Assembly (NCBI RefSeq): GCF_000425145.1
Contig: NZ_AULF01000003.1
Location: forward strand, 62,001 to 126,000
From: Pedobacter glucosidilyticus DSM 23534
Lineage (GTDB): Bacteria; Bacteroidota; Bacteroidia; Sphingobacteriales; Sphingobacteriaceae
Reading direction: 5' to 3'
Length of the DNA stretch: 64,000 bases
Shown here: in pieces, positions 1-64,000 of the stretch
Numbering within the stretch: the first letter of the stretch is position 1
Layout: every line of letters starts with the position of its first letter
Program-made: the position numbers and the translations under genes
The notes under the pieces: model-generated
What the model saw: only the letters and a program-made list of their open reading frames with translations
What the model was told of the DNA's origin: nothing
Databases searched by the model: none

Positions 1-870
1 TAAGGCTATATAAATGATTTTGAAAAACTGATGTAGTAGCGGATTGTATTTCTTAATATTGAGAAACTCTTCGGTATATTTTCCAAAAAAGAATGAACCT
101 AAAATGGCAAATATGATGACAGCATGTAGCGAGAACCAAGAGTTGGTTTTACTTAAGTATTGATGATAATAGCCGTCCAGAGAAAAATGGCAAAGTGCTA
201 CAAATATCACATATACAGAATAATATAAGAAAGATCTATCTTGAAGAGCAAAGTAAAAGAAAAGATAAAAAATGGAAACTAGTAATAATATCCCATAAAA
301 AACACCAAATACGATTTGCTCATGATAAACCTTTTGTAGCAAACTTTCCTGACTAATCAATATCAGCGGTAGATTATTCTTCTCGCCATCATTAATAATC
401 TCTAAATAAGCGTTTTTCTCTTCATGAGGCATTAATTCTATCTTGAATAAAGTCGCTCTATTTTTAATACTTTTCTCAGAGAAATCAATGTTATCTCCAC
501 TTTTTTGTAATGTAAATTTGTGCTTATCTGTACTTTTAAATAAGTATAAGTTTACATTGTCCGTAACAGGTTCGGCAGTTTCTAAATAATACATCAATTC
601 ATGACCTGTATTATTTTTAATCGAGAATTTAACCCAATAAGTATCTTTAGTAAAACCTAAACTAGCTTCGTTACTTTTTATAGGCTGAAATGAAAGTATA
701 TTTTCTTGCGCTCTTATCTGGCTGATGGTATAAGTGCGATTACCGACATTAAGAATATTTGCATAAGTTGTAATGTAAGCTTTTTCTGGTAGTTTACCTG
801 GTTGTAAAACTACCTGAGCGTGAAGCATTTTAAAACTGCTTAGAAAAATAAATAGGATAATAAATCGCAA
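1..870 (-). CDS. 7TMR-DISM sensor protein, 5' part only
   Basis: The first 290 residues of a membrane sensor; the rest lies beyond the window's left edge. The frame opens after a TAA near position 890. It has no ATG before 828, but a TTG at 870 gives an excellent signal peptide (MRFIILFIFLSSFKMLHAQ), so I chose that start; the ATG at 828 would remove the hydrophobic part. Residues about 25-175 look like the periplasmic 7TMR-DISMED2 beta-sandwich ('TKDTYWVKFSIKN'). From about 185 several hydrophobic helices follow ('VFYGILLLVSIFYLFFYFA'), as in the 7TM-7TMR_HD/DISM group. In this family the C-terminus usually carries a histidine kinase, GGDEF or HTH output domain, which cannot be seen here. 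Family assignment is by pattern recognition. Confidence 0.72.
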   Translation of the reverse strand, partial: MRFIILFIFLSSFKMLHAQVVLQPGKLPEKAYITTYANILNVGNRTYTISQIRAQENILSFQPIKSNEASLGFTKDTYWVKFSIKNNTGHELMYYLETAEPVTDNVNLYLFKSTDKHKFTLQKSGDNIDFSEKSIKNRATLFKIELMPHEEKNAYLEIINDGEKNNLPLILISQESLLQKVYHEQIVFGVFYGILLLVSIFYLFFYFALQDRSFLYYSVYVIFVALCHFSLDGYYHQYLSKTNSWFSLHAVIIFAILGSFFFGKYTEEFLNIKKYNPLLHQFFKIIYIAL

Positions 871-930
871 AAGGCTTATAAAACTTTAATGAGCTAATGA
901 ATTTAGGTATTTAAACCCGAAAAACCACGA

Positions 931-1722
931 TTAGTTTTGATATCTTTTAATTATACGAAGCTTATGCGAATATTTTTTTAAATCTGTTGAGAATATTCCT
1001 TGATTATCTATAAAATCAATTTTTACTCTTCCGGATGCATGTATAATTTGGCTATTATTAAGCATGATACCAACATGGGTAATTCTCCCTTCTTCGTTAT
1101 CAAAAAAAGCTAAATCACCAGCTTTAGCTTCGGTAAGAAAATTAACTAAAGTACCCTGTTCTGCTTGTTGAGAGGCATCTCTTTTGATTTTTTTTCCTAA
1201 CATTTTAAAAACCATTTGGGTAAAGCCCGAGCAATCTATACCAAAATGCGTTCTGCCACCCCATAAATAAGGTGCATTTAAAAATCTCTTTGCTATTTCT
1301 TCTACATCGCCGGCAAAATCATCAGCATTAGGCATCATAACATTATTACTAATAATTTGATATTGCTCATCATCTAAAGTACATTTTCCCTCTTCAAAAA
1401 ACGGCAGCAAACTACCAGCACATAAATAAATTGGCTCTTTTTGAGGTCCTTTTAAAGCTAAAGTATTGATGTCTAAAGTTAGAAACTGAGTATTTTGATT
1501 TAACTTCTGTATTGAAGAATCATCCAAAAACTTCACCTGCTTTTCATCAATCCAGCCCTCATAATCATCAAAATAAGTTTTTACTCTTAGCCAATGGTCT
1601 TCCTGCTCAAGCACTTGCATGGTTTCTCCAAATAAAACTTGCGAAACCATTTCTGAGGTATGTGATGCGTTTGCTCTTAATGGCACCACGGATAAAAAAG
1701 CAATTGCAAACTGTTTGTCCAT
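931..1722 (-). CDS. SH3 plus NlpC/P60 cell-wall peptidase
   Basis: Probable gamma-D-glutamyl-diamino-acid endopeptidase of the YkfC/NlpC-P60 type, which cleaves peptidoglycan stem peptides. It has 263 residues from the ATG at 1722. A longer frame starts at 1761, but its extra 13 residues do not fit the family and would abut the divergent stress-protein gene. The N-terminal half (about 8-65) is a bacterial SH3 fold ('VPLRANASHTSEMVSQVLFGE'). The C-terminal half has 'YLWGGRTHFGIDCSGF' with nucleophile Cys164, 'HVGIML' with His216 and a third polar position near His228. I see no strong signal peptide from the 1722 start, so the cellular location is open. It stands alone, divergent from the stress protein. 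Confidence 0.85.
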   Translation of the reverse strand: MDKQFAIAFLSVVPLRANASHTSEMVSQVLFGETMQVLEQEDHWLRVKTYFDDYEGWIDEKQVKFLDDSSIQKLNQNTQFLTLDINTLALKGPQKEPIYLCAGSLLPFFEEGKCTLDDEQYQIISNNVMMPNADDFAGDVEEIAKRFLNAPYLWGGRTHFGIDCSGFTQMVFKMLGKKIKRDASQQAEQGTLVNFLTEAKAGDLAFFDNEEGRITHVGIMLNNSQIIHASGRVKIDFIDNQGIFSTDLKKYSHKLRIIKRYQN

Positions 1723-1763
1723 AAAATTATAATGTAAAAATAATTTTATGTAAATTAACACAA

Positions 1764-2243
1764 ATGAATGACATCATGGAAAATTTCGCCACTTTTCAAA
1801 AAATTTTAATTGCGGTTGATGATAGTAAATATTCTTATAACGCTGCAAGATATGGTTTCGCTTTAGCAAAAACACTAGGTGCTGAGGTTGGTTTAATACA
1901 CGTAAATGAGTTCCCGGTAACAGCTAATATTGCTGCTGACCCTTTACTGGGCGACCCAGGCATATCTATCCCTAATATTTTAGATATTCAGAAGGAAAGT
2001 GCTACTAACTTGGTAAATAAAATTAAAGATGAATTTGCACAGGGTTTAGCTGTTAGCGAGTTTATTTTGGAAGGCAATATTACAGATGAAGTTATCAATA
2101 CTGCTAAAAATTTTAATGCGAGTTTAATTGTTTTGGGTACGCATGGCCGAACAGGATTAAGCCATTTTATTGCAGGTTCTGTAGCAGAAAACATAAGTAG
2201 GCATTCTATATGTCCTGTTTTAATAGTACCAACTAAATCATAA
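1764..2243 (+). CDS. Universal stress protein, UspA family
   Basis: A single-domain Usp of 159 residues, probably a cytoplasmic ATP-binding stress protein. It begins with the typical 'KILIAVDDS' strand and ends with the nucleotide-binding signature 'GTHGRTGLSHFIAGSVAENI' followed by 'CPVLIVPTK', matching the G-2x-G-9x-G-S/T pattern of ATP-binding Usps. Two ATGs (1764 and 1776) are possible; the second starts closer to the conserved strand. The gene is divergent from the NlpC/P60 gene and convergent with the ferredoxin gene, from which a bidirectional terminator separates it. No partner gene suggests a specific role. Confidence 0.9.
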   Translation: MNDIMENFATFQKILIAVDDSKYSYNAARYGFALAKTLGAEVGLIHVNEFPVTANIAADPLLGDPGISIPNILDIQKESATNLVNKIKDEFAQGLAVSEFILEGNITDEVINTAKNFNASLIVLGTHGRTGLSHFIAGSVAENISRHSICPVLIVPTKS

Positions 2244-2282
2244 AAAAATCCGGCATTTTTAAATGTCGGATTTTATTTTTTT
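2242..2282. terminator. Bidirectional intrinsic terminator
   Basis: A 10-bp stem (2247-2256 with 2263-2272, one G-T wobble) and a six-base loop lie between an A-run and a T-run. It can end transcription from both the stress-protein gene and the convergent ferredoxin gene. Confidence 0.85.
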
Positions 2283-2634
2283 AACCTTCTTGGTGTAACC
2301 AAGCCTTTTTAGCTAAAAGTTCTTCTTCAGTTTCTCTAACATCTTCATCATCCACACAGCAATCTACTGGGCAAACTGCCGCACACTGTGGCTCGTCATG
2401 AAAACCTTTACATTCTGTACATTTATCAGAAACTATATAGTAAACTTCATCAGAAATAGCACTTTGTACTTCATCTGCATCAAGTGTTTCTCCTCCGCCA
2501 AAATCAATAATACCTTTTAAACTGGTTCCTTCAGAAAATTTCCAAGGCTGTCCGGCATCGTAAATAGCATTATTCGGGCATTCAGGCTCACATGCTCCGC
2601 AATTTATACACTCATCTGTAATTTTAATAGCCAT
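2281..2634 (-). CDS. 2[4Fe-4S] ferredoxin
   Basis: A ferredoxin of 117 residues. The first cluster motif is 'CINCGACEPECP' at residues 9-20. The second set is spread out as 'CTECKGFHDEPQCAAVCP', with eight residues between the CxxC and the next cysteine. That insertion is characteristic of Allochromatium-type (low-potential, YfhL-like) ferredoxins. A C-terminal acidic/helical tail of about 30 residues follows. It is divergent from the LuxC-type acyl-CoA reductase 94 bp away, so it could supply electrons to, or be regulated with, that enzyme (inference from position). Two TAnnTTTG-like boxes lie upstream on this strand. Confidence 0.9.
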   Translation of the reverse strand: MAIKITDECINCGACEPECPNNAIYDAGQPWKFSEGTSLKGIIDFGGGETLDADEVQSAISDEVYYIVSDKCTECKGFHDEPQCAAVCPVDCCVDDEDVRETEEELLAKKAWLHQEG

Positions 2635-2676
2635 ATCTTATAATATCTTCAGTCTTAAACGTAGTTTTGTGTCTTC

Positions 2677-2697
2677 CAAAATTAAGCTGCAAATATA
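2677..2697 (-). promoter_or_regulatory. Tandem -7 boxes before ferredoxin gene
   Basis: On the minus strand two matches to the Bacteroidota -7 element TAnnTTTG occur: TAATTTTG (2677-2684) and TATATTTG (2690-2697). Neither has a TTTG at the right -33 distance. Confidence 0.35.
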
Positions 2698-2728
2698 ACA
2701 CATTTACAGTATTAGAGTTTTAAAATCT

Positions 2729-3751
2729 ATGTCTAATTTTAATAAAGAGAAAAAAGCTGAGGCTTTGGTGACATTAGGAGCTTACATGCTTCAACCAGAT
2801 GAGCAATTACAACAGCTTATTTTACAAGCCAAAAATAAAAATGGCTGGTTTACAGAGCGTGAAGTTAATAATGCTGTGAAAGCTGTAGCGAGTTCTTTAA
2901 ACGCCGAAGACCTTACTTATTGGCTTAACGATTATGAATTTCGCTCAAGCGCAAAAAAAATCGGATTGGTTTTAGCGGGGAATATTCCTATGGTTGGTTT
3001 CCACGATATTATTTGCGTTTTATTGGCCGGGCATCATGCACTTATTAAATTATCTTCTCAGGATGATATGCTAATTCCTTACATCTTAAACAAATTGATA
3101 GAGATTGAACCTGAATTTAAATCCCAAATCAGCTTTGTAAATAGGTTAGAAAATTTTGATGCCGTTATTGCTACCGGAAGTAATAATAGTTCCCGGTATT
3201 TCGAATATTATTTTTCTAAAGTACCGCATATCATCAGAAAAAACAGAAATAGCATTGCTGTATTATCCGGTAAGGAATCTGAAATAGAACTTAAAGCGTT
3301 AGGGAAAGACATTTTAGATTATTACGGTTTAGGATGCCGTAACGTTTCTAAAGTTTTAGTTCCTAAAGACTACAATTTTATTCCATTTTTTGAAGCGATA
3401 GAAGAATATAACACCATTATCAATCATCATAAATATCAAAACAATTACGACTATAACAAGTCTATATATCTGGTAAATAAAGTAGAACATTTAGATAATG
3501 GATTTTTATTATTAACCAGAAACGAGCAATTAAGCTCCCCTCTATCTGTTTTATATTTTGAGGAATATGAGGATTTAAAAACCGCCGAAACTTATATTAC
3601 AGAAAGAAGCGAACAAATACAGGTTGTTATAACTCATTTAAATTTAAATATTCAGAATGCTAAAGCTAGCTTTGGAGAAAGCCAGCAACCAAAGCTTTGG
3701 GATTATGCTGATGGTATTGATACCATGAAGTTTTTAGCCACTTTAAATTGA
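2729..3751 (+). CDS. LuxC-family acyl-CoA reductase
   Basis: A LuxC-like (PF05893) acyl-CoA reductase of 340 residues; the family reduces long-chain acyl-CoA or acyl-enzyme to aldehyde with NADPH. Visible signs are the NAD(P)-site-like 'KIGLVLAGNIPMVGFHD' (about 77-93) and 'YYGLGCRNVSKVLVP', which holds the likely acyl-accepting Cys203. It is shorter than Vibrio LuxC, as is usual for stand-alone Bacteroidota copies. No luciferase, LuxD or LuxE genes are nearby, so bioluminescence is not indicated. The substrate is unknown. The only associated gene is the divergent ferredoxin. Confidence 0.85.
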   Translation: MSNFNKEKKAEALVTLGAYMLQPDEQLQQLILQAKNKNGWFTEREVNNAVKAVASSLNAEDLTYWLNDYEFRSSAKKIGLVLAGNIPMVGFHDIICVLLAGHHALIKLSSQDDMLIPYILNKLIEIEPEFKSQISFVNRLENFDAVIATGSNNSSRYFEYYFSKVPHIIRKNRNSIAVLSGKESEIELKALGKDILDYYGLGCRNVSKVLVPKDYNFIPFFEAIEEYNTIINHHKYQNNYDYNKSIYLVNKVEHLDNGFLLLTRNEQLSSPLSVLYFEEYEDLKTAETYITERSEQIQVVITHLNLNIQNAKASFGESQQPKLWDYADGIDTMKFLATLN

Positions 3752-3786
3752 TTTAAAAATAACCATCATCAGCAAACAAAAAATTT

Positions 3787-3794
3787 TAACTTTG
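3787..3794 (+). promoter_or_regulatory. -7 box TAACTTTG
   Basis: TAACTTTG fits TAnnTTTG and sits 6 bp before the ATG of the small gene at 3800. No matching -33 box. A transcript from here would be almost leaderless. Confidence 0.3.
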
Positions 3795-3799
3795 AAAAT

Positions 3800-4003
3800 A
3801 TGTATGTAATCAAAGTAAAAGGAGTGGCAAAAATACCGGATTACGTACAGCTACGTGACGAGAAATTTACGCTTCTTGCATATTTTAGAATAGATAGGCC
3901 AGATAAATCTTTAGAAAAAATAGGTTTAGGCGATAAGGCAGAATATATAATGAATATGGTAAAGGATTTGCCTTTTGGGCAGATTCTTAAATTAGATATC
4001 TAA
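3800..4003 (+). CDS. Small conserved-looking protein before FtsE-like ATPase
   Basis: I do not recognise a named family. The 67-residue product has no signal peptide or membrane segment and reads as a compact alpha/beta protein with 'VQLRDEKFTLLAYFRIDRPDKSLEKIG' in the middle, ending 'PFGQILKLDI'. It lies 4 bp upstream of the FtsE-like ATPase, so the two are almost certainly co-transcribed and probably translationally coupled. A role linked to that ATPase is inference. Confidence 0.75.
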   Translation: MYVIKVKGVAKIPDYVQLRDEKFTLLAYFRIDRPDKSLEKIGLGDKAEYIMNMVKDLPFGQILKLDI

Positions 4004-4007
4004 CAAA

Positions 4008-4688
4008 ATGATTGGGAATACGGTAATACAACTTAATAATATTGATATTTTTCAGCAAAAACACTTAGTGCTTTCTGGTGTGAATCTGGAAGTTAAAAGA
4101 GGTGAATTTGTTTACCTTATTGGACAAACCGGTTCTGGAAAAAGTAGCCTGCTTAAGATTATTTATGGCGATTTACACATTGCTAGCGGAGATGGGCATG
4201 CTGTAGGTTTTGAATTAAAGACTTTAAAAGAACAAGATGTACCTTTTTTAAGAAGAAAACTGGGTATTGTTTTTCAGGATTTTCAGTTATTAACAGACCG
4301 TACCATAGAAGAAAACCTCCAATTTGTACTTAAAGCTACTGGCTGGAAAGACAAAAACTTAATTGCAGAAAGAATTAAGGATGTTTTAGAAAAAGTTGGT
4401 TTACGTAGTAAAATGAAGAAAATGCCACATGAAATTTCTGGTGGCGAGCAACAAAGAGTAGTGATAGCTAGAGCCTTGTTAAACGATCCAGAATTGATTT
4501 TAGCTGATGAACCAACAGGTAACCTAGACCCAGAAACATCAGAAGAAATTATGATATTATTAAGGCAAATAAGCCAGTCTGGAACCGCCGTTTTAATGGC
4601 TACGCATGATTATCATATCATCAGAACCTTCCCTTCAAGAATTATCAAATGCGAAAGCGGTAAAGTAGTGGAAGACGCCACCGTTTAA
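4008..4688 (+). CDS. ftsE: FtsE-like ABC ATPase
   Basis: A cytoplasmic ABC-type ATPase of 226 residues resembling FtsE/LolD. FtsE works with the membrane protein FtsX to control cell-wall hydrolases at division. Walker A is 'GQTGSGKS' (39-46); the signature is 'SGGEQQRV' and Walker B 'LILADEPTGNLD'; the H-loop is 'MATHDYHII'. No FtsX-like permease is adjacent; in this lineage it may be elsewhere. The close fit of the core to FtsE rather than LolD is my judgement, so the gene symbol is tentative. Confidence 0.75.
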   Translation: MIGNTVIQLNNIDIFQQKHLVLSGVNLEVKRGEFVYLIGQTGSGKSSLLKIIYGDLHIASGDGHAVGFELKTLKEQDVPFLRRKLGIVFQDFQLLTDRTIEENLQFVLKATGWKDKNLIAERIKDVLEKVGLRSKMKKMPHEISGGEQQRVVIARALLNDPELILADEPTGNLDPETSEEIMILLRQISQSGTAVLMATHDYHIIRTFPSRIIKCESGKVVEDATV

Positions 4689-4706
4689 ACATTAGAAAAT
4701 ACCTAA

Positions 4707-4762
4707 AACAGTCAAAATGTAATGCTATTAAGTACTAAACTGACAGCTTGACTGTTTTTTTG
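4707..4762 (+). terminator. Candidate terminator after ftsE-like gene
   Basis: A 9-bp stem (4707-4715 with 4748-4756) encloses a 32-base loop and is followed by a T-run. The long loop makes it less certain. Confidence 0.4.
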
Positions 4763-4808
4763 CATCTGGCAAAGTTTTGGTATTCGGTAATAATATTAGA
4801 ATTATAAT

Positions 4809-5417
4809 ATGTTTAAGAAAAAGAAGACTGTGGAAAATCAAGATACAAACAAAATGACAGACCATACACAAGAATCTCAGGCAGAGAAAGAAGTAAGAGA
4901 AGAAATTGAGCAAGTAAACGAGGCAAGACAAAACCAAGTTGAAGAAAATATCACAACTGATGAAATCTCTGAAGTAGATAAGTTAAAAGATGAGGTAGCT
5001 TCTTTAAATGATAAATATATTAGGCTTTATGCAGAGTTTGATAACTACAAACGCAGAACTACCAAAGAACGTATAGATTTATTACAAACTGCTGGAAGAG
5101 ACGTAATTGTATCTCTATTATCTGTTCTTGATGATTTTGAAAGAGCAGCTAAAGCTATGGAAACTGCGCAAGAAATAGAACCTGTTAAAGAAGGTGTTAA
5201 TTTAGTGCATCACAAACTAAAATCTTTATTGGTGCAAAAAGGCTTAAAAGAAATGGAAGCTAAAGGTCAACCCTTTGATGCAGAAATACATGAAGCTATC
5301 ACCAATATCCCTGCCCCTTCTGATGATTTAAAAGGAAAAGTGATTGATGAGGTAGAAAAAGGATATTATTTAAATGACAAAGTAATACGCTTCGCTAAAG
5401 TAGTAGTTGGAGCATAA
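4809..5417 (+). CDS. grpE: GrpE nucleotide exchange factor
   Basis: A cytoplasmic co-chaperone that releases ADP from DnaK. It has 202 residues. The first 60 are charged and disordered-looking; they are followed by a long coiled coil ('LKDEVASLNDKYIRLYAEFDNYKRRT') and a C-terminal beta domain ('PFDAEIHEAI', 'GYYLNDKVIRFAKVVVG'). It lies 87 bp before dnaJ in the usual Bacteroidota grpE-dnaJ order; dnaK is not in the window. I saw neither a CIRCE operator nor a heat-shock promoter. Confidence 0.95.
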   Translation: MFKKKKTVENQDTNKMTDHTQESQAEKEVREEIEQVNEARQNQVEENITTDEISEVDKLKDEVASLNDKYIRLYAEFDNYKRRTTKERIDLLQTAGRDVIVSLLSVLDDFERAAKAMETAQEIEPVKEGVNLVHHKLKSLLVQKGLKEMEAKGQPFDAEIHEAITNIPAPSDDLKGKVIDEVEKGYYLNDKVIRFAKVVVGA

Positions 5418-5504
5418 GTTAAATTTTGAAGGATTGATTTTTAAGTGAATAAACACTTTTCAATAATTTAAAATCTATCATTCAATCATTCAACAAATAA
5501 ATAC

Positions 5505-6662
5505 ATGAGTAAAAGAGATTATTACGATATACTTGGTGTTTCAAAAGGCGCATCTGCTGATGAGATAAAAAAAGCTTACAGAAAGTTGGCTATCAAATAT
5601 CATCCAGATAAAAACCCTGATGATAAAGCGGCTGAAGATAAATTTAAAGAAGCGGCTGAAGCTTACGAAGTATTAAGTAATCCGGAGAAACGCCAGCGTT
5701 ACGACCAATTTGGGCATGCAGGTGCGCAAGGAGGATTTGGCGGAGGCTATGGCGGTGGTGGCATGAATATGGAAGACATATTTAGCCAATTTGGAGATGT
5801 ATTTGGCGGTGGTAATCCTTTTGATAGTTTCTTTGGTGGCGGAGGGCAGTCTCGTGGCGGTAGAAGGGTACAACGTGGCAGTAACCTACGCATTAAAGTA
5901 AAACTCACCTTAGAAGAAATTGCTAATGGCGTAGAAAAGAAGGTTAAGGTTAATAAACAAGTTGTTTGTAATACTTGCGACGGAACTGGTGCTAAAGATA
6001 AAAGCTCTTTTAGTACTTGTAAAACTTGTGGTGGAAGTGGCGCTGTAAGAAGAGTTACTAATACTATTTTAGGGCAAATGCAAACAACCAGCACCTGCCC
6101 TACTTGTAATGGCGAGGGCTCTACCATTTCTTCTAAATGTAACACTTGCCATGGCGATGGTGTTACCAGAGGCGAAGAAACTATCAGCATCAATATACCA
6201 GCTGGTGTAAGTGAAGGTATGCAATTAAGTATGAGTGGCAAAGGTAATGCTGCCCCACGCGGCGGCGTTCCAGGAGATTTAATCATCTTAATTGAAGAAG
6301 TGCCTCACGAAACTCTAAAAAGAGAAGGTATTAATATCATTTATGATTTACATGTAAGCTTTGTTGATGCTGCTTTAGGTACAAGTGTAGATATACCTAC
6401 CATAGACGGAAAAGCAAGAATTAAATTAGAACCAGGCACACAGGGTGGAAAAATTCTTCGTTTAAAAGGCAAAGGTATACCAGAAGTAAACTCTTACCAC
6501 AAAGGAGACCAGTTGATACAGGTTAATATCTGGACACCAAAAACTATCAACCATGAAGAAAGAGAGCTTCTGGAAAAATTAAGAGCTTCAGAAAATTTTA
6601 GACCAAACCCTGGTAAGAATGAGAAAAGTTTCTTCGATAGGATGAAAGAATACTTTGAGTAA
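5505..6662 (+). CDS. dnaJ: Chaperone DnaJ (Hsp40)
   Basis: A full-length type I Hsp40 of 385 residues; it stimulates DnaK ATPase and binds unfolded clients. The J domain (1-70) has the HPD triad in 'YHPDKNP'. A Gly/Phe-rich linker follows (about 75-125, '[18 protein letters not shown]'). The zinc domain has four CxxCxGxG repeats: 'CNTCDGTG', 'CKTCGGSG', 'CPTCNGEG' and 'CNTCHGDG'. The C-terminal client-binding domains end normally. A long proline-rich frame on the opposite strand is only a by-product of the glycine-rich coding. Confidence 0.97.
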
Positions 6663-6674
6663 GATAAAAAGTAG

Positions 6675-6706
6675 AAAGGCGAAATGTTAAGTTTCGCCTT
6701 TTTTTA
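6675..6706 (+). terminator. Intrinsic terminator after dnaJ
   Basis: A perfect 10-bp stem (6675-6684 with 6692-6701) with a seven-base loop, followed by a T-run. Confidence 0.85.
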
Positions 6707-6864
6707 TGTGTTTATTTTGATAAATTAGATTTTAGAAATCGATTTAAATTAAAAATTAAGCACTTTTTTTCACTTTTGTATCTAAAATAATAGATGATAA
6801 TGGCAACAATTTTTAATCAAAATTGTAACTTCATCAAGTTAAACTTTCAAGAAACCACTCAAAC

Positions 6865-8304
6865 ATGTTTAAACCAATCATTACTGTTATAAGTGCTGTT
6901 GCTATATCTGCAGCCTTATATCAAAACCAATCGGAAACAAAACCGACTATTACTCCTGTTAAATTACAAGAAAGTAAAAACTTTGGTCAAGCTGCTGTAC
7001 ATTATAAAACTTATTGCGGAGGCTGCCATGGCGAGAATTTAAATACTTTTATAGACAGGAAATGGAAGTATGGAAACACCAGAGCTGATATTTTTAAAGG
7101 CATTAAAAATGGTTATCCAGATGGTGGAATGCCATCTTTTGCCGCTGCTTTTAAGGATAACGAAATCTATAATTTAGCAGATTACATTTTAGACAGACTT
7201 AAAAACGCTGATAAATATGCGGTATCGGCTAAGCCAAAATCAAATATTTTTAAAACAGAAAAACTTACCATTAGGTTAGATACAATTTATGCTGGCGGAC
7301 AATCTCCATGGTCTATTGCATTTTTACCAGATGGAGACTTATTGGTTACTTACAAAGAAGCTAGCTTAAAAAGAATCTCTAAGGATAAAAAAGCTACTGA
7401 AGTTTCAGGCTTGCCAGAAATTTTATCAGAAGGACAAGGTGGTTTAATGGATATTTTGTTACATCCTGAATTTAAGAAAAACCAAACCCTTTATTTGTCT
7501 TATAATAAATTTAAAAAAGTTGATGGCAAAACAGTTTCTACAACAGCCATTATGATGGCAAAATTGAGTGGAAACCAGCTTACAGAACAAAAAGATATTT
7601 TTGTTGCAGAGCCTTACCAATCAACAAGAAGACATTACGGTGCAAAAATGATATTTGCTAATGATGGTTATCTTTATTTCTCTGTTGGAGAACGTGGCGA
7701 CCATGACAGAAATCCACAAAGCTTAGATAATAATAGTTTAGGTAAAATACATCGCATTCATGCTGATGGTTCTATTCCTAAAGACAATCCATTTTTAAGC
7801 GATAAAAAGGTTGTTCCTTCTATTTATTCTTACGGACATAGAAACCCTCAAGGTTTAGCTGTAAATCCTAAAAATGGTCAGATTATTTCTCATGAGCATG
7901 GCCCACGTGGTGGTGATGAGCTAAATCTTATTTTACCTAAAAAGAATTATGGATGGCCTGTAATATCTTATGGTATCAATTACAATGGTACTATTCTTAC
8001 CAACAGAACGGCAAAAGAAGGTATGGAGCAGCCTTTACATTATTGGGTACCTTCTATTGCACCAAGCGGGTTAGCATTTGCAAATGGAAATATTTATAAA
8101 GGTTGGGATAATAATGTGATGATTGGTTCTCTTAAATATTCATATCTAAATCGTTGCGAAATGGTTAATAATAAAGTAGTTAAAGAAGAATTACTTTTCC
8201 AAAACATTGGCAGGGTAAGAGACGTAAGAACAAGTCCGGATGGTTATTTATATATGACTGTTGAAAATCCGGGGATTATTTATAAACTTGTTCCTATCAA
8301 CTAA
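6865..8304 (+). CDS. Cytochrome c fused to PQQ-type sugar dehydrogenase
   Basis: An exported oxidoreductase of 479 residues. An N-terminal hydrophobic leader precedes a class I cytochrome c domain with 'CGGCH' (Cys51, Cys54, His55) and a likely axial Met in 'GGMPSF'. From about residue 130 comes a six-bladed propeller of the soluble glucose/aldose dehydrogenase type (GSDH, YliI-like), with 'GQGGLMDILLHPEF', 'YSYGHRNPQGLAV' and 'HEHGPRGGDELN', the usual PQQ-site surroundings. The fusion implies electrons pass directly from PQQ to haem. The substrate is unknown. It starts a tight co-directional series with the ABC exporter (12-bp gap), perhaps only by read-through. Confidence 0.85.
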   Translation: MFKPIITVISAVAISAALYQNQSETKPTITPVKLQESKNFGQAAVHYKTYCGGCHGENLNTFIDRKWKYGNTRADIFKGIKNGYPDGGMPSFAAAFKDNEIYNLADYILDRLKNADKYAVSAKPKSNIFKTEKLTIRLDTIYAGGQSPWSIAFLPDGDLLVTYKEASLKRISKDKKATEVSGLPEILSEGQGGLMDILLHPEFKKNQTLYLSYNKFKKVDGKTVSTTAIMMAKLSGNQLTEQKDIFVAEPYQSTRRHYGAKMIFANDGYLYFSVGERGDHDRNPQSLDNNSLGKIHRIHADGSIPKDNPFLSDKKVVPSIYSYGHRNPQGLAVNPKNGQIISHEHGPRGGDELNLILPKKNYGWPVISYGINYNGTILTNRTAKEGMEQPLHYWVPSIAPSGLAFANGNIYKGWDNNVMIGSLKYSYLNRCEMVNNKVVKEELLFQNIGRVRDVRTSPDGYLYMTVENPGIIYKLVPIN

Positions 8305-8316
8305 CATAAATACTTC

Positions 8317-9219
8317 ATGTTAAGCATCAGAAATATTGTTAAAGAATATGCAAAGCACCGGGCCTTAGACGATGTAAGTATAGAAATTGAAAAAGGTAAA
8401 ATATTTGGCTTATTGGGCCCAAATGGTGCTGGTAAAACTTCACTGATTAGAATCATTAACCAAATTACAGCGCCTGATAGCGGCGAGGTTTATTTTAATG
8501 GTGAAAAGTTAAATCCTCAACATATTAATAAAATAGGCTACTTACCAGAAGAAAGAGGCCTTTATAAAAAAATGGAAATTGGCGAACAGATGCTTTACTT
8601 AGCCCAACTTAAGGGGCTAAGTAAGGCTGATGCCATTAAAAGGATAAAATTCTGGTTCGAAAAAATGGAGATGCAAACCTGGTGGAAGAAAAAAGTTGAA
8701 GATCTTTCTAAAGGAATGCAACAAAAAGTACAGTTTGTAGCTACTGTACTCCACGACCCTGAATTAATTATTCTGGATGAACCTTTCTCGGGTTTTGACC
8801 CTGTTAATGCAGAAATTATTAAAGATGAAATCCTTGAACTGAATAAAAAAGGAACCACCATCATATTTTCTACTCATAGAATGGAGTCTGTAGAACAATT
8901 ATGCCATCATATTGCACTTATCCATAAATCTCATAAAATATTAGACGGTAGTATCAAAGACATTAAAAATGTTTATCGTAATGAAACTTACAAAATAAAA
9001 TATGAGGGTAGCTTAAATCTTTCTCAGTACAGTAATTTCGAGGTTATTCAAGAAGATATTTTGGATGAAACAAAAGAAATTACTATAAAATTAAACTCTG
9101 GAATTAGCACTAATGACGTATTGTTAGAACTTATACCTCAAGTTCAAATCAAGCATATCGAAGAGGTTATTCCGAGTATCAACGAAATTTTCATCCAAAA
9201 AGTTACTGCGTTAAACTAA
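8317..9219 (+). CDS. ABC-2 exporter ATP-binding protein
   Basis: The ATPase of a NatA-like ABC-2 exporter, 300 residues, cytoplasmic. Walker A is 'GPNGAGKTS', the signature 'LSKGMQQKVQF' and Walker B 'LIILDEPFSGFD'. After the ATPase (to about 215) comes a DUF4162-like C-terminal domain found in this subfamily. It is 6 bp before its permease, so the pair is one unit. NatA-type systems have been tied to sodium or antibiotic export; no substrate can be read here. Confidence 0.92.
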   Translation: MLSIRNIVKEYAKHRALDDVSIEIEKGKIFGLLGPNGAGKTSLIRIINQITAPDSGEVYFNGEKLNPQHINKIGYLPEERGLYKKMEIGEQMLYLAQLKGLSKADAIKRIKFWFEKMEMQTWWKKKVEDLSKGMQQKVQFVATVLHDPELIILDEPFSGFDPVNAEIIKDEILELNKKGTTIIFSTHRMESVEQLCHHIALIHKSHKILDGSIKDIKNVYRNETYKIKYEGSLNLSQYSNFEVIQEDILDETKEITIKLNSGISTNDVLLELIPQVQIKHIEEVIPSINEIFIQKVTALN

Positions 9220-9225
9220 GTCTCC

Positions 9226-10539
9226 ATGAAAAAAGTATTTTTAATTATCGAAAGAGAATACCTCAGTAGGGTAAAAAAGAAATCATTTCTTATCCTCACT
9301 TTCCTGGTTCCTTCTTTATTTATTGCCATGTATGCGGCTGTATTTTTCATTTATAAAAATGAAGGAGAAAGCAAAAAGGAGTTTTTAGTTTTGGATGAAA
9401 GTGGGATTTTTAAAAACGAGTTTAAAAATTCTGAAACCATAACTTTTAAATATGCTGATGGAGGTTATGCGGCTAACAAAGCTAAAATCAAAAATAAAAA
9501 AGACTTATTATTACTTTATGTTCCAAAAGATTATGCCTCTTCAAATGATATAGAAATTTTATCTGCAAAAAAGCCTGGTTTCAGTTTGCTTAATGATGTT
9601 GAAAAGCAAATGGAAAACATCATCCAAAACAAAAAACTTATAGCTGCTGGTATAGATACAGCTATTCTTAAAAGTTCTAAAACCCAAATCAATATTAATG
9701 CAAAACAACTTACCGATGAAGGAGAAAAAGACGCTAACATAGGTGCAACTTATGTGGTAGGTTTTATATCATCTTTTTTGATTTATCTTTCTCTTTTCAT
9801 TTACGGGGCACAAGTTATGCGAGGAGTAATTGAAGAGAAAACCAACAGGATTGTTGAAGTTATCGTTTCTTCTGTAAAACCTTTTCAGTTAATGCTAGGT
9901 AAGATATTAGGTATAGGCGCAGTTGGTTTAACGCAGTTTTTATTATGGATTATCTTATCAAGTACAATATCAGTAGCTGCTGGAAAATTTTTAGCTCCAG
10001 ACCAACAAGTTATTAAAACAGAAAAAGTTGATGCTACAGTAAATACTGATACAAACCCTACTAAAGTACAAGAAAGCCCGGCTCTAAAATTCATCAATGC
10101 TGCAAGTAGTATTAATTTTCCTTATATCATAGGTTCTTTTTTGTTTTATTTTATTGGAGGATATTTAATTTATAGCGCTTTATTTGCTGCTGTAGGCTCT
10201 GCTGTAGACAATGAAACCGAAACACAGCAGTTTATGTTTCCCATAACCTTGCCTCTTATTTTTACTTTTATTGTAGGGATGAATGTGATTATCAATAACC
10301 CAGATGGGCCTTTGGCATTTTGGTTGTCTATGATACCACTAACCTCTCCTATTGCTATGATGATTAGAATTCCGTTTGGAGTGCCAACTTGGGAACTTGC
10401 TTTATCTATTGCTTTATTAATTGCAGGGTTTGTTTTTACTACTTGGATAGCATCAAGAATATACAGAGTAGGCATTTTAATGTACGGCAAAAAGGTTACT
10501 TATAAAGAGCTAGCAAAATGGTTTTTTTATAAAGAGTGA
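9226..10539 (+). CDS. ABC-2 type permease (NatB-like)
   Basis: The membrane partner of the preceding ATPase, 437 residues. One N-terminal helix ('FLILTFLVPSLFIAMYAAVFF') is followed by a large extracytoplasmic region (about 45-180) and then five or six helices. A stretch of about 35 polar residues interrupts the helices near 260-290, as often in Bacteroidota NatB-like proteins. The C-terminus ends 'YKELAKWFFYKE'. The ppx gene follows 32 bp later in the same direction. Confidence 0.9.
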   Translation: MKKVFLIIEREYLSRVKKKSFLILTFLVPSLFIAMYAAVFFIYKNEGESKKEFLVLDESGIFKNEFKNSETITFKYADGGYAANKAKIKNKKDLLLLYVPKDYASSNDIEILSAKKPGFSLLNDVEKQMENIIQNKKLIAAGIDTAILKSSKTQININAKQLTDEGEKDANIGATYVVGFISSFLIYLSLFIYGAQVMRGVIEEKTNRIVEVIVSSVKPFQLMLGKILGIGAVGLTQFLLWIILSSTISVAAGKFLAPDQQVIKTEKVDATVNTDTNPTKVQESPALKFINAASSINFPYIIGSFLFYFIGGYLIYSALFAAVGSAVDNETETQQFMFPITLPLIFTFIVGMNVIINNPDGPLAFWLSMIPLTSPIAMMIRIPFGVPTWELALSIALLIAGFVFTTWIASRIYRVGILMYGKKVTYKELAKWFFYKE

Positions 10540-10571
10540 TTCAGGATTGATACCCGATTTAACCTTATAAA

Positions 10572-11486
10572 ATGCTTTCTGCTGCAATAGATATTGGAAC
10601 TAACACCTTTCATCTGCTTATAGGTGAAATAGAGGCTGGTAAAATAAAAATTGTTTATACCAAAACTATTGCTGTGAAGCTAGGTGAAGGTGGTATTAAT
10701 AAAAGAGAAATTATGCCTGCGGCTTACCAGCGAGGTTTAAAAGCTTTGGCCTATTTTGCAGAGGTGTTAAAAAAATATAACATTACAGCAATAAAAGCTA
10801 CTGCAACTGCTGCGGTAAGAGATGCCTCTAACGGATTAAGTTTCATACAAGATGTTTATAAGCAAAGTAAAATCCATATAGAAATTATAAACGGACAGGA
10901 AGAAGCTTTATTGATTTATGAAGGTACCAAGGCAGCCGGAGCGTTAGAAAATGAAAACTGCTTAGTTATGGATATTGGCGGTGGAAGCGTAGAGTTTATA
11001 CTGTGTAATGAGCAACAAGTTTTCTGGAAAAATAGTTACCGTATTGGCGCAACTAGGTTATTAGCAGATTTCTATCATCATGACCCTATACAAGAACAGG
11101 ATATCCATAATATCCATAATCACTTTTTAAATACTTTAAGAGATTTAAAACAAGCTTGCCAAGCCTATCGGCCAACAAAACTTATTGGAACCGCTGGTGC
11201 ATTTGACTCATATCGAGAGATATTTGTAGCTAGAGGATTTATTAAACCCATAGATGAAGTTTGGATTACCCTAGAACCCCTAGAACTAAATGATTTGATC
11301 AACGAAATTATTACTTCTAATCATCAACAAAGATCTGAGATAGAGGGGTTAATTCCTTTACGTGTGGATATGATTTTGATGGCTTCAATAATTGTTAAAT
11401 ATATCATTCAAGAATTACATCTAGAAAAAATTATAGCTTGCCAATATGCGCTAAAAGAAGGTTTATTAACTAGGCAAGCTCAATAA
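10572..11486 (+). CDS. Ppx/GppA-family phosphatase
   Basis: An exopolyphosphatase or pppGpp phosphohydrolase of the sugar-kinase/Hsp70 actin-like superfamily; 304 residues, i.e. the short two-domain form without the C-terminal HD region. The phosphate-1 loop is 'AIDIGTNTFHLLIGE' (5-19) and the phosphate-2 loop 'VMDIGGGSVEFI'. Such short forms are common in Bacteroidota. Polyphosphate versus pppGpp preference cannot be told from sequence. The gene is tail to tail with the E1 gene; only one base separates the two stop codons. Confidence 0.88.
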   Translation: MLSAAIDIGTNTFHLLIGEIEAGKIKIVYTKTIAVKLGEGGINKREIMPAAYQRGLKALAYFAEVLKKYNITAIKATATAAVRDASNGLSFIQDVYKQSKIHIEIINGQEEALLIYEGTKAAGALENENCLVMDIGGGSVEFILCNEQQVFWKNSYRIGATRLLADFYHHDPIQEQDIHNIHNHFLNTLRDLKQACQAYRPTKLIGTAGAFDSYREIFVARGFIKPIDEVWITLEPLELNDLINEIITSNHQQRSEIEGLIPLRVDMILMASIIVKYIIQELHLEKIIACQYALKEGLLTRQAQ

Positions 11487-11487
11487 C

Positions 11488-13914
11488 TTAAGCATAAAAT
11501 CCCGGATATTTCTTAGGGTTAGAATTTTGCATCATTTGATAAATCTTATCTACAATATCATCTAAACTAGGCTTACCAAAATAATCTCCATCAGACCCAT
11601 AAGAAGTACGGTGCTCTGCTGCTGATAAGGTTTGCGGCTGCATATCTAATAAATAATAGCCATTTTGTCTTTCTAAAATATCTCTTAAAATATAAGCTGT
11701 TCCACCGCCCGGTACGTCTTCATCAACTACTAATAACTTATTGGTTTTTTCTAAAGATTTAGCACAATCCATAGCTATATCAAAAGGCATAAGTGTTTGC
11801 GCATCAATCACTTCTACATCAATATCATAATCTAATAACTCTTCTGCAGCCTCCATCACCAATTTCAAGGTAGCACCATAAGAAACCACTGTTATATCTT
11901 TTCCTGCTTTTAACACCTCTATTTCTCCTAAGGCTACAGTAAAATCGCCAACATTATCTGGTAATTTCTCTTTTAAACGATAACCGTTTAAGCACTCTAT
12001 CACCAAAGCAGGCTCATCACCTTTAAATAAAGTATTGTACATCCCGGCAGCTTGTGTCATATTTCTAGGAACACAAAAATGAATACCTTTTAAAGAATTC
12101 AAAATCATACCAATAGGCGAACCTGCATGCCAAATACCCTCTAAACGGTGTCCTCTAGTTCTGATAATTAAAGGAGCAATTTGGCCAGCCTTGGTTCTGT
12201 AACTAAGGCTAGCTAAGTCATCACTTAAAATATTTAGAGCAAAAATTAAATAATCTAAATACTGGATTTCTGCTATAGGTCTAAATCCTCTTAAAGCCAA
12301 ACCTATACCTTGACCAATAATAGTCATTTCTCTAATACCTGTGTCTGCAATTCTTAGCTCCCCGTATTTAGCTTGTAAACCAGCAAAACCCTGATTAACA
12401 TCGCCAATTCTTCCCAAATCTTCACCAAATGCAACCAATAAGGGGTTTTTATTAAAATTGTAATCAAAACAAGCGTTTAGAACGTCTTTCCCATCAACAA
12501 CTTTTGTTTGTTCTGAATAAATTGGAGCGATTGATTGAACTTTTAACGGTGATAAAGGAGTTTGTGAAAATAATTTAGAGTTATATCTTTCTTGGTTATG
12601 TGCAATTTGTGATAAAAGCCATTGCATTAACTCTTCTTTCGAGGACGAATTAAAATTTCTGGTTAAACGCAGGGCTTTCTTACAAGCAGAAAGAATTTCT
12701 TTTCTTAGGGGATCGATTTCAGAACGCAATTTTTGTGCAATTTCACCAACTAGAGGCTCTTCTAAAGCTAATCTATCAATAAGTTTTAGCGCTTCATCTT
12801 TTTCTTGGTTGATATCCTTCATCACATCATCCCAAGCTTGTTTAAGCATCTTTTTTACCTCAATTTTGATAGAACTTTCAAGTTCATCAAGCTCCTCTTC
12901 TGTAGAAATAGCAGAAGAAATCATCCATTTACGCATTTGCGTTATACAATCATATTCTTTTTCCCATACCAAACGTTCTTTTGATTTATAACGCTCATGA
13001 GAACCTGATGTAGAATGCCCTAAAGGTTGCGTTAATTCTGTTACATGAATAAGAACAGGCACATGTTCTTCTCTGCAAATTTGTATAGCTTTTTCATAAG
13101 TTTCGCAAAGTGCAACATAGTCCCAGCCTTTTACTTTAAAAATTTCGAATCCAGGTTTTTCATCATCTCTTTGAAAACCTTTTAATATTTCAGAAATATC
13201 TTCTTTAGTTGTTTGATATTTTGCTGGAACAGATATACCATAAGCATCATCCCAGATAGATATAGCCATAGGAATTTGTAAAACACCAGCTGCATTGATA
13301 GCTTCAAAAAAAACACCTTCTGAAGTTGAGGCATTACCGATGGTACCAAACGCTACTTCATTACCATGAATAGAAAAATTTTCAAATTCTTGTAGCTCTG
13401 GATTTTGACGATATAACTTAGAAGCATGGGCTAAACCCACTAATCTGGCCATTTGCGCTGCGGTTGGTGATATATCCGAAGAGCTATTTTTCATGGCTGT
13501 TTGGCTCTTCCAGGTACCATCTTCATTCACAAACCTGGTAGCAAAATGAGAATTCATTTGCCTTCCAACAGAAGAAGGATCTTTTTCTACGTCTGTATGA
13601 GCATAAAGCTGAGCAAAAAGCTCTAAAATATTACTCATACCTGCGGCAAACATAAAAGTTTGGTCTCTGTAATAACCAGAACGCCAATCTCCTGGCTTAA
13701 AAGCTTTTGCCATTGCCAGTTGAGCTACCTCTTTTCCATCACCAAAAATCCCAAACTTAGCCTTTCCCGTTAACACCTCTCTACGGCCCAAAATACTAGC
13801 TTGCCTACTTTCGTATGCAATCTTATAATCATTGATTACCAATGATTTAAAATCGTCAAAACTAAGTTCAGAAGTATCAAAAGCATTAGTCATTTTATGT
13901 GGTGCCTCTCTCAT
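11488..13914 (-). CDS. Fused E1 alpha/beta 2-oxoacid dehydrogenase
   Basis: A thiamine-diphosphate-dependent E1 with alpha and beta chains in one polypeptide, as in Bacteroidota branched-chain/pyruvate-type enzymes; about 808 residues. An in-frame TTG at 13938 overlaps a -7-like box (TATTTTTG, 13936-13943), so an ATG at 13914 or 13893 is preferred. The alpha part (about 20-430) carries 'GNASTSEGVFFEAINAAG' ending 'WDD', where the canonical ThDP motif reads GDG...NN. The beta part begins near 480 with 'KNPLLVAFGEDLGRIGDVNQ' and ends with 'CAKSLEKTNKLLVVDEDVPG'. E2 and E3 partners are not nearby. Whether it prefers pyruvate or branched-chain 2-oxoacids is uncertain. Confidence 0.88.
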   Translation of the reverse strand: MREAPHKMTNAFDTSELSFDDFKSLVINDYKIAYESRQASILGRREVLTGKAKFGIFGDGKEVAQLAMAKAFKPGDWRSGYYRDQTFMFAAGMSNILELFAQLYAHTDVEKDPSSVGRQMNSHFATRFVNEDGTWKSQTAMKNSSSDISPTAAQMARLVGLAHASKLYRQNPELQEFENFSIHGNEVAFGTIGNASTSEGVFFEAINAAGVLQIPMAISIWDDAYGISVPAKYQTTKEDISEILKGFQRDDEKPGFEIFKVKGWDYVALCETYEKAIQICREEHVPVLIHVTELTQPLGHSTSGSHERYKSKERLVWEKEYDCITQMRKWMISSAISTEEELDELESSIKIEVKKMLKQAWDDVMKDINQEKDEALKLIDRLALEEPLVGEIAQKLRSEIDPLRKEILSACKKALRLTRNFNSSSKEELMQWLLSQIAHNQERYNSKLFSQTPLSPLKVQSIAPIYSEQTKVVDGKDVLNACFDYNFNKNPLLVAFGEDLGRIGDVNQGFAGLQAKYGELRIADTGIREMTIIGQGIGLALRGFRPIAEIQYLDYLIFALNILSDDLASLSYRTKAGQIAPLIIRTRGHRLEGIWHAGSPIGMILNSLKGIHFCVPRNMTQAAGMYNTLFKGDEPALVIECLNGYRLKEKLPDNVGDFTVALGEIEVLKAGKDITVVSYGATLKLVMEAAEELLDYDIDVEVIDAQTLMPFDIAMDCAKSLEKTNKLLVVDEDVPGGGTAYILRDILERQNGYYLLDMQPQTLSAAEHRTSYGSDGDYFGKPSLDDIVDKIYQMMQNSNPKKYPGFYA

Positions 13915-13992
13915 ATCAGCCGGTTTGTAAGATTTCAAAAATATGAAAATATCAATTGGATGACGAATTTTAAAGCTTATTTCAGTAAAATG

Positions 13993-14023
13993 TTTGGAAC
14001 AAATTTTGAGTTTAGTACATTTG
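13993..14023 (+). promoter_or_regulatory. Bacteroidota-type promoter for DUF1573 gene
   Basis: TTTG (13993-13996), a 19-bp spacer and TACATTTG (14016-14023) match the primary-sigma consensus of this phylum exactly. Transcription should begin near 14030, leaving a leader of about 11 bases. Confidence 0.72.
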
Positions 14024-14040
14024 AATAAATTTTCGAAAAA

Positions 14041-14433
14041 ATGAAAAAGATTTTAATCATTATGGCAGTACTTGTGGGCTTCATAGGTTTCACTGCTATG
14101 CAAGACAATAAAGCTGAATTTAAATTTCAAGAAGAGACACATGATTTTGGCAAAATCCCTCAAGGCAAACCAGTTTCATTTACTTTTAAATACACCAATA
14201 CTGGTAATGAGCCTTTAATTATTTCTGATATTTCCTCTCCTTGCGGTTGTACCGTACCGGAAGTTTCACCTAAAGCAGGTACACCTATTAAAAAAGGAGA
14301 GTCTGGTTCTATTACCATTACTTATAATGCAGCAGCTGTTGCACCGTTTAATAAATCGGTAACCATCAGCTCTAACTCAAAAACACCTAAAAAGATGTTA
14401 TATGTAAAAGGTGAAGTTATTGCCGCCAAGTAA
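14041..14433 (+). CDS. DUF1573 exported protein
   Basis: A small exported protein of 130 residues. A signal peptide (residues 1-19, 'KILIIMAVLVGFIGFTAM') is followed by one Ig-like DUF1573 domain with the hallmarks 'EETHDFGKIPQGKPVSFTF', 'FKYTNTGNEPLIIS' and 'SPCGCTVPE'. The family is abundant in Bacteroidota envelopes; its function is not established. It is monocistronic, with its own promoter and terminator. Confidence 0.92.
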   Translation: MKKILIIMAVLVGFIGFTAMQDNKAEFKFQEETHDFGKIPQGKPVSFTFKYTNTGNEPLIISDISSPCGCTVPEVSPKAGTPIKKGESGSITITYNAAAVAPFNKSVTISSNSKTPKKMLYVKGEVIAAK

Positions 14434-14453
14434 TTTTTAAACATATTAAATTC

Positions 14454-14496
14454 AGGAAAAGCCTTCTCTGTAATTTCAGGAAAGGCTTTTCTTTGT
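14454..14496 (+). terminator. Intrinsic terminator after DUF1573 gene
   Basis: A 12-bp stem with one G-T wobble (14454-14465 with 14482-14493) and a 16-base loop. The T-run is partly inside the stem. Confidence 0.6.
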
Positions 14497-14535
14497 TAAA
14501 AAAGATTAAACCATAAACCCTAAACAAACAACCAC

Positions 14536-14543
14536 TAATTTTG
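14536..14543 (+). promoter_or_regulatory. -7 box TAATTTTG before aminotransferase
   Basis: TAATTTTG fits TAnnTTTG and sits 6 bp before the ATG at 14550. A start from it would give a nearly leaderless mRNA. It argues against the upstream TTG at 14541 as the start codon. No good -33 box. Confidence 0.35.
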
Positions 14544-14549
14544 TGGATT

Positions 14550-15779
14550 ATGCCTAAAATTTCCAATAAAGGACAACAAATGCCAGCTTCGCCTATCAGG
14601 AAGCTAACCCCTTTTGCTGAGAGAGCAAAATCTGATGGTAAAAAAGTATATCATCTCAATATTGGTCAACCCGATATTGAGACCCCAGCTGTAATGTTGG
14701 ATGCGATTAAAAATATAGACTTTAAAGTTTGGGCTTATACAGCCTCTGAAGGAACTGTTTCTTACAGAGATGCTTTAACTGATTATTATAATAAGTTAGG
14801 TTATAACATTACACCCGAGGATATTTTGGTAACTACAGGAGGTTCCGAAGCTATTATTATAAGTTTAATGACTTGCCTAAACCAAGGAGAAGAAGTTATT
14901 ATTCCAGAACCTTTTTATGCAAATTATAACGCTTATGCCTGCCAGAGTGACAGTGTCATAAAGCCTATTTTGTCTGTTATCGATAATAGTTTTGCTTTGC
15001 CTCCTATAGCTGAGTTTGAAAAAGCAATTACTTCTAAAACAAGGGCTATTATGATTTGTAATCCTAATAATCCTACTGGTTATTTATACTCCAAGCAAGA
15101 ATTTGAAGATTTAAAGACCTTAGCTTTAAAGCATGATTTATTTATTATAGCAGACGAAGCTTATCGCGAGTTTTGTTATGATGATAAACAGTTTTTCTCT
15201 CCTATGCATTTTAAAGGAATTGAAAATAATGTCATCATTATAGATACAGTATCTAAACGTTATAGCGCTTGTGGAGCAAGATTAGGCTGTATGATTACCA
15301 AAAATAAAGAAGTAATAGCAACAGCACTTAAATTTGCGCAAGCAAGATTAAGCCCCGGTATGGTAGAACAAATTGCTGGTACCGCCGCTACTACTTTTAC
15401 ACCAGATAGTTATTTTACAGAGGTAAACCATGAGTATGCTGAGCGTAGAGATATTTTGGTTCAAGCTTTGAACAAAATGGATGGTGTATTTTGCCCTAAC
15501 CCAGGAGGTGCTTTTTATGTAGTTGCCCGTTTTCCTATTGATAATGCTGATAAGTTTTGCCAATGGATGCTAGAGGAATTTGCTTATGAAAATCAGACCG
15601 TAATGTTAGCTCCTGCTTCAGGATTTTATGCTACACCAGGTGTGGGTGAGAATGAGCTTAGACTAGCTTATGTTTTAAATAAGCCCGACTTGATAAAGGC
15701 TATGAGATGTTTAGAAGAAGCGTTAAAAGTTTACCCTGGCAGGGTGTTTGATAAAGAAAAAGAAATTGTTTATAGTTAA
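14550..15779 (+). CDS. PLP-dependent aminotransferase, class I/II
   Basis: A fold-type I aminotransferase of 409 residues from the ATG at 14550. The substrate lid region is 'HLNIGQPDIETP', the phosphate-cup 'TTGGSEAIIISLMT', the Asn of 'NPNNPTGYLYS' and the Asp/Tyr of 'IADEAYREFCYD' are in place, and the Schiff-base lysine lies in 'IDTVSKRYSACGARLG'. It resembles AspC-like aspartate/aromatic aminotransferases of subgroup Ib. The exact amino donor cannot be told. It is followed directly by tmRNA on the same strand, with no clear terminator between. Confidence 0.9.
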   Translation: MPKISNKGQQMPASPIRKLTPFAERAKSDGKKVYHLNIGQPDIETPAVMLDAIKNIDFKVWAYTASEGTVSYRDALTDYYNKLGYNITPEDILVTTGGSEAIIISLMTCLNQGEEVIIPEPFYANYNAYACQSDSVIKPILSVIDNSFALPPIAEFEKAITSKTRAIMICNPNNPTGYLYSKQEFEDLKTLALKHDLFIIADEAYREFCYDDKQFFSPMHFKGIENNVIIIDTVSKRYSACGARLGCMITKNKEVIATALKFAQARLSPGMVEQIAGTAATTFTPDSYFTEVNHEYAERRDILVQALNKMDGVFCPNPGGAFYVVARFPIDNADKFCQWMLEEFAYENQTVMLAPASGFYATPGVGENELRLAYVLNKPDLIKAMRCLEEALKVYPGRVFDKEKEIVYS

Positions 15780-15794
15780 GCTAGAACTATTGTT

Positions 15795-15802
15795 TAGTTT
15801 TG
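15795..15802 (+). promoter_or_regulatory. -7 box TAGTTTTG before tmRNA
   Basis: TAGTTTTG fits TAnnTTTG and lies 19 bp before the mature tmRNA 5' end, leaving room for a short precursor leader removed by RNase P. Confidence 0.45.
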
Positions 15803-15821
15803 TGTTTAATTAAAAACAAAT

Positions 15822-16218
15822 GGGGTCGACCGGAATTGACAGGATGGAAGATCAGTGTGTAAGCATGCAGCGAATTGAGAAAACATCGCTATAATCAGGA
15901 TTCTCAAACTATAAAAGGCGAAAATAATTACGCTCTTGCTGCTTAATTTTAACTGAGTTAAAATTAGCCTCGTCTCGCTAAAGTAGCGGAAGCAGGATGT
16001 TTCCCGGGAGTTATGTCTGGCGACACCCGATAAGGAAGCACCGAAAAGCCGGAATAAGGATAAGTTAGTTTCGAACTTATCCCGACAACTAAAGAAACTA
16101 AGGTTAAAGCAGGCTGTTTGTGGCCAACTTTAGCTCGAAAATCAATTACAAAATAAGCATGTAGAAAGCGCAACTCATCCCATGTTTGGACGAGGGTTCG
16201 AATCCCTCCGACTCCACA
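15822..16218 (+). ncRNA. ssrA: Transfer-messenger RNA (tmRNA)
   Basis: A one-piece tmRNA that rescues stalled ribosomes with SmpB. The 5' end GGGGTCG (15822-15828) pairs with CGACTCC (16209-16215, one G-T wobble) to form the acceptor stem, and the T-arm GAGGGTTCGAATCCCTC is intact near 16192-16208. The mRNA-like part (15917-15946) encodes GENNYALAA followed by TAA; the resume codon is GGC. The 3' CCA is not fully encoded (ACA follows the stem), so the last bases must be added after transcription. Length about 395 bases, normal for the family. An open frame of 69 codons on the opposite strand is chance. Confidence 0.97.
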
Positions 16219-16220
16219 CT

Positions 16221-16254
16221 AAAGCCTATAGGATTATTTCTATAGGCTTTTTTT
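16221..16254 (+). terminator. Intrinsic terminator after tmRNA
   Basis: A perfect 11-bp stem (16221-16231 with 16240-16250), an eight-base loop and a T-run. Confidence 0.9.
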
Positions 16255-16262
16255 ATATCTGT

Positions 16263-16315
16263 TTTACAATAAATTATTAAATGTAAATACCAAATTCGCA
16301 TTCATTTATTGTAAA
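16263..16315. repeat. 12-bp perfect inverted repeat, 29-bp spacer
   Basis: TTTACAATAAAT (16263-16274) and ATTTATTGTAAA (16304-16315) face each other between the tmRNA terminator and the arr stop codon. No T-run follows on either strand, so it is not a typical terminator. Confidence 0.7.
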
Positions 16316-16375
16316 GTCTCTTGATGATTGATAGATAACGTAATTACTCATGATAAATAAGTTATCCAAAATTAT

Positions 16376-16828
16376 TTACCCTGTTCTATCATTTAATGAA
16401 TTAATTCCTTCGGCTTTAAGCTTGGCTAAAGCAACTTTCATGGCTTCAATTTGTTCTTTTGGATGTCTTTGCCATACTGCTACCTCTCCTACTACTCTAA
16501 AAGGGTGTTTAGAGCGATAAGACTGTGTAGGATTTCCTGGAAACTTTTTATCTGTTAAATCTGGATCATTTTCTAGTTCGCCAGTAGGCTCTACCAAATA
16601 GATTCTTTCTCTGCCTTCTCCCAAAGCCAATTCTGCACCCCAAATTGCAGCATCTAAAGTTGCGGACAAGAAAATGTATTGTGCATTCTTTTGCTGACCG
16701 TAATTAGAGTTAAAACCAATGGCTATGTGTTCGCCAAGTTGAAGATTTGCCTTGGTGCCATGAAAATATGTTTGCGCAAATGGTGTAGCTGCACCATTTA
16801 ATAAAAGTTGCTGAGGTGTTTGTTGCAT
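16376..16828 (-). CDS. arr: Rifampin ADP-ribosyltransferase
   Basis: Strong resemblance to Arr enzymes, which inactivate rifampicin by moving ADP-ribose from NAD+ to its C23 hydroxyl. Of 150 residues, the core begins 'FAQTYFHGTKANLQLGEHI' and continues with 'TLDAAIWGAELALGEGRERI', 'YLVEPTGELENDPDLTDKKF' and 'PGNPTQSYRSKHPFRVVGEV', all family blocks. The N-terminus is about 15 residues longer than Arr-ms. It is the last gene of a minus-strand series, 51 bp after the DoxX gene and with its own possible -7 box. Base composition matches the neighbours, so recent transfer is not evident. Chromosomal arr genes occur in many environmental bacteria. Confidence 0.93.
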   Translation of the reverse strand: MQQTPQQLLLNGAATPFAQTYFHGTKANLQLGEHIAIGFNSNYGQQKNAQYIFLSATLDAAIWGAELALGEGRERIYLVEPTGELENDPDLTDKKFPGNPTQSYRSKHPFRVVGEVAVWQRHPKEQIEAMKVALAKLKAEGINSLNDRTG

Positions 16829-16859
16829 TTTAGGTTGATGTTTTTAATAGTCTACATGT

Positions 16860-16867
16860 CAAAGATA
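16860..16867 (-). promoter_or_regulatory. -7 box TATCTTTG before arr
   Basis: Minus-strand TATCTTTG fits TAnnTTTG, 31 bp before the arr ATG, inside the end of the DoxX gene region boundary. It could give arr expression independent of the upstream operon. No -33 box. Confidence 0.33.
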
Positions 16868-16879
16868 TGGCTAATATCC

Positions 16880-17254
16880 CTAAAATTCCTGTCTTGTTTG
16901 CAGCTTATGGTAATAAACATAAGAAAGCATTAAAATACCTAAAATGATAAATGGGAAGAAGGTTTGAAAGTTGATACCATCAACAAAACCGTGGCTAATG
17001 GCCGCAAAGATAAAGTTGAAAGTAAAACCGGCATAGGCCCATTCTTTTATTCTTTTAGGGATTTGAGGGATGATAAGGATTAAAACGCCTACTATTTTAA
17101 AGACTACTAAAGCATTTCCAAAATACGCTGGATAACCTAAATGCCTGATGCCTTCTTTAGCAAGTTCTGTTTGTGAGGTAAGTGCAGGCATAACACCTTC
17201 AAATAAGGCGATGATGCTGGTGGCTACCCAGTAAATAATTTTTTCTTTTTTCAT
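16880..17254 (-). CDS. DoxX-like membrane protein
   Basis: A protein of 124 residues with four predicted helices: 'IIYWVATSIIALFEGVMPAL', 'ALVVFKIVGVLILIIPQIP', 'WAYAGFTFNFIFAAISHGF' and 'TFFPFIILGILMLSYVYYH'. It fits the DoxX-like group (PF13564) of inner-membrane proteins, whose biochemical role is mostly unknown. It begins 5 bp after the upstream VOC gene and is part of the six-gene series running from 18961 down to arr. Confidence 0.82.
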   Translation of the reverse strand: MKKEKIIYWVATSIIALFEGVMPALTSQTELAKEGIRHLGYPAYFGNALVVFKIVGVLILIIPQIPKRIKEWAYAGFTFNFIFAAISHGFVDGINFQTFFPFIILGILMLSYVYYHKLQTRQEF

Positions 17255-17259
17255 GATGT

Positions 17260-17679
17260 TTATAGTTGTTGGTTCTTATTAAAATTTAAAATCCAATGAT
17301 GGCCATATTTATCGGTTAGTTCGCCAAATAATGCACCCCAGTGGGTTTCTTGAAGGGCTTGTTTAATGATGCCTCCTTTTGATAATTGGTAAAATGCGGT
17401 ATATATAGCTTCTTCCTGATGACAATCCAGCATCAGCGAAAGCGCATTACCATTTAAAAGTCCGCTTTCTGGACTGATATCACTAGCCATGAGCGCAAAA
17501 TTATCGGTAATGAGCATGGCATGTAAAATAAAATCCTTAATGTTTTGAGGTAGCTGTGCTGCCATAGGAGATTCTCCTACGGTTTGAAAGCTGAGCTTGC
17601 CCCCCAAACAATGCTGATAAAACAACATGGCCTCACGGCAATTACCTCTAAAACTTAAATAAGCAGAAATTTTAAACAT
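17260..17679 (-). CDS. VOC/PhnB-like protein
   Basis: A protein of 139 residues with a glyoxalase/bleomycin-resistance (VOC) fold of the PhnB type: 'YLSFRGNCREAMLFYQHCLGG' at the start, 'MLITDNFALMASDI' in the middle and 'GALFGELTDKYGHHWILNFN' at the end. PhnB-like proteins are small cytoplasmic alpha/beta proteins without a settled function. The gene overlaps the upstream SRPBCC gene by 8 bp, which implies translational coupling. Confidence 0.87.
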   Translation of the reverse strand: MFKISAYLSFRGNCREAMLFYQHCLGGKLSFQTVGESPMAAQLPQNIKDFILHAMLITDNFALMASDISPESGLLNGNALSLMLDCHQEEAIYTAFYQLSKGGIIKQALQETHWGALFGELTDKYGHHWILNFNKNQQL

Positions 17680-18109
17680 GATGTTGATGAGCTTCTACAT
17701 AAGCTTTTAGTAAGTTAAGCATTTCTAAAGTGCCCTCTTGGTAAGCATCAGCCACTTCTTGCTGCTCAAAAACTTGTAATTGAAGCAATTTAGTTTTATG
17801 AGCTGATAAGGTTTCTAAAATATAGCTTTCTTCTACCAGTCCTGTACTTTTATCAGGATAAGAACAGGTAAATTCTTTATTTTCTTCAAATACTTTGATG
17901 ATACCATCCCAAACCATTTTTTGCCCATTCCAGACAAATACATCTCCATTTTCGTCGTAACAGGTATAGGTAATGGCAGCACCAGCTTTCCAAGCTGTTT
18001 CTACTTTAACATTTTTCATCCACTCGTCTAACGCAGTGGTATTGGTTAATGCCTGCCAAACTTGTGCTGCTGAGGCATTAATTTCTATTTCAAACTTATT
18101 GCTAACCAT
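17672..18109 (-). CDS. SRPBCC/AHSA1-family protein
   Basis: A protein of 145 residues of the START/SRPBCC helix-grip fold (AHSA1 type): 'EIEINASAAQVWQALTNTTALDEWM' at the start, 'TYTCYDENGDVFVWNGQ' in the middle and a C-terminal helix with 'YQEGTLEMLNLLKAYVEAH'. The fold binds hydrophobic small molecules in a deep cavity. It overlaps both neighbours by 8 bp. The ligand is unknown. Confidence 0.87.
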   Translation of the reverse strand: MVSNKFEIEINASAAQVWQALTNTTALDEWMKNVKVETAWKAGAAITYTCYDENGDVFVWNGQKMVWDGIIKVFEENKEFTCSYPDKSTGLVEESYILETLSAHKTKLLQLQVFEQQEVADAYQEGTLEMLNLLKAYVEAHQHHV

Positions 18110-18536
18110 TTGCTGCCTGAATTAAGGTTTGTATATCGAATTTTTTCATTTGCATAAATGCGGCCACCACTCTATCTCTTTTATTAGGGTCAGACATTAA
18201 TGTTCCTAATACTTGAGGTACTACCTGCCAAGAAACGCCATATTTATCTTTACACCATCCACACATACTTTCTGAGCCACCATCGGCAGTAAGCTTATCC
18301 CAGTAATGGTCTATTTCTTCTTGTGTAGCACACTCTATAACAAAAGAAACTGCCTCGCTAAACTTAAATTGCGGACCACCATTTAAGCCCATAAATCTTG
18401 TACCATTTAGCTCCCAAACCACAACTAATTCATTTTCATCTAAAATTTTAAAATTGGGGAATATAGCATTGTAAAATATTGCTGCTGCCTTGGCTTCTCC
18501 GTTAAACCATAAGCAAGGGTAAATGAGGTTATTCAT
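18102..18536 (-). CDS. VOC/PhnB-like (3-demethylubiquinone MT-like) protein
   Basis: A protein of 144 residues of the PF06983 group, annotated by custom as '3-demethylubiquinone-9 3-methyltransferase-like' although it is a VOC fold without a methyltransferase motif. It starts 'YPCLWFNGEAKAAAIFYNAIF' and has 'FMGLNGGPQFKFSEAVSFVI' and 'CGWCKDKYGVSWQVVP'. It is the second of two VOC genes in the block, alternating with SRPBCC genes. Confidence 0.87.
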   Translation of the reverse strand: MNNLIYPCLWFNGEAKAAAIFYNAIFPNFKILDENELVVVWELNGTRFMGLNGGPQFKFSEAVSFVIECATQEEIDHYWDKLTADGGSESMCGWCKDKYGVSWQVVPQVLGTLMSDPNKRDRVVAAFMQMKKFDIQTLIQAANG

Positions 18537-18547
18537 ATTTTTAAGGT

Positions 18548-18961
18548 TTAAGAAGCTTCTGTATAAGATTTAAAATTGTTTAGAATCATTTGCCAACCTA
18601 TTTGCTGCATATCAATAGGGTTTTCATCTTCAGGGTCAAAAGTTACAGTTACAAGCGTTTGCTGATTTAAATTTTGAAGAGTTACGGTAGCTATTCTACC
18701 ACCAAATTCGTAACTAAAACTTTTATGCTCATTTATCTCAGTGTAAACTGCTTCAAAATCAAAACCATTACTGCCATCTTTAGCTTCCATACGGGCTTTG
18801 TAGGTGCCTCCTACCTGCATATCATTCTCTGCAGCGGGGCAATGCCAGCTAGTATCGGCAAAATTCCAATTAACGATATGCTTAGGTTGGGTATAATAAT
18901 CCCATACTTTTTCTAGTGGGGCGTTAACATTTGCTTGAACTGTAATTTTTGCTTTTTCCAT
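18548..18961 (-). CDS. SRPBCC-family protein, first gene of block
   Basis: A protein of 137 residues with the SRPBCC helix-grip fold: 'VQANVNAPLEKVWDYYTQPKHI' followed by 'WNFADTSWHCPAAENDMQVGG' and a C-terminal 'GWQMILNNFKSYTEAS'. It is the promoter-proximal gene of the six-gene minus-strand series. The region upstream (18962-19110) is shared with the divergent DJ-1/AraC regulator, which is the natural candidate to control it (inference). Confidence 0.87.
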   Translation of the reverse strand: MEKAKITVQANVNAPLEKVWDYYTQPKHIVNWNFADTSWHCPAAENDMQVGGTYKARMEAKDGSNGFDFEAVYTEINEHKSFSYEFGGRIATVTLQNLNQQTLVTVTFDPEDENPIDMQQIGWQMILNNFKSYTEAS

Positions 18962-19018
18962 TTTCTTAAGCTTTAATAGGTTTATATTTTGATGTTGTTA
19001 CGATACAAATATGGGTAC

Positions 19019-19077
19019 TTCCTTTAAAAAAGGAAACCTGGATAAATGTCAAATAAAGGGTTATTTACGACAAATAA
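19019..19077. promoter_or_regulatory. Candidate operator between SRPBCC operon and AraC regulator
   Basis: The divergent intergenic region holds an inverted repeat (TTCCTTT/AAAGGAA, 19019-19035) and a direct repeat CAAATAA at 19050 and 19071, exactly 21 bp apart. Direct half-sites two helical turns apart are the usual layout for AraC-family dimers. AT-richness makes chance matches possible. Confidence 0.35.
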
Positions 19078-19110
19078 TTTTATCTTAGAAAAAGCATTTT
19101 ATCCTCTAAT

Positions 19111-20085
19111 ATGAAACGTGTTAGCATCTTAGTACCAGAAAGTTCGGTTATGCAAGCCATTGCAGACCCTCAGTATTTATTTTCTGCAGTAAACCAGTTT
19201 ATGATGGCTGCGGGCAAAAGCCCTTTATTTGAAGTTCAGCTGGTAGGTTTAAAAAAGGAAGTAAAACTTAATGATGGCTTATTTTCCGTAAATACATCAA
19301 AACTTTTAGAAGATGTGGCACAAACAGATTTGGTGGTGATACCTGCTTTATTTGGAGATATGAAAACCGCAATTGCTAAAAATGAAGAACTTTTACCTTG
19401 GATAAAACAACATTATCAAGAAGGTGCAGAAGTAGCTTCGCTATGTGTGGGGGCTTTTTTACTGGCTTCTACTGGCTTATTGGCTGGTAAAAAATGTTCT
19501 ACCCATTGGGGTTTTCAAAATGAATTTAGGATGATGTTTCCTGATGTTGAAGTGGTTGATGGTAGTATCATTACCGAAGAAAATGGCATATATTCTAGCG
19601 GTGGCGCTAATTCTTATTGGAACTTACTATTACACTTGGTAGAAAAATATACGGATAGACCAACCGCTATTTTAGCTTCAAAATATTTCGCTGTTGATAT
19701 TGACAGGGAAAGTCAGGCTGCTTTTGCCATGTTTCAAGGGCAAAAGAACCATCCAGATGAAGCTATTAAACAAGCACAAGATTTTATAGACCTCCATATC
19801 CAAGAAAAAATAACCATTGATGAACTTGCAGATTTGGTAAAATTAGGTAGAAGAAGTTTCGAGAGGAGGTTTAAAATGGCAACCAATAACTCGGTACTTG
19901 CCTATATCAATAGGGTAAAAATGGAGTATGCTAAACGCAGTTTTGAATCGAGCCGTAAAAATATTCATGAAGTGATGTACGATATTGGTTATACCGATAC
20001 TAAAGCCTTTAGAACCATCTTCAAAAAAATAACTGGCTTAACGCCTATCGCGTATAGGAATAAGTATAATAAGATTTTTAATTGA
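19111..20085 (+). CDS. GlxA-type regulator: DJ-1/PfpI plus AraC HTH
   Basis: A transcription factor of 324 residues. Residues 1-190 are a DJ-1/PfpI class I glutamine-amidotransferase-like domain with the nucleophile-elbow motif 'ASLCVGAFLLASTG', used here for ligand or redox sensing rather than catalysis. Residues about 220-322 are a double AraC helix-turn-helix ('ITIDELADLVKLGRRSFERR' and 'EVMYDIGYTDTKAFRTIFKK'). It is divergent from the SRPBCC/VOC/DoxX/arr block, the expected arrangement for a local regulator. The inducer is unknown. Confidence 0.92.
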   Translation: MKRVSILVPESSVMQAIADPQYLFSAVNQFMMAAGKSPLFEVQLVGLKKEVKLNDGLFSVNTSKLLEDVAQTDLVVIPALFGDMKTAIAKNEELLPWIKQHYQEGAEVASLCVGAFLLASTGLLAGKKCSTHWGFQNEFRMMFPDVEVVDGSIITEENGIYSSGGANSYWNLLLHLVEKYTDRPTAILASKYFAVDIDRESQAAFAMFQGQKNHPDEAIKQAQDFIDLHIQEKITIDELADLVKLGRRSFERRFKMATNNSVLAYINRVKMEYAKRSFESSRKNIHEVMYDIGYTDTKAFRTIFKKITGLTPIAYRNKYNKIFN

Positions 20086-20091
20086 TATAAA

Positions 20092-20127
20092 AAAATAAGC
20101 CAGTATTATTCATAATACTGGCTTATA
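20092..20127 (-). terminator. Terminator for the T9SS protein gene
   Basis: A long perfect hairpin (20095-20107 with 20114-20126, loop of six) lies between the convergent genes. On the minus strand it is followed by a T-run, so it serves the gene ending at 20145. Confidence 0.82.
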
Positions 20128-20144
20128 AAATGAAGTTTATGCTA

Positions 20145-22295
20145 TTAAAACAATACCTTAATTGTTTTAACGTGATTACCAGAAGTCAATCTGATAAGAT
20201 ATAAACCTTTTAATTTTGATGAGTCGAAATTTATCTTGTGCTCACCTTTTGTTAAAGACTTAGCTACCAGACTATTTAATAACTGACCGTTGATATTATA
20301 AACTTTAACTGTAGTAAAACCATCTTGCGGAATAGAGAAAACAACCTCCTGATTCTTTAATGCAAGACTTAAGTGCTGTGCTTGACTTTCTTCTACCTGC
20401 AATAAATTTAACCTACTACTTTCTTTAGCTGCCATGATTGCAGCACCACCATTAGCAGGCTCTATCACCCATTGTTGGCGTAAATTTGTATTAGCAGTGT
20501 TGTAAGTCCAGATTTGAACATTTGAGCCGTTTACAGGTGTAACATCAGCACAATCTAGTGCGTACGCAGATGCTAATCGTAATTCTACTTTATGAGCATC
20601 ACTACCTGCAATAGGAACCAATTTCCATTGCTGACGATTGTAAGAAGCGTAAGGATCTAACTCTGCATTATCACCATCATTTGCAGCACCATCTAAAGAA
20701 GAAAGAGCGAAACTACTCTCTAAACGAGGGATAATTCTTACAAAACCATTATCTGTAGGTACAATTTGGAATTGTTGTGTTTGACTACTAGAAGAATAAG
20801 TTCCAACGTTAACATTTTCACTAGTAGTGATAGTAGCATCATTACTTTGTAGAGCTAAATTAGTATTAGCTTTTAATCTGAAACGGTAATATGCTATTTG
20901 TGTTGTAGCTGTTGCGGTATTACTATAAGGCGATTTAGAATTGGCATCTATCTCAGACCTCACTCTAAACCAATATGGAGTATTCGCACTTAGACCTGTT
21001 GCGGTAAATGAAGTAGCATTAGCTGCTGGATTACCTAACCCAACCCATGTTGCGCCATTATCGCTAGAACGCTGTACATAAAACTTAGTTTCGTTAGATG
21101 AATTATCTTGCCAGCTTAAAGTTATTGAACTTGCAGAAGCTGCAGTTGCTGTTAAGTTTGAAGGCGCATTTGGTACAGCTCCAGTAGTAGTGGCTGTAGC
21201 CGTATTGCTATAAGCAGATTTCCTACTCGCATCAATTTCTGACCTTACTCTGAAAGAATAAGATGTATTAGCATTTAAGGCGGTAACTGATAAAGAAGTA
21301 GCATTAGCTGCTGGATTACCAATACCAAACCAAGTTGTACCGCCGTCATTTGATTGCTGAACATAAAACTTAGTTTCATTATTAGAGTTATCTGTCCAGC
21401 TTAAATTGATTTGACTTGAAGAAACAGCTGTTGCAGTTAAATTTGAAGGAGCTGCAGGCGGTGTAGAGCTAGCATTAGGATCAAATGTTCCCCCTTTCCA
21501 AATCCTTACATCCTCCCAAACTACAGCAGCATTTGTAATTCCATTGGTTTCAGAATCATTTTCTCTTCCATAAATACCATATTTAAAATAATTTGCCGTT
21601 GTTATTTCTTCAGAGAAAGAAAACTTTAATTCATCATCAATAAGTATATAAACTTTTCCTGGATTTGAGGAGGTTTGTTGAATATGGATCACATTCAACT
21701 TAATTTTCCTATTTACAACATTAAACTCTAAATCCCTGTTCCCCTCAACATCGAAACAATTAGGATCATAAAAAATCCTAAATTTAGAATCAGCTGCATC
21801 CATATCATAAGAGTTAGATCTAATTTGTAACATCGTAGCGTTATCTTCTCCACCAAATAATTGGAAAATAGCATTATCAAACATTTTATCTCCAACTGTA
21901 ATATACCCTTCAAACTGACGCGTTCCACTTGTGTAATTTCTAGTGCTGCTATTAACATCAAATACACGTAATTCTGATCGATTACCTGGATACTTTTTAA
22001 GTGTAAACGTACTAACTCCAGTAGAAGAATTATAATTATACTTGCTTGTAACATCGCTGTTATCTGATGATTCTGGATTACCTTGAGCATCAATATAAGC
22101 ACTTGTTCTTGGCCAGGTAAAGTCTGTGTTATCCCCAGAAGGATCTGAATAATTCTCTAATTGAACTTGTTGGTCTATAGATACAGCTGTTCCCCAACCA
22201 GTCCCTATTTGTGCAAAAGTTTCAAATCCTAAACATAACAAAATGCTAAAGAGAGTGAGTTTTATAAACCCATGTGAGTGTAGATTTTTTTTCAT
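20145..22295 (-). CDS. Secreted PL7-like/FN3/ricin protein with T9SS sorting domain
   Basis: A modular extracellular protein of 716 residues. Signal peptide 1-29. Residues about 35-270 form a beta-jelly-roll resembling alginate lyase family PL7: 'GNRSELR' (104-110), 'MLQIRS' (155-160) and 'YFKYGIYGRE' (236-245). PL7 enzymes carry QIH and YxxGxYxQ at these places, so here the catalytic His and the Gln appear replaced. Two fibronectin III domains (about 280-371 and 374-465) are nearly identical repeats. Residues 468-615 form a ricin-type beta-trefoil with several QQW/QxW motifs. The last 85 residues are a Por/type IX sorting domain ending 'KGLYLIRLTSGNHVKTIKVL'. Likely a polysaccharide-binding protein or a lyase of altered specificity. 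It has no SusC/SusD neighbours. Confidence 0.82.
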   Translation of the reverse strand: MKKNLHSHGFIKLTLFSILLCLGFETFAQIGTGWGTAVSIDQQVQLENYSDPSGDNTDFTWPRTSAYIDAQGNPESSDNSDVTSKYNYNSSTGVSTFTLKKYPGNRSELRVFDVNSSTRNYTSGTRQFEGYITVGDKMFDNAIFQLFGGEDNATMLQIRSNSYDMDAADSKFRIFYDPNCFDVEGNRDLEFNVVNRKIKLNVIHIQQTSSNPGKVYILIDDELKFSFSEEITTANYFKYGIYGRENDSETNGITNAAVVWEDVRIWKGGTFDPNASSTPPAAPSNLTATAVSSSQINLSWTDNSNNETKFYVQQSNDGGTTWFGIGNPAANATSLSVTALNANTSYSFRVRSEIDASRKSAYSNTATATTTGAVPNAPSNLTATAASASSITLSWQDNSSNETKFYVQRSSDNGATWVGLGNPAANATSFTATGLSANTPYWFRVRSEIDANSKSPYSNTATATTQIAYYRFRLKANTNLALQSNDATITTSENVNVGTYSSSSQTQQFQIVPTDNGFVRIIPRLESSFALSSLDGAANDGDNAELDPYASYNRQQWKLVPIAGSDAHKVELRLASAYALDCADVTPVNGSNVQIWTYNTANTNLRQQWVIEPANGGAAIMAAKESSRLNLLQVEESQAQHLSLALKNQEVVFSIPQDGFTTVKVYNINGQLLNSLVAKSLTKGEHKINFDSSKLKGLYLIRLTSGNHVKTIKVLF
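20901..21458 (-). repeat. Tandem duplication of FN3 module
   Basis: Two adjacent segments of about 275 bp (21458-21183 and 21176-20901) encode FN3 domains sharing long identical stretches such as 'NETKFYVQ', 'GNPAANATS' and 'YSNTATATT'. The similarity points to a relatively recent internal duplication. Confidence 0.8.
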
Positions 22296-22648
22296 TTGAC
22301 TTAAATTAGTGGTAGTTATAAATTGGTTAATTATAATTCTAAATTTTTGAGCGTCTTAGATATTATAAATACCTTATAAACAACTTCATAAGTTTATAAG
22401 GACAAGTGCAATAATATAAAATTGATAAAGATGGAAAAAGAAGATAAATTAATGAAAGTCTATTTTAAAAAAATTAATGTATTTAAAATTATAAAAATTA
22501 CAAAAAATAGCTTTAAATAAATTTTAATAAGAAACTTTTTGTAATTAAAATTACAAATAACAGTTACAAAAGAAATTGTAACGTTTGCGCAAAATCTAGA
22601 TAGATTTATAGTGTTAAAAGTATAAATTTGTATTAATTAAAGTAGTGG
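22296..22648. other. 353-bp AT-rich upstream region of the T9SS gene
   Basis: There is no convincing gene here. A 29-codon frame at 22431-22520 (+) is almost all Lys/Ile/Phe and is probably chance. The region contains the clustered TTGTAA-type repeats at 22497-22582 and is upstream only of the T9SS-secreted protein, because the DUF1801 gene ends (not begins) at 22649. Confidence 0.6.
22497..22582. promoter_or_regulatory. Cluster of TTGTAA half-sites (operator-like)
   Basis: Two adjacent perfect inverted repeats, TTTGTAATT-2-AATTACAAA (22538-22557) and GTTACAA-6-TTGTAAC (22563-22582), share the half-site TTGTAAY. A fifth half-site ATTACAAA lies at 22497-22504. Repeated use of one half-site in 86 bp suggests cooperative binding by a regulator of the downstream gene at 22295. 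Confidence 0.5.
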
Positions 22649-23110
22649 CTACCCTTTCTTGTATATGCTTTCATAAATTTTAACCCAATCCTTTACACTC
22701 ATTTTTTGTACAAGCTCAGCTATTAAAGTAAAAGGAATTTCACTAATTTTCTTAAACCTGATACAACTTTTCCCCATGTCTAATTTAGCTTTACTATGTT
22801 GAGGGTAAGCTTCTTTAAACCATTGCAATAGATTTTCATCAGCATATAAACCCATGTGGTAAAGTGCTATAAAATTCTTTTGAGATGCCAAACTTATGAA
22901 AGGTAAAGGTAATTTAGGGTCGCAATGGTAGCCATTTGGATATAAAGAATGTGGTACAACAAAACCTATCATCCCATAGCTCATTTCCTCGGTATATCCT
23001 TCTGGTAAGTTACCCAGAATGGTAGTTCTTAATTTCTGCATCACCTCTTGTCTTTCTAAAGGTAATTGAGCAATGTACTCGTCTGGGTGATGTGGGCTTG
23101 TTTGGGCCAT
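22649..23110 (-). CDS. DUF1801 protein
   Basis: A small cytoplasmic protein of 153 residues of the DUF1801/YdhG-like fold: 'SPHHPDEYIAQLPLERQEVM', 'PEGYTEEMSYGMIGF' and 'CIRFKKISEIPFTLIAELVQ'. The start at 23110 (MAQTSPHH) fits the family; an in-frame ATG at 23137 would put the -7 box inside the gene. A full promoter lies just upstream. The family is structurally related to frataxin-like/iron-chaperone folds, but its function is not settled. Confidence 0.85.
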   Translation of the reverse strand: MAQTSPHHPDEYIAQLPLERQEVMQKLRTTILGNLPEGYTEEMSYGMIGFVVPHSLYPNGYHCDPKLPLPFISLASQKNFIALYHMGLYADENLLQWFKEAYPQHSKAKLDMGKSCIRFKKISEIPFTLIAELVQKMSVKDWVKIYESIYKKG

Positions 23111-23134
23111 GAAACTAATTAAAATAGGTTTTAA

Positions 23135-23165
23135 CAAAATTATATAGAATTAATTATAGCTCAAA
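23135..23165 (-). promoter_or_regulatory. Promoter for DUF1801 gene
   Basis: On the minus strand TTTG (23165-23162), a 19-bp spacer and TAATTTTG (23142-23135) match the phylum consensus. Its position sets the gene start at 23110. Confidence 0.68.
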
Positions 23166-23262
23166 ATTGTATAAACAGCGATAAAATATAGTATTGATCA
23201 TCATCAACGATGTATAAGTGTTATCCATTTCAATTGGTTAAATATTAAAATAAATTATTGCT

Positions 23263-23270
23263 TATATTTG
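23263..23270 (+). promoter_or_regulatory. -7 box TATATTTG before toxin-antitoxin pair
   Basis: TATATTTG fits TAnnTTTG and lies 16 bp before the antitoxin ATG. The nearest TTG is 26 bp upstream, too far for an ideal -33 box. Confidence 0.4.
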
Positions 23271-23286
23271 TATAAATACTACCCAA

Positions 23287-23487
23287 ATGGCTGCATTAAT
23301 AATAGAAAGTAAAAACCCCGAAAATTTAAAGATATTAGCTTCTCTTGCAAAAAAATTGGGAGATAATGTAAAATCCATTTCTACAGATGATTTGGAAGAT
23401 TTATTATTTGGAGAAATGATGCAAAAAGCCGAAACTGGTAAATATGTTTCAAAAGAAGTTTTGTTTAAGAAAATTTCTGAAGATTAA
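23287..23487 (+). CDS. Type II antitoxin (RelE-partner)
   Basis: A protein of 66 residues. It starts with a beta-strand-like 'MAALIIESKNPENLKILASL' and ends with 'SKEVLFKKISED', a layout common in Bacteroidota antitoxins that bind RelE toxins with the C-terminus. No clear DNA-binding motif is visible. The stop codon TAA abuts the toxin ATG (TAAATG), the standard coupling of antitoxin and toxin. The assignment rests on that arrangement and on the toxin's family. Confidence 0.8.
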   Translation: MAALIIESKNPENLKILASLAKKLGDNVKSISTDDLEDLLFGEMMQKAETGKYVSKEVLFKKISED

Positions 23488-23757
23488 ATGGATTTAAAAA
23501 TTGATAAATCTTTTATAAAAAGTCTTGATAAGCTTAAAGTTTCAGAAATTAAACTAAAATTAGAAAAAATTCTCACTGAACTTGAAAACGCAAAATCACT
23601 TACTCAAGTTAAGCAAATAAAAAAATTACAGGGTTATAAAGACTATTATCGTATAAAATCTGGAGATTATCGCATAGGTATAAGGTTACTAGACAAAAAT
23701 ACTATAGTTTTAATTACCATAGCTCACAGGAAAGAAATCTATAAAGTATTTCCTTAA
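23488..23757 (+). CDS. RelE/ParE-family toxin
   Basis: A protein of 89 residues with a RelE-like fold: 'IDKSFIKSLDKLKVSEIKLKLEKIL', then 'IKKLQGYKDYYRIKSGDYRIGIR' and 'ITIAHRKEIYKVFP'. The Tyr/Arg run in 'YRIKSGDYRIGIR' and 'HRKEIYK' matches the mRNA-interferase core. It presumably cleaves mRNA on ribosomes unless bound by the upstream antitoxin. It ends 5 bp from a convergent tRNA-Leu gene. Confidence 0.88.
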   Translation: MDLKIDKSFIKSLDKLKVSEIKLKLEKILTELENAKSLTQVKQIKKLQGYKDYYRIKSGDYRIGIRLLDKNTIVLITIAHRKEIYKVFP

Positions 23758-23762
23758 AAAAG

Positions 23763-23845
23763 TACCCAGGAGCAGATTCGAACTGCCACGCCCATAAGGC
23801 GCCACCCCCTCAAGATGGTGCGTCTACCAATTTCGCCACCTGGGT
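23763..23845 (-). tRNA. tRNA-Leu (anticodon GAG)
   Basis: An 83-base class II tRNA. The acceptor stem ACCCAGG/CCTGGGT closes perfectly, with discriminator A; CCA is not encoded. The D-loop carries AATTGGTAGACGC. The anticodon stem CCATC/GGTGG holds loop TTGAGGG, giving GAG. A long variable arm (CGCC-TTAT-GGGCG) and a T-loop GTTCGAATC follow. Confidence 0.93.
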
Positions 23846-23888
23846 ATATGCTGCAAATATAATTTTTTATTTAAAAATCAGACAAGCT

Positions 23889-24650
23889 TTAAATATTAAT
23901 ACTTAAACCATCATAAGCCAATTTGATACCTTTAGGTAATAATAAGCTTACTTCATCATGCAAGCCTAATCTATGACTGATATGCGTAAAGTAAGTTTCC
24001 TCAGCTCCAATCAACTCGGCAAAAGCAATAGCCTCATCCAAAGTAAAATGCGAGATATGTCTTTCTTTCTGCAAAGCATTTATCACCAATATTTTGCTCC
24101 CTTTTATCTTAGCTATCTCCTCTTCTGAAACTGTTTTCGCATCCGTAATGTAAGTAAAATCCTTAATTCTGAAACCTTTTACAGGGAGCTTATAATGCAT
24201 TACCTCTATAGGTAAAAGTGCTATATCGCCCACCATAAAAGTCTCATCATGAATGGTGTTTAAATTTACTAACGGAACCCCAGGGTATTTAAAATCAGAG
24301 AAAACATAATAAAACTCGCGTTTAAGCGCATGCTGAACTTGTTCTGTAGCATAAACCTCCATAGCAGCTTGTTGCTTATAGTTAAAAGCTCTAATATCAT
24401 CCATACCGGCAATATGGTCTTTATGCTCGTGTGTAAAAACTACCGCATCTAAGTGCTGAATTTGGTTACGCAGCATTTGGTACCTAAAATCCGGACCAGA
24501 GTCTATCACCAAAGTGGTTTCATCAGAACTTACCAAAATGCTACTACGCAAACGTTTATCATAAGCACTCGAAGAAGTACAAACTTCGCAACCGCAAGCA
24601 ATTACCGGAACTCCTTGCGATGTACCTGTGCCTAAAAACGTGACTTTCAA
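23889..24650 (-). CDS. MBL-fold hydrolase (PhnP-like)
   Basis: A zinc metallo-beta-lactamase-fold hydrolase of 254 residues near PhnP/RNase Z-like phosphodiesterases. It opens 'MKVTFLGTGTSQGVPVIAC' and has the metal motif 'FTHEHKDHIAGMDD', then 'MHYKLPVKGFRI', 'YITDAKT' and the closing 'THISHRLG'. The CxCxxC-like 'CGCEVC' near residue 19 recalls PhnP's structural zinc site. The start codon is TTG overlapping the previous gene's TGA (TTGA), which implies coupling to that gene. The substrate is unknown. Confidence 0.88.
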   Translation of the reverse strand: MKVTFLGTGTSQGVPVIACGCEVCTSSSAYDKRLRSSILVSSDETTLVIDSGPDFRYQMLRNQIQHLDAVVFTHEHKDHIAGMDDIRAFNYKQQAAMEVYATEQVQHALKREFYYVFSDFKYPGVPLVNLNTIHDETFMVGDIALLPIEVMHYKLPVKGFRIKDFTYITDAKTVSEEEIAKIKGSKILVINALQKERHISHFTLDEAIAFAELIGAEETYFTHISHRLGLHDEVSLLLPKGIKLAYDGLSINI

Positions 24651-24922
24651 AATTGTAGTTTGGTTTGTTTTAACGAGTAATAAAATTGTTTCTGCTTATC
24701 GCTTAAATGGCTATCCTCTAACTCTAAGCCTTTAATTAATTCTGCCAAAGCATTTATCTTACTTTCTAAATTGGAGAACTTATTTACAACCACCATTTTA
24801 CTGGTTTCTATAATACAAAATCCGGTTTTAAAATTACCCTTCTCGTACCTTACTTTGTAGCCAAAATCTTTTAAAAGATTTTCTAATTTTTCTAATGTGT
24901 GCTGGGTGATGCTTAAAGACAT
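24647..24922 (-). CDS. Small conserved-looking protein of unknown function
   Basis: I do not recognise the family. The product is 91 residues, soluble and alpha/beta, with 'LENLLKDFGYKVRYEKGNFKTGFCII' and a C-terminal helix. It lies 3 bp after lolA and overlaps the MBL-fold gene through TTGA, so ftsK, lolA, this gene and the hydrolase form one transcription unit. Confidence 0.8.
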   Translation of the reverse strand: MSLSITQHTLEKLENLLKDFGYKVRYEKGNFKTGFCIIETSKMVVVNKFSNLESKINALAELIKGLELEDSHLSDKQKQFYYSLKQTKLQF

Positions 24923-24925
24923 AAT

Positions 24926-25579
24926 TTATCTTAAATCAACTACTTCAACGCCTGGATATTTTGCTGCTTCAAATGTAAATAAGCTAGGTGATACTTTTAC
25001 ATTAGGTACAAAAGTTTGGATGGTATAAGCGTAAATATTACCATTTTTATCAAAAACAGAGAAAGAATATAACTGTTTGCTTTGCTTATCTATTTGTAAT
25101 TTAATTTTAGAAAAAGACCTGTTGCTAAGCGGAGCCAGCTCTATATTATGCAAAATTTTAGCTCCGGCTTTTACATCACCGGTATACACATATTTAAAGC
25201 CTTTTTCGTAAATGGTAAAAATTTGTGCCGGGTTTAAAGCATCAGGACTATTATCAATCTCGCTAACCTGTACCTCTTTATCCTCTTTCAGATAGGTCCA
25301 TTGTACCTTACCATCAGAAATAAGCTCTTGTGAAGGCAAAATAGCTTTAAATTTATTGGTTTTAGATTGTATGTATAAAGTTCCCTTTTGGTTATCACGG
25401 GTGTTGTTTTGCCTGTTTAGATAAGAATAAGTAAAATCTGCTTTCACCACATTATAGCTCCTAAATTTCTTACTTACGTCGGTTAAAATAGCTTTTGCTT
25501 TTGCATCTGGCTGGGCAAAAGCACCCTTAAAAACAAATAATAAAACAGCAATTAACAGGCTTATCTTCATCTTCAACAT
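24926..25579 (-). CDS. lolA: LolA-like periplasmic lipoprotein carrier
   Basis: A protein of 217 residues with a signal peptide ending 'LFVFKGAFAQ'. The mature part has the LolA half-barrel pattern 'FRSYNVVKADFTYSYLNRQ', 'KGTLYIQSKTNKFKAILPSQ', 'LISDGKVQWTYLKEDKEVQV' and 'KLQIDKQSKQLYSFSVFDK'. LolA carries lipoproteins from the inner to the outer membrane. It follows ftsK by 6 bp, an order I associate with Bacteroidota. An alternative ATG lies three codons in (25570). Confidence 0.9.
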   Translation of the reverse strand: MLKMKISLLIAVLLFVFKGAFAQPDAKAKAILTDVSKKFRSYNVVKADFTYSYLNRQNNTRDNQKGTLYIQSKTNKFKAILPSQELISDGKVQWTYLKEDKEVQVSEIDNSPDALNPAQIFTIYEKGFKYVYTGDVKAGAKILHNIELAPLSNRSFSKIKLQIDKQSKQLYSFSVFDKNGNIYAYTIQTFVPNVKVSPSLFTFEAAKYPGVEVVDLR

Positions 25580-25585
25580 AAAATT

Positions 25586-28183
25586 TTATTTGTTCATATT
25601 ATCCAAGAACTGTTCCAAAGCATATTCATCAGGAATTAAAACCTCTCTCGCTTTGCTTCCTTCAAAAGGCCCTACTACCCCTGCAGCTTCTAGCTGATCT
25701 ATAATTCTACCGGCTCTATTATATCCTAATTTAAGCTTACGCTGGATTAAAGACGTAGAACCTTGTTGATGCATCACAATTAAACGAGCAGCATCTTCAA
25801 ACATAGGGTCGCGGTCTGATGGATCAAAATCTTTCACACTACCAGGGTCGCTATCATCTCCAACATATTCAGGCAATAAATAAGCCGATGAGTATCCTCT
25901 TTGGTTACCAATAAACTCGGTTACCCTATCTACCTCTGGCGTATCAACAAAAGCACATTGTAAACGAATTAAATCGCTACCGGTAGATAATAACATATCT
26001 CCTTTCCCTATCAGTTGGTCTGCACCTCCAGAATCTAAAATGGTTCTCGAGTCTATTTTAGAGGTAACCCTAAAGGCCAACCTTGCCGGAAAATTGGCTT
26101 TAATAGTACCTGTAATGATGTTTACCGATGGCCTTTGTGTAGCTAAAACCAAGTGGATACCAATAGCTCTGGCTAATTGTGCTAATCTGGCAATTGGTGT
26201 TTCTACCTCTTTTCCTGCGGTCATCATTAAATCTGCAAACTCATCTATCACCAAAACAATAAACGGTAAAAAGCGGTGTCCATTGTTTGGGTTTAGCTTA
26301 CGCTTGATAAATTTCTCGTTATACTCTTTTAAATTTCTTACCCCCGCATCTTTCAGTAAATCATATCGCTGATCCATCTCTACACACAAAGAATTTAAAG
26401 TATGGATAACTTTTTTTGTATCGGTTATGATAGAATCTTCTTCCCCAGGAAGCTTAGCCAAGAAATGTCTTTCTATCTTTCTAAACAAACTTAACTCCAC
26501 CTTTTTAGGGTCTACCAATACCAGTTTTAGCTGCGATGGATGCTTCTTATAAAGTAAAGAAACCAATATGGTATTAATACCTACAGATTTACCTTGCCCA
26601 GTTGCCCCAGCTACCAACATGTGTGGCATTTTGGCTAAATCGGCAATAAAAACTTCATTAGAGATAGTTTTACCTAAGGCAATAGGTAAATCCATCGTAG
26701 TATTTTGGAATTTTTCTGTAGCGATGATAGAACGCATAGAAACCATTTCCGGGTGCTGGTTAGGAACCTCAATACCAATAGTTCCTTTTCCTGGCATTGG
26801 TGCAATAATCCTGATACCTAAAGCAGCTAAACTTAATGCAATATCATCCTCTAGGTTTTTAATTTTAGAGATACGTACCCCCGGTGCAGGGATTATTTCA
26901 TATAAAGTAACCGTTGGACCAATAGTAGCCTTAATTTTTTCTATCTCGATATTATAGTTATTAAGGGTCTCAACAATTTTATTTTTGTTTGACTCTAGCT
27001 CTTCTGCGTCAACAGAAATTTTATTGCTACCGTATTGCTCTAATAAATCTAAAACTGGATTTTTATACGAAGAAAGCTCTAATGTTGGGTCAAAAGCACC
27101 AAATTGTTCTACCAATTCTTCTGCTTTAGCTTCCTCTGGTGTTTTTTCTACCATCAGTTCTACTTCTTCCTCTGGCTCTGTTACCGTTGGTATAATGGTT
27201 TCCAAATCCAGATTAGGCGTATTTCTTATCGGCTGTTCTTTTAACAACTGATTTATAGGTGTTTCGAACTCCTGAACAATATTTTCTTCTTTTGGTTCTT
27301 CTATTTCTATAGAAGCTTTTGTTGGGATGATGACTTCCTGTTGTTGCCTCTTTGTGTTTAGTGGGAACTCCACCGGCTCTGATGGATATTCTTCTTCAAT
27401 TTCTGGTTTTGCAAATCTGATGTTTGCGATATCACCTTCTTCCTCCAGCTCTTCTTCTATTTCTTGTTCTTGATGAGCTTTAATTTTTTTCTCTGGTAAA
27501 TTAAAATCAATATTGTAAGCAATAACCAAAGTACTTAAACCAGCAAATGCCAATAAGCCGCCCACACCCGCAGAACCTATTTGCGCAACCAATATTTGAT
27601 TGAGATAAAATCCAAACTCTCCTTCTAAAAAGTGAGGATATTCTGCAATAAAATGATGAAAATAGGCAATAAACAAAGAAGTATAAACTAGCAAGAAGAA
27701 ACTATAGCCAAAAACTCTTGATACAGGAAAAAGTACTACCTTAAACAGCAATCTGTAGCCTAAAACAACAAAAATGAAGATGAATAAGAAAGAAGCGATA
27801 CCAAACCACTTATAGATAAATTGATGGGCCAATAACGCACCCAATTTACCAGCCCAGTTTTGTATATCAGGGTTTAAAACTCCGTTTGAAGCTAATTCTT
27901 CGGCTGTTTTAAACAAATTTGTCCAGCCGCCATTGGCATCACTTACATAACTTTGGTCTTCTTCCCAAGTAAATAAATAAGAGCTAAAAGCTACAGCAAA
28001 ATATATAGCTAATAGGAGTAAAAACAAACCTACAATCTTTACAAAACGGTCATTATTAAAACTTATGGCCGGAAAATACTCTTTCTTTTCCTTTTTATAG
28101 GGCAAACCTCCCTCTGCATCGGCAGCCGGCTTTCTCTCCTCTCTAAACGTATTGGTTTTAAACTGATTTCCTCTTATGGGCAT
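25586..28183 (-). CDS. ftsK: DNA translocase FtsK/SpoIIIE
   Basis: An inner-membrane division ATPase of 865 residues that pumps the chromosome terminus through the septum. Four N-terminal helices (about 50-215) are followed by an acidic Pro/Glu-rich linker (about 235-370) and the alpha/beta motor, with Walker A 'GATGQGKSVGIN', Walker B 'PFIVLVIDEFADLMM' and 'RLAQLARAIGIHLVLATQRP'. A winged-helix gamma domain closes the protein ('STSLIQRKLKLGYNRAGRII'), which binds KOPS-like sequences. The long antisense frames in this stretch are shadows. Confidence 0.97.
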   Translation of the reverse strand: MPIRGNQFKTNTFREERKPAADAEGGLPYKKEKKEYFPAISFNNDRFVKIVGLFLLLLAIYFAVAFSSYLFTWEEDQSYVSDANGGWTNLFKTAEELASNGVLNPDIQNWAGKLGALLAHQFIYKWFGIASFLFIFIFVVLGYRLLFKVVLFPVSRVFGYSFFLLVYTSLFIAYFHHFIAEYPHFLEGEFGFYLNQILVAQIGSAGVGGLLAFAGLSTLVIAYNIDFNLPEKKIKAHQEQEIEEELEEEGDIANIRFAKPEIEEEYPSEPVEFPLNTKRQQQEVIIPTKASIEIEEPKEENIVQEFETPINQLLKEQPIRNTPNLDLETIIPTVTEPEEEVELMVEKTPEEAKAEELVEQFGAFDPTLELSSYKNPVLDLLEQYGSNKISVDAEELESNKNKIVETLNNYNIEIEKIKATIGPTVTLYEIIPAPGVRISKIKNLEDDIALSLAALGIRIIAPMPGKGTIGIEVPNQHPEMVSMRSIIATEKFQNTTMDLPIALGKTISNEVFIADLAKMPHMLVAGATGQGKSVGINTILVSLLYKKHPSQLKLVLVDPKKVELSLFRKIERHFLAKLPGEEDSIITDTKKVIHTLNSLCVEMDQRYDLLKDAGVRNLKEYNEKFIKRKLNPNNGHRFLPFIVLVIDEFADLMMTAGKEVETPIARLAQLARAIGIHLVLATQRPSVNIITGTIKANFPARLAFRVTSKIDSRTILDSGGADQLIGKGDMLLSTGSDLIRLQCAFVDTPEVDRVTEFIGNQRGYSSAYLLPEYVGDDSDPGSVKDFDPSDRDPMFEDAARLIVMHQQGSTSLIQRKLKLGYNRAGRIIDQLEAAGVVGPFEGSKAREVLIPDEYALEQFLDNMNK

Positions 28184-28206
28184 TCTTATAAGTTTTACTT
28201 CAGGAA

Positions 28207-28214
28207 CAAATATA
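28207..28214 (-). promoter_or_regulatory. -7 box TATATTTG before ftsK
   Basis: Minus-strand TATATTTG fits TAnnTTTG, 23 bp before the ftsK ATG. No -33 box at the right distance. Confidence 0.35.
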
Positions 28215-28346
28215 ATTTAAAGCAAAAGCTTTTATAAAATTATCAGCTTTTTATTTAGAATTTATCATCATCTAAATTTAATTATCCAACTATTTGTTGG
28301 AAGTTAAAAAATTATGCACTAATATTATTCTTTATTAGATAGAAAC

Positions 28347-28997
28347 ATGCAGCATTACGGCTTAGAAGATTTAATAATAAAAGACAACGAAGAGGATATT
28401 AAAGCTTATTTAGCGCAAAACCCGCTTGCTTTAAAAGAAGAAACTAGTCTTGGCGTATCTCCACTTATGTTAGCCTGTTACTATAAAAAACATCGTCTTA
28501 TTAAATTATTTCTTGATTTTTCTGATGATATCAGTTTTTTTGAAGCTTGCTCTGCCGATAAATTTGATACTGTAGCCCATAAAGTATTCCAAAATCCAGA
28601 TATTATAAATGATTTTTCTGAGGATGGTTTTACAGCTTTAGGTTTGGCTTGTTATTTTGGTAATGAGGAAATAGCCCGCTATCTGGTTTTAAAAGGTGCA
28701 GATGTAAATTTACCTGCCAATAATACATATAAAGTTCTCCCTTTACATTCTGCTGCGGCAGGCAACTATACCAACATCTGTCGTATGTTACTAGAAAATG
28801 GTGCTGCTGTAAACGTGGTACAACAATCTGGCATCACTCCTTTACACTCTGCTGCACAAAATGGTAATATAGAACTTATTATTATGCTATTAGAAAAAGG
28901 TGCACATGTAGATGTTAGAATGGAAGGCGGCAAATTACCTGCCGACCTTGCCCGGGATAAAGGTTTCTTAGAAATAGCAGAGATACTAGGTGTTTAA
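28347..28997 (+). CDS. Ankyrin-repeat protein
   Basis: A protein of 216 residues with about five ankyrin repeats; the clearest are 'EDGFTALGLACYFGNEEIAR', 'YKVLPLHSAAAGNYTNICRM' and 'SGITPLHSAAQNGNIELIIM'. No signal peptide or membrane segment, so presumably a cytoplasmic protein-binding scaffold. It stands alone and its stop codon overlaps that of the convergent PspC gene (shared TTAA). Confidence 0.9.
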   Translation: MQHYGLEDLIIKDNEEDIKAYLAQNPLALKEETSLGVSPLMLACYYKKHRLIKLFLDFSDDISFFEACSADKFDTVAHKVFQNPDIINDFSEDGFTALGLACYFGNEEIARYLVLKGADVNLPANNTYKVLPLHSAAAGNYTNICRMLLENGAAVNVVQQSGITPLHSAAQNGNIELIIMLLEKGAHVDVRMEGGKLPADLARDKGFLEIAEILGV

Positions 28998-29215
28998 ATA
29001 TCCCAATATTTTAGCCTTATTTTTCTTACGTAACTGCGTATATCTAAAGTAAATGCAGCTAAAAAATAAAATATAATAGGAAAACCTACAGCTAAAAAAG
29101 AACTGTAAATAAAAAACAGTCTTATTTTGGCAATGGAGATATGGAACCGCTCACCCAGATAGGTACAAACCCCAAAAGAATGCCTTTCAAAAAAAGTAAT
29201 CATACGTTGAAACAT
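28994..29215 (-). CDS. PspC-domain membrane protein
   Basis: A small protein of 73 residues with one PspC domain: 'FGVCTYLGERFHISIAKIRL' followed by a hydrophobic pair 'FFIYSSFLAVGFPIIFYFLAAF'. PspC proteins are inner-membrane stress sensors, but this stand-alone domain lacks the other Psp genes. It lies 4 bp after the DUF2851 gene and is likely co-transcribed with it. Confidence 0.83.
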   Translation of the reverse strand: MFQRMITFFERHSFGVCTYLGERFHISIAKIRLFFIYSSFLAVGFPIIFYFLAAFTLDIRSYVRKIRLKYWDI

Positions 29216-29219
29216 GTTT

Positions 29220-30500
29220 TTACACTTTTAAAATTTTAATTCCAATCCCACAATTTAAGCATTTTTTTTCATCACAATAGTATTTTTTTAATTGTATAAC
29301 CGCCTGTGATTCAGAAGCACTATCAATTTTAAGTCCAATATTGGTAAAATTATCGATAATAACATTTTTTTCGGCCTTAACGTTCTCTAGTAAAGTAGTT
29401 GCATAATCAACAAATTTAGGATTTGATATTTGCTTTCCGTAGTTAAACAACAAAGGTGCTATGGTATTAATTAAGATATGATTAACCGACGCGTCACCAA
29501 TGTTTCTTGATGCTTTTACCGCTTCTTCATCAAAAAGATAATGATTTGCCCAATAAGGATGAACGTTTAAATCACTAAACAACACTTTTAAAGCTTTTAC
29601 ATCTGATGTTGCTGTTACTTTAGAAAATAAATGCTGAGATTGATTAATTAAAGCTGCAAACTGTGCCAGTCTAATGGTTGGAAAATTATCTGGTCTTGTT
29701 TTAGAAAATTTCCATACCGATGGTTCTAAAGGATTTAATTGATATTTCTGGCGAAGAAAATCAAATTCTGCTTTTAACTTTTTCGGATATTCATCCCGAT
29801 AACGCTCATGCAACAAACCAGACATCCCAAAAATTAAAGCTTCTATTTGTAAACTGTTTTGTTTATGCTTGGCCAAAATTTGCTGAGGAAGATTTTTTGC
29901 CAACAACTCAAAAGGCAAACTATTTACTTTAAAACCAAAACTTCTTGCTAAGCCTATATAAAAAGTATCTTCCCAACTCCCTTTTAATTGCTTGTGCAGG
30001 GCTTCAAAATAAGCCGATTTCTCTTCCAACCTTTCTACCACCATCCTATCTAACCATTGCTTGATATAAAATTCATCAACCAATTTAAGCTGCTCAGCAC
30101 AAGGAATTGACTCATTACTGCAAGCTAATCCTTCTATTTTTTGGATGGTTGCTTCTTCAACCCTATGTTTTAAAACTAAAGTTGGGATATAAGTTCCATC
30201 ACTGCGTTGTATGGCTGTATCATCATCCCAAACCACATGTAAAACAACATTATCATAAGCTTTATCATGCTGGTGTTGATGTTTCAACCAGTCTGATGAA
30301 GATAAATGAATTTCTACTGTACCTGCCCAAAGCGTATTGCCTATTTTTATTTTGGCATCATAAAAATCCGGGCCAGCATCAACATTGATATTGCCTGGAT
30401 GAATTATTTCTACCTGTTCTCCTTTAACAGTCCTTAAATCATGAAAATTAAACAGTCTAAACCTCCATATATAATGAAGAATTTTCTCATAGTGAAGCAT
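29220..30500 (-). CDS. DUF2851 family protein
   Basis: A Bacteroidota-typical protein of 426 residues: it starts 'MLHYEKILHYIWRFRLFNFHDL' and has 'HPGNINVDAGPDFYDAKIKIG', 'GTVEIHLSSSDWLKHQHQHD' and a C-terminal 'KYYCDEKKCLNCGIGIKIL' with clustered cysteines that could bind a metal. No established function. It precedes the PspC gene by 4 bp. Confidence 0.88.
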   Translation of the reverse strand: MLHYEKILHYIWRFRLFNFHDLRTVKGEQVEIIHPGNINVDAGPDFYDAKIKIGNTLWAGTVEIHLSSSDWLKHQHQHDKAYDNVVLHVVWDDDTAIQRSDGTYIPTLVLKHRVEEATIQKIEGLACSNESIPCAEQLKLVDEFYIKQWLDRMVVERLEEKSAYFEALHKQLKGSWEDTFYIGLARSFGFKVNSLPFELLAKNLPQQILAKHKQNSLQIEALIFGMSGLLHERYRDEYPKKLKAEFDFLRQKYQLNPLEPSVWKFSKTRPDNFPTIRLAQFAALINQSQHLFSKVTATSDVKALKVLFSDLNVHPYWANHYLFDEEAVKASRNIGDASVNHILINTIAPLLFNYGKQISNPKFVDYATTLLENVKAEKNVIIDNFTNIGLKIDSASESQAVIQLKKYYCDEKKCLNCGIGIKILKV

Positions 30501-30571
30501 AGTTAAAATTAAGATTTTTATTTTTAATTGAAATAAGTCTCTTAATTTCTAACGCTAAAAATTTTTATTGT

Positions 30572-31402
30572 TTAACTGATACCTATTTTTTGCAGCTCGG
30601 CAGCCATTTCTTTTTGTACCAATAAGGCTTGTGCTCTTGCTGCTTCTGCAAAATCTTCTCCGTTTGATGCATAAATAATAGCTCTGGAAGAGTTAACAAT
30701 CAAACCGCAATCAGCTGTTATCCCGTATTTACAAACATCGGCTAAAGAACCTCCTTGTGCGCCAACACCTGGCACCAACAAAAAGTGATGGGGAGCATGT
30801 TTTCTGATTTCTAAAAAAGCTTCTCCCCTGGTAGCACCAACTACATACATCATATTTTCATCTGTTGCCCATTCCTGTGATTTTTTGATAACATGCTCAA
30901 AAAGCATCACATCATGATCTTTTAAGCGCTGAAAATCATGACTTCCCTCATTAGATGTTAAAGCTAGTAAGATTGTCCATTTACCTTTAAAATTAAGAAA
31001 TGGACTTACAGAGTCTTTACCCATATAAGGTGCAACTGTTACCGCATCAAAACTCATTTCAGAGGCGCTTTCATCAAAAAAAGCTTTTGCATACATAGAA
31101 GATGTATTGCCTATGTCTCCTCTTTTGGCATCAGCTATAGAAAAAGTATTTTTAGGCAGGTACTGGTAAGTTTTAATCAAAGATTCCCAACCTTTTAAAC
31201 CATTACACTCATAAAAAGCAGTGTTAATCTTGTAAGAGATACAAAGATCCGCTGTAGCATCAATAATTTGTTTATTAAATTCTAAAACTGGATTATCGTA
31301 TCTGTGTAAATGCTTAGGAATTTTGGTGATATCTGTATCGAGGCCAATACTTAAAAAAGATTTTTTTGATTTTATTTCTCTTATAATTTCTGCTTTGTTC
31401 AT
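30572..31402 (-). CDS. pyrF: Orotidine-5'-phosphate decarboxylase
   Basis: The last step of UMP synthesis, cytoplasmic TIM barrel of the longer (type 2) PyrF group, about 276 residues. The ATG at 31402 fits the family start ([20 protein letters not shown]); an in-frame ATG at 31468 adds 22 atypical residues. Active-site segments are '[14 protein letters not shown]' and '[19 protein letters not shown]' with the catalytic Asp-Lys-Asp, then '[10 protein letters not shown]' and '[10 protein letters not shown]'. Monocistronic and divergent from rho. Confidence 0.94.
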
Positions 31403-31633
31403 GACCTCTTTTGGTTTTGGCTGCAAATTTGTTAAAAAATAGCTAAGTATTTGAAAAAATAATTGCAAAAAAATTTGAACTTAAAAAATAAATATCTACA
31501 ATTGCAGAGAAATCTCAATTTATCCTTGTCTACGGATTTTTTTTAGTTTTTCTAATATCAAATCTTAGAAATCTTAACAAAAGCTTAAGGGGTAAATTCT
31601 AACAATAAAATCCTTGAACATAATTCATTTTGA

Positions 31634-33226
<1,593 letters not shown>

Positions 33227-33249
33227 ATAGAGAAAAAAGATTAAAGAAC

Positions 33250-33287
33250 AAGGAATAAAGACCATAAGTCTTTTATCTTTATTCCTT
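33250..33287 (+). other. 12-bp perfect hairpin between rho and pssA
   Basis: AAGGAATAAAGA (33250-33261) pairs with TCTTTATTCCTT (33276-33287), 14-base loop. No T-run follows, so it may be an mRNA stabiliser or a processing site rather than an intrinsic terminator. Confidence 0.6.
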
Positions 33288-33307
33288 ACTCCTTTATCCT
33301 CTAAAAA

Positions 33308-33982
33308 ATGATAAAAAAACACATTCCTAATATGCTAACCTGTGCTAACCTTTTCTCTGGTTGTATAGGAATTATATACGCATTTAATGGCGACCTTAAA
33401 ACGGTTGCCTTTTTTGTTATACTCTCAGGAATATTTGATTTTTTTGATGGTTTTGCAGCTCGTTTACTTCATGTAAAATCAGCGATAGGAAAAGAGTTAG
33501 ATTCTTTAGCTGATGTGATAAGCTTTGGTTTTTTACCAGGTGTTATCATTTATCAAATGTTGCAAGGTGTATCCATTCCCTATTTAGCTTATGCTGGTTT
33601 CTTGATTACCGTTTTCTCTGCTTTAAGATTAGCTAAGTTTAATGTAGATGAACGCCAAACAGAAGATTTCATCGGTTTAAATACACCAATGAATACTTTT
33701 TTAGTTATTTCTTTACCATATTTAGCAGATAGCTTTGCTTTTGTAAGCCAGCCTTGGTTTTTAATAAGCTTAACGCTTATTTTGTGCTGGCTTTTAGTAA
33801 GCGAGATAAGATTATTCTCTATGAAAATCAGCAACTTACGCTGGAAAGAAAATCAATATAAATTCATTTTCCTTATTATTTCTGTAGTATGCCTTGCTTT
33901 TCTTAAATTTGCCGCCATACCGCTTATTTTAGTTTGGTATATCATATTATCACAAATACATTTTAGTTATTCAAAAAATTAA
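33308..33982 (+). CDS. pssA: CDP-diacylglycerol-serine O-phosphatidyltransferase
   Basis: An inner-membrane enzyme of 224 residues making phosphatidylserine, the precursor of phosphatidylethanolamine. The CDP-alcohol phosphatidyltransferase signature DGxxARxxxxxxxxGxxxDxxxD is complete across 'DGFAARLLHVKSAIGKELDS' and 'LAD'. Six or seven helices are visible. It follows rho by 81 bp and precedes purS by 51 bp in the same direction. No decarboxylase (psd) gene is adjacent. Confidence 0.93.
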   Translation: MIKKHIPNMLTCANLFSGCIGIIYAFNGDLKTVAFFVILSGIFDFFDGFAARLLHVKSAIGKELDSLADVISFGFLPGVIIYQMLQGVSIPYLAYAGFLITVFSALRLAKFNVDERQTEDFIGLNTPMNTFLVISLPYLADSFAFVSQPWFLISLTLILCWLLVSEIRLFSMKISNLRWKENQYKFIFLIISVVCLAFLKFAAIPLILVWYIILSQIHFSYSKN

Positions 33983-33989
33983 ATTCTTT

Positions 33990-34010
33990 GGTTAAGTTCG
34001 CAACTTAATC
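33990..34010 (+). other. Hairpin between pssA and purS
   Basis: A 9-bp stem (33990-33998 with 34002-34010, one wobble) closes a three-base CGC loop. There is no T-run. Confidence 0.4.
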
Positions 34011-34033
34011 AAATATGACCCTTAAACAATAAA

Positions 34034-34288
34034 ATGAAAAAGTTTTTAGCAGAGATTGATGTAATGCCGCTTAAAGAGATTCTTGACCCTCAAGGTAAAG
34101 CAGTAACCGGAAGCATGAAAAATTTAGGTCTTCCAGAAATTAGCAATGTAAGAATTGGCAGACATATTACATTAGAAGTAGAGGCAGAAAATAAAGAAGC
34201 TGCTTCTGAAAAAGTGGAAACAGCTTGTAAAAAACTTTTAGCTAACCTAATTATGGAAAGCTATAATTTTGAAATAAAAGAAATTTAA
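34034..34288 (+). CDS. purS: PurS subunit of FGAM synthase
   Basis: The small subunit (84 residues) of the PurLQS phosphoribosylformylglycinamidine synthase, needed for ammonia transfer in purine synthesis. It reads 'FLAEIDVMPLKEILDPQGKAV' and 'SNVRIGRHITLEVEAENKEAA', both PurS hallmarks. purL and purQ are not in the window. Its stop codon shares the palindrome TTAA with the convergent Hpt gene. Confidence 0.9.
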   Translation: MKKFLAEIDVMPLKEILDPQGKAVTGSMKNLGLPEISNVRIGRHITLEVEAENKEAASEKVETACKKLLANLIMESYNFEIKEI

Positions 34289-34656
34289 TTGTCTTGAGCA
34301 AGAAGCTCTTGCTTCTTCTCTTCTAATTTAACAAATATAGTTTTAAAGACTTCTTGCATTTGGTTGTGCTTTAAAACTATATTTTCGAAATTCTCTTGCT
34401 TACGGGCATTCAACTCTATTTCTGCCATGGTTTCCCTTGCAGATTCTATTCCCATAAAACCTAATGTTGGTTTAATTTTATGTGCTGATTCAGCAATTTT
34501 TTGCCAGTTCTTATTTTCAATTGCCTCTTTTAAATTAACCAGATACCCTGGTGTTTGGTCGAGAAAGATATCAATCATCTCCACCATAAATTCTACATTT
34601 CCGCTAGCCACTTCTTTTAAATATGAAAGGTCAACAATTATTTCATGATTATCCAT
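34285..34656 (-). CDS. Hpt domain phosphotransfer protein
   Basis: A histidine-phosphotransfer protein of 123 residues. The phospho-accepting His is in 'IAESAHKIKPTLGFMGI', the AHxLK-type motif, in a four-helix bundle ('EMIDIFLDQTPGYLVNLKEAI' before it). It would relay phosphate between a hybrid kinase and a response regulator; none is nearby. It lies 4 bp downstream of folK. Confidence 0.9.
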   Translation of the reverse strand: MDNHEIIVDLSYLKEVASGNVEFMVEMIDIFLDQTPGYLVNLKEAIENKNWQKIAESAHKIKPTLGFMGIESARETMAEIELNARKQENFENIVLKHNQMQEVFKTIFVKLEEKKQELLAQDN

Positions 34657-34660
34657 GTAA

Positions 34661-35155
34661 TTAATTTAGTTTAAAAGCTGTTTTCTCTACCTGCAACTTA
34701 TCCTCACAAGATAAATACAAATTCCTCACTGTTTGTTTTAAGCTAGGATGATAAAAATCAGGAATAAGCTCGTTCAATGGGGTTAAAACAAATTTTCTTT
34801 GGCCTATATACGGATGAGGAATAATAAGGTTGCTTGAATTTTGAATAAATTCTCCGTAAAACAATATATCTATATCAATAATACGTTCTCCCCAATGTTT
34901 AATACGCTCTCTTCCCAAGTATAATTCTATCTGCTGTGTTTTTTCTAATAAAGTTTCAGGAGTAAAATCTGTCTTTACACTTACCACCATATTTAAAAAA
35001 TCTGGCTGATGGGTATTACCCCAAGCTGCTGTTTTGTAAATAGAAGAACATGCGCCGATATCCCCTACCTGTTTAGCAATTAAAGCAATAGCTTTTTCTA
35101 AGTTTTTTAACCTATCTCCTAAATTAGTACCTAAACCTAAATAAACCTGACACAT
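34661..35155 (-). CDS. folK: HPPK, folate biosynthesis
   Basis: 2-amino-4-hydroxy-6-hydroxymethyldihydropteridine diphosphokinase of 164 residues, cytoplasmic. Family blocks are 'VYLGLGTNLGDRLKNLEKAI' (4-23), the Asp pair in 'IDIDILFYGE' that binds Mg-ATP and 'IPHPYIGQRKFVLTPLNELI'. It is the first gene of a two-gene unit with the Hpt protein and is divergent from sppA by 79 bp. Confidence 0.94.
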   Translation of the reverse strand: MCQVYLGLGTNLGDRLKNLEKAIALIAKQVGDIGACSSIYKTAAWGNTHQPDFLNMVVSVKTDFTPETLLEKTQQIELYLGRERIKHWGERIIDIDILFYGEFIQNSSNLIIPHPYIGQRKFVLTPLNELIPDFYHPSLKQTVRNLYLSCEDKLQVEKTAFKLN

Positions 35156-35194
35156 AAATGTTGTAACAAATGAAAACCTTGATTGTCTAAAACT

Positions 35195-35202
35195 TATATT
35201 TG
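35195..35202 (+). promoter_or_regulatory. -7 box TATATTTG before sppA
   Basis: TATATTTG fits TAnnTTTG, 32 bp before the sppA ATG. No TTTG at the expected -33 spacing. Confidence 0.4.
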
Positions 35203-35234
35203 TATTTTACATAGTTAAAACATTAATTCTTTTT

Positions 35235-36995
35235 ATGAAACAATTCTTCAAATTTGTTTTCGCATCTATGTTAGGTTTCTTCCTAACCTTACTCATATTT
35301 ACAGTTATCCTTATCGGAGGGATTACCGCATTGGTAAGTAGTACAGAGAAAACCGCAGAAGTTAAAGAAAACAGCATTCTTTATGTAAATCTTAATTATC
35401 CTATAACAGAGCGTTCAGCAGATAACCCCTTTGAGGATGTTGACTTTGGTCCTATAAAAAGTGAAAAAGTATTAGGTTTAAATGATATCCTAAAAAGTAT
35501 CAGAAACGCTAAAGAGGATGACAAAATTAAAGGTATTTATCTGGATGTTAGCTATATTTTAACAGGTATGGCAACTTTAGAAGAAATCAGGAACGAGCTG
35601 ATAAACTTCAAAAAATCTGGTAAATTTATCATTGCTTATAGCGAAGTTTACAGTCAGGGTGCTTATTATTTGGCATCAGTAGCTAACAAAGTTTATTTAA
35701 ACCCTCAAGGTATATTAGAACTTAAAGGTTTTAGTTCACAAATTAGCTTTTTTAAAGACGCTTTAGAAAAACTAGCTATCGAACCTCAAATTATAAAAGT
35801 AGGAACTTATAAAAGTGCCGTTGAGCCTTTTATTCTTGAAAGTATGAGTGACGCTAATAAGCAACAAATGACAGCTTTATTAGGTTCTTTATTCGAAAAT
35901 TTCACTAAAGGAATTGCCGCTAGCAGAAAAATACCTCAGGATAGCGTGTATGCTATCGCTAATAAATTACAATCTCGTTCTCCTGAAGACGCTGTTAAAC
36001 TTAAGCTGGTAGATGGTTTAAAATATAAAGATGAAGTTCTTGCTGAGCTAAAAAAACTCACCAAAACAGATTCAAAAGATGATTTAACTACCATTGGTTT
36101 ATCAGATTATGTTTCATCTATCAAAAATACCAGTACTGCAAAAGACAGAATTGCGGTAGTTTATGCTAATGGTGATATTATGGGTGGTGAGGGTGATGAA
36201 AATACTATTGGTTCTGAAACTGTATCAAGAGCATTAAGAAAAGCCCGTGAGGATGACAAAATTAAAGCTGTTGTTTTAAGAGTAAACAGCCCTGGTGGTA
36301 GTGCTTTAGCGTCTGATGTTATTTGGAGAGAAGTGGTATTGACTAAAAAAGTTAAACCTATTATTGTTACCATGGGAGATTATGCTGCATCTGGAGGATA
36401 TTATATTGCTTGTGCTGCAGATTCTATCTTCGCCGAGCCTAATACTATTACGGGCTCTATAGGTGTATTTGCCATTTTACCTAACATGAAAGGCTTCTTT
36501 AATGAGAAACTTGGGGTAACGTTTGATGGTGTTAAAACCAGCGAATATGCAGATTTAGGAAACATCTCTAGACCTTTAACCGAGGCAGAAAAAATGCTTC
36601 TACAAAAAGAAGTAAACCGTACTTATAATGATTTTACCAAGAGAGTTGCCGATGGCAGAAAAATCTCTCAGCAGTATGTAGATAGCATTGGGCAAGGTCG
36701 CGTTTGGACAGGCCAACAAGCAGTAAAATTAGGTTTAGTAGACCGTATTGGGAATATTGAAGATGCTATTAAAGCTGCTGCTAAAAAAGCTAAAATCAAA
36801 GAGTATAGAATTGTCAATTATCCTGAGAAGAAAGATGGTCTCCTAGGTTTTCTAGATAAATCTGGTGAAAACATCAAAACCTATTTTGTAAAACAAGAAT
36901 TAGGCGATAGCTATATTCATTACAAAAACATCAAAGAAATTACCCAAATGAAAGGTATACAAGCAAAAATGCCTTATAATTTGGTGGTTGAGTAA
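35235..36995 (+). CDS. sppA: Signal peptide peptidase SppA, 67K type
   Basis: A membrane-anchored serine protease of 586 residues that degrades leftover signal peptides. One N-terminal helix ('FLTLLIFTVILIGGITALV') and two tandem S49 domains. The catalytic Lys lies in the first domain ('VGTYKSAVEPF') and the Ser in the second ('MGDYAASGGYYIACAAD'), as in E. coli SppA. Single gene with a terminator downstream. Confidence 0.94.
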   Translation: MKQFFKFVFASMLGFFLTLLIFTVILIGGITALVSSTEKTAEVKENSILYVNLNYPITERSADNPFEDVDFGPIKSEKVLGLNDILKSIRNAKEDDKIKGIYLDVSYILTGMATLEEIRNELINFKKSGKFIIAYSEVYSQGAYYLASVANKVYLNPQGILELKGFSSQISFFKDALEKLAIEPQIIKVGTYKSAVEPFILESMSDANKQQMTALLGSLFENFTKGIAASRKIPQDSVYAIANKLQSRSPEDAVKLKLVDGLKYKDEVLAELKKLTKTDSKDDLTTIGLSDYVSSIKNTSTAKDRIAVVYANGDIMGGEGDENTIGSETVSRALRKAREDDKIKAVVLRVNSPGGSALASDVIWREVVLTKKVKPIIVTMGDYAASGGYYIACAADSIFAEPNTITGSIGVFAILPNMKGFFNEKLGVTFDGVKTSEYADLGNISRPLTEAEKMLLQKEVNRTYNDFTKRVADGRKISQQYVDSIGQGRVWTGQQAVKLGLVDRIGNIEDAIKAAAKKAKIKEYRIVNYPEKKDGLLGFLDKSGENIKTYFVKQELGDSYIHYKNIKEITQMKGIQAKMPYNLVVE

Positions 36996-37013
36996 ATTTA
37001 ATATCTTATATAA

Positions 37014-37047
37014 GTCCTCTTGTTAAAATTTGACAAGGGGATTTTTT
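37014..37047 (+). terminator. Intrinsic terminator after sppA
   Basis: A 10-bp stem with two wobbles (37014-37023 with 37033-37042), a nine-base loop and a T-run. Confidence 0.75.
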
Positions 37048-37088
37048 ATTTGAACTAAAAATTTAAAATTCTTTAGTCGGTAAAAAGC

Positions 37089-37253
37089 TTATCTCCACTC
37101 ATCTCTTAATTTATTTTGCCACTCCATAGGATCTACATCTAACTTCACTGTTCCAGCAAATTTTTTGATGTTATTTTTTTTCTTCGCAACAACAGTATTT
37201 ATCTGCTTTTTAATCTCCTCTAGAGGAGTTCCTTTGTTAATAATAGTTACCAT
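37089..37253 (-). CDS. Small antitoxin-like protein, apparently orphan
   Basis: A 54-residue frame (MVTIINKGTPLEEIKKQINT... ending MEWQNKLRDEWR) that standard length cut-offs miss. Its pattern of a short beta-strand, a 'KGTP' turn, a Lys-rich helix and a 'DPxEWQNKLRDEW' tail resembles small Bacteroidota antitoxins I have seen next to PIN-domain toxins. Nothing toxin-like follows its stop codon: sppA's terminator is 42 bp away on the other strand. A 64-codon frame on the plus strand across it is a shadow. Family recognition is from memory and uncertain. Confidence 0.62.
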   Translation of the reverse strand: MVTIINKGTPLEEIKKQINTVVAKKKNNIKKFAGTVKLDVDPMEWQNKLRDEWR

Positions 37254-37302
37254 AATCAAATATACTAATTTGGTATTTCAAAATGCAGCGCATTATTTTC
37301 TA

Positions 37303-37329
37303 TTGTTTTGCTTCATTATCTTACCTTTG
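37303..37329 (+). promoter_or_regulatory. Promoter for polX
   Basis: TTG (37303-37305), a 16-bp spacer and TACCTTTG (37322-37329). The spacer is one base short of the usual range. The polX ATG is 19 bp further on. Confidence 0.45.
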
Positions 37330-37348
37330 ATATCTTTTTTAAAACAAC

Positions 37349-39028
37349 ATGGAAAATAAAGAGATATCTAAAACCTTAAAGCTATTAGCGCAATTGATGG
37401 AGCTTCATGAAGAAAATCCATTTAAAATAAAATCTGTTGCCAATGCTTCTTTTAAGGTTGATAAACTTCCATTCAAATTAAAAGATAAAGCCCAAGATGA
37501 GCTCGATAAAATAGATGGTATCGGAAAAAGCATCGCTACCAAAATTATAGAGATCTTTAATACTGGAGGTTTAAAGGAATTAAATGATTTGGTTACTATT
37601 ACCCCTATCGGGATTTTAGATATGCTCAGCATCAAAGGTTTAGGGCCTAAAAAAATCATCATCATCTGGAAAAGTTTAGGTATTGAAAATGTTGGCGAGC
37701 TCTATTATGCTTGTAATGAAAACCGTTTAATAGAGGCAAAAGGATTTGGCTTAAAAACTCAAGAAGAAATAAAAAAAGCTATTGAGTTTAAGATGGCAAG
37801 TAATGGTCGTTTTTTATATGCCCGTTTAGAACCTATCGTTACACAATATCAAAACTTACTGATTAAACTAAGCAATGCTACTAAAATATTAGTAACCGGA
37901 GAGTTTAGAAGGAAGTGTGAGATTATTGATGAGCTCTCATTTATCATCGTTAATGCAGATTTTAAACTTTTCACTGATAAAATTCAACAAATAGAAGGTA
38001 TCTCCAATCTTGAAATTACAGATAACAGCATCAGATTTAAAGACGAGAACAGCTTAAGCATAAAATGCTTTGAAGCAGATGAAACTACTTTAGCTTATCG
38101 TTTGTTTGAAACTACAGGTGTTGAGGCTCATGTAGAAAAAGTTAAAGCACTTTTACCTGATCATTCAACAGCCTATACTTCAGAAAATGTCATTTACGAA
38201 GCTGCGGGCTTAGCGTATATAGAACCAGAATTAAGAGAAGATTTTAACGAAATAGTCTTAGCTCAAAATAAACAACTACCTTCTTTAATTACTTATGCAG
38301 ATTTAAAAGGCACCTTACACAACCATAGTACCTGGAGTGATGGTGTACATAGTATTGAAGAAATGGCAGTTTATTGCAGAGACACCTTAAAACTTGAGTA
38401 TTTAGGCTTGTGCGACCACTCTAAAACAGCCGTTTATGCTAGCGGTTTAAGTATAGAACGTGTTCTACAGCAACATGAAGAAATAGAAAAGTTAAACCAA
38501 AAATTAGCTCCTTTTAAAATTTTCAAAGGTATAGAATCAGACATCTTATCAGACGGAAGTTTAGATTACCCTGATGAAATCCTTGCAAAATTTGATTTTG
38601 TTGTGGCTTCTGTACACTCAAACCTAAAAATGGATGAAGAAAAAGCTACTCAACGTTTAATAAAAGCTATTGAAAACCCATATACTACTATTTTGGGCCA
38701 CCCAACAGGTCGCTTATTATTGAGCAGAAGCGGTTATCCTTTAGATTATAAAAAAATTATTGATGCCTGCGCTGTAAACCAGGTAGTTATAGAAATTAAT
38801 GCAAATCCTCTACGCTTAGATTTAGATTGGAGATGGCATCAATACGCATTAGAAAAAGGAGTTTTATTAGCTATAAATCCAGATGCACACCGTAACGAAG
38901 GTTTTTACGACATGAACTATGGCGTATATGTAGCTAGAAAAGGTGGTTTAACTAAAGAAAAGTGCCTTAATGCTTTTGATTTAGCCAGTATCAATACTTA
39001 CTTCAAGAATAAAAAACAAACGCTATAA
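37349..39028 (+). CDS. polX: PolX-like protein with degenerate polymerase site
   Basis: A protein of 559 residues arranged as bacterial family X DNA polymerase: N-terminal helix-hairpin-helix motifs ('DGIGKSIATKI' 56-66, 'KGLGPKKIII' 96-105), a nucleotidyltransferase-like domain (about 150-300) and a C-terminal PHP phosphoesterase. The polymerase motif, normally GSxRRGxxxxxDxD, reads 'GEFRRKCEIIDELSFI' (184-199): the Ser and the second metal-binding Asp are lost. The PHP site is complete: 'LHNHSTWSDG', 'GLCDHS', 'KGIESDIL', 'VASVHS', 'ILGHPTGR' and 'NPDAHR'. It may therefore act only as a 3'-5' exonuclease or AP-endonuclease. Confidence 0.88.
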   Translation: MENKEISKTLKLLAQLMELHEENPFKIKSVANASFKVDKLPFKLKDKAQDELDKIDGIGKSIATKIIEIFNTGGLKELNDLVTITPIGILDMLSIKGLGPKKIIIIWKSLGIENVGELYYACNENRLIEAKGFGLKTQEEIKKAIEFKMASNGRFLYARLEPIVTQYQNLLIKLSNATKILVTGEFRRKCEIIDELSFIIVNADFKLFTDKIQQIEGISNLEITDNSIRFKDENSLSIKCFEADETTLAYRLFETTGVEAHVEKVKALLPDHSTAYTSENVIYEAAGLAYIEPELREDFNEIVLAQNKQLPSLITYADLKGTLHNHSTWSDGVHSIEEMAVYCRDTLKLEYLGLCDHSKTAVYASGLSIERVLQQHEEIEKLNQKLAPFKIFKGIESDILSDGSLDYPDEILAKFDFVVASVHSNLKMDEEKATQRLIKAIENPYTTILGHPTGRLLLSRSGYPLDYKKIIDACAVNQVVIEINANPLRLDLDWRWHQYALEKGVLLAINPDAHRNEGFYDMNYGVYVARKGGLTKEKCLNAFDLASINTYFKNKKQTL

Positions 39029-39042
39029 AAACATCTTTTAGC

Positions 39043-39050
39043 TATATTTG
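39043..39050 (+). promoter_or_regulatory. -7 box TATATTTG before heptose operon
   Basis: TATATTTG fits TAnnTTTG, 15 bp before the ATG at 39066, and overlaps the alternative TTG start at 39048, arguing against it. Confidence 0.42.
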
Positions 39051-39065
39051 AATCAAAGAGAAGAA

Positions 39066-40040
39066 ATGCTTTCCAAGAAATTATCAGATTTAAATCAACA
39101 AAAAACACCTCATATATTGGTTATTGGCGATGTCATGTTAGATCATTACATCTTCGGAAATGCTAATCGTTTATCGCCAGAAGCGCCTGTTCCGGTAGTA
39201 AATGTTAAAAACGAGTCTAAAATTATTGGAGGTGCAGGTAATGTTGCTAACAACATTACAGCTTTAGGTGGGAAAGTTAGTTTAGCAAGTGTTGTAGGTG
39301 CTGATGATTTTGGAAAAGAAATAAAGAACATTCTACAAGATAAAAACATCCATAACGATGCTTTATTTTTTGATGATAGTAGAAGTAGCACCATTAAAAC
39401 CAGAGTTTTAGCAAGCAATCATCAAATTGTTAGGATAGATAGAGAAAATCTTCATGAAATAAACAGCTTGCTAGAACAACAAATTTTTGAAGCTGTAAAA
39501 CCTTTGATTTCAGATGCTGATATCATTATTCTATCTGATTATAACAAAGGATTGCTCACCTTCAACCTTTGCCAAAACATCATTAGCTACGCTAATAGTA
39601 ACTATAAAAAAGTTGTAATAGACCCTAAAGGCATAGATTATAATAAGTATAAAGGAGCTTTTTTAATAAAACCCAATCGTAAAGAGTTATCAGAAACTTC
39701 AAGAATAGAGAACATTAATAATCAGGAAAAGTTAAGAGCTGCTGCTGATGTTATTTTCAAGAACACCCATACAGAGCATCTGGTGGTAACCTTATCAGAA
39801 GAAGGAATGGCTATCTTAACGCCTCAATCTTGTGAAGTATTGCCTGTGCAAGCTACAGAAGTTTATGATGTTACAGGTGCTGGGGATACCGTAATTGCAA
39901 CAATGGCTTACTGTTTAGCATTAGGTTTTAACTTGCATGAGGCTTGCCAAATTGCTAATTATGCCGCTGCCATTGTAATCAAATACGTAGGTAGCGCTAC
40001 CACATCTATAGAAGAAATCATTAGTGAAATAGAAGATTAA
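39066..40040 (+). CDS. Heptose-7-phosphate kinase (HldE domain I)
   Basis: D-glycero-beta-D-manno-heptose-7-phosphate kinase of about 324 residues, PfkB/ribokinase family. Marks are 'ILVIGDVMLDHYIFGNANRLS', 'GGAGNVANNITALGG', 'VVIDPKG' and the catalytic-base region 'EVYDVTGAGDTVIATMAY'. In E. coli this activity is the N-terminal half of HldE; here kinase and adenylyltransferase are separate genes with gmhA between. First gene of a five-gene plus-strand operon. Confidence 0.9.
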   Translation: MLSKKLSDLNQQKTPHILVIGDVMLDHYIFGNANRLSPEAPVPVVNVKNESKIIGGAGNVANNITALGGKVSLASVVGADDFGKEIKNILQDKNIHNDALFFDDSRSSTIKTRVLASNHQIVRIDRENLHEINSLLEQQIFEAVKPLISDADIIILSDYNKGLLTFNLCQNIISYANSNYKKVVIDPKGIDYNKYKGAFLIKPNRKELSETSRIENINNQEKLRAAADVIFKNTHTEHLVVTLSEEGMAILTPQSCEVLPVQATEVYDVTGAGDTVIATMAYCLALGFNLHEACQIANYAAAIVIKYVGSATTSIEEIISEIED

Positions 40041-40041
40041 C

Positions 40042-40596
40042 ATGGTTTTAAACGAGTTAAAATTACACCAAACTACCATCAATAAAGTTATTGAACAATT
40101 AGTTCCCGATATTGAAAAAGGCTGCGAGTTAGTTAAAGAAAGCATCTTAAAGGGTCGTAAAATTTTATTGGCAGGTAATGGTGGTAGTGCCGCTGATGCC
40201 CAACATATTGCTGCAGAATTTACCGGTCGTTTTGTAAAAGAAAGAAAAGCTTTACCAGCTATAGCTTTAACTGTTGACACTTCTGCATTAACAGCTATTA
40301 GTAATGATTATGGTTTTGCAAATGTATTTAGCAGACAAATAAATGCTTATGCACAAGAAAACGACTTATTTATAGCCATTTCTACTAGTGGCAATAGCGA
40401 AAATATCATTTCTGCGATACAAGCAGCTAAAAAATTGGGCTGTAAAATTATTGGTCTTAGCGGAAGAGATGGTGGCCAAATGAATGACATTTGCGATTTA
40501 AACATCGTAGTTCCTGATGATGTTACTGCAAGAATCCAAGAAATGCACATTTTGATAGGGCATATCTTTTGTAAAGCTGTAGATGATACTTTTTAA
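40042..40596 (+). CDS. gmhA: Sedoheptulose-7-phosphate isomerase
   Basis: A SIS-domain enzyme of 184 residues converting sedoheptulose-7-phosphate to D-glycero-D-manno-heptose-7-phosphate, the first step toward ADP-heptose. The signature is 'LLAGNGGSAADAQHIAAEFT' with 'FIAISTSGNSENII' and 'QEMHILIGHIFCKAVD' at the C-terminus. It starts one base after the kinase stop codon, so translation is coupled. Confidence 0.94.
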   Translation: MVLNELKLHQTTINKVIEQLVPDIEKGCELVKESILKGRKILLAGNGGSAADAQHIAAEFTGRFVKERKALPAIALTVDTSALTAISNDYGFANVFSRQINAYAQENDLFIAISTSGNSENIISAIQAAKKLGCKIIGLSGRDGGQMNDICDLNIVVPDDVTARIQEMHILIGHIFCKAVDDTF

Positions 40597-40602
40597 AACA
40601 GC

Positions 40603-41082
40603 ATGACTATAAACAACAAAATTATAAGCTTAGAAAAAGCGATTGAACTTAGCCAAAAATGGAAAGCTAACGGCGAAAAAGTAGTTTTCACCAATGGTTG
40701 TTTTGATTTGCTACACGCAGGCCATATCACTTATTTAAGTGAAGCTGCCGCTTTAGGAACCAAATTAATTATTGGTTTAAATGCCGATAAATCTGTTCAG
40801 GCTTTAAAAGGTCCATCAAGACCGATAAATGATGAGAAAACCCGCTCGCTCCTACTAGCTGCCATGCAATTTATAGATGCCGTTGTAATTTTTGAAGAAC
40901 AAACTCCTCAAAATTTAATCAATCATCTCCTTCCGGATGTTTTGGTTAAAGGTGGGGATTATACTTTAGATAATATCGTAGGCGCAAAAGAAGTGCTAGA
41001 AAACGGTGGCAAAGTAAAAACTTTGAGCTTTTTACCGGGCTATTCTAGTACATCAATCATCGATAAAATTAAAAACATCTAA
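40603..41082 (+). CDS. Heptose-1-phosphate adenylyltransferase (HldE domain II)
   Basis: A nucleotidyltransferase of 159 residues making ADP-heptose from heptose-1-phosphate and ATP. The HxGH-type motif is in 'FTNGCFDLLHAGHITYLSEA'; 'GLNADKSVQALKGPSRPIND' and 'GYSSTSIIDKI' match the RfaE domain II family. The phosphatase (GmhB) needed between the kinase and this enzyme is not in the operon. Confidence 0.92.
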   Translation: MTINNKIISLEKAIELSQKWKANGEKVVFTNGCFDLLHAGHITYLSEAAALGTKLIIGLNADKSVQALKGPSRPINDEKTRSLLLAAMQFIDAVVIFEEQTPQNLINHLLPDVLVKGGDYTLDNIVGAKEVLENGGKVKTLSFLPGYSSTSIIDKIKNI

Positions 41083-41093
41083 AGCTTTGTCAA

Positions 41094-42068
41094 ATGGTTA
41101 AGAAAATTCTAGTGATTCGCTTTAGCTCTATGGGTGATATTATTTACACTACACCTGTTGTACGATGCCTAAAAGAGCAATTGCCAGAAGCAGAAATTCA
41201 TTTTTTAACCAAACAACAATTCAAATATATCTATAACAACAATCCTTATTTGGATAAACTCCATATCTTAAAACCTAGCTTAAATGAAACTATTGCTGAT
41301 ATCAAAAAGGAGAAATTTGATTATATTATAGATTTACATAATAATCTAAGAACCAGCATTATCAAACTAAGAACAGGTATACCAGCATCAACTTATAAAA
41401 AAGAAAGAATTAAAAAATGGCTGGCTTTAAAGTTTAAAAGCGAGCGTTTTATTAATCCTAAGCATTTGGTAGAACGTTATCTGGAAACAGTTGCGTTTTT
41501 AGGTGTTAAAAATGATCATAAACCTATAGATTATTACATCAATGGGAGTTATGAGAAAACAGATTTATTACCTTCTTCCCATCAACAAGATTATGTAGCT
41601 TTTATAATTGGGGCAACGCATTTTACCAAAAGAATGCCGGTTGAGAAAATCATCAAAACCTGTAAAGAAATAGCAAAACCTATTGTTTTATTAGGTGGCG
41701 ATGATGTAGCACAAAATGCAAAAACTATAAAGGAAGCTGTTGGAGAAAAAATATTTAATACCTGTGGTAAAATAAACCTAGATCAATCGGTTTATTTGGT
41801 TTCACAAGCACACACCGTTATTGGCTTTGATACAGGTTTAACCCATATTTCTGAAGCCTTTAACAAGCCCTTGGTTTCTATTTGGGGAGGTACAACTCCA
41901 GAGTTATTGGGTGTATCTCCTTATAAAATTAACGAATCTTTAATTGTTGATGTTGATCTATCTTGCAGACCCTGCTCTAAATTTGGCTTAGAGAAATGTC
42001 CACTTCAACATTTTAATTGTATGAACCTGATAAAAGAAGAAGAAATTATTACTTTTAGCAACAGATGA
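41094..42068 (+). CDS. Glycosyltransferase family 9 (heptosyltransferase-like)
   Basis: A GT9 enzyme of 324 residues, likely a lipopolysaccharide-core heptosyltransferase using the ADP-heptose made by the neighbours. It starts 'ILVIRFSSMGDIIYTTPVVR' (the GT9 G-D-x-hhxxP motif), ends its N-domain at 'ERYLETVAFLG' and binds the nucleotide with 'VIGFDTGLTHISEAFNKPLV'. The donor is inferred from the operon. Confidence 0.9.
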   Translation: MVKKILVIRFSSMGDIIYTTPVVRCLKEQLPEAEIHFLTKQQFKYIYNNNPYLDKLHILKPSLNETIADIKKEKFDYIIDLHNNLRTSIIKLRTGIPASTYKKERIKKWLALKFKSERFINPKHLVERYLETVAFLGVKNDHKPIDYYINGSYEKTDLLPSSHQQDYVAFIIGATHFTKRMPVEKIIKTCKEIAKPIVLLGGDDVAQNAKTIKEAVGEKIFNTCGKINLDQSVYLVSQAHTVIGFDTGLTHISEAFNKPLVSIWGGTTPELLGVSPYKINESLIVDVDLSCRPCSKFGLEKCPLQHFNCMNLIKEEEIITFSNR

Positions 42069-42565
42069 AAAGACTTTTAATTGTAAGACATGCTAAATCA
42101 GATTGGGGAGTTACAAATACAAAAGATTTTGATAGACCACTTAACAGCAGGGGCCTATCAAATGCTCCAGAAATGGGTAAAAGATTAGTTTCCAGAACAT
42201 TAAATCCTCAACAATTAGTTTCTAGTCCTGCTTTAAGAGCCATCACCACCTGTAAAATCATCGCCAAAGAAATTCAATACTCGGAAACAGATATTATACA
42301 AGAGCCTAAAATTTACGAAGCTAACCATCAAACTTTACTAAATATTGTGAATCAATTTTCTGATGAACATGATTTTATAGCCCTTTTTGGTCATAATAAT
42401 GGAATCACAGACCTAGCACTTTACCTCAGTAATGCTGATATTTACAATATCCCAACCTGTGGTATGGTATTACTAGAGTTTCCTTTAGATAGTTGGAAAA
42501 TGGTGAGTAAAAACACAGGTAATATGGTGCTTTTTGATTATCCTAAAAACCCTTTTGAAGCGTAA
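42065..42565 (+). CDS. sixA: SixA-like histidine phosphatase
   Basis: A protein of 166 residues of the histidine phosphatase superfamily: 'LLIVRHAKSDWGVTNTKDFD' with the catalytic RH, 'SSPALRAITTCKII' and 'FGHNNGITDLALYL' with the second His. SixA removes phosphate from Hpt domains or PTS proteins; an Hpt protein is encoded 7.7 kb away. It overlaps the glycosyltransferase by 4 bp, so it may alternatively supply phosphatase activity to the heptose pathway (speculative). Confidence 0.85.
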   Translation: MKRLLIVRHAKSDWGVTNTKDFDRPLNSRGLSNAPEMGKRLVSRTLNPQQLVSSPALRAITTCKIIAKEIQYSETDIIQEPKIYEANHQTLLNIVNQFSDEHDFIALFGHNNGITDLALYLSNADIYNIPTCGMVLLEFPLDSWKMVSKNTGNMVLFDYPKNPFEA

Positions 42566-43654
42566 CTAGTGATTCATTTTATACACTTTACCGGGTAATG
42601 ATATAATCACGGATTGCATCTCCAAATTTAACAACAACATAGCCAATTTACTCTGGGGCATATCTAATTTAACCTGTAAATCATCTATAGCAATAGCATT
42701 ATAGTCTTTGATGATAGCTACAATCTTCTCTTCATCTTTAGTTAAATTGGGCAAAATCTGAAGTTGCTTTACTGGCTTTACCTCATCCCTATCCCAGCCC
42801 ATAATGTATTCCAAATCTTCTACACGGTCTAATAAGTGAGCTCTATTGGTTTTAATTAAGAAGTTACAACCTTCAGATAGCTCATCATCTACCCGACCAG
42901 GTACTGCAAAAACATCTCGATTGTATGAATTTGCAATTTCTGCTGTGATAAGTGCACCGCCTGTTTTGGTAGCTTCTACTACCAAAGTAGCATCGGCCAT
43001 ACCTGCTATGATACGATTTCGCTTAGGAAAGTTTTGTTTATCTGGATTAGTTTCTGACCTAAACTCGGTTAGTAAACCACCTTGATGAATCATTTTCTCT
43101 GCAATGGAACGATGTAAAGCCGGATAAATCCTATCTAAACCATGCCCCAAAACCCCAACAGTATGAGTTTCATGCTCTAATGAAGCTTTATGTGCTGCTA
43201 TATCTATCCCATAAGCTAAGCCACTCACAATCAAAAGTTGATGATGTTTTAAGCTACTAATGAGTTGCTCACAAAATTGTTTGCCATAAGTTGTAGCATT
43301 TCTGGTGCCCACAATAGCTATAACTTTTTGCTGATTAAGCTTTACATTACCTTTAAAGTACAGCATAGCCGGAGCATCATAACAACTTTTTAAGCGTTTT
43401 GGATAATCCTCATCCTGAATAAAAATAGGTTGTATTTTGTATTTTTCTATAAACTTCAGTTCTTTCTCGGCTCTATCAAATGATGAATGATGGATAATTA
43501 AATCGGCAGTTTTAGAACCTATACCTGGTATTTTCTCCAAGTGCTGCTTACTGGTTCTAAATATTTCTTCTGGGCTACCGCAATAGCTCAATAAAGTTTT
43601 AATGGTAGCATCTCCTATACCTTTTATCAAGGTTAGACCAATTTCATAGAGCAT
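42566..43654 (-). CDS. dprA: DNA-processing protein DprA/Smf
   Basis: A single-strand-DNA-binding RecA loader for natural transformation, 362 residues. An N-terminal HhH/SAM-like region is followed by the Rossmann core with 'VAIVGTRNATTYGKQFCEQL', 'IVSGLAYGIDIAAHKASLEH' and 'VFAVPGRVDDELSEGCNFLI', then a C-terminal winged helix (about 300-362). It is tail to tail with sixA, with adjacent stop codons. Confidence 0.94.
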   Translation of the reverse strand: MLYEIGLTLIKGIGDATIKTLLSYCGSPEEIFRTSKQHLEKIPGIGSKTADLIIHHSSFDRAEKELKFIEKYKIQPIFIQDEDYPKRLKSCYDAPAMLYFKGNVKLNQQKVIAIVGTRNATTYGKQFCEQLISSLKHHQLLIVSGLAYGIDIAAHKASLEHETHTVGVLGHGLDRIYPALHRSIAEKMIHQGGLLTEFRSETNPDKQNFPKRNRIIAGMADATLVVEATKTGGALITAEIANSYNRDVFAVPGRVDDELSEGCNFLIKTNRAHLLDRVEDLEYIMGWDRDEVKPVKQLQILPNLTKDEEKIVAIIKDYNAIAIDDLQVKLDMPQSKLAMLLLNLEMQSVIISLPGKVYKMNH

Positions 43655-43678
43655 GTTTTAAATAGATTTTGGTAAATA

Positions 43679-44311
43679 TTACTGTGCTGGCAAATAAACT
43701 ACATATTTAGTTTCAAAAAATTCTTCTTTAAAATAATCTTGCAAAGGGTAAAGCTTTATTTGTTTAAGCCCAGACTCCTGAAGTTCTTGCCTTAAATCTC
43801 CACCCTTTAAATAAAGAACCCCATTTTTTAAGCCTTCAGAGTTTTGCTTTTTAAATTTACCCTTTATCCATGGATAAAAATCTTTCAACTGTGTTACAGC
43901 TCTGGAAACTATAAAATCAAACTTTTGATTAATCTGCTCGGCCCGGCTATGTATGGCTTTTAGATTTTTTAAGCCAATACCATTTGCTACTTCGTTTACT
44001 ACTTTTATTTTTTTACCAATAGAATCAACCAGTAAAAACTCCGTTTCTGGAAATAAAATAGCCAAAGGTACACCCGGAAAACCTCCTCCAGTACCAACAT
44101 CTAATACTTGCTGACCGGGTTTAAAAGCATAAACCTTAGCAATACCCAAAGAATGTAAGATGTGACGCTCGTATAATAAATCTATATCCTTACGACTAAT
44201 GACGTTTATTTGGGCATTCCAAAAAGAATACAACTCAAACAACTGATCAAATTGTTGTTTTTGGATATCCGATAAATCCGGAAAATATTGAGAGATAATA
44301 CTAGAATTCAC
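43679..44311 (-). CDS. rsmG: 16S rRNA (guanine527-N7)-methyltransferase
   Basis: A SAM-dependent methyltransferase of 210 residues. Motif I is 'VLDVGTGGGFPGVPLAILFP', followed by 'FLLVDSIGKKIKVVNEVANG' and 'FDFIVSRAVTQLKDFYPW'. Loss of RsmG gives low-level streptomycin resistance in several bacteria. It overlaps the upstream sigma-factor gene by 11 bp. Confidence 0.95.
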   Translation of the reverse strand: MNSSIISQYFPDLSDIQKQQFDQLFELYSFWNAQINVISRKDIDLLYERHILHSLGIAKVYAFKPGQQVLDVGTGGGFPGVPLAILFPETEFLLVDSIGKKIKVVNEVANGIGLKNLKAIHSRAEQINQKFDFIVSRAVTQLKDFYPWIKGKFKKQNSEGLKNGVLYLKGGDLRQELQESGLKQIKLYPLQDYFKEEFFETKYVVYLPAQ

Positions 44312-44915
44312 TACCAGGGTCTTTTTTTCTTTTATTCAATATGTTTGATAGTAAGTCTCTTGCTCTAAAGAGTTGAGCTTTTACCGTACCCAAAGGTAAA
44401 TCTAATTGTACAGAAATTTCTTCGTAAGAGAGCTCATCAAAATATCTTAAGATGATTAATGTTTTGTAACGTATAGGAAGTTTATCTATAATTTCCTTTA
44501 ACTGCTCTGTTTGTTGCTTTTTAATGGATGATTCTTCAGGATTTAGAACATCACTCTTAATTTCTAAAACCCTTTCTTCTCCTTCTTCATGATTAAAACT
44601 ATCTAAAGAAGTGGTTTGCAAACGCTTTTTTCTGATAAAATCTATACTGCTATTGGTAGCAATCCTAAACAACCAGGTACTAAAAGCAAAATCGGGCTTG
44701 TATTTTTCAATATTTTCAAATGCCTTGGCAAAGGTAGAAATCGTTAAATCCATTGCATCATCCTTATGATTAACCATTTTTAAAACCATAAAGTAGATAG
44801 AATCTTTATAACGATGCATGAGCTCAGCATAAGCCTTTTGGTTGCCTGTTTTAGCACTCAAAACCAGATGGTAATCGTTTCTGGCATTTTCCGAAAAGTT
44901 TGGATTTATTTCCAT
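44301..44915 (-). CDS. ECF-type RNA polymerase sigma factor
   Basis: A sigma-70 family protein of 204 residues with region 2 ('AFENIEKYKPDFAFSTWLFRIA') and region 4 ('ELSYEEISVQLDLPLGTVKA') and a charged 40-residue linker. No anti-sigma gene is next to it. It sits between a GT2 gene and rsmG, overlapping each by about 10 bp, so its expression is tied to theirs rather than to an obvious signalling partner. Confidence 0.92.
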   Translation of the reverse strand: MEINPNFSENARNDYHLVLSAKTGNQKAYAELMHRYKDSIYFMVLKMVNHKDDAMDLTISTFAKAFENIEKYKPDFAFSTWLFRIATNSSIDFIRKKRLQTTSLDSFNHEEGEERVLEIKSDVLNPEESSIKKQQTEQLKEIIDKLPIRYKTLIILRYFDELSYEEISVQLDLPLGTVKAQLFRARDLLSNILNKRKKDPGSEF

Positions 44916-46027
44916 ACAATTTTCTTTCTAAACAAGCCTCTTATGCTTAAAATGACAAGGTATAAGTAATAAAAAAAATCTAAAATGAATGCCCAATATA
45001 TTAAATCTTTACTGTGTAACCTAAGCATAGCTTTGTAAAAGATAAAAATTTGAGCTAAAAATCTTAAAAACAGTAAGATACTAATGATAAGAACCTCTAT
45101 TTGAAACACATAACAGGCTATTAAAAAAGCATAAAATGAAATGGCAGAAATAGCCTGCATGCTTAAACTTTTTTGATGCGATGCTTTATATAACTTACCC
45201 GCACCTAAATGCCTTATTTTTTGGTTCCAATAGCTTGCCCAAGTAAGCTTAGGCTCGCTAAGCATAAAAGTTTCTGGCCTTATTTCTATTGCTGTATTGG
45301 TAGCCGTAGCGTTTTGATTAACAAATAAATCATCATCACCAGAAGGTATGTGCATGTGGGCGGCAAAACCTTTCCCTTTAAAAAAGAGCGACTTTTTATA
45401 AGATAAATTCCTGCCTACACCCATGTAAGCATCTCCCGAAAGGGAAAAAGAAAAATAATTAAGTGCCGTTTGGAACGTTTCATACCTGATGAGCTTATTT
45501 AAAAACCCAGCTTTTTTTTCGTACGGAGAAAAACCTAAAACAATTTCTGTTTGTGGATGCAAATAATGCTCGCATATATTTACCAACCAATAATCAGAGG
45601 CTGGCTTACAATCTGCATCCGTAAAAACTAGTATTTCATGACTAGCAGCCTTAATACCCAAAGTAACGGCAAACTTCTTTCCTGTTTTAAATCGTGGATG
45701 TTCTTCTTTAACAACTACTTTTAAATTTGGATACTGAGCCTGAAACATCCTCAAAATCTCTTCACTTTGGTCTGATGAACAATCATTTACCACTACTACC
45801 TCATAATCAATCCCTTTCTGATTAAAGATAAAAGGCAGATTTCTTTCTAAATTATAAGCCTCGTTTCTGGCGCAGATAATTACCGAAACTTTTTGATGGC
45901 TAGCATATACCACCTGCGGTATTTTGTAGGTGATAAATCGATGTTGAACAACCCATAAATAATATAATTGTACAACGAAAGCAATTTGTAACAGTATAAG
46001 TAAAGAGTAATGTAAATAAGCTTCCAA
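44906..46027 (-). CDS. Membrane glycosyltransferase, family 2
   Basis: A GT2 protein of 373 residues: an N-terminal helix, a GT-A domain starting 'KVSVIICARNEAYNLERNLP' with 'VVVNDCSSDQS' and 'EILVFTDADCKPASDYWL' (the DxD) and a Q/RxxRW-like 'YWNQKIRHLGAGK', then three C-terminal helices. The layout fits processive or polyprenol-linked glycosyltransferases. Acceptor and product unknown. First gene of the GT2, sigma factor, rsmG unit. Confidence 0.87.
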   Translation of the reverse strand: MEAYLHYSLLILLQIAFVVQLYYLWVVQHRFITYKIPQVVYASHQKVSVIICARNEAYNLERNLPFIFNQKGIDYEVVVVNDCSSDQSEEILRMFQAQYPNLKVVVKEEHPRFKTGKKFAVTLGIKAASHEILVFTDADCKPASDYWLVNICEHYLHPQTEIVLGFSPYEKKAGFLNKLIRYETFQTALNYFSFSLSGDAYMGVGRNLSYKKSLFFKGKGFAAHMHIPSGDDDLFVNQNATATNTAIEIRPETFMLSEPKLTWASYWNQKIRHLGAGKLYKASHQKSLSMQAISAISFYAFLIACYVFQIEVLIISILLFLRFLAQIFIFYKAMLRLHSKDLIYWAFILDFFYYLYLVILSIRGLFRKKIVWK

Positions 46028-46187
46028 TATGTATAAATAAGTTTAGAAAGTTCTCAAATTTAGCCAAAATTCAAACTTTAGTATAATATAATCATACTTT
46101 GTTTAACAAAAACTCAACATCCAGCAAAAGATATTTTTAAGTGCTTTTAACTAACCATTGCTTATCCTTAAATGCTTTATTTTTTCT

Positions 46188-46195
46188 TACTTTTG
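46188..46195 (+). promoter_or_regulatory. -7 box TACTTTTG before tgt
   Basis: TACTTTTG fits TAnnTTTG and lies 26 bp before the tgt ATG at 46222. It supports that start over the upstream in-frame GTG at 46141. Confidence 0.42.
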
Positions 46196-46221
46196 CAGGT
46201 ATTTTATCATCAAAAAAATTA

Positions 46222-47352
46222 ATGAAGTTTAAACTAGCAGCGCAAGACCCTTTATCAAAAGCCAGAGCAGGAGAAATAACAACAGACCACGGAACCATTC
46301 AAACACCCATTTTTATGCCTGTTGGTACTGCCGGTACAGTAAAAGCGGTGCATCAGCGTGAGCTAAAAGATGATATTAAAGCCCAAATTATTTTAGGAAA
46401 CACCTACCACCTTTATTTAAGACCAGGTTTAGATGTGATAGAAAAAGCTGGCGGCTTACATAAATTTAACGGTTGGGATTTACCTATCTTAACCGATAGC
46501 GGTGGCTACCAAGTGTATTCTTTAACAGAAGTAAGAAAGATAAGAGAAGAAGGGGTTACTTTTAAATCGCATATTGATGGCTCTAAGCATTTGTTTACAC
46601 CAGAAAATGTGATGGATATCCAAAGAACCATTGGTGCAGATATTATCATGGCTTTTGATGAATGCACACCATACCCCTGTGATTATACGTATGCCAGAAA
46701 ATCCGTAGATATGACGCATCGTTGGTTAAAGCGTTGCATTGATAGATTTGATAGTACAGAGCCTAAATACGGCTACTCGCAAACCTTATTCCCTATTGTA
46801 CAAGGCTCTGTTTATAAGGATTTAAGAAGAAAATCCGCCGAATTTATAGCTGAACAAAACCGGGAAGGAAACGCCATTGGCGGGCTTTCTGTTGGTGAAC
46901 CGGCAGAGGAAATGTACGGGATGACAGAGGTGGTATGCGAAATAATTCCTCAAGACAAACCGCGTTATCTGATGGGTGTGGGTACCCCTATCAATATATT
47001 AGAAAATATTGCTTTAGGTATTGATATGTTTGACTGCGTAATGCCTACCAGAAATGCTAGAAACGGCATGTTATTCACTAGGCATGGTATTATCAATATC
47101 AAAAATGAGAAATGGAAGGATGACTTCTCTCCTATTGACCCTGATAGCGATTTATTCTCTGACCAGTTTTATACCAAAGCTTATTTAAGGCATTTAATCC
47201 ACTCTAAAGAGATATTAGGCGCACAAATTGCTACTTTGCATAACTTACATTTTTACCTTTGGTTGGTAAAAGAAGCCCGAGAAAAAATTATAGCAGGAGA
47301 ATTTTACGACTGGAAAAATAAAATGGTTAAGGCGCTTGCTCAAAGATTGTAA
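46222..47352 (+). CDS. tgt: tRNA-guanine transglycosylase
   Basis: Queuosine synthesis: swaps G34 for preQ1 in tRNAs with GUN anticodons. It has 376 residues from the family start 'MKFKLAAQDPLSKARAGEIT'. The nucleophile region is 'FDCVMPTRNARNG' and the acid-base Asp is in 'LTDSGGYQVYSL'. The usual C-terminal zinc site CxCxxC is missing: the equivalent segment reads 'PDSDLFSDQFYTKAYLRHL', though the later His of 'TLHNLHFYL' remains. It starts an operon-like pair with the LptF/G permease (no gap). Confidence 0.94.
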   Translation: MKFKLAAQDPLSKARAGEITTDHGTIQTPIFMPVGTAGTVKAVHQRELKDDIKAQIILGNTYHLYLRPGLDVIEKAGGLHKFNGWDLPILTDSGGYQVYSLTEVRKIREEGVTFKSHIDGSKHLFTPENVMDIQRTIGADIIMAFDECTPYPCDYTYARKSVDMTHRWLKRCIDRFDSTEPKYGYSQTLFPIVQGSVYKDLRRKSAEFIAEQNREGNAIGGLSVGEPAEEMYGMTEVVCEIIPQDKPRYLMGVGTPINILENIALGIDMFDCVMPTRNARNGMLFTRHGIINIKNEKWKDDFSPIDPDSDLFSDQFYTKAYLRHLIHSKEILGAQIATLHNLHFYLWLVKEAREKIIAGEFYDWKNKMVKALAQRL

Positions 47353-48447
47353 ATGAAATTTTTAGATAATTACATCAAGCTGATAGACTGGTATATCATT
47401 AAGAAATACCTGGGAACTTTTGTGTTTACATTAGGGATTTTTGTTGTGATCTCTGTTGTATTTGATATATCTGAAAAGCTTGATGATTTTTTAAAAAGCA
47501 AAGCCACCATTAGCCAAATTGTTTTTGAATATTATGGTGGATTTATCCCATTTTATCTCAACTTCTTATCGCCTTTAATCAACTTTATTTCGGTTATTTT
47601 CTTTACCGCTAAAATGGCCGACCAAACAGAAATTGTCCCTATTTTAAGTGGTGGAGCAAGTTTTAACCGCTTTTTACGCCCCTATTTTATTGCCGCAACA
47701 GTCATCTTTATCGTAAACATGATTTTTAACCTGTTCATCATTCCAGAAACTAACAGGTTGATGATAAATTTTGAAAATACTTATACTAAAATTAAAGATA
47801 CATCCAGAGAGCATGTGCATCTACAATTAGATGAAAACACCTACATCTACATGGAATCCTTCGATAACCTCAACAATACAGGTTATCGTTTCTCTTTAGA
47901 AAAATTTAAAGATAAAGAGCTTAAATCCAAGCTCATGAGTGATAGAATTAGCTGGGATTCTGTTTCCAGAAAATGGAAAATTCAAAACTATAGCATCAGA
48001 CATGTTGATGGTTTAAAAGAGCGGATGGAACGTGGCGTAGAAAAAGATACCACTTTAGATATGAAACCAGTAGATTTTGACATTAGAGACAATATATACT
48101 CGGCCATGAACTATTGGGAACTTAACGAGAAAATTGAAAAAGAAAAAATAAGGGGTACAGGCGTTATGGTAAACCTTGAATTAGAGAAATATAAACGCTG
48201 GACTTACCCTTTCTCTACTTATGTTTTAACCTTAATTGGTGTTGCTTTATCCTCAAGAAAGGTTAGAGGTGGCGTGGGCTTACCCCTTGGTCTGGGTATT
48301 TTATTAAGCTTTGTTTATATCCTCTTTATACAATTTGCTAATGTTTTTGCGCTTAAAGGAGGCTTACCAGCTATTATAGCAGTATTGATACCTAATGTAA
48401 TTTTTGCACTTTTAGGTGTATATTTAGCTATCAAAGCGCCAAAATAA
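47353..48447 (+). CDS. LptF/LptG (YjgP/YjgQ) permease
   Basis: A membrane protein of 364 residues with two helices at the N-terminus, a periplasmic beta-jellyroll (about 110-260) and four helices at the C-terminus. This is the architecture of LptF/G, which with LptB extracts LPS from the inner membrane. Starts 'DNYIKLIDWYIIKKYLGTFV' and has 'YYGGFIPFYLNFLSPLINFIS'. F or G cannot be assigned from this alone. It directly follows tgt, with no intergenic base. Confidence 0.9.
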   Translation: MKFLDNYIKLIDWYIIKKYLGTFVFTLGIFVVISVVFDISEKLDDFLKSKATISQIVFEYYGGFIPFYLNFLSPLINFISVIFFTAKMADQTEIVPILSGGASFNRFLRPYFIAATVIFIVNMIFNLFIIPETNRLMINFENTYTKIKDTSREHVHLQLDENTYIYMESFDNLNNTGYRFSLEKFKDKELKSKLMSDRISWDSVSRKWKIQNYSIRHVDGLKERMERGVEKDTTLDMKPVDFDIRDNIYSAMNYWELNEKIEKEKIRGTGVMVNLELEKYKRWTYPFSTYVLTLIGVALSSRKVRGGVGLPLGLGILLSFVYILFIQFANVFALKGGLPAIIAVLIPNVIFALLGVYLAIKAPK

Positions 48448-48449
48448 TC

Positions 48450-49349
48450 ATGAAATTTAAGCTGAGTAATGTTTTTATCTTACACTTAACCGTATTTGTG
48501 TGGGGGTTTACTGCTATTTTGGGTGCCCTTATTACCATCAATGAAACCCACTTAACATGGTATCGGGTATTGATAGCTTTTAGCTCTTTATACCTTTGGT
48601 TTAAGTATAAGAAGATAAATTTCAGTGTCAATAAAGAGCAATTTATCAAGCTTTTTTTAACTGGCGGCATTGTTGGTTTACACTGGATTTTGTTTTTTGG
48701 TGCTATTAAAGCTTCTACCGTATCCGTTGCTATGGTGTGCCTTTCATCCCTAACTTTATTTACAGCCGTTCTGGAGCCTTTATTTAGCTCCAAATCTGTT
48801 TCAAAACTCGAAATTTTAGTCGGATTTTTAATTATCGTAGGTATTTACATGATTTTTAAGTTCGAAACGGAGTATGAAACGGGTATTATAATGGGAATTT
48901 CTAGTGCATTTTGTGCCAGTATTTTTTCCATCATCAACTCTAAACAAGTAAAAAATAGAGCTGCAACAGTTATTACTTATTATGAATTGATAGGCGCTTT
49001 TTGTTGGATTTCTTTCTATTTATTACTTACAAATGGCTACACAAAAGCCATGATTTTAAACCTTTCAGACATTATTTATTTACTCATTTTAGGTATTATT
49101 TGTACCTCAGTAGCATACGTTGCAGGGGTAATGGTAATGAAAGAATTGAGTGCTTTTAGGGTAGCTTTAATCACCAATTTAGAACCTGTTTACGCCATCA
49201 TTTTAGCCTTATTTATCTTCGGAAAAGACGAGCAAATGACCAACGGATTTTACGCCGGAGCAAGCATTATTTTAGCAACAATTTTCTTATATCCCATTGT
49301 AAAAACTAGACTTGAGAAAAGAAAATTAAGCAAGAATTTACACCCATAA
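48450..49349 (+). CDS. EamA/DMT-family transporter
   Basis: A protein of 299 residues with ten helices in two EamA repeats (drug/metabolite transporter superfamily); 'LHLTVFVWGFTAILGALITI' opens the first and 'GIIMGISSAFCASIFSIINS' the second. It exports small metabolites or drugs of unknown identity. It starts 2 bp after the permease stop codon. Confidence 0.9.
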   Translation: MKFKLSNVFILHLTVFVWGFTAILGALITINETHLTWYRVLIAFSSLYLWFKYKKINFSVNKEQFIKLFLTGGIVGLHWILFFGAIKASTVSVAMVCLSSLTLFTAVLEPLFSSKSVSKLEILVGFLIIVGIYMIFKFETEYETGIIMGISSAFCASIFSIINSKQVKNRAATVITYYELIGAFCWISFYLLLTNGYTKAMILNLSDIIYLLILGIICTSVAYVAGVMVMKELSAFRVALITNLEPVYAIILALFIFGKDEQMTNGFYAGASIILATIFLYPIVKTRLEKRKLSKNLHP

Positions 49350-50057
49350 AAAGATCATTTATCTCTTATTTTTTTCACAGTTTAACGGCTTTATTTGGGA
49401 ATTATTTAGATAAGATATTTACTATTTACAAGCTTAGTTTCAGACGTCTTTTATAGCCATAATAAATCCTTATAGCAACACTCATCTTATCGCACTTGTG
49501 GCATTAATTATTAAGTTAATCTCTCCTTTTAACCTCTTCTATCCTTTAACTATAGCAAATCAATTTGGCTATTTATTGCAAATGATTCATTACTAAAAAA
49601 ACAAAATAAAATACACTAAGTATACTCAATAATTATTGTAAAAATCAATAATTGTAGTTTCAAATTGAGCTTATGCTATAGCTCGAACGACAAGAAAAAA
49701 GATAAAAAAATCTAAATCTAAGGGATAGTTTTAGGATGAATGACTTTAGTATGCTGTATACAATTTCTAAAAAACAAAAATTTTTAGAGCTTCCTTACGC
49801 AACAAAAAAGAACACTAAAACTTCTTCTTAGTGTATTTTTTTAATGATTTAAAAAACCTATATTGGAATGGCGAAAAGACGCCTATTTTAAAGAAAAATG
49901 GCTGTTTAAAAACATCAATTCATATCATATTTGATTTTATATATATTAATATAAAAATTTTATAATCAGATATTTATATAAATCAAATAAATTTTAAATT
50001 CAAACAATTTAACATTTAAAAAAATACAAATACTAAATATATTAGCATAAAGATTTA
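49350..50057. other. 708-bp AT-rich intergenic region
   Basis: No recognised gene. It contains a 12-bp perfect palindrome CAATAATTATTG (49627-49638) and a terminator-like hairpin (49812-49841). A frame of 31 codons (49736-49831, MNDFSMLYTISKKQKFLELP...) runs into that hairpin; it could be a tiny gene or chance. I see nothing else interpretable. Confidence 0.55.
49812..49841 (+). terminator. Terminator-like hairpin with no clear gene before it
   Basis: ACACTAA (49812-49818) pairs with TTAGTGT (49828-49834), nine-base loop, then ATTTTTTT. It is 460 bp after the nearest plus-strand gene, so it may end a small RNA or micro-gene. Confidence 0.55.
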
Positions 50058-52910
50058 ATGGTACCAAAAAATCAAAATAAAATATTTATAATCAGTTTAT
50101 TAAGCTTATTAATTTTAACTTTTTATTCTCATAGGGTGTTTGGGCAACTTTTCAGTAGCGAACAAAACCCACCAAGTGTAAAGTTTAACCAAATTAACAC
50201 GCCTCAGTTTCAAATCATCTACCCTACCCTCTTAGAAAAAGATGCGCAGCGAATGGCCAACTTACTTGAGAAAATGATTGAAGATGTGAGCAAGTCTTTA
50301 GGTCGCAAACCGAAACCTATCTCTATCATTTTACAGAACCGAGGCGTGGTATCAAATGGCTTTGTACAAATGGCACCAAGAAGGTCGGAGTTTTACACTA
50401 TCCCAGGTCAAGAATTCGACTCGCAAGATTGGCTAAATGGTTTGGCTTTACATGAACTAAGACACGTAGTGCAGTTTGATAAGTTGGTACCAGATTTAGG
50501 CGCTCCAATTTTTGAAGAGTTAAAATTGGCGCTCTTCGGTATCAATTTACCACCTTGGTTTTTTGAAGGAGATGCCGTTGTTACGGAAACAGTTTTAAGC
50601 CCCGGAGGACGAGGCAGGCAACCCTATTTTGAATTGGCTTTAAGAACCAACTTAGGCAGCAATAAACACTACTCCTATTCTAAAAATTATCTGGGTTCTT
50701 TCAAAGATATTATACCCAATTATTACACCTTAGGATACTTCCTCACCAGCAAAATGAGAAGAGATTTTGGCGAGCAAATTTTAGATAAAACTTTAAGTAG
50801 AATGGCCCGCTTTCCTATACGCCCTTATAACTTCTCATCGTCCCTAAAAAAACATGCTGGTATAGGTACTCATCAACTTTATAAAAACACCATGCAAGAG
50901 CTAGACTCGCTTTGGACAAAGCAGTCAAATACATCGGGTAAAACTTTATACCAAACAGCTTACCATGAAGAAGCCGATATACCCACTTTTTATCAACTAC
51001 CTTACCTAACAGCAGAAGGTAATTTGGTATGCCTCAAAAAGTCGTATGCAGAGACACCTGCTATCACACTGATCAAAAACAAAAAAGAAAAAACACTTTT
51101 AAGAATAGGCACACAACTAGAACCCAACTTACACTACGCAGCAGATTTGGTGGTATGGGATGAATACCGTCAGGATAAAAGATATGGTAAGCAGTCTTTC
51201 AATGTTATTTGCATTTACAACCTTAAAGACAGAAGGTTTAAACAATTAACACACAAAAGCAGGTATTTCTCTCCTGCCCTATCCACAGACGGCAAAAAAA
51301 TAATCGCTGTAAAAGTTAGTTACGATAATCAATTTTCTTTAGTTGAGTTAAGTGTGCAAAATGGTGAAGAGTTAAAAAGCTATCCAAACCCCCAGAACTA
51401 TATTTTACAAACACCACAATATGATGATAAAGGTAAAAAAGTAGTAGTAACAGCTGTAAACCAAGATGGCAAAACCTTATTGGTTTATGATTTAGAAAAT
51501 GGTGCTACAGAGAAATTATTTGCTCCGGTAAGGCAACTGATCTCTAGACCAACATTTGCCAACCAGCAAATTCTTTTTAAAGCACACTTTAATGGTACAG
51601 ATAATATCTACAGTTTTGATATAGCGACAAAAGCAATAAGTAGAATCAGCAACGCTCAATTTGGGGCTTACCAACCATCTTATGACGTTAAAAGTCAAGA
51701 AATTTATTTTTGCGACTACCAACATACTGGCCACCGCATTGTATCAATCAATTTAAACACCGTTAAAACAACTTTATCAACTAAAGACGACAATTACTTT
51801 GTTGAGTATTTTAAACCGCTTATATCGCAAGAAAACACTTCTAACATTTTTCAAGACATCCCTAAAAAGGAATATCCGATTAAACCTTACAAAGAGGCGG
51901 CTCATCTTTTTAATTTCCATAGCTTAAGACCAATAAGTACAGAAAGTGAAATAGACAATCAATACGTCATTGGTTTTGATTTAGCATCAGATAATAAACT
52001 CAACACTTTTTCATCTACCTTAGGATATGCCTATAATGCTGGATTAAGAACCAGCGAATACCGGGCTGCTCTAAGCTTTAAAAAATACTATCCTATTTTT
52101 ACTGCTGATTATGAAAACCGTGGCAGGCTTAGTTATGTAAGATTAGTTAGTCCTAGCGGCGAAACTATTGCACCTTTCACCTGGAGAGAACATGTGAGTA
52201 ATTTTGGTATCACAATTCCTTTTGCCACCAACTGGCTCAATAAGGGCTTCTCAACAGGCTTTAACATCAGTAGTAGTTATACCAGCAGGTATAATTTAAG
52301 TTTGCAACCCAATAATTTTCCTATGCAAATAAGCTTCCCTATGAAGTACCAATTTTACATGGGTTTAGGCACTTTAAGAAGCGAGAGAGATTTAGCTACA
52401 CCATGGCTGGTTAATTTCAATATCTTATATGAACATTTACCTTTCGATAATAATTTTGATGGTAGCAACCTCATTTTAAAAACTTTTGTGAATACACCCG
52501 GCTTATTTAGCAATCACAGCTTACAGCTTAACTATAACTGGCAAAGCAATAGTGGTGTTTATACTTTCAATACAGATATTGCTAGAGCAAGTGGTTTTCT
52601 TAATTTACCGGCACTAAACAAACTCCATAATTCCTTATTGCTTGATTATCGTTTCCCTATAGCTTACCCCGATTGGGAAGTAGGACCTCTAGCTTACATC
52701 AAGCGCTTTAAAGGTGGCATTTTTACAGATTTTGAAAACATAGGAAAGGGAAACGGGTTAAGGTCTTATGGTGCCGAGTTTAGAATGGATTTGAATATCC
52801 TAAGATTTTATCTGCCAAATGTAGATTTCGGAACAAAAATTATCATGCCGGCAGAAGAAAGCATAAACAAAAAACCGATATTAGAATTTGGTTTGATTTT
52901 AAATTATTGA
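50058..52910 (+). CDS. Exported HExxH protein with TolB propeller and beta-rich C-terminus
   Basis: A protein of 950 residues. A signal peptide ends about residue 30. Residues 35-290 resemble a gluzincin peptidase: 'ALHELRHVVQF' (HExxH) followed by 'PWFFEGDAVVTET', where the Glu would be the third zinc ligand. About 300-600 are TolB/WD40-like blades ('YFSPALSTDGKKIIAVKVSY', 'IYSFDIATKAISRIS'). The last 330 residues are rich in alternating aromatic beta-strands ending 'KKPILEFGLILNY', as in an outer-membrane barrel. It may be a surface protease; substrate unknown. The domain reading is mine and not checked by a database. Confidence 0.78.
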   Translation: MVPKNQNKIFIISLLSLLILTFYSHRVFGQLFSSEQNPPSVKFNQINTPQFQIIYPTLLEKDAQRMANLLEKMIEDVSKSLGRKPKPISIILQNRGVVSNGFVQMAPRRSEFYTIPGQEFDSQDWLNGLALHELRHVVQFDKLVPDLGAPIFEELKLALFGINLPPWFFEGDAVVTETVLSPGGRGRQPYFELALRTNLGSNKHYSYSKNYLGSFKDIIPNYYTLGYFLTSKMRRDFGEQILDKTLSRMARFPIRPYNFSSSLKKHAGIGTHQLYKNTMQELDSLWTKQSNTSGKTLYQTAYHEEADIPTFYQLPYLTAEGNLVCLKKSYAETPAITLIKNKKEKTLLRIGTQLEPNLHYAADLVVWDEYRQDKRYGKQSFNVICIYNLKDRRFKQLTHKSRYFSPALSTDGKKIIAVKVSYDNQFSLVELSVQNGEELKSYPNPQNYILQTPQYDDKGKKVVVTAVNQDGKTLLVYDLENGATEKLFAPVRQLISRPTFANQQILFKAHFNGTDNIYSFDIATKAISRISNAQFGAYQPSYDVKSQEIYFCDYQHTGHRIVSINLNTVKTTLSTKDDNYFVEYFKPLISQENTSNIFQDIPKKEYPIKPYKEAAHLFNFHSLRPISTESEIDNQYVIGFDLASDNKLNTFSSTLGYAYNAGLRTSEYRAALSFKKYYPIFTADYENRGRLSYVRLVSPSGETIAPFTWREHVSNFGITIPFATNWLNKGFSTGFNISSSYTSRYNLSLQPNNFPMQISFPMKYQFYMGLGTLRSERDLATPWLVNFNILYEHLPFDNNFDGSNLILKTFVNTPGLFSNHSLQLNYNWQSNSGVYTFNTDIARASGFLNLPALNKLHNSLLLDYRFPIAYPDWEVGPLAYIKRFKGGIFTDFENIGKGNGLRSYGAEFRMDLNILRFYLPNVDFGTKIIMPAEESINKKPILEFGLILNY

Positions 52911-52911
52911 T

Positions 52912-53223
52912 ATGAGCTTTAAAACATTAACAATTATTGTATTATCGGTACTAATTACCGTGATATTTATGCAAAACACAGATGAAGTTTTGTTTACCAT
53001 CCTCTGGAAAGAAATTTACGTTTCAAAACTTCTGATGATGTTGATTGTAACCATTTTTGGTTTTATCATTGGATTAATTATAGCCAGGCCAAAAAAGAAA
53101 GCACCTTTGGCAACAGAAAACACAAAAGACATCCCTTTTGAAGTAAATAAACCTCAGGATGATTACTTAAACCATAATGACAAAAAAGGTTTAAGTGATG
53201 AAGACCGTGATTATATCAACTAA
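52912..53223 (+). CDS. LapA-like (DUF1049) small membrane protein
   Basis: A protein of 103 residues with two helices ('TLTIIVLSVLITVIFMQNTD' and 'LMMLIVTIFGFIIGLIIARP') and an acidic cytoplasmic tail, the layout of LapA/YciS proteins that help lipopolysaccharide assembly in E. coli. It starts one base after the preceding stop codon and ends one base before the oxidoreductase ATG. Confidence 0.78.
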   Translation: MSFKTLTIIVLSVLITVIFMQNTDEVLFTILWKEIYVSKLLMMLIVTIFGFIIGLIIARPKKKAPLATENTKDIPFEVNKPQDDYLNHNDKKGLSDEDRDYIN

Positions 53224-53224
53224 A

Positions 53225-54109
53225 ATGAGAGAAAAAATAGCTTTCCTTGGTTTAGGAAATATGGGTATTGCCATAGCACAAAACCTCATCAACGCCGGAC
53301 ATGAAGTAAGTATCTATAACCGTTCTGCCATAAAAGCGCAACAACTTACAGGAAATTTTGAACTGGCAAGCAGCCCAGCAGAAGCTGTTGCGGATAAAGA
53401 TTTTGTTTTTACCATGCTGGCTGATGATGATGCTTTAAACCAAGTATGCAAGGGAGATGGTGGTTTTATCCCAGCCTTAAAAAAGGGCGCTATACACCTC
53501 AGCATGAGCACCATAGCGCCAGAAACATCTGCCAGCTTAAATGAAATACACCAAAAAAATGGCTCTTTTTACTTAAGCAGCCCTGTTTTTGGCCGACCAA
53601 CAGCTGCTGCAGAAGCAAAATTATTCATTTGTTTATCAGGACAAGAGCAGGCTAAAAAACTTGCTAAACCCTTATTAGAACAAGTTGGACAAGCCGTTTA
53701 TGATTTTGGTGAGGATGTTAAAGCAGCCAATGTGCTTAAACTTACTGGCAATTTCATGATTATGGCTTCTATGGAAACCATGGCAGAAGCCTTTACCCTG
53801 GCAGAAAAAAATGGTTTAGACCGCAAGCAAGTAGCCGATTTCTTCGGTAATACAGTCTTTAACGCTCCTATTTATAAGAATTACGGAACTTTAATTGCCA
53901 ACAACAATTATCAACCAGTAGGTTTTAAGTCTACACTGGGTTTTAAAGATGCTCGCTTAGCCTCAAAAATGGCTTTAGATGCAGAAATGCCTGCCCCCTT
54001 ACTTAACTTGGTTTACAACCGCTTGCTTGGCGCTATAGCACAAGGTAAAGGAGAACAAGATTGGGCAGAAAGTATAGCCAAAGGAGTTTCTAACGATGCG
54101 GGTATTTAA
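53225..54109 (+). CDS. NAD(P)-dependent 3-hydroxyacid dehydrogenase-like
   Basis: A beta-hydroxyacid dehydrogenase (HIBADH/GLYR family) of 294 residues. The NAD(P) loop is 'AFLGLGNMGIAIAQNLINAG' and the catalytic Lys lies in 'VKAANVLKLTGNFMI'. The start at 53225 fits the family; an in-frame ATG at 53195 lies inside the previous gene. Substrates may be 3-hydroxyisobutyrate, succinate semialdehyde or glyoxylate. It overlaps the next gene by 14 bp. Confidence 0.9.
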   Translation: MREKIAFLGLGNMGIAIAQNLINAGHEVSIYNRSAIKAQQLTGNFELASSPAEAVADKDFVFTMLADDDALNQVCKGDGGFIPALKKGAIHLSMSTIAPETSASLNEIHQKNGSFYLSSPVFGRPTAAAEAKLFICLSGQEQAKKLAKPLLEQVGQAVYDFGEDVKAANVLKLTGNFMIMASMETMAEAFTLAEKNGLDRKQVADFFGNTVFNAPIYKNYGTLIANNNYQPVGFKSTLGFKDARLASKMALDAEMPAPLLNLVYNRLLGAIAQGKGEQDWAESIAKGVSNDAGI

Positions 54110-55199
54110 AAAAATGATGATATATTTCTTCGTTATCATTGCGATAGCAGCAATGGCAACCTACTTATTTTTACAGTCGGCGGTTTTTGGTGGTTCACCA
54201 ACCGAAACACAAGTCAAACAAATAGAAGCTTCTCCAAATTATAAAAACGGAAGCTTCCAAAACCTTTCGCCAACTACAGTAAGCTTACCAGAATCGTCTT
54301 TTTTTAAAGTTTTACAAGAGTTTATTTTTAACAAAGAAGAAACAGAGCCTAAGCAGCCTATAAAGGTTGTTAAAACCGATTTAAAAAACCTTAAATCTGA
54401 TGAACCCTTAATCATTTGGTTTGGGCATTCGTCCTATTTGATGCTTATTGATGGAAAAACCATTCTGGTAGATCCTGTTTTTAACCGAGCTTCTCCTATC
54501 CCACTTTTCGGGAAACCATTCAAGTATAGCTATGATTACAGTGCTGCCGATTTTCCAGAGATTGATTTATTGATCCTCACACATGATCATTACGACCATT
54601 TAGATTATCCAACCATCCAAAAATTAATTCCAAAGACGAAGAACTTCATTGTTCCTTTGGGTGTTGAGGCTCATTTAATCTACTGGGGTGCAAAAACTGA
54701 AACTATCAAATCCTTAGATTGGTATGATGAAACTCAGCTTTTAGACTTTAAAATAACAGCTACCCCGGCAAGGCATTTTTCTGGCAGAAAGTTTACCAGA
54801 GGCAATACCTTGTGGAGTTCTTTTGTTTTTAAAAGTGATAAATTGAGTATTTATTTAGGTGGAGATTCTGGCTATGATACCCATTTTAAAACCATTGGCG
54901 ATAAATACGGTCCTTTTGATTTAGCTATTCTGGAATGTGGACAATATGGTGTTAACTGGCCGCTCATCCACATGTTTCCAGAGCAGGTTGCCCTAGCTAC
55001 CGCTGATTTAAGAGCCAAACAACTTCTACCTGTTCATTGGGCTAAATTTAGCCTAGCCTTACATGCCTGGACAGAGCCCATCAATAAGCTGAGCCATATT
55101 GCCGATACTACCCAAAACCTAAATTTACAAACACCACGTATTGGAGAGCCTTTATCCCTCATCAAAATGGATAAAACAATAAAATGGTGGCAAAATTAA
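54096..55199 (+). CDS. MBL-fold hydrolase, NAPE-PLD/UlaG-like
   Basis: A protein of 367 residues with one N-terminal helix ('MIYFFVIIAIAAMATYLFLQ') anchoring it in the inner membrane, and a metallo-beta-lactamase domain: 'IIWFGHSSYLMLIDGKTILV', 'LILTHDHYDHLDYPT' (HxHxDH), 'ARHFSGR' and 'LPVHWAKFSLALH'. Closest to the NAPE-PLD-type phosphodiesterase group often found in Gram-negatives. Overlaps both neighbours by 14-16 bp. Confidence 0.88.
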   Translation: MRVFKKMMIYFFVIIAIAAMATYLFLQSAVFGGSPTETQVKQIEASPNYKNGSFQNLSPTTVSLPESSFFKVLQEFIFNKEETEPKQPIKVVKTDLKNLKSDEPLIIWFGHSSYLMLIDGKTILVDPVFNRASPIPLFGKPFKYSYDYSAADFPEIDLLILTHDHYDHLDYPTIQKLIPKTKNFIVPLGVEAHLIYWGAKTETIKSLDWYDETQLLDFKITATPARHFSGRKFTRGNTLWSSFVFKSDKLSIYLGGDSGYDTHFKTIGDKYGPFDLAILECGQYGVNWPLIHMFPEQVALATADLRAKQLLPVHWAKFSLALHAWTEPINKLSHIADTTQNLNLQTPRIGEPLSLIKMDKTIKWWQN

Positions 55200-55948
55200 A
55201 TCTCGTGAAACTACCTATCATTATATTATTATTGCTTTGCAGCTTTGGCTGTTACAGCCAGAAATTAGCTATCAAAGAAATTGGTTTTAGCTTAAAACCA
55301 GAAGAAAGAGCAAAAATAGAACGCTTAGCAACCTATGAAGTCAAAATATTTAATGGTTTGTTTAAGGATGCAGAAAATGACAGTTTAACTATCAACATTA
55401 ACTTATACAACAAAGGAAAAGACTTTAGAGCCCTTTTACAAGAATTTGGCTTAAAAGGCTTAACAGAATCTGGATTTTATTCGCCCATAACCAACCAATC
55501 TTATGTGCTTTACCAAAGTGTAGCAGATATAGAGATTATCTTACATGAAATGAGCCATGCTCTTTTAAGGAATAGTATCAGAAATCCTCCCAGATGGTTT
55601 AATGAAGGATTGGCAGAGTTTCTAGAATCTCTAAAAGAAGAAAATTATAAAATACAGGTAAATGCACAATTTCATTATCTGGATAAAATGAAAGTCGATA
55701 ATAGAAATACTCCTACAAATATCAGTGCTTTCTTAAACAGCCATAACAGTTGGCAAGACAAAAACAGAGTCCATGATATGTATACCATCTCTTATTGTAT
55801 GGTATATTACATCATCAAGCAAAACCCTTTATTAATTAGCAAAATGGCCAATATGATGAAAAAAGGAATCAATACCGAACAAATTTTCGATACCCTGTTT
55901 GGCGGCATAGATAGTTTTGAAAGAAACTTTAATTTCTATTACCGATAA
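55184..55948 (+). CDS. Exported peptidase-MA-like HExxH protein
   Basis: A protein of 254 residues with a signal or lipoprotein peptide ('ILLLLCSFGCYSQ'); the Cys could be lipidated, although the lipobox is imperfect. The zinc-peptidase motif is 'EIILHEMSHALLR' with 'PRWFNEGLAEFLESL' carrying the third ligand, as in the gluzincin/peptidase-MA and DUF1570-like groups. Substrate unknown. It is the last gene of a run of overlapping genes starting at 53225. Confidence 0.82.
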   Translation: MVAKLNLVKLPIIILLLLCSFGCYSQKLAIKEIGFSLKPEERAKIERLATYEVKIFNGLFKDAENDSLTININLYNKGKDFRALLQEFGLKGLTESGFYSPITNQSYVLYQSVADIEIILHEMSHALLRNSIRNPPRWFNEGLAEFLESLKEENYKIQVNAQFHYLDKMKVDNRNTPTNISAFLNSHNSWQDKNRVHDMYTISYCMVYYIIKQNPLLISKMANMMKKGINTEQIFDTLFGGIDSFERNFNFYYR

Positions 55949-55954
55949 ATACCA

Positions 55955-55986
55955 TTTGAGTTTTAAGTCGCATTTAAATACATTTG
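55955..55986 (+). promoter_or_regulatory. Promoter for DeoR-family regulator
   Basis: TTTG (55955-55958), a 20-bp spacer and TACATTTG (55979-55986) match the phylum consensus. The predicted start is about 13 bp before the ATG at 56006. Confidence 0.7.
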
Positions 55987-56005
55987 CTGTGTTAAACCTA
56001 AAAAT

Positions 56006-56749
56006 ATGTTAAAAGAAGAACGTCATGCCTATATCCTCAAACAAATAAACTTACATAATAAAGTTTTATCATCTGATTTGAGCGAGCAATTGGTAGTTTC
56101 TGAAGATACCATAAGAAGAGATTTAAACGAACTTGCAGAAAGTGGTAAGATTTTAAAAGTACATGGCGGTGCTTTATCAAAATCTTTTCATTACCCCTTC
56201 CAACAAGTAGACGCTTACGCTAAAGATGCTAAAAAGGAAATTTCTAGAAAAGCTTTATCGCTGATACAAAACGGCATGACCTTATTGGCCAGCGGTGGTA
56301 CAACCATGATAGAACTGGTAAGGATGATTCCTGATCATTTATCTTGTACTTTTTTTACAATTAGCCCTTTAGTAGCACTAGAACTGGCAGAAAAACCAAA
56401 TTTACAGGTTATTTTGTTAGGAGGCCAACTCTCTAGAAATGCTCAAATAAGCATAGGCTCTAAGGTGATTAGCGAACTTAGTGATATTAAAGTTGATTTA
56501 TGCTTATTAGGTGCCAATAGCGTTTCTTTAGAAGAAGGTGTTACAGATTCTGACTGGGAAGTGGTACAAGTAAAAAAAGCCATGATTAAATCGGCACAAA
56601 AAACTGCTATTGTAAGTATTGCAGAAAAATTAAATTCTATCCAAAAGCTTAAAGTTTGCCATCTTAATAGTATTGATTACCTCATTACAGATTTAAATGC
56701 TCAGGATAGCTTATTAACAAATTACGCCAAAAGCGTACACGTTATTTAA
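56006..56749 (+). CDS. DeoR/GlpR-family transcription regulator
   Basis: A repressor of 247 residues. The N-terminal winged helix has 'ERHAYILKQINLHNKVLSSDLSEQLV' (shown in part) and 'VSEDTIRRDLNELAESGKIL', followed by the DeoR sugar-phosphate sensor domain with 'LLASGGTTMIELVRMIP', 'VILLGGQLSRNAQISIGSK' and 'LGANSVSLEEGVTDSDWEV'. DeoR regulators usually sense a phosphorylated sugar. Neighbours are a DUF4861 gene downstream and, 3 kb on, the murQ operon; either could be a target. Confidence 0.92.
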   Translation: MLKEERHAYILKQINLHNKVLSSDLSEQLVVSEDTIRRDLNELAESGKILKVHGGALSKSFHYPFQQVDAYAKDAKKEISRKALSLIQNGMTLLASGGTTMIELVRMIPDHLSCTFFTISPLVALELAEKPNLQVILLGGQLSRNAQISIGSKVISELSDIKVDLCLLGANSVSLEEGVTDSDWEVVQVKKAMIKSAQKTAIVSIAEKLNSIQKLKVCHLNSIDYLITDLNAQDSLLTNYAKSVHVI

Positions 56750-56793
56750 AGCTAAAATCTCTACTTCTTAAATACATCTTTTTAAAATATTGC

Positions 56794-56801
56794 TATATTT
56801 G
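56794..56801 (+). promoter_or_regulatory. -7 box TATATTTG before DUF4861 gene
   Basis: TATATTTG fits TAnnTTTG, 52 bp before the ATG. A palindrome ATCGATTTCTATATCGAT (56804-56821, ATCGAT at each end) lies just downstream and could be an operator. Confidence 0.4.
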
Positions 56802-56853
56802 AAATCGATTTCTATATCGATAAACCAATTTTTGCACATCATATTTTAAAAAC

Positions 56854-58230
56854 ATGTTCACAAAAACAACCCTCTCGGCTCTGCTAACGCTGTGTAGTTT
56901 GTATGTTGCCGCACAAACCAAACCATGGTATACACAAGGCGATTTTTATCCATCGCAAAGAATTGCCTACACTTTGGTAAATGATTTAGATATCAGCAGA
57001 GAAAACTGTCCTATCATCATCAAAAGAGAAGATTTTCCAATTCCTGATATTCATGAAATGTGGGTAACCGTGGTAGACCCTTCTTTACCTCCAGCACCAG
57101 AACCTAGCGAACAGCAGTTAAGAAATCAAGGCGGACATGAGTTAAGGAAAGAAACTAATGGACATGCTATTTTTCATCAACTGGATGATTTAGATAAAGA
57201 TGGGATTTGGGATGAATTATTCTTTATGACCGATTTAAAGCCTAGAGAAAGTAAAACCATTTACATTTACATGGGCGAAAATATTAGAGGTTGGAACAAA
57301 CACTATACCCATGCAAACATAGGTAGCTATACGCGTCATATTATGCCTTTCTGGGAATCTGAACATGTTGGCTGGAAAATATGGTTTGCAAACTCGGTAG
57401 ATGTTTTTGCTAAAAGAAAGCCCTTATTAATGTCGCAACGCTTATACATGGAAAATTTAGATGGTTATGGTGTAAGCAATATTTCAAAAGATTTAGGTTC
57501 TGATATACAAAGTGTTGGAGATAGTTTTGGAGGTGGCGCTATCTGCCTTTTTGAAAACCCGGCAAAGCCAGATGCTGTAACACGACCAAGATTCACCCCT
57601 GCCCAAGCCGCTATGGCACCTAAAAGTATGTGGAATGCCGGTCAGATTAGTGATACCCGTTATGCTTATGATGTTGTAGTAAATGGTCCTTTACGTTCTA
57701 TCATTAAAATAAAAACCATGAACTGGGATTCTGGTAAAGGTTTTTATGAGTTAGAACAATTTTACACCGCTTATGCACATCAAAACTATAGCACTTGTCA
57801 AGTAAATTATACCAAGTTTCTTCCAAAAAATTTAGATGTTTTAATGGGATGCGGTATACGTAAAAAACCGGGTAAAGAAGATTTATATCAACAAAATGGC
57901 ATCATCATATCCTCTGGACCAGAAGGTATTAAAGACCCAGAGAAGATAGATGACAGAGCAGAATACATGATGGACTTTATTGGTAAAGCTATCGTTGTAA
58001 AAGATACTTACAAACCACAATACCAATTCTCGGCAGAACGTGGCGGTAACCATACTTTTAGAATACAGGCGCCAAAAGACAATAGTTTTGAATATGCCAT
58101 ATTTGCCGCTTGGAAAGATGGAGCAGTTTTAAATACCGCAGCTTCTTTTCAGGATTATGTGGTAAAAACCGCAAAAGAGTTTAATAGCCCGATAAGGTTT
58201 TTAAAACCAAGTATAGAGAATAAGAAGTAA
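56854..58230 (+). CDS. DUF4861-family exported protein
   Basis: A secreted protein of 458 residues: signal peptide (1-20, ending 'LYVAAQ'), then 'RIAYTLVNDLDISRENCPII', 'DLDKDGIWDELFFMTDLKPR' and 'PRESKTIYIYMGENIRGWNK'. I associate this pattern with DUF4861, which accompanies polysaccharide-degradation genes in Bacteroidota. No activity can be assigned. It is preceded by a DeoR regulator and followed by a terminator and a repeat-filled gap. Confidence 0.82.
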   Translation: MFTKTTLSALLTLCSLYVAAQTKPWYTQGDFYPSQRIAYTLVNDLDISRENCPIIIKREDFPIPDIHEMWVTVVDPSLPPAPEPSEQQLRNQGGHELRKETNGHAIFHQLDDLDKDGIWDELFFMTDLKPRESKTIYIYMGENIRGWNKHYTHANIGSYTRHIMPFWESEHVGWKIWFANSVDVFAKRKPLLMSQRLYMENLDGYGVSNISKDLGSDIQSVGDSFGGGAICLFENPAKPDAVTRPRFTPAQAAMAPKSMWNAGQISDTRYAYDVVVNGPLRSIIKIKTMNWDSGKGFYELEQFYTAYAHQNYSTCQVNYTKFLPKNLDVLMGCGIRKKPGKEDLYQQNGIIISSGPEGIKDPEKIDDRAEYMMDFIGKAIVVKDTYKPQYQFSAERGGNHTFRIQAPKDNSFEYAIFAAWKDGAVLNTAASFQDYVVKTAKEFNSPIRFLKPSIENKK

Positions 58231-58241
58231 TTTTTTTAAAC

Positions 58242-58310
58242 ACAGCGTTCGCAGAGATTTTTAAAACTAAAAAGAGTTTTATGTTCTTGGTGAACGCTGT
58301 TTTATTTTTT
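58242..58310 (+). terminator. Long hairpin terminator after DUF4861 gene
   Basis: ACAGCGTTC (58242-58250) pairs perfectly with GAACGCTGT (58292-58300), followed by TTTATTTTTT. The loop holds an inner 6-bp hairpin. The stem shares GTTCGCAGAG with the nearby repeat family, so a repeat may have been recruited as a terminator. Confidence 0.6.
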
Positions 58311-58433
58311 CAAACCACGGAGGAGACAGCATTCTCAGAGAGCAGAAAAAGAAAAATTAAAAAAGAAAAATTAAAAATAGAAAACTCACCACCCAGAACT
58401 GCTAACCGATAACCTACAACCAATAACTTCTGT

Positions 58434-58591
58434 AAAATCAATCATTCTCTCATTCAAAAATCAATCAATAAAACTCACCACCCAGCTCCGTGTCCTCTGC
58501 GAACTTTGTGGTTAATAAATTAAGCCTTAAAGATTAAAAACGATGAAATCGTAAAACCATGTTAAGCTCTCGTTGCAAACGAACGCAAGAT
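58434..58591. repeat. Repeat copy A with 47-bp leader
   Basis: The 111-bp core lies at 58481-58591 and contains CTCCGTGTCCTCTGCGAAC, then CGATGAAATCG and CTCGTTGCAAACGA, each able to form a hairpin. The leader (58434-58480) is also found before copy C but not B. Confidence 0.9.
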
Positions 58592-58666
58592 AAATAGACT
58601 TAGCTGGGTTATTTAAGAATTTGATAAATAAATATTTTATAGACAATCTCGTGTCTAGGATATCCG

Positions 58667-58777
58667 CCCAGCTCCGTGTCCTCTGCGAACTTTGTGGTTA
58701 ATAAATTAAGCCTTAAAGATTAAAAACGATGAAATCGTAAAACCATGTTAAGCTCTCGTTGCAAACGAGCACAAGAT
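58667..58777. repeat. Repeat copy B, core only
   Basis: Nearly identical to the core of copy A. The hairpin CTCGTT-GCA-AACGAG (58755-58769) is perfect here. No leader. Confidence 0.9.
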
Positions 58778-58852
58778 GAAAAATTAAAAATTAAAAAGGA
58801 AAAATTAAAAATCTCTAAAATGTCCCATATAGATACAACATGCAACTGATAC

Positions 58853-59010
58853 AAAATCAATCATTCTCTCATTCAAAAATCAATCAATAAAACTCACCAT
58901 CCAACTCCGTGACCTCTGCGAACTTTGTGGTTAAAAAATTAAGCCTTAAAGATTAAAAACGATGAAATCGTAAAACCACATTAAGCACTCGTTACAAACG
59001 AGCACAAGAT
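58853..59010. repeat. Repeat copy C with 47-bp leader
   Basis: Leader 58853-58899 matches copy A over its full length; core 58900-59010 differs from A and B at several positions. One change in the hairpin loop (GCA to ACA) keeps the stem intact. Confidence 0.9.
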
Positions 59011-59029
59011 AAGTCCTCATATTTTAGAA

Positions 59030-59093
59030 CTAACAAACTAAAACCTAACAAACTAACCAACTAAAAACTAACCAACTAAAACCTAACCAACTA
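59030..59093. repeat. Imperfect short tandem repeat CTAACCAACTAAAA
   Basis: Units of about 8-15 bp beginning CTAAC occur at 59030, 59045, 59053, 59068 and 59083. The last unit contains the stop codon of the minus-strand dehydrogenase gene. Confidence 0.75.
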
Positions 59094-61920
59094 CTCCCTC
59101 CAAACACTCATCAACCAAATATACAATAGACTCATAGTTATGCCCTACCGCTTCAGACATGGCCATTTCACAAGTTTTTCCGCTAGAATAATAACCATCA
59201 AAAGTACCACAAGCATTAACTTCTTGGGCTTCTGGCAAAGTTGCAGAAGCTGTTAATTCCGGAAAAAGAAAGCCACGATCTCCTGCCATACCGCAACAAC
59301 CTGCACTAAAAGGAACAGTAACCTCATCAGCAAAAAACTGTGCTACTTTTATAAATTTTTGCTGTAAACCCATCTTCTTTAAAGAACACACTGGGTGCAG
59401 CACAATATTTTTCTTTTTTTTGATATGCTGAATCCTTGGAATGATATAATCTGCTATATAATCAATGCTATCTATGACTTTAAGCGCATCAAATTTTTGC
59501 TTATTAGCATCTGTAAGCACCCTTCTACATCCCTGTAAAGTATAAGTACAAGAGCTGATATCTAACATCACAGGCAACTTGCCACCGTCTGATGCTGCCC
59601 ACAATTTTTCTATAGTTTGGTTGCTGGTATACTGATAAGCATCCTGATAACCTTTAGAAGAAAAAATTTGTCCGCAACACAAACCATCAATCTGTTTTGG
59701 AATGATAAAGCTTAAACCTGCTTTTTCTGAAATAGCAGCCATGGTAGAGATGATATTCTTTTTCCCTTTTTCTACGCTACCTCCCATTGTTCTGGAGATA
59801 CAAGTAGGCGCATAAACGACACCGCTTAAAGCATCATGCTGTTTAAGAATAGCTGTTTTACCAGTAGTTTTTAATTGGTTAGACCATAAAGGGAAACTCG
59901 GGATTTGCTTTTTTACAACCTTAGTAAAACTACGCATGCTGTTTTTACCAAAAGCAGCATTTAAGCCTTCTCCTATTTTAACACCTAAACCAGCAAAAGT
60001 TTCTGCCAAAGCAAAGTTTTTCGCTACCCACAGCGCTGTGTTATTGGCAAACCTGTTATGACTTTCTCTTCTCAGGCGTTTAATTAAATCACCGGTATTA
60101 ATTTCTACCGGACAAGCAGTAGCGCATAAACCATCAACAGCACAGGTATCCATACCATCGTATTGAAACTGCTGCAATAATTCTTCATGCTTTTGATATG
60201 CTCTTTTATCACGTAAGTTAACCAACTCACGCCTTACCACGATACGCTGGCGAGGTGTTAGCGTAATATTCCTACTCGGGCAAATGTATTCGCAATAGCC
60301 ACACTCCATACATTTATCTACCTCTTCTTCTACAGAAGGTAAATCTTTCAAATACTGTATATGAGCTTCTTTATGAGCATTGATAATAACACCCGGATTT
60401 AATAAATTCTGAGGGTCTATCAGCTCTTTTAAAGCTTTCATCACCTGATAAATATCTTCTCCCCACTCGGTAGCCACAAAAGGAGCCATATTTCTGCCTG
60501 TTCCGTGTTCTGCTTTTAGAGTACCCTTGTATTTGTGAACAACCAAATTAACCACATCCTTTAAAAAGCTATCATAACGCTTTATTTCTTCTGGTGTATT
60601 AAAAGATTGCGTCACCACAAAATGGATATTACCATCCTTAGCATGACCAAAAATAATGGCGTTATCGTATTGATATTGCTTAAAAAGTACTTGCAAATCA
60701 GAAATGGCATCACCTAAATGTGCTACCGGCACAGCAATATCCTCTAAAATAACGGTAGAACCACTAGCTCTTACCGCACCTACTGATGGGAACATCCCCT
60801 TACGCAACTTCCATAAAAAGTCTTGCTGGTAAGGGTCGGTAGTAAACTCTGCACTGTTTAAAAGCTTTAAATCTGGTGCTAAAGCAAAAAACTGATTGAT
60901 TTTTAATTGTAAATCTTCCTGCGTATTTGCCTGATATTCTATCAATAAAGCCGAAGCACTTTCTGGTAAAGATTTTAAAATATCGGGTACACCTTTAATG
61001 TGCTCTATAGAACGTAAAGAAGCCCTATCCATCAATTCCACTGCCTCTGCACCAGAAACCGTTAACGGGATGATAGCCTTACAAGCTTCATAAATATCTG
61101 GAAAATATAATAAAGCAGTAGATTTCTCTTTATAATCATCTAAAGTTTCTAAAACTGCTTCGGCTATAAAGCCTAAAGTTCCCTCGGCACCAATTAATAA
61201 ATGGGCTAAAATATCTAAAGGCTCATCATAATCTATAAAGGCATTTACCGAGTAGCCAACGGTATTTTTAGTTTGATATTTAGCTCTGATAAAATCCCGT
61301 ACAGATTCATCAGCAGTAATTTGAGCTTTTAAATGGATGATTTGCTGATAAATAGCCGGGCATTCTTCTTTAAATCTTTGGTAATCTTGTGGATACTCGG
61401 TTGAGAAAACGAGCCCATTTGGTAAAACGAAACGTATGTATTTAGTTGTGTGGTAAGAATTATGTTTAACACCACAACACATCCCACTAGAGTTATTAGA
61501 AAGTATCCCCCCCATCATAGCAGAATTGATGCTAGATGGATCGGGACCCATTTTTTTACCGTATCTCTTTAAGGTATGATTTACTTTAGCACCAATAACC
61601 CCAGGTTGTACCCTTACATATTTACCTTCGTTCTCTACAATAACTTTATCCCAATACTGACTTAAATCTACCAAAATACCATCTGTGATGGATTGGCCAG
61701 ATAAACTGGTTCCGCCAGTTCTAAAGGTTAAAGGAATTTGATGTTTTAAGGAAAATTGAAAAAGTGCAATAACCTCATCAACAGAAACAGGTTGTACAAC
61801 AGCTTTGGGTTGTAAATGGTAAAAACCTGCATCTGAAGCATAAGCTACTAAATCTATCAGTCGGGTTTTAATTCTTTCCTTTGGTAAAACTGACAGGAGT
61901 AACTCGCCTATATGTTGCAT
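59083..61920 (-). CDS. FAD/Fe-S D-lactate-type dehydrogenase
   Basis: A flavo-iron-sulfur dehydrogenase of 945 residues. Residues 1-480 hold the FAD-binding (PCMH/FAD_binding_4) and FAD-oxidase C domains: 'LTFRTGGTSLSGQSI', 'PDPSSINSAMMGGILSNNSSG', 'IFGHAKDGNIHFVVT' and 'KAEHGTGRNMAPFV'. About 530-620 carry two 4Fe-4S motifs: 'CMECGYCEYICPS' and 'CAVDGLCATACPVE'. The last 250 residues have CCG-type cysteine clusters ('DGLCCGQIFSSKGY', 'AGCCGMAGDRGF'). Related proteins oxidise D-lactate, glycolate or D-2-hydroxyglutarate. Downstream of murQ and a symporter, D-lactate is the likely substrate here. Confidence 0.88.
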   Translation of the reverse strand: MQHIGELLLSVLPKERIKTRLIDLVAYASDAGFYHLQPKAVVQPVSVDEVIALFQFSLKHQIPLTFRTGGTSLSGQSITDGILVDLSQYWDKVIVENEGKYVRVQPGVIGAKVNHTLKRYGKKMGPDPSSINSAMMGGILSNNSSGMCCGVKHNSYHTTKYIRFVLPNGLVFSTEYPQDYQRFKEECPAIYQQIIHLKAQITADESVRDFIRAKYQTKNTVGYSVNAFIDYDEPLDILAHLLIGAEGTLGFIAEAVLETLDDYKEKSTALLYFPDIYEACKAIIPLTVSGAEAVELMDRASLRSIEHIKGVPDILKSLPESASALLIEYQANTQEDLQLKINQFFALAPDLKLLNSAEFTTDPYQQDFLWKLRKGMFPSVGAVRASGSTVILEDIAVPVAHLGDAISDLQVLFKQYQYDNAIIFGHAKDGNIHFVVTQSFNTPEEIKRYDSFLKDVVNLVVHKYKGTLKAEHGTGRNMAPFVATEWGEDIYQVMKALKELIDPQNLLNPGVIINAHKEAHIQYLKDLPSVEEEVDKCMECGYCEYICPSRNITLTPRQRIVVRRELVNLRDKRAYQKHEELLQQFQYDGMDTCAVDGLCATACPVEINTGDLIKRLRRESHNRFANNTALWVAKNFALAETFAGLGVKIGEGLNAAFGKNSMRSFTKVVKKQIPSFPLWSNQLKTTGKTAILKQHDALSGVVYAPTCISRTMGGSVEKGKKNIISTMAAISEKAGLSFIIPKQIDGLCCGQIFSSKGYQDAYQYTSNQTIEKLWAASDGGKLPVMLDISSCTYTLQGCRRVLTDANKQKFDALKVIDSIDYIADYIIPRIQHIKKKKNIVLHPVCSLKKMGLQQKFIKVAQFFADEVTVPFSAGCCGMAGDRGFLFPELTASATLPEAQEVNACGTFDGYYSSGKTCEMAMSEAVGHNYESIVYLVDECLEGVVG

Positions 61921-61935
61921 AAGAATAGCTTTAAT

Positions 61936-63414
61936 CTAAAATTTTAATACTTTTTCTCTTTGATTACTAATGGCTAATAAGCATAAAAAGGTTATCGCAG
62001 CATTGATAATGATCAACTCGAAACCTACCGAATAATTAAACCAGCTTAAAGAATTAGCATCAATAACAAAAGACAAAATTGGCGATAAAATACAAATAAT
62101 AGGAACTAAACTATCTTTTACATTTCTGTAAGTTAACATCCCAAAAGCAAATAAGCCTAACAGAGGTCCATAAGTGTACCCTGCAGCTTTAAAAATAGCA
62201 TTAACAACAGAATCATCGTTGATAAGTTTAAATATCAATACCACAAGAAAAATCAATACCGAAAAAACAATATGAACATAATGCCTGATATTAACCAGTT
62301 TTGATGAATTTTGATCTTGCTTTTTATCGAAACCTAAAAAATCTACACAAAAAGAAGTGGTAAGGGCTGTTAAAGCAGAATCTGTTGTAGCAAATGTAGC
62401 GGCAGTTAAACCCAACATGAAAACAATGGCTGGCACTACTCCTAGATAATTTAAGGCTATTTCTGGAAAAAGATGGTCTGGTGTACCTAAAGCTTTTACA
62501 TCAATACCTTTGGCTGCAGCGAAAGTATAAAGTAAAGCTCCCACACTTAAAAAGAAAATATTGATACAAACAAATATCCCTGTAAAGGTAAGCATGTTCT
62601 TTTGTGCCTCACCTATATTTTTACAGCTTAAGTTTTTCTGCATCAAATCTTGGTCTAAGCCTGTCATGGCAATAGTGATAAATAAACCACCTAGAAACTG
62701 TTTAATAAAATGATTTCTATTACCCACAAAATCATCCCAAAAGAAAATTTGCGAATAACTACTGGTTTTAACTGTTTCTATAGTGCTAGCAATATCAAGA
62801 TTTAAACTTTTAGCGATGAAATAGATAGACAATACAACAGATGAAAGTAAGAATACTGTTTGTAAGGTATCTGTAATGATAATGGTTTTTAAACCTCCTT
62901 TAAAAGTGTAAGACCATATCAATAACAAGCAAATGATGATGGTTATCCAAAAAGGCACATTCCATGCATCGAAAATAAATTTCTGTAATACAATAGCTAC
63001 CAAATACAATCTAAAAGCAGAGCCTATGGTACGAGAAACCAAAAAGATCATGGCTCCAGATTTATAGCTCCAGAAACCTAGTCTACGCTCTAAGTAAGAA
63101 TAAATAGAAATGATATTTAACCTATAGTACAAAGGTAGCAATACCGTAGCTATCAAAACAAAGCCCACAGCATTTCCTAAAACAAATTGAAAATAACCAA
63201 AAGCACTTTTATCTACAGCACCAGGAACAGAGATAAATGTAACACCCGAAAGTGCAGTACCTATCATCCCGAAGGCAACAAAATACCACTTAGAGTTTCT
63301 GTTAGCAATAAAAAAACTAGCATTATCTGATGAGCCTTTAGAGGTGAAATATGATACCCCTATAAGCACCAAAAAGTAAATGATTAAAAAAGATAATAGC
63401 GTAATGGGCTCCAT
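61936..63414 (-). CDS. Sodium:solute symporter (SSS family)
   Basis: A 492-residue transporter with about 13 helices of the SLC5/SSS fold: 'FLIIYFLVLIGVSYFTSKGS', 'FVAFGMIGTALSGVTFISVPG', 'MTGLDQDLMQKNLSCKNIGE' and 'GLTAATFATTDSALTALTTS'. Members carry sugars, sialic acid or amino acids with Na+. Lying 14 bp after murQ and 15 bp before the dehydrogenase, it is best read as the importer of N-acetylmuramate or a related amino sugar (inference). Confidence 0.9.
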   Translation of the reverse strand: MEPITLLSFLIIYFLVLIGVSYFTSKGSSDNASFFIANRNSKWYFVAFGMIGTALSGVTFISVPGAVDKSAFGYFQFVLGNAVGFVLIATVLLPLYYRLNIISIYSYLERRLGFWSYKSGAMIFLVSRTIGSAFRLYLVAIVLQKFIFDAWNVPFWITIIICLLLIWSYTFKGGLKTIIITDTLQTVFLLSSVVLSIYFIAKSLNLDIASTIETVKTSSYSQIFFWDDFVGNRNHFIKQFLGGLFITIAMTGLDQDLMQKNLSCKNIGEAQKNMLTFTGIFVCINIFFLSVGALLYTFAAAKGIDVKALGTPDHLFPEIALNYLGVVPAIVFMLGLTAATFATTDSALTALTTSFCVDFLGFDKKQDQNSSKLVNIRHYVHIVFSVLIFLVVLIFKLINDDSVVNAIFKAAGYTYGPLLGLFAFGMLTYRNVKDSLVPIICILSPILSFVIDANSLSWFNYSVGFELIIINAAITFLCLLAISNQREKVLKF

Positions 63415-63428
63415 GTATGATTTAATTT

Positions 63429-64000
63429 TTAATGGCTAATAAGAACACTTTCAATAGCTTTTCTTACGCTACCATATTTTTCTAGTAATTGCGTTGCAAC
63501 ATCGTGGTCTTTACCTGTTTCTTGCATAATCATGTTAATACCTCTGCTAAATAACTTATGATTAGTCAATTGCATATCAACCATTTTATTGCCTTTTACA
63601 CGACCCAGTTGAATCATAACACTGGTACTTAACATATTGAGAATAAGTTTTTGTGCTGTACCAGATTTCATACGGGTAGAGCCAGAAACAAACTCAGGAC
63701 CAACAACTACTTCTACCGGGTATTGTGCTTCTGCAGCCACCGGACTACCCACATTACAAACTACACAACCTGTAACAATACCATGTGCATTGGCGGTATT
63801 CAATCCTCCTATCACATAAGGTGTAGTGCCTGATGCTGCAATACCTACTACCACATCGTCTTCGGTAATATCAAATTCTTGCAAGTCTTTCCAGGCTTGC
63901 TCTGTATCGTCTTCTGCAAACTCTACGGCTCTGCGTATGGCAGTATCTCCACCTGCAATAATACCAACAATCCAATCAAACGGAACACCAAAAGTAGGCG
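63429..64000 (-). CDS. murQ: N-acetylmuramate-6-phosphate etherase, 3' part
   Basis: MurQ cleaves the lactyl ether of MurNAc-6-phosphate, giving GlcNAc-6-phosphate and D-lactate. The visible C-terminal 190 residues have 'PTFGVPFDWIVGIIAGGDTA', 'RAVEFAEDDTEQAWKDLQEF', 'GIAASGTTPYVIGGL' (SIS sugar-phosphate site), 'VEVVVGPEFVSGSTRMKSGTA' and 'KLILNMLSTSVMIQLGRVKG', all MurQ signatures. The reading frame is open to the window's right edge; the N-terminus is beyond it. First visible gene of the minus-strand unit. Confidence 0.94.
   Translation of the reverse strand, partial: PTFGVPFDWIVGIIAGGDTAIRRAVEFAEDDTEQAWKDLQEFDITEDDVVVGIAASGTTPYVIGGLNTANAHGIVTGCVVCNVGSPVAAEAQYPVEVVVGPEFVSGSTRMKSGTAQKLILNMLSTSVMIQLGRVKGNKMVDMQLTNHKLFSRGINMIMQETGKDHDVATQLLEKYGSVRKAIESVLISH

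Follow-up and report, generated by a model that had tools for sequence, protein, structure and literature searches.

Three nearly identical copies of a 111-bp hairpin-forming repeat lie in direct orientation in one gap between two convergent genes of Pedobacter glucosidilyticus DSM 23534, raising the questions of what kind of element they are, what may have mobilised it, and how three copies came to share a single gap. The window referred to below is the whole 64,000-nt stretch of DNA that was analysed, and coordinates are counted from its first letter.

Two repeats in one core

The 111-bp core was searched against the window's whole genome (4.02 Mb, 62 contigs), giving 22 matches. The three window copies were the only full-length matches; the partial ones mostly covered positions 1-44 of the core (module 1) or about 53-111 (module 2), and the few that spanned both modules were more divergent. 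Solo copies of each module are present in this genome. Module 1 was found within 150 bp 5′ of module 2, on the same strand, in 8 of 15 copies when up to 4 mismatches were allowed, a level to be read against random 150-bp pieces of the window, of which 1% reached 5 mismatches to module 1. Every window copy joins module 1 to module 2, two dispersed repeats that are unrelated to each other, in a polar composite. The REP/MITE-like character proposed in the sequence-only reading fits the right half, which has dispersed copies, compensatory changes and a RAYT gene with inverted flanking hairpins, but the 111-bp core is not one element. The CCTCTGCGAACTTTGTGG segment, which had been counted as part of the same element, belongs to the other repeat family, the one that has GxxExxY as its gene partner. 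Near many copies of both modules, another dispersed sequence, like 'ataacttgtatgaagggatagccttgcgtgatg', was seen (loci L008, L016, L018 and L022, on contigs C14 and C2).

The features of the gap are listed below; G001, G004 and G007 denote congeners.

58231-59082, no strand: intergenic gap holding the array, between the convergent DUF4861 and FAD-linked oxidase genes
58237-58304, forward: strong hairpin 3′ of the DUF4861 gene, possible terminator; left arm resembling reversed module 1
58314-58345, reverse: degenerate module 1-like remnant, recognised by eye; place of a solo module 2 in G001 and G007
58434-58480, forward: leader of copy A, the same as that of copy C
58481-58515, forward: module 1 of copy A, right half of a GxxExxY-type heptamer repeat unit
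58531-58593, forward: module 2 of copy A, double hairpin of the RAYT-associated type, with hairpin 1 at 58540-58552 and hairpin 2 at 58566-58586
58601-58666, forward: leader of copy B, different from those of A and C; a near-identical one precedes the last G004 copy
58667-58701, forward: module 1 of copy B
58717-58779, forward: module 2 of copy B
58853-58899, forward: leader of copy C, the same as that of copy A
58900-58934, forward: module 1 of copy C
58950-59012, forward: module 2 of copy C

The three direct cores noticed earlier (58481-58591, 58667-58777 and 58900-59010) were borne out, with 2 differences between A and B, 8 between B and C and 10 between A and C over 111 bp, and their likeness is not due to chance, because BLAST E values between copies range from 1e-41 to 1e-52. 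The 47-bp leader was likewise found before A and C only, these two being identical at 47/47 positions and B agreeing at 14/47. Hairpin 1 (CGATGAAATCG) is exact in all three copies, whereas hairpin 2, also described for each core, is exact in B only and takes the forms CTCGTTGCAAACGAA in A and CTCGTTACAAACGAG in C. The gene upstream of the array encodes a DUF4861 protein, and part of the repeat motif had been thought to form its terminator. The left arm of the hairpin at 58237-58304 (-27.2 kcal/mol; z -6.5 against shuffles) does resemble the reverse complement of module 1 over 25 nt at 84-88%, and a role as terminator is plausible, but a terminator scan made no call anywhere in the region, this hairpin included. 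The inverted piece reported at 58314-58345 gave no significant alignment within the window, yet it marks the place of the solo module 2 in two congeners. Directly past copy C, at 59028-59093, lies a degenerate tandem repeat of AACTAACCAACTAAAACC type, and similar runs adjoin other repeat copies in the genus.

Module 2 and its RAYT gene

Covariation was assessed in 45 distinct module 2 copies from four genomes. In this set, chosen as well formed and gap-free, which favours structure, and with co-inherited copies counted more than once, the two-hairpin structure is paired in 95.7% of cells. For the outer pair of hairpin 1, A-U is seen in 21 copies, G-C in 12 and U-A in 8, and for one outer pair of hairpin 2, C-G is seen in 30, A-U in 5 and U-A in 3. 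Double-change cells numbered 30, compared with 7.2 after shuffling, a value that none of 500 shuffles reached, and slid structures scored below the two-hairpin structure. Three pair types at each of two positions would be hard to explain without constraint on the stem. Single copies fold marginally better than shuffles (z -0.75 to -2.3), and the case for the structure rests on covariation, not energy. Confinement of the element to this gap and stems lacking compensatory changes had been named as observations against the sequence-only reading; instead, copies occur across the genome and in congeners, and compensatory substitutions are present across the 45 copies.

Of the 18 genomes of the genus that were searched, five contain module 2: 13 copies in the window's genome (G000), 27 in G001, 12 in G004, 11 in G007 and 1 in G003, with none in the remaining genomes at the search threshold. 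On contig C15 of the window's genome, a Y1 transposase gene lies between inverted module 2 sequences, the downstream one of which has hairpin 1 only, without hairpin 2. Orthologues 86-88% identical occur only in G001 and G007 among the 18 genomes; in both, the gene occupies the same position close to a leuB-like gene and has an inverted module 2 on either side. A RAYT gene flanked by the same hairpins, for which a check had been suggested from the window alone, was found in three genomes. All three genomes with an 86-100% identical RAYT have at least 11 module 2 copies, and among the 15 genomes without a close RAYT, G004 is the only one with many; its 12 copies are present, yet a close RAYT was not found in its draft assembly. 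The more distant RAYTs of the genus (25-50% identity) have other flanking sequences, as judged by eye, so the pairing of module 2 with this RAYT looks specific. The flanks of the RAYT gene are free of module 1.

The G001 and G007 proteins scored 99.9 and 96.7 bits against the NCBIfam model REP_Tyr_transpos (NF047646; cut-off 80), and they carry the motifs NHLH, WQ, YIHNNP and a downstream SS, with a HuH-to-Y spacing of 85 residues. The copy in the window's genome, which scored 70.1 against the same cut-off, is frameshifted just past YIHN, assembly error aside; the gene is intact in G001 and G007. Judged by the NF047646 pass and the subclass motifs, this RAYT is assigned to subclass 2.6 (Bertels group 5); genes of this subclass have been described as having flanking hairpins of an atypical kind that lack a GT[AG]G tag (PMC6006769).

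Several further observations concern RAYTs and module 2. Two other Y1 transposases of the window's genome, on contigs C5 and C36, were set aside as partners, with no module 2 match nearby in the genome search. The distant RAYTs of the genus (L158-L166) each lie beside repeats of their own, for example gagtctgaagactc or a lettered family around ctacaagctcgcac. A tandem array in G001 (L188, G001:C1:87500-90300) has about a dozen module 2 copies alternating with the palindrome AGCCCAAGGTTTAAACCTTGGGCT at a period of about 110 bp. At the end of contig C15, beside the RAYT unit, the start of an open frame resembles an IS transposase (MLPNKKPENQTSLFFTFEHTLNRHHPLFLLANKID; L004:2848-3056), and contig breaks such as this one may fall in repeats.

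Module 1, heptamer arrays and GxxExxY genes

Module 1 is half of an inverted-repeat unit made of CTYTGYG heptamers and closing with GGTTAA. The pattern of its right part (CTYTGYGNNCTYTGYGGTTAA) has 9 exact matches in the window's genome, where the same pattern read backward has none. On contig C19, a GxxExxY gene (PF13366/TIGR04256) has one module 1 copy about 150 bp ahead of it and is preceded by a tandem array of module 1-type units. A suspected link between this type of repeat and GxxExxY was tested in 80 GxxExxY loci gathered with a single query, the C19 protein. The 21-bp motif, allowing up to 2 mismatches, had 37 matches no more than 500 bp from the gene, compared with 6 in the whole remainder of these loci. 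Density, counted with the heptamer CTYWGYG, was 17.3 per kb on the reverse strand of the first 100 bp upstream and 17.7 per kb on the forward strand of the first 100 bp downstream, compared with a background of 0.25-0.3 per kb more than 1.2 kb from the gene. At least two inward heptamers within 250 bp were found at 75/80 GxxExxY loci, 22/280 other ORFs of the same loci and 1/25 RAYT loci; outside Flavobacterium, the same held for 47/52 GxxExxY loci.

The same heptamer profile was obtained at 25/30 loci found by HMM in other Bacteroidota genomes (flanks of 330 bp). In Acidobacteriota, inverted heptamers in the strict form occur at 16/26 GxxExxY loci, and a CTCGGCG variant is seen at locus L308. 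By eye, CTCTGCG and CTTCGCG forms were recognised at Gemmatimonadota loci and on a Sphingomonas plasmid, and no heptamers were seen at the GxxExxY locus of a Treponema plasmid. Across 296 Bacteroidota genomes, the 21-bp motif with at most 1 mismatch is present in 97, of which 89 have the gene, and 932/944 motif copies lie in GxxExxY-bearing genomes (Fisher p 1.5e-25, which overstates the strength because related genomes are not independent). Motif copies reach 80 per genome and correlate with the number of GxxExxY genes (Spearman 0.52); the backward motif gave 4 matches in all. Heptamer arrays and GxxExxY genes are thus associated in several bacterial phyla. A search of the open-access literature returned no description of this link.

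Many dispersed module 1-type copies form inverted pairs that share the GGTTAA ends but enclose no gene; one of these folds into an almost perfect hairpin about 40 bp long (-62.7 kcal/mol, z -12). Gene-bearing and gene-less units have inverted ends in common, and on this sequence likeness we interpret module 1 as a MITE-like derivative of a GxxExxY unit. The unit at the C19 site is common to several congeners, and the short cdd-gyrA-like junction of G007, which has neither gene nor array, may therefore reflect loss as readily as a site that the unit never entered. The GxxExxY family is present in half of the Bacteroidota genomes sampled and in about one third of the Acidobacteriota genomes. Chromosomes commonly carry it, but among plasmids tblastn at the sensitivity used found it in 8 of 72,556 records, all 8 predicted to be non-mobilizable.

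Several GxxExxY gene copies are broken; in an alignment that left out copies with stop codons, D68, E78 and K80 are invariant. The AlphaFold model (pLDDT 91.7) has Cas4 and lambda-type exonucleases as its nearest PDB folds (Foldseek E 0.002 at best, TM about 0.5), and a sequence search of the PDB returned no relative of either RAYT or GxxExxY. On this model, the protein likely has a PD-(D/E)XK nuclease fold, which makes it a putative nuclease. It may act on the heptamer ends or repeats.

Origin of the array and comparison with known systems

The same gap in G001, G004 and G007 holds related arrays of 2-4 copies. The leader of copies A and C also accompanies copies in G001 and G007, and that of copy B precedes the last copy in G004; in G001, a tandem duplication within the gap takes in the leader. 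In G001 and G007, the solo module 2 stands at a module 1-like remnant matching about 58314-58345 of the window. An old array that was duplicated and recombined locally is the most likely source of the three window copies, given the related arrays of the congeners at this site. Three independent insertions were rejected as their source, as the array and its leaders are common to congeners. Module 2 may have entered preferentially next to module 1, or the two may have been joined first and copied later as a unit.

We consider it probable that the window element is a composite of a RAYT REP (module 2) and a GxxExxY-type half unit (module 1) that was multiplied locally. Module 2 would be the REP of a Bacteroidota RAYT, an HUH/Y1 single-strand transposase; its hairpins would be the single-strand structures likely recognised by the enzyme, which, by analogy with the known RAYT pathway, would have mobilised module 2 and dispersed copies in trans. 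Module 1 would be half of a gene-less, MITE-like derivative of a GxxExxY unit, joined to module 2 on its 5′ side in the same orientation, and tandem duplication and recombination within the gap would then have multiplied the composite. For module 2, the mechanism draws on the known RAYT pathway, while that for module 1, like the order of joining and multiplication, is what we infer. Counting against this reading are the frameshift in the RAYT gene of the window's genome, the 12 module 2 copies of G004 despite the lack of a close RAYT in its draft assembly, the missing hairpin 2 downstream of the C15 RAYT gene, and the possible loss at the C19 site in G007. More tentatively, and with somewhat less than even confidence, we propose that GxxExxY genes and their inverted heptamer arrays make up a class of mobile element that is widespread but has not been described. 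Its members would be compact units encoding a PD-(D/E)XK nuclease, which, together with derivatives that lack the gene, would be the source of many scattered CTCTGTG/CTTTGCG-type repeats; the window element would be such a derivative fused to a RAYT REP.

The heptamer arrays might instead be binding or regulatory sites of GxxExxY, for example if the protein were a nuclease belonging to a defence or addiction system, with dispersed copies kept as sites. The association and the inverted flanks fit this explanation equally well, and the opposite-orientation heptamers that also occur at many GxxExxY loci (134/507) and the stability of the gene unit at one site across the genus speak for it. We nevertheless regard it as rather unlikely, since gene-less inverted pairs with GGTTAA ends at many loci, and up to 80 motif copies per genome, resemble dispersal, and since several gene copies are broken.

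That modules 1 and 2 are one RAYT-moved element, with solo modules as its decay products, is improbable: the fixed order and orientation in 8/15 copies would be expected of such an element, but the two modules have separate partner genes, module 1 is missing from the RAYT flanks, solo copies of each module occur in the window's genome, and module 1-type repeats extend throughout Bacteroidota, compared with five of 18 genomes of the genus for module 2. The hairpins could also be RNA-level elements acting in 3′ end formation or mRNA stability and multiplied by duplication and gene conversion without transposition. The position of the array between convergent genes and the possible terminator nearby agree with this, and the covariation, compatible with structure in DNA or RNA, does not settle the matter; but copies are found at many loci that have no relation to one another, inverted copies flank the RAYT gene, the array region has no Rfam match at gathering level, and single copies fold near the shuffled level, making this an improbable account. 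The composite of a RAYT REP and a GxxExxY-type half unit remains our preferred reading.

The RAYT half provides a documented, covarying repeat for a poorly described RAYT subclass, and the module 1 half provides a specific DNA partner for a widespread protein family of unknown function. Because this partner, the heptamer array, has been found, GxxExxY function can be tested at once; if the link holds, it would explain a kind of intergenic repeat that has no named owner in the literature searched. GxxExxY is not, to our knowledge, known as a transposase, and we know of no heptamer flanks for Rpn (YhgA-like, PF04754), a different family to which we liken it for comparison only, both being small nuclease-type families tied to the question of DNA mobilisation. 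The role of Rpn is unclear, and it has been linked to DNA mobilisation and phage defence (PMC5350276, PMC10327210). Module 1 units resemble MITEs in carrying the inverted ends of gene-bearing units without the gene, but their partner gene belongs to a PD-(D/E)XK family, their ends are heptamer arrays, and no target-site duplication was established for module 1 or module 2. Like GTAG- or CGTC-tagged REPs (PMC3733652), the repeats are short dispersed palindromes, often paired and often lying between convergent genes; unlike them, module 2 has no GTAG/GTGG or CGTC tag at its hairpin foot, and an alignment-conserved CTTG lies 5′ of the hairpin 2 foot in the RAYT-sense strand. The closest likeness is to TnpA-REP/RAYT subclass 2.6 of Bacteroidetes (PMC6006769), in which a Y1 transposase with NH[LIV]H, WQ, YIH[QN]NP and a downstream SS is likewise flanked by atypical hairpins without GT[AG]G that have copies elsewhere in the genome. 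What differs here is that module 2 usually occurs joined to module 1, a repeat unrelated to it, and that its two-hairpin anatomy is documented, with covariation, for this genus.
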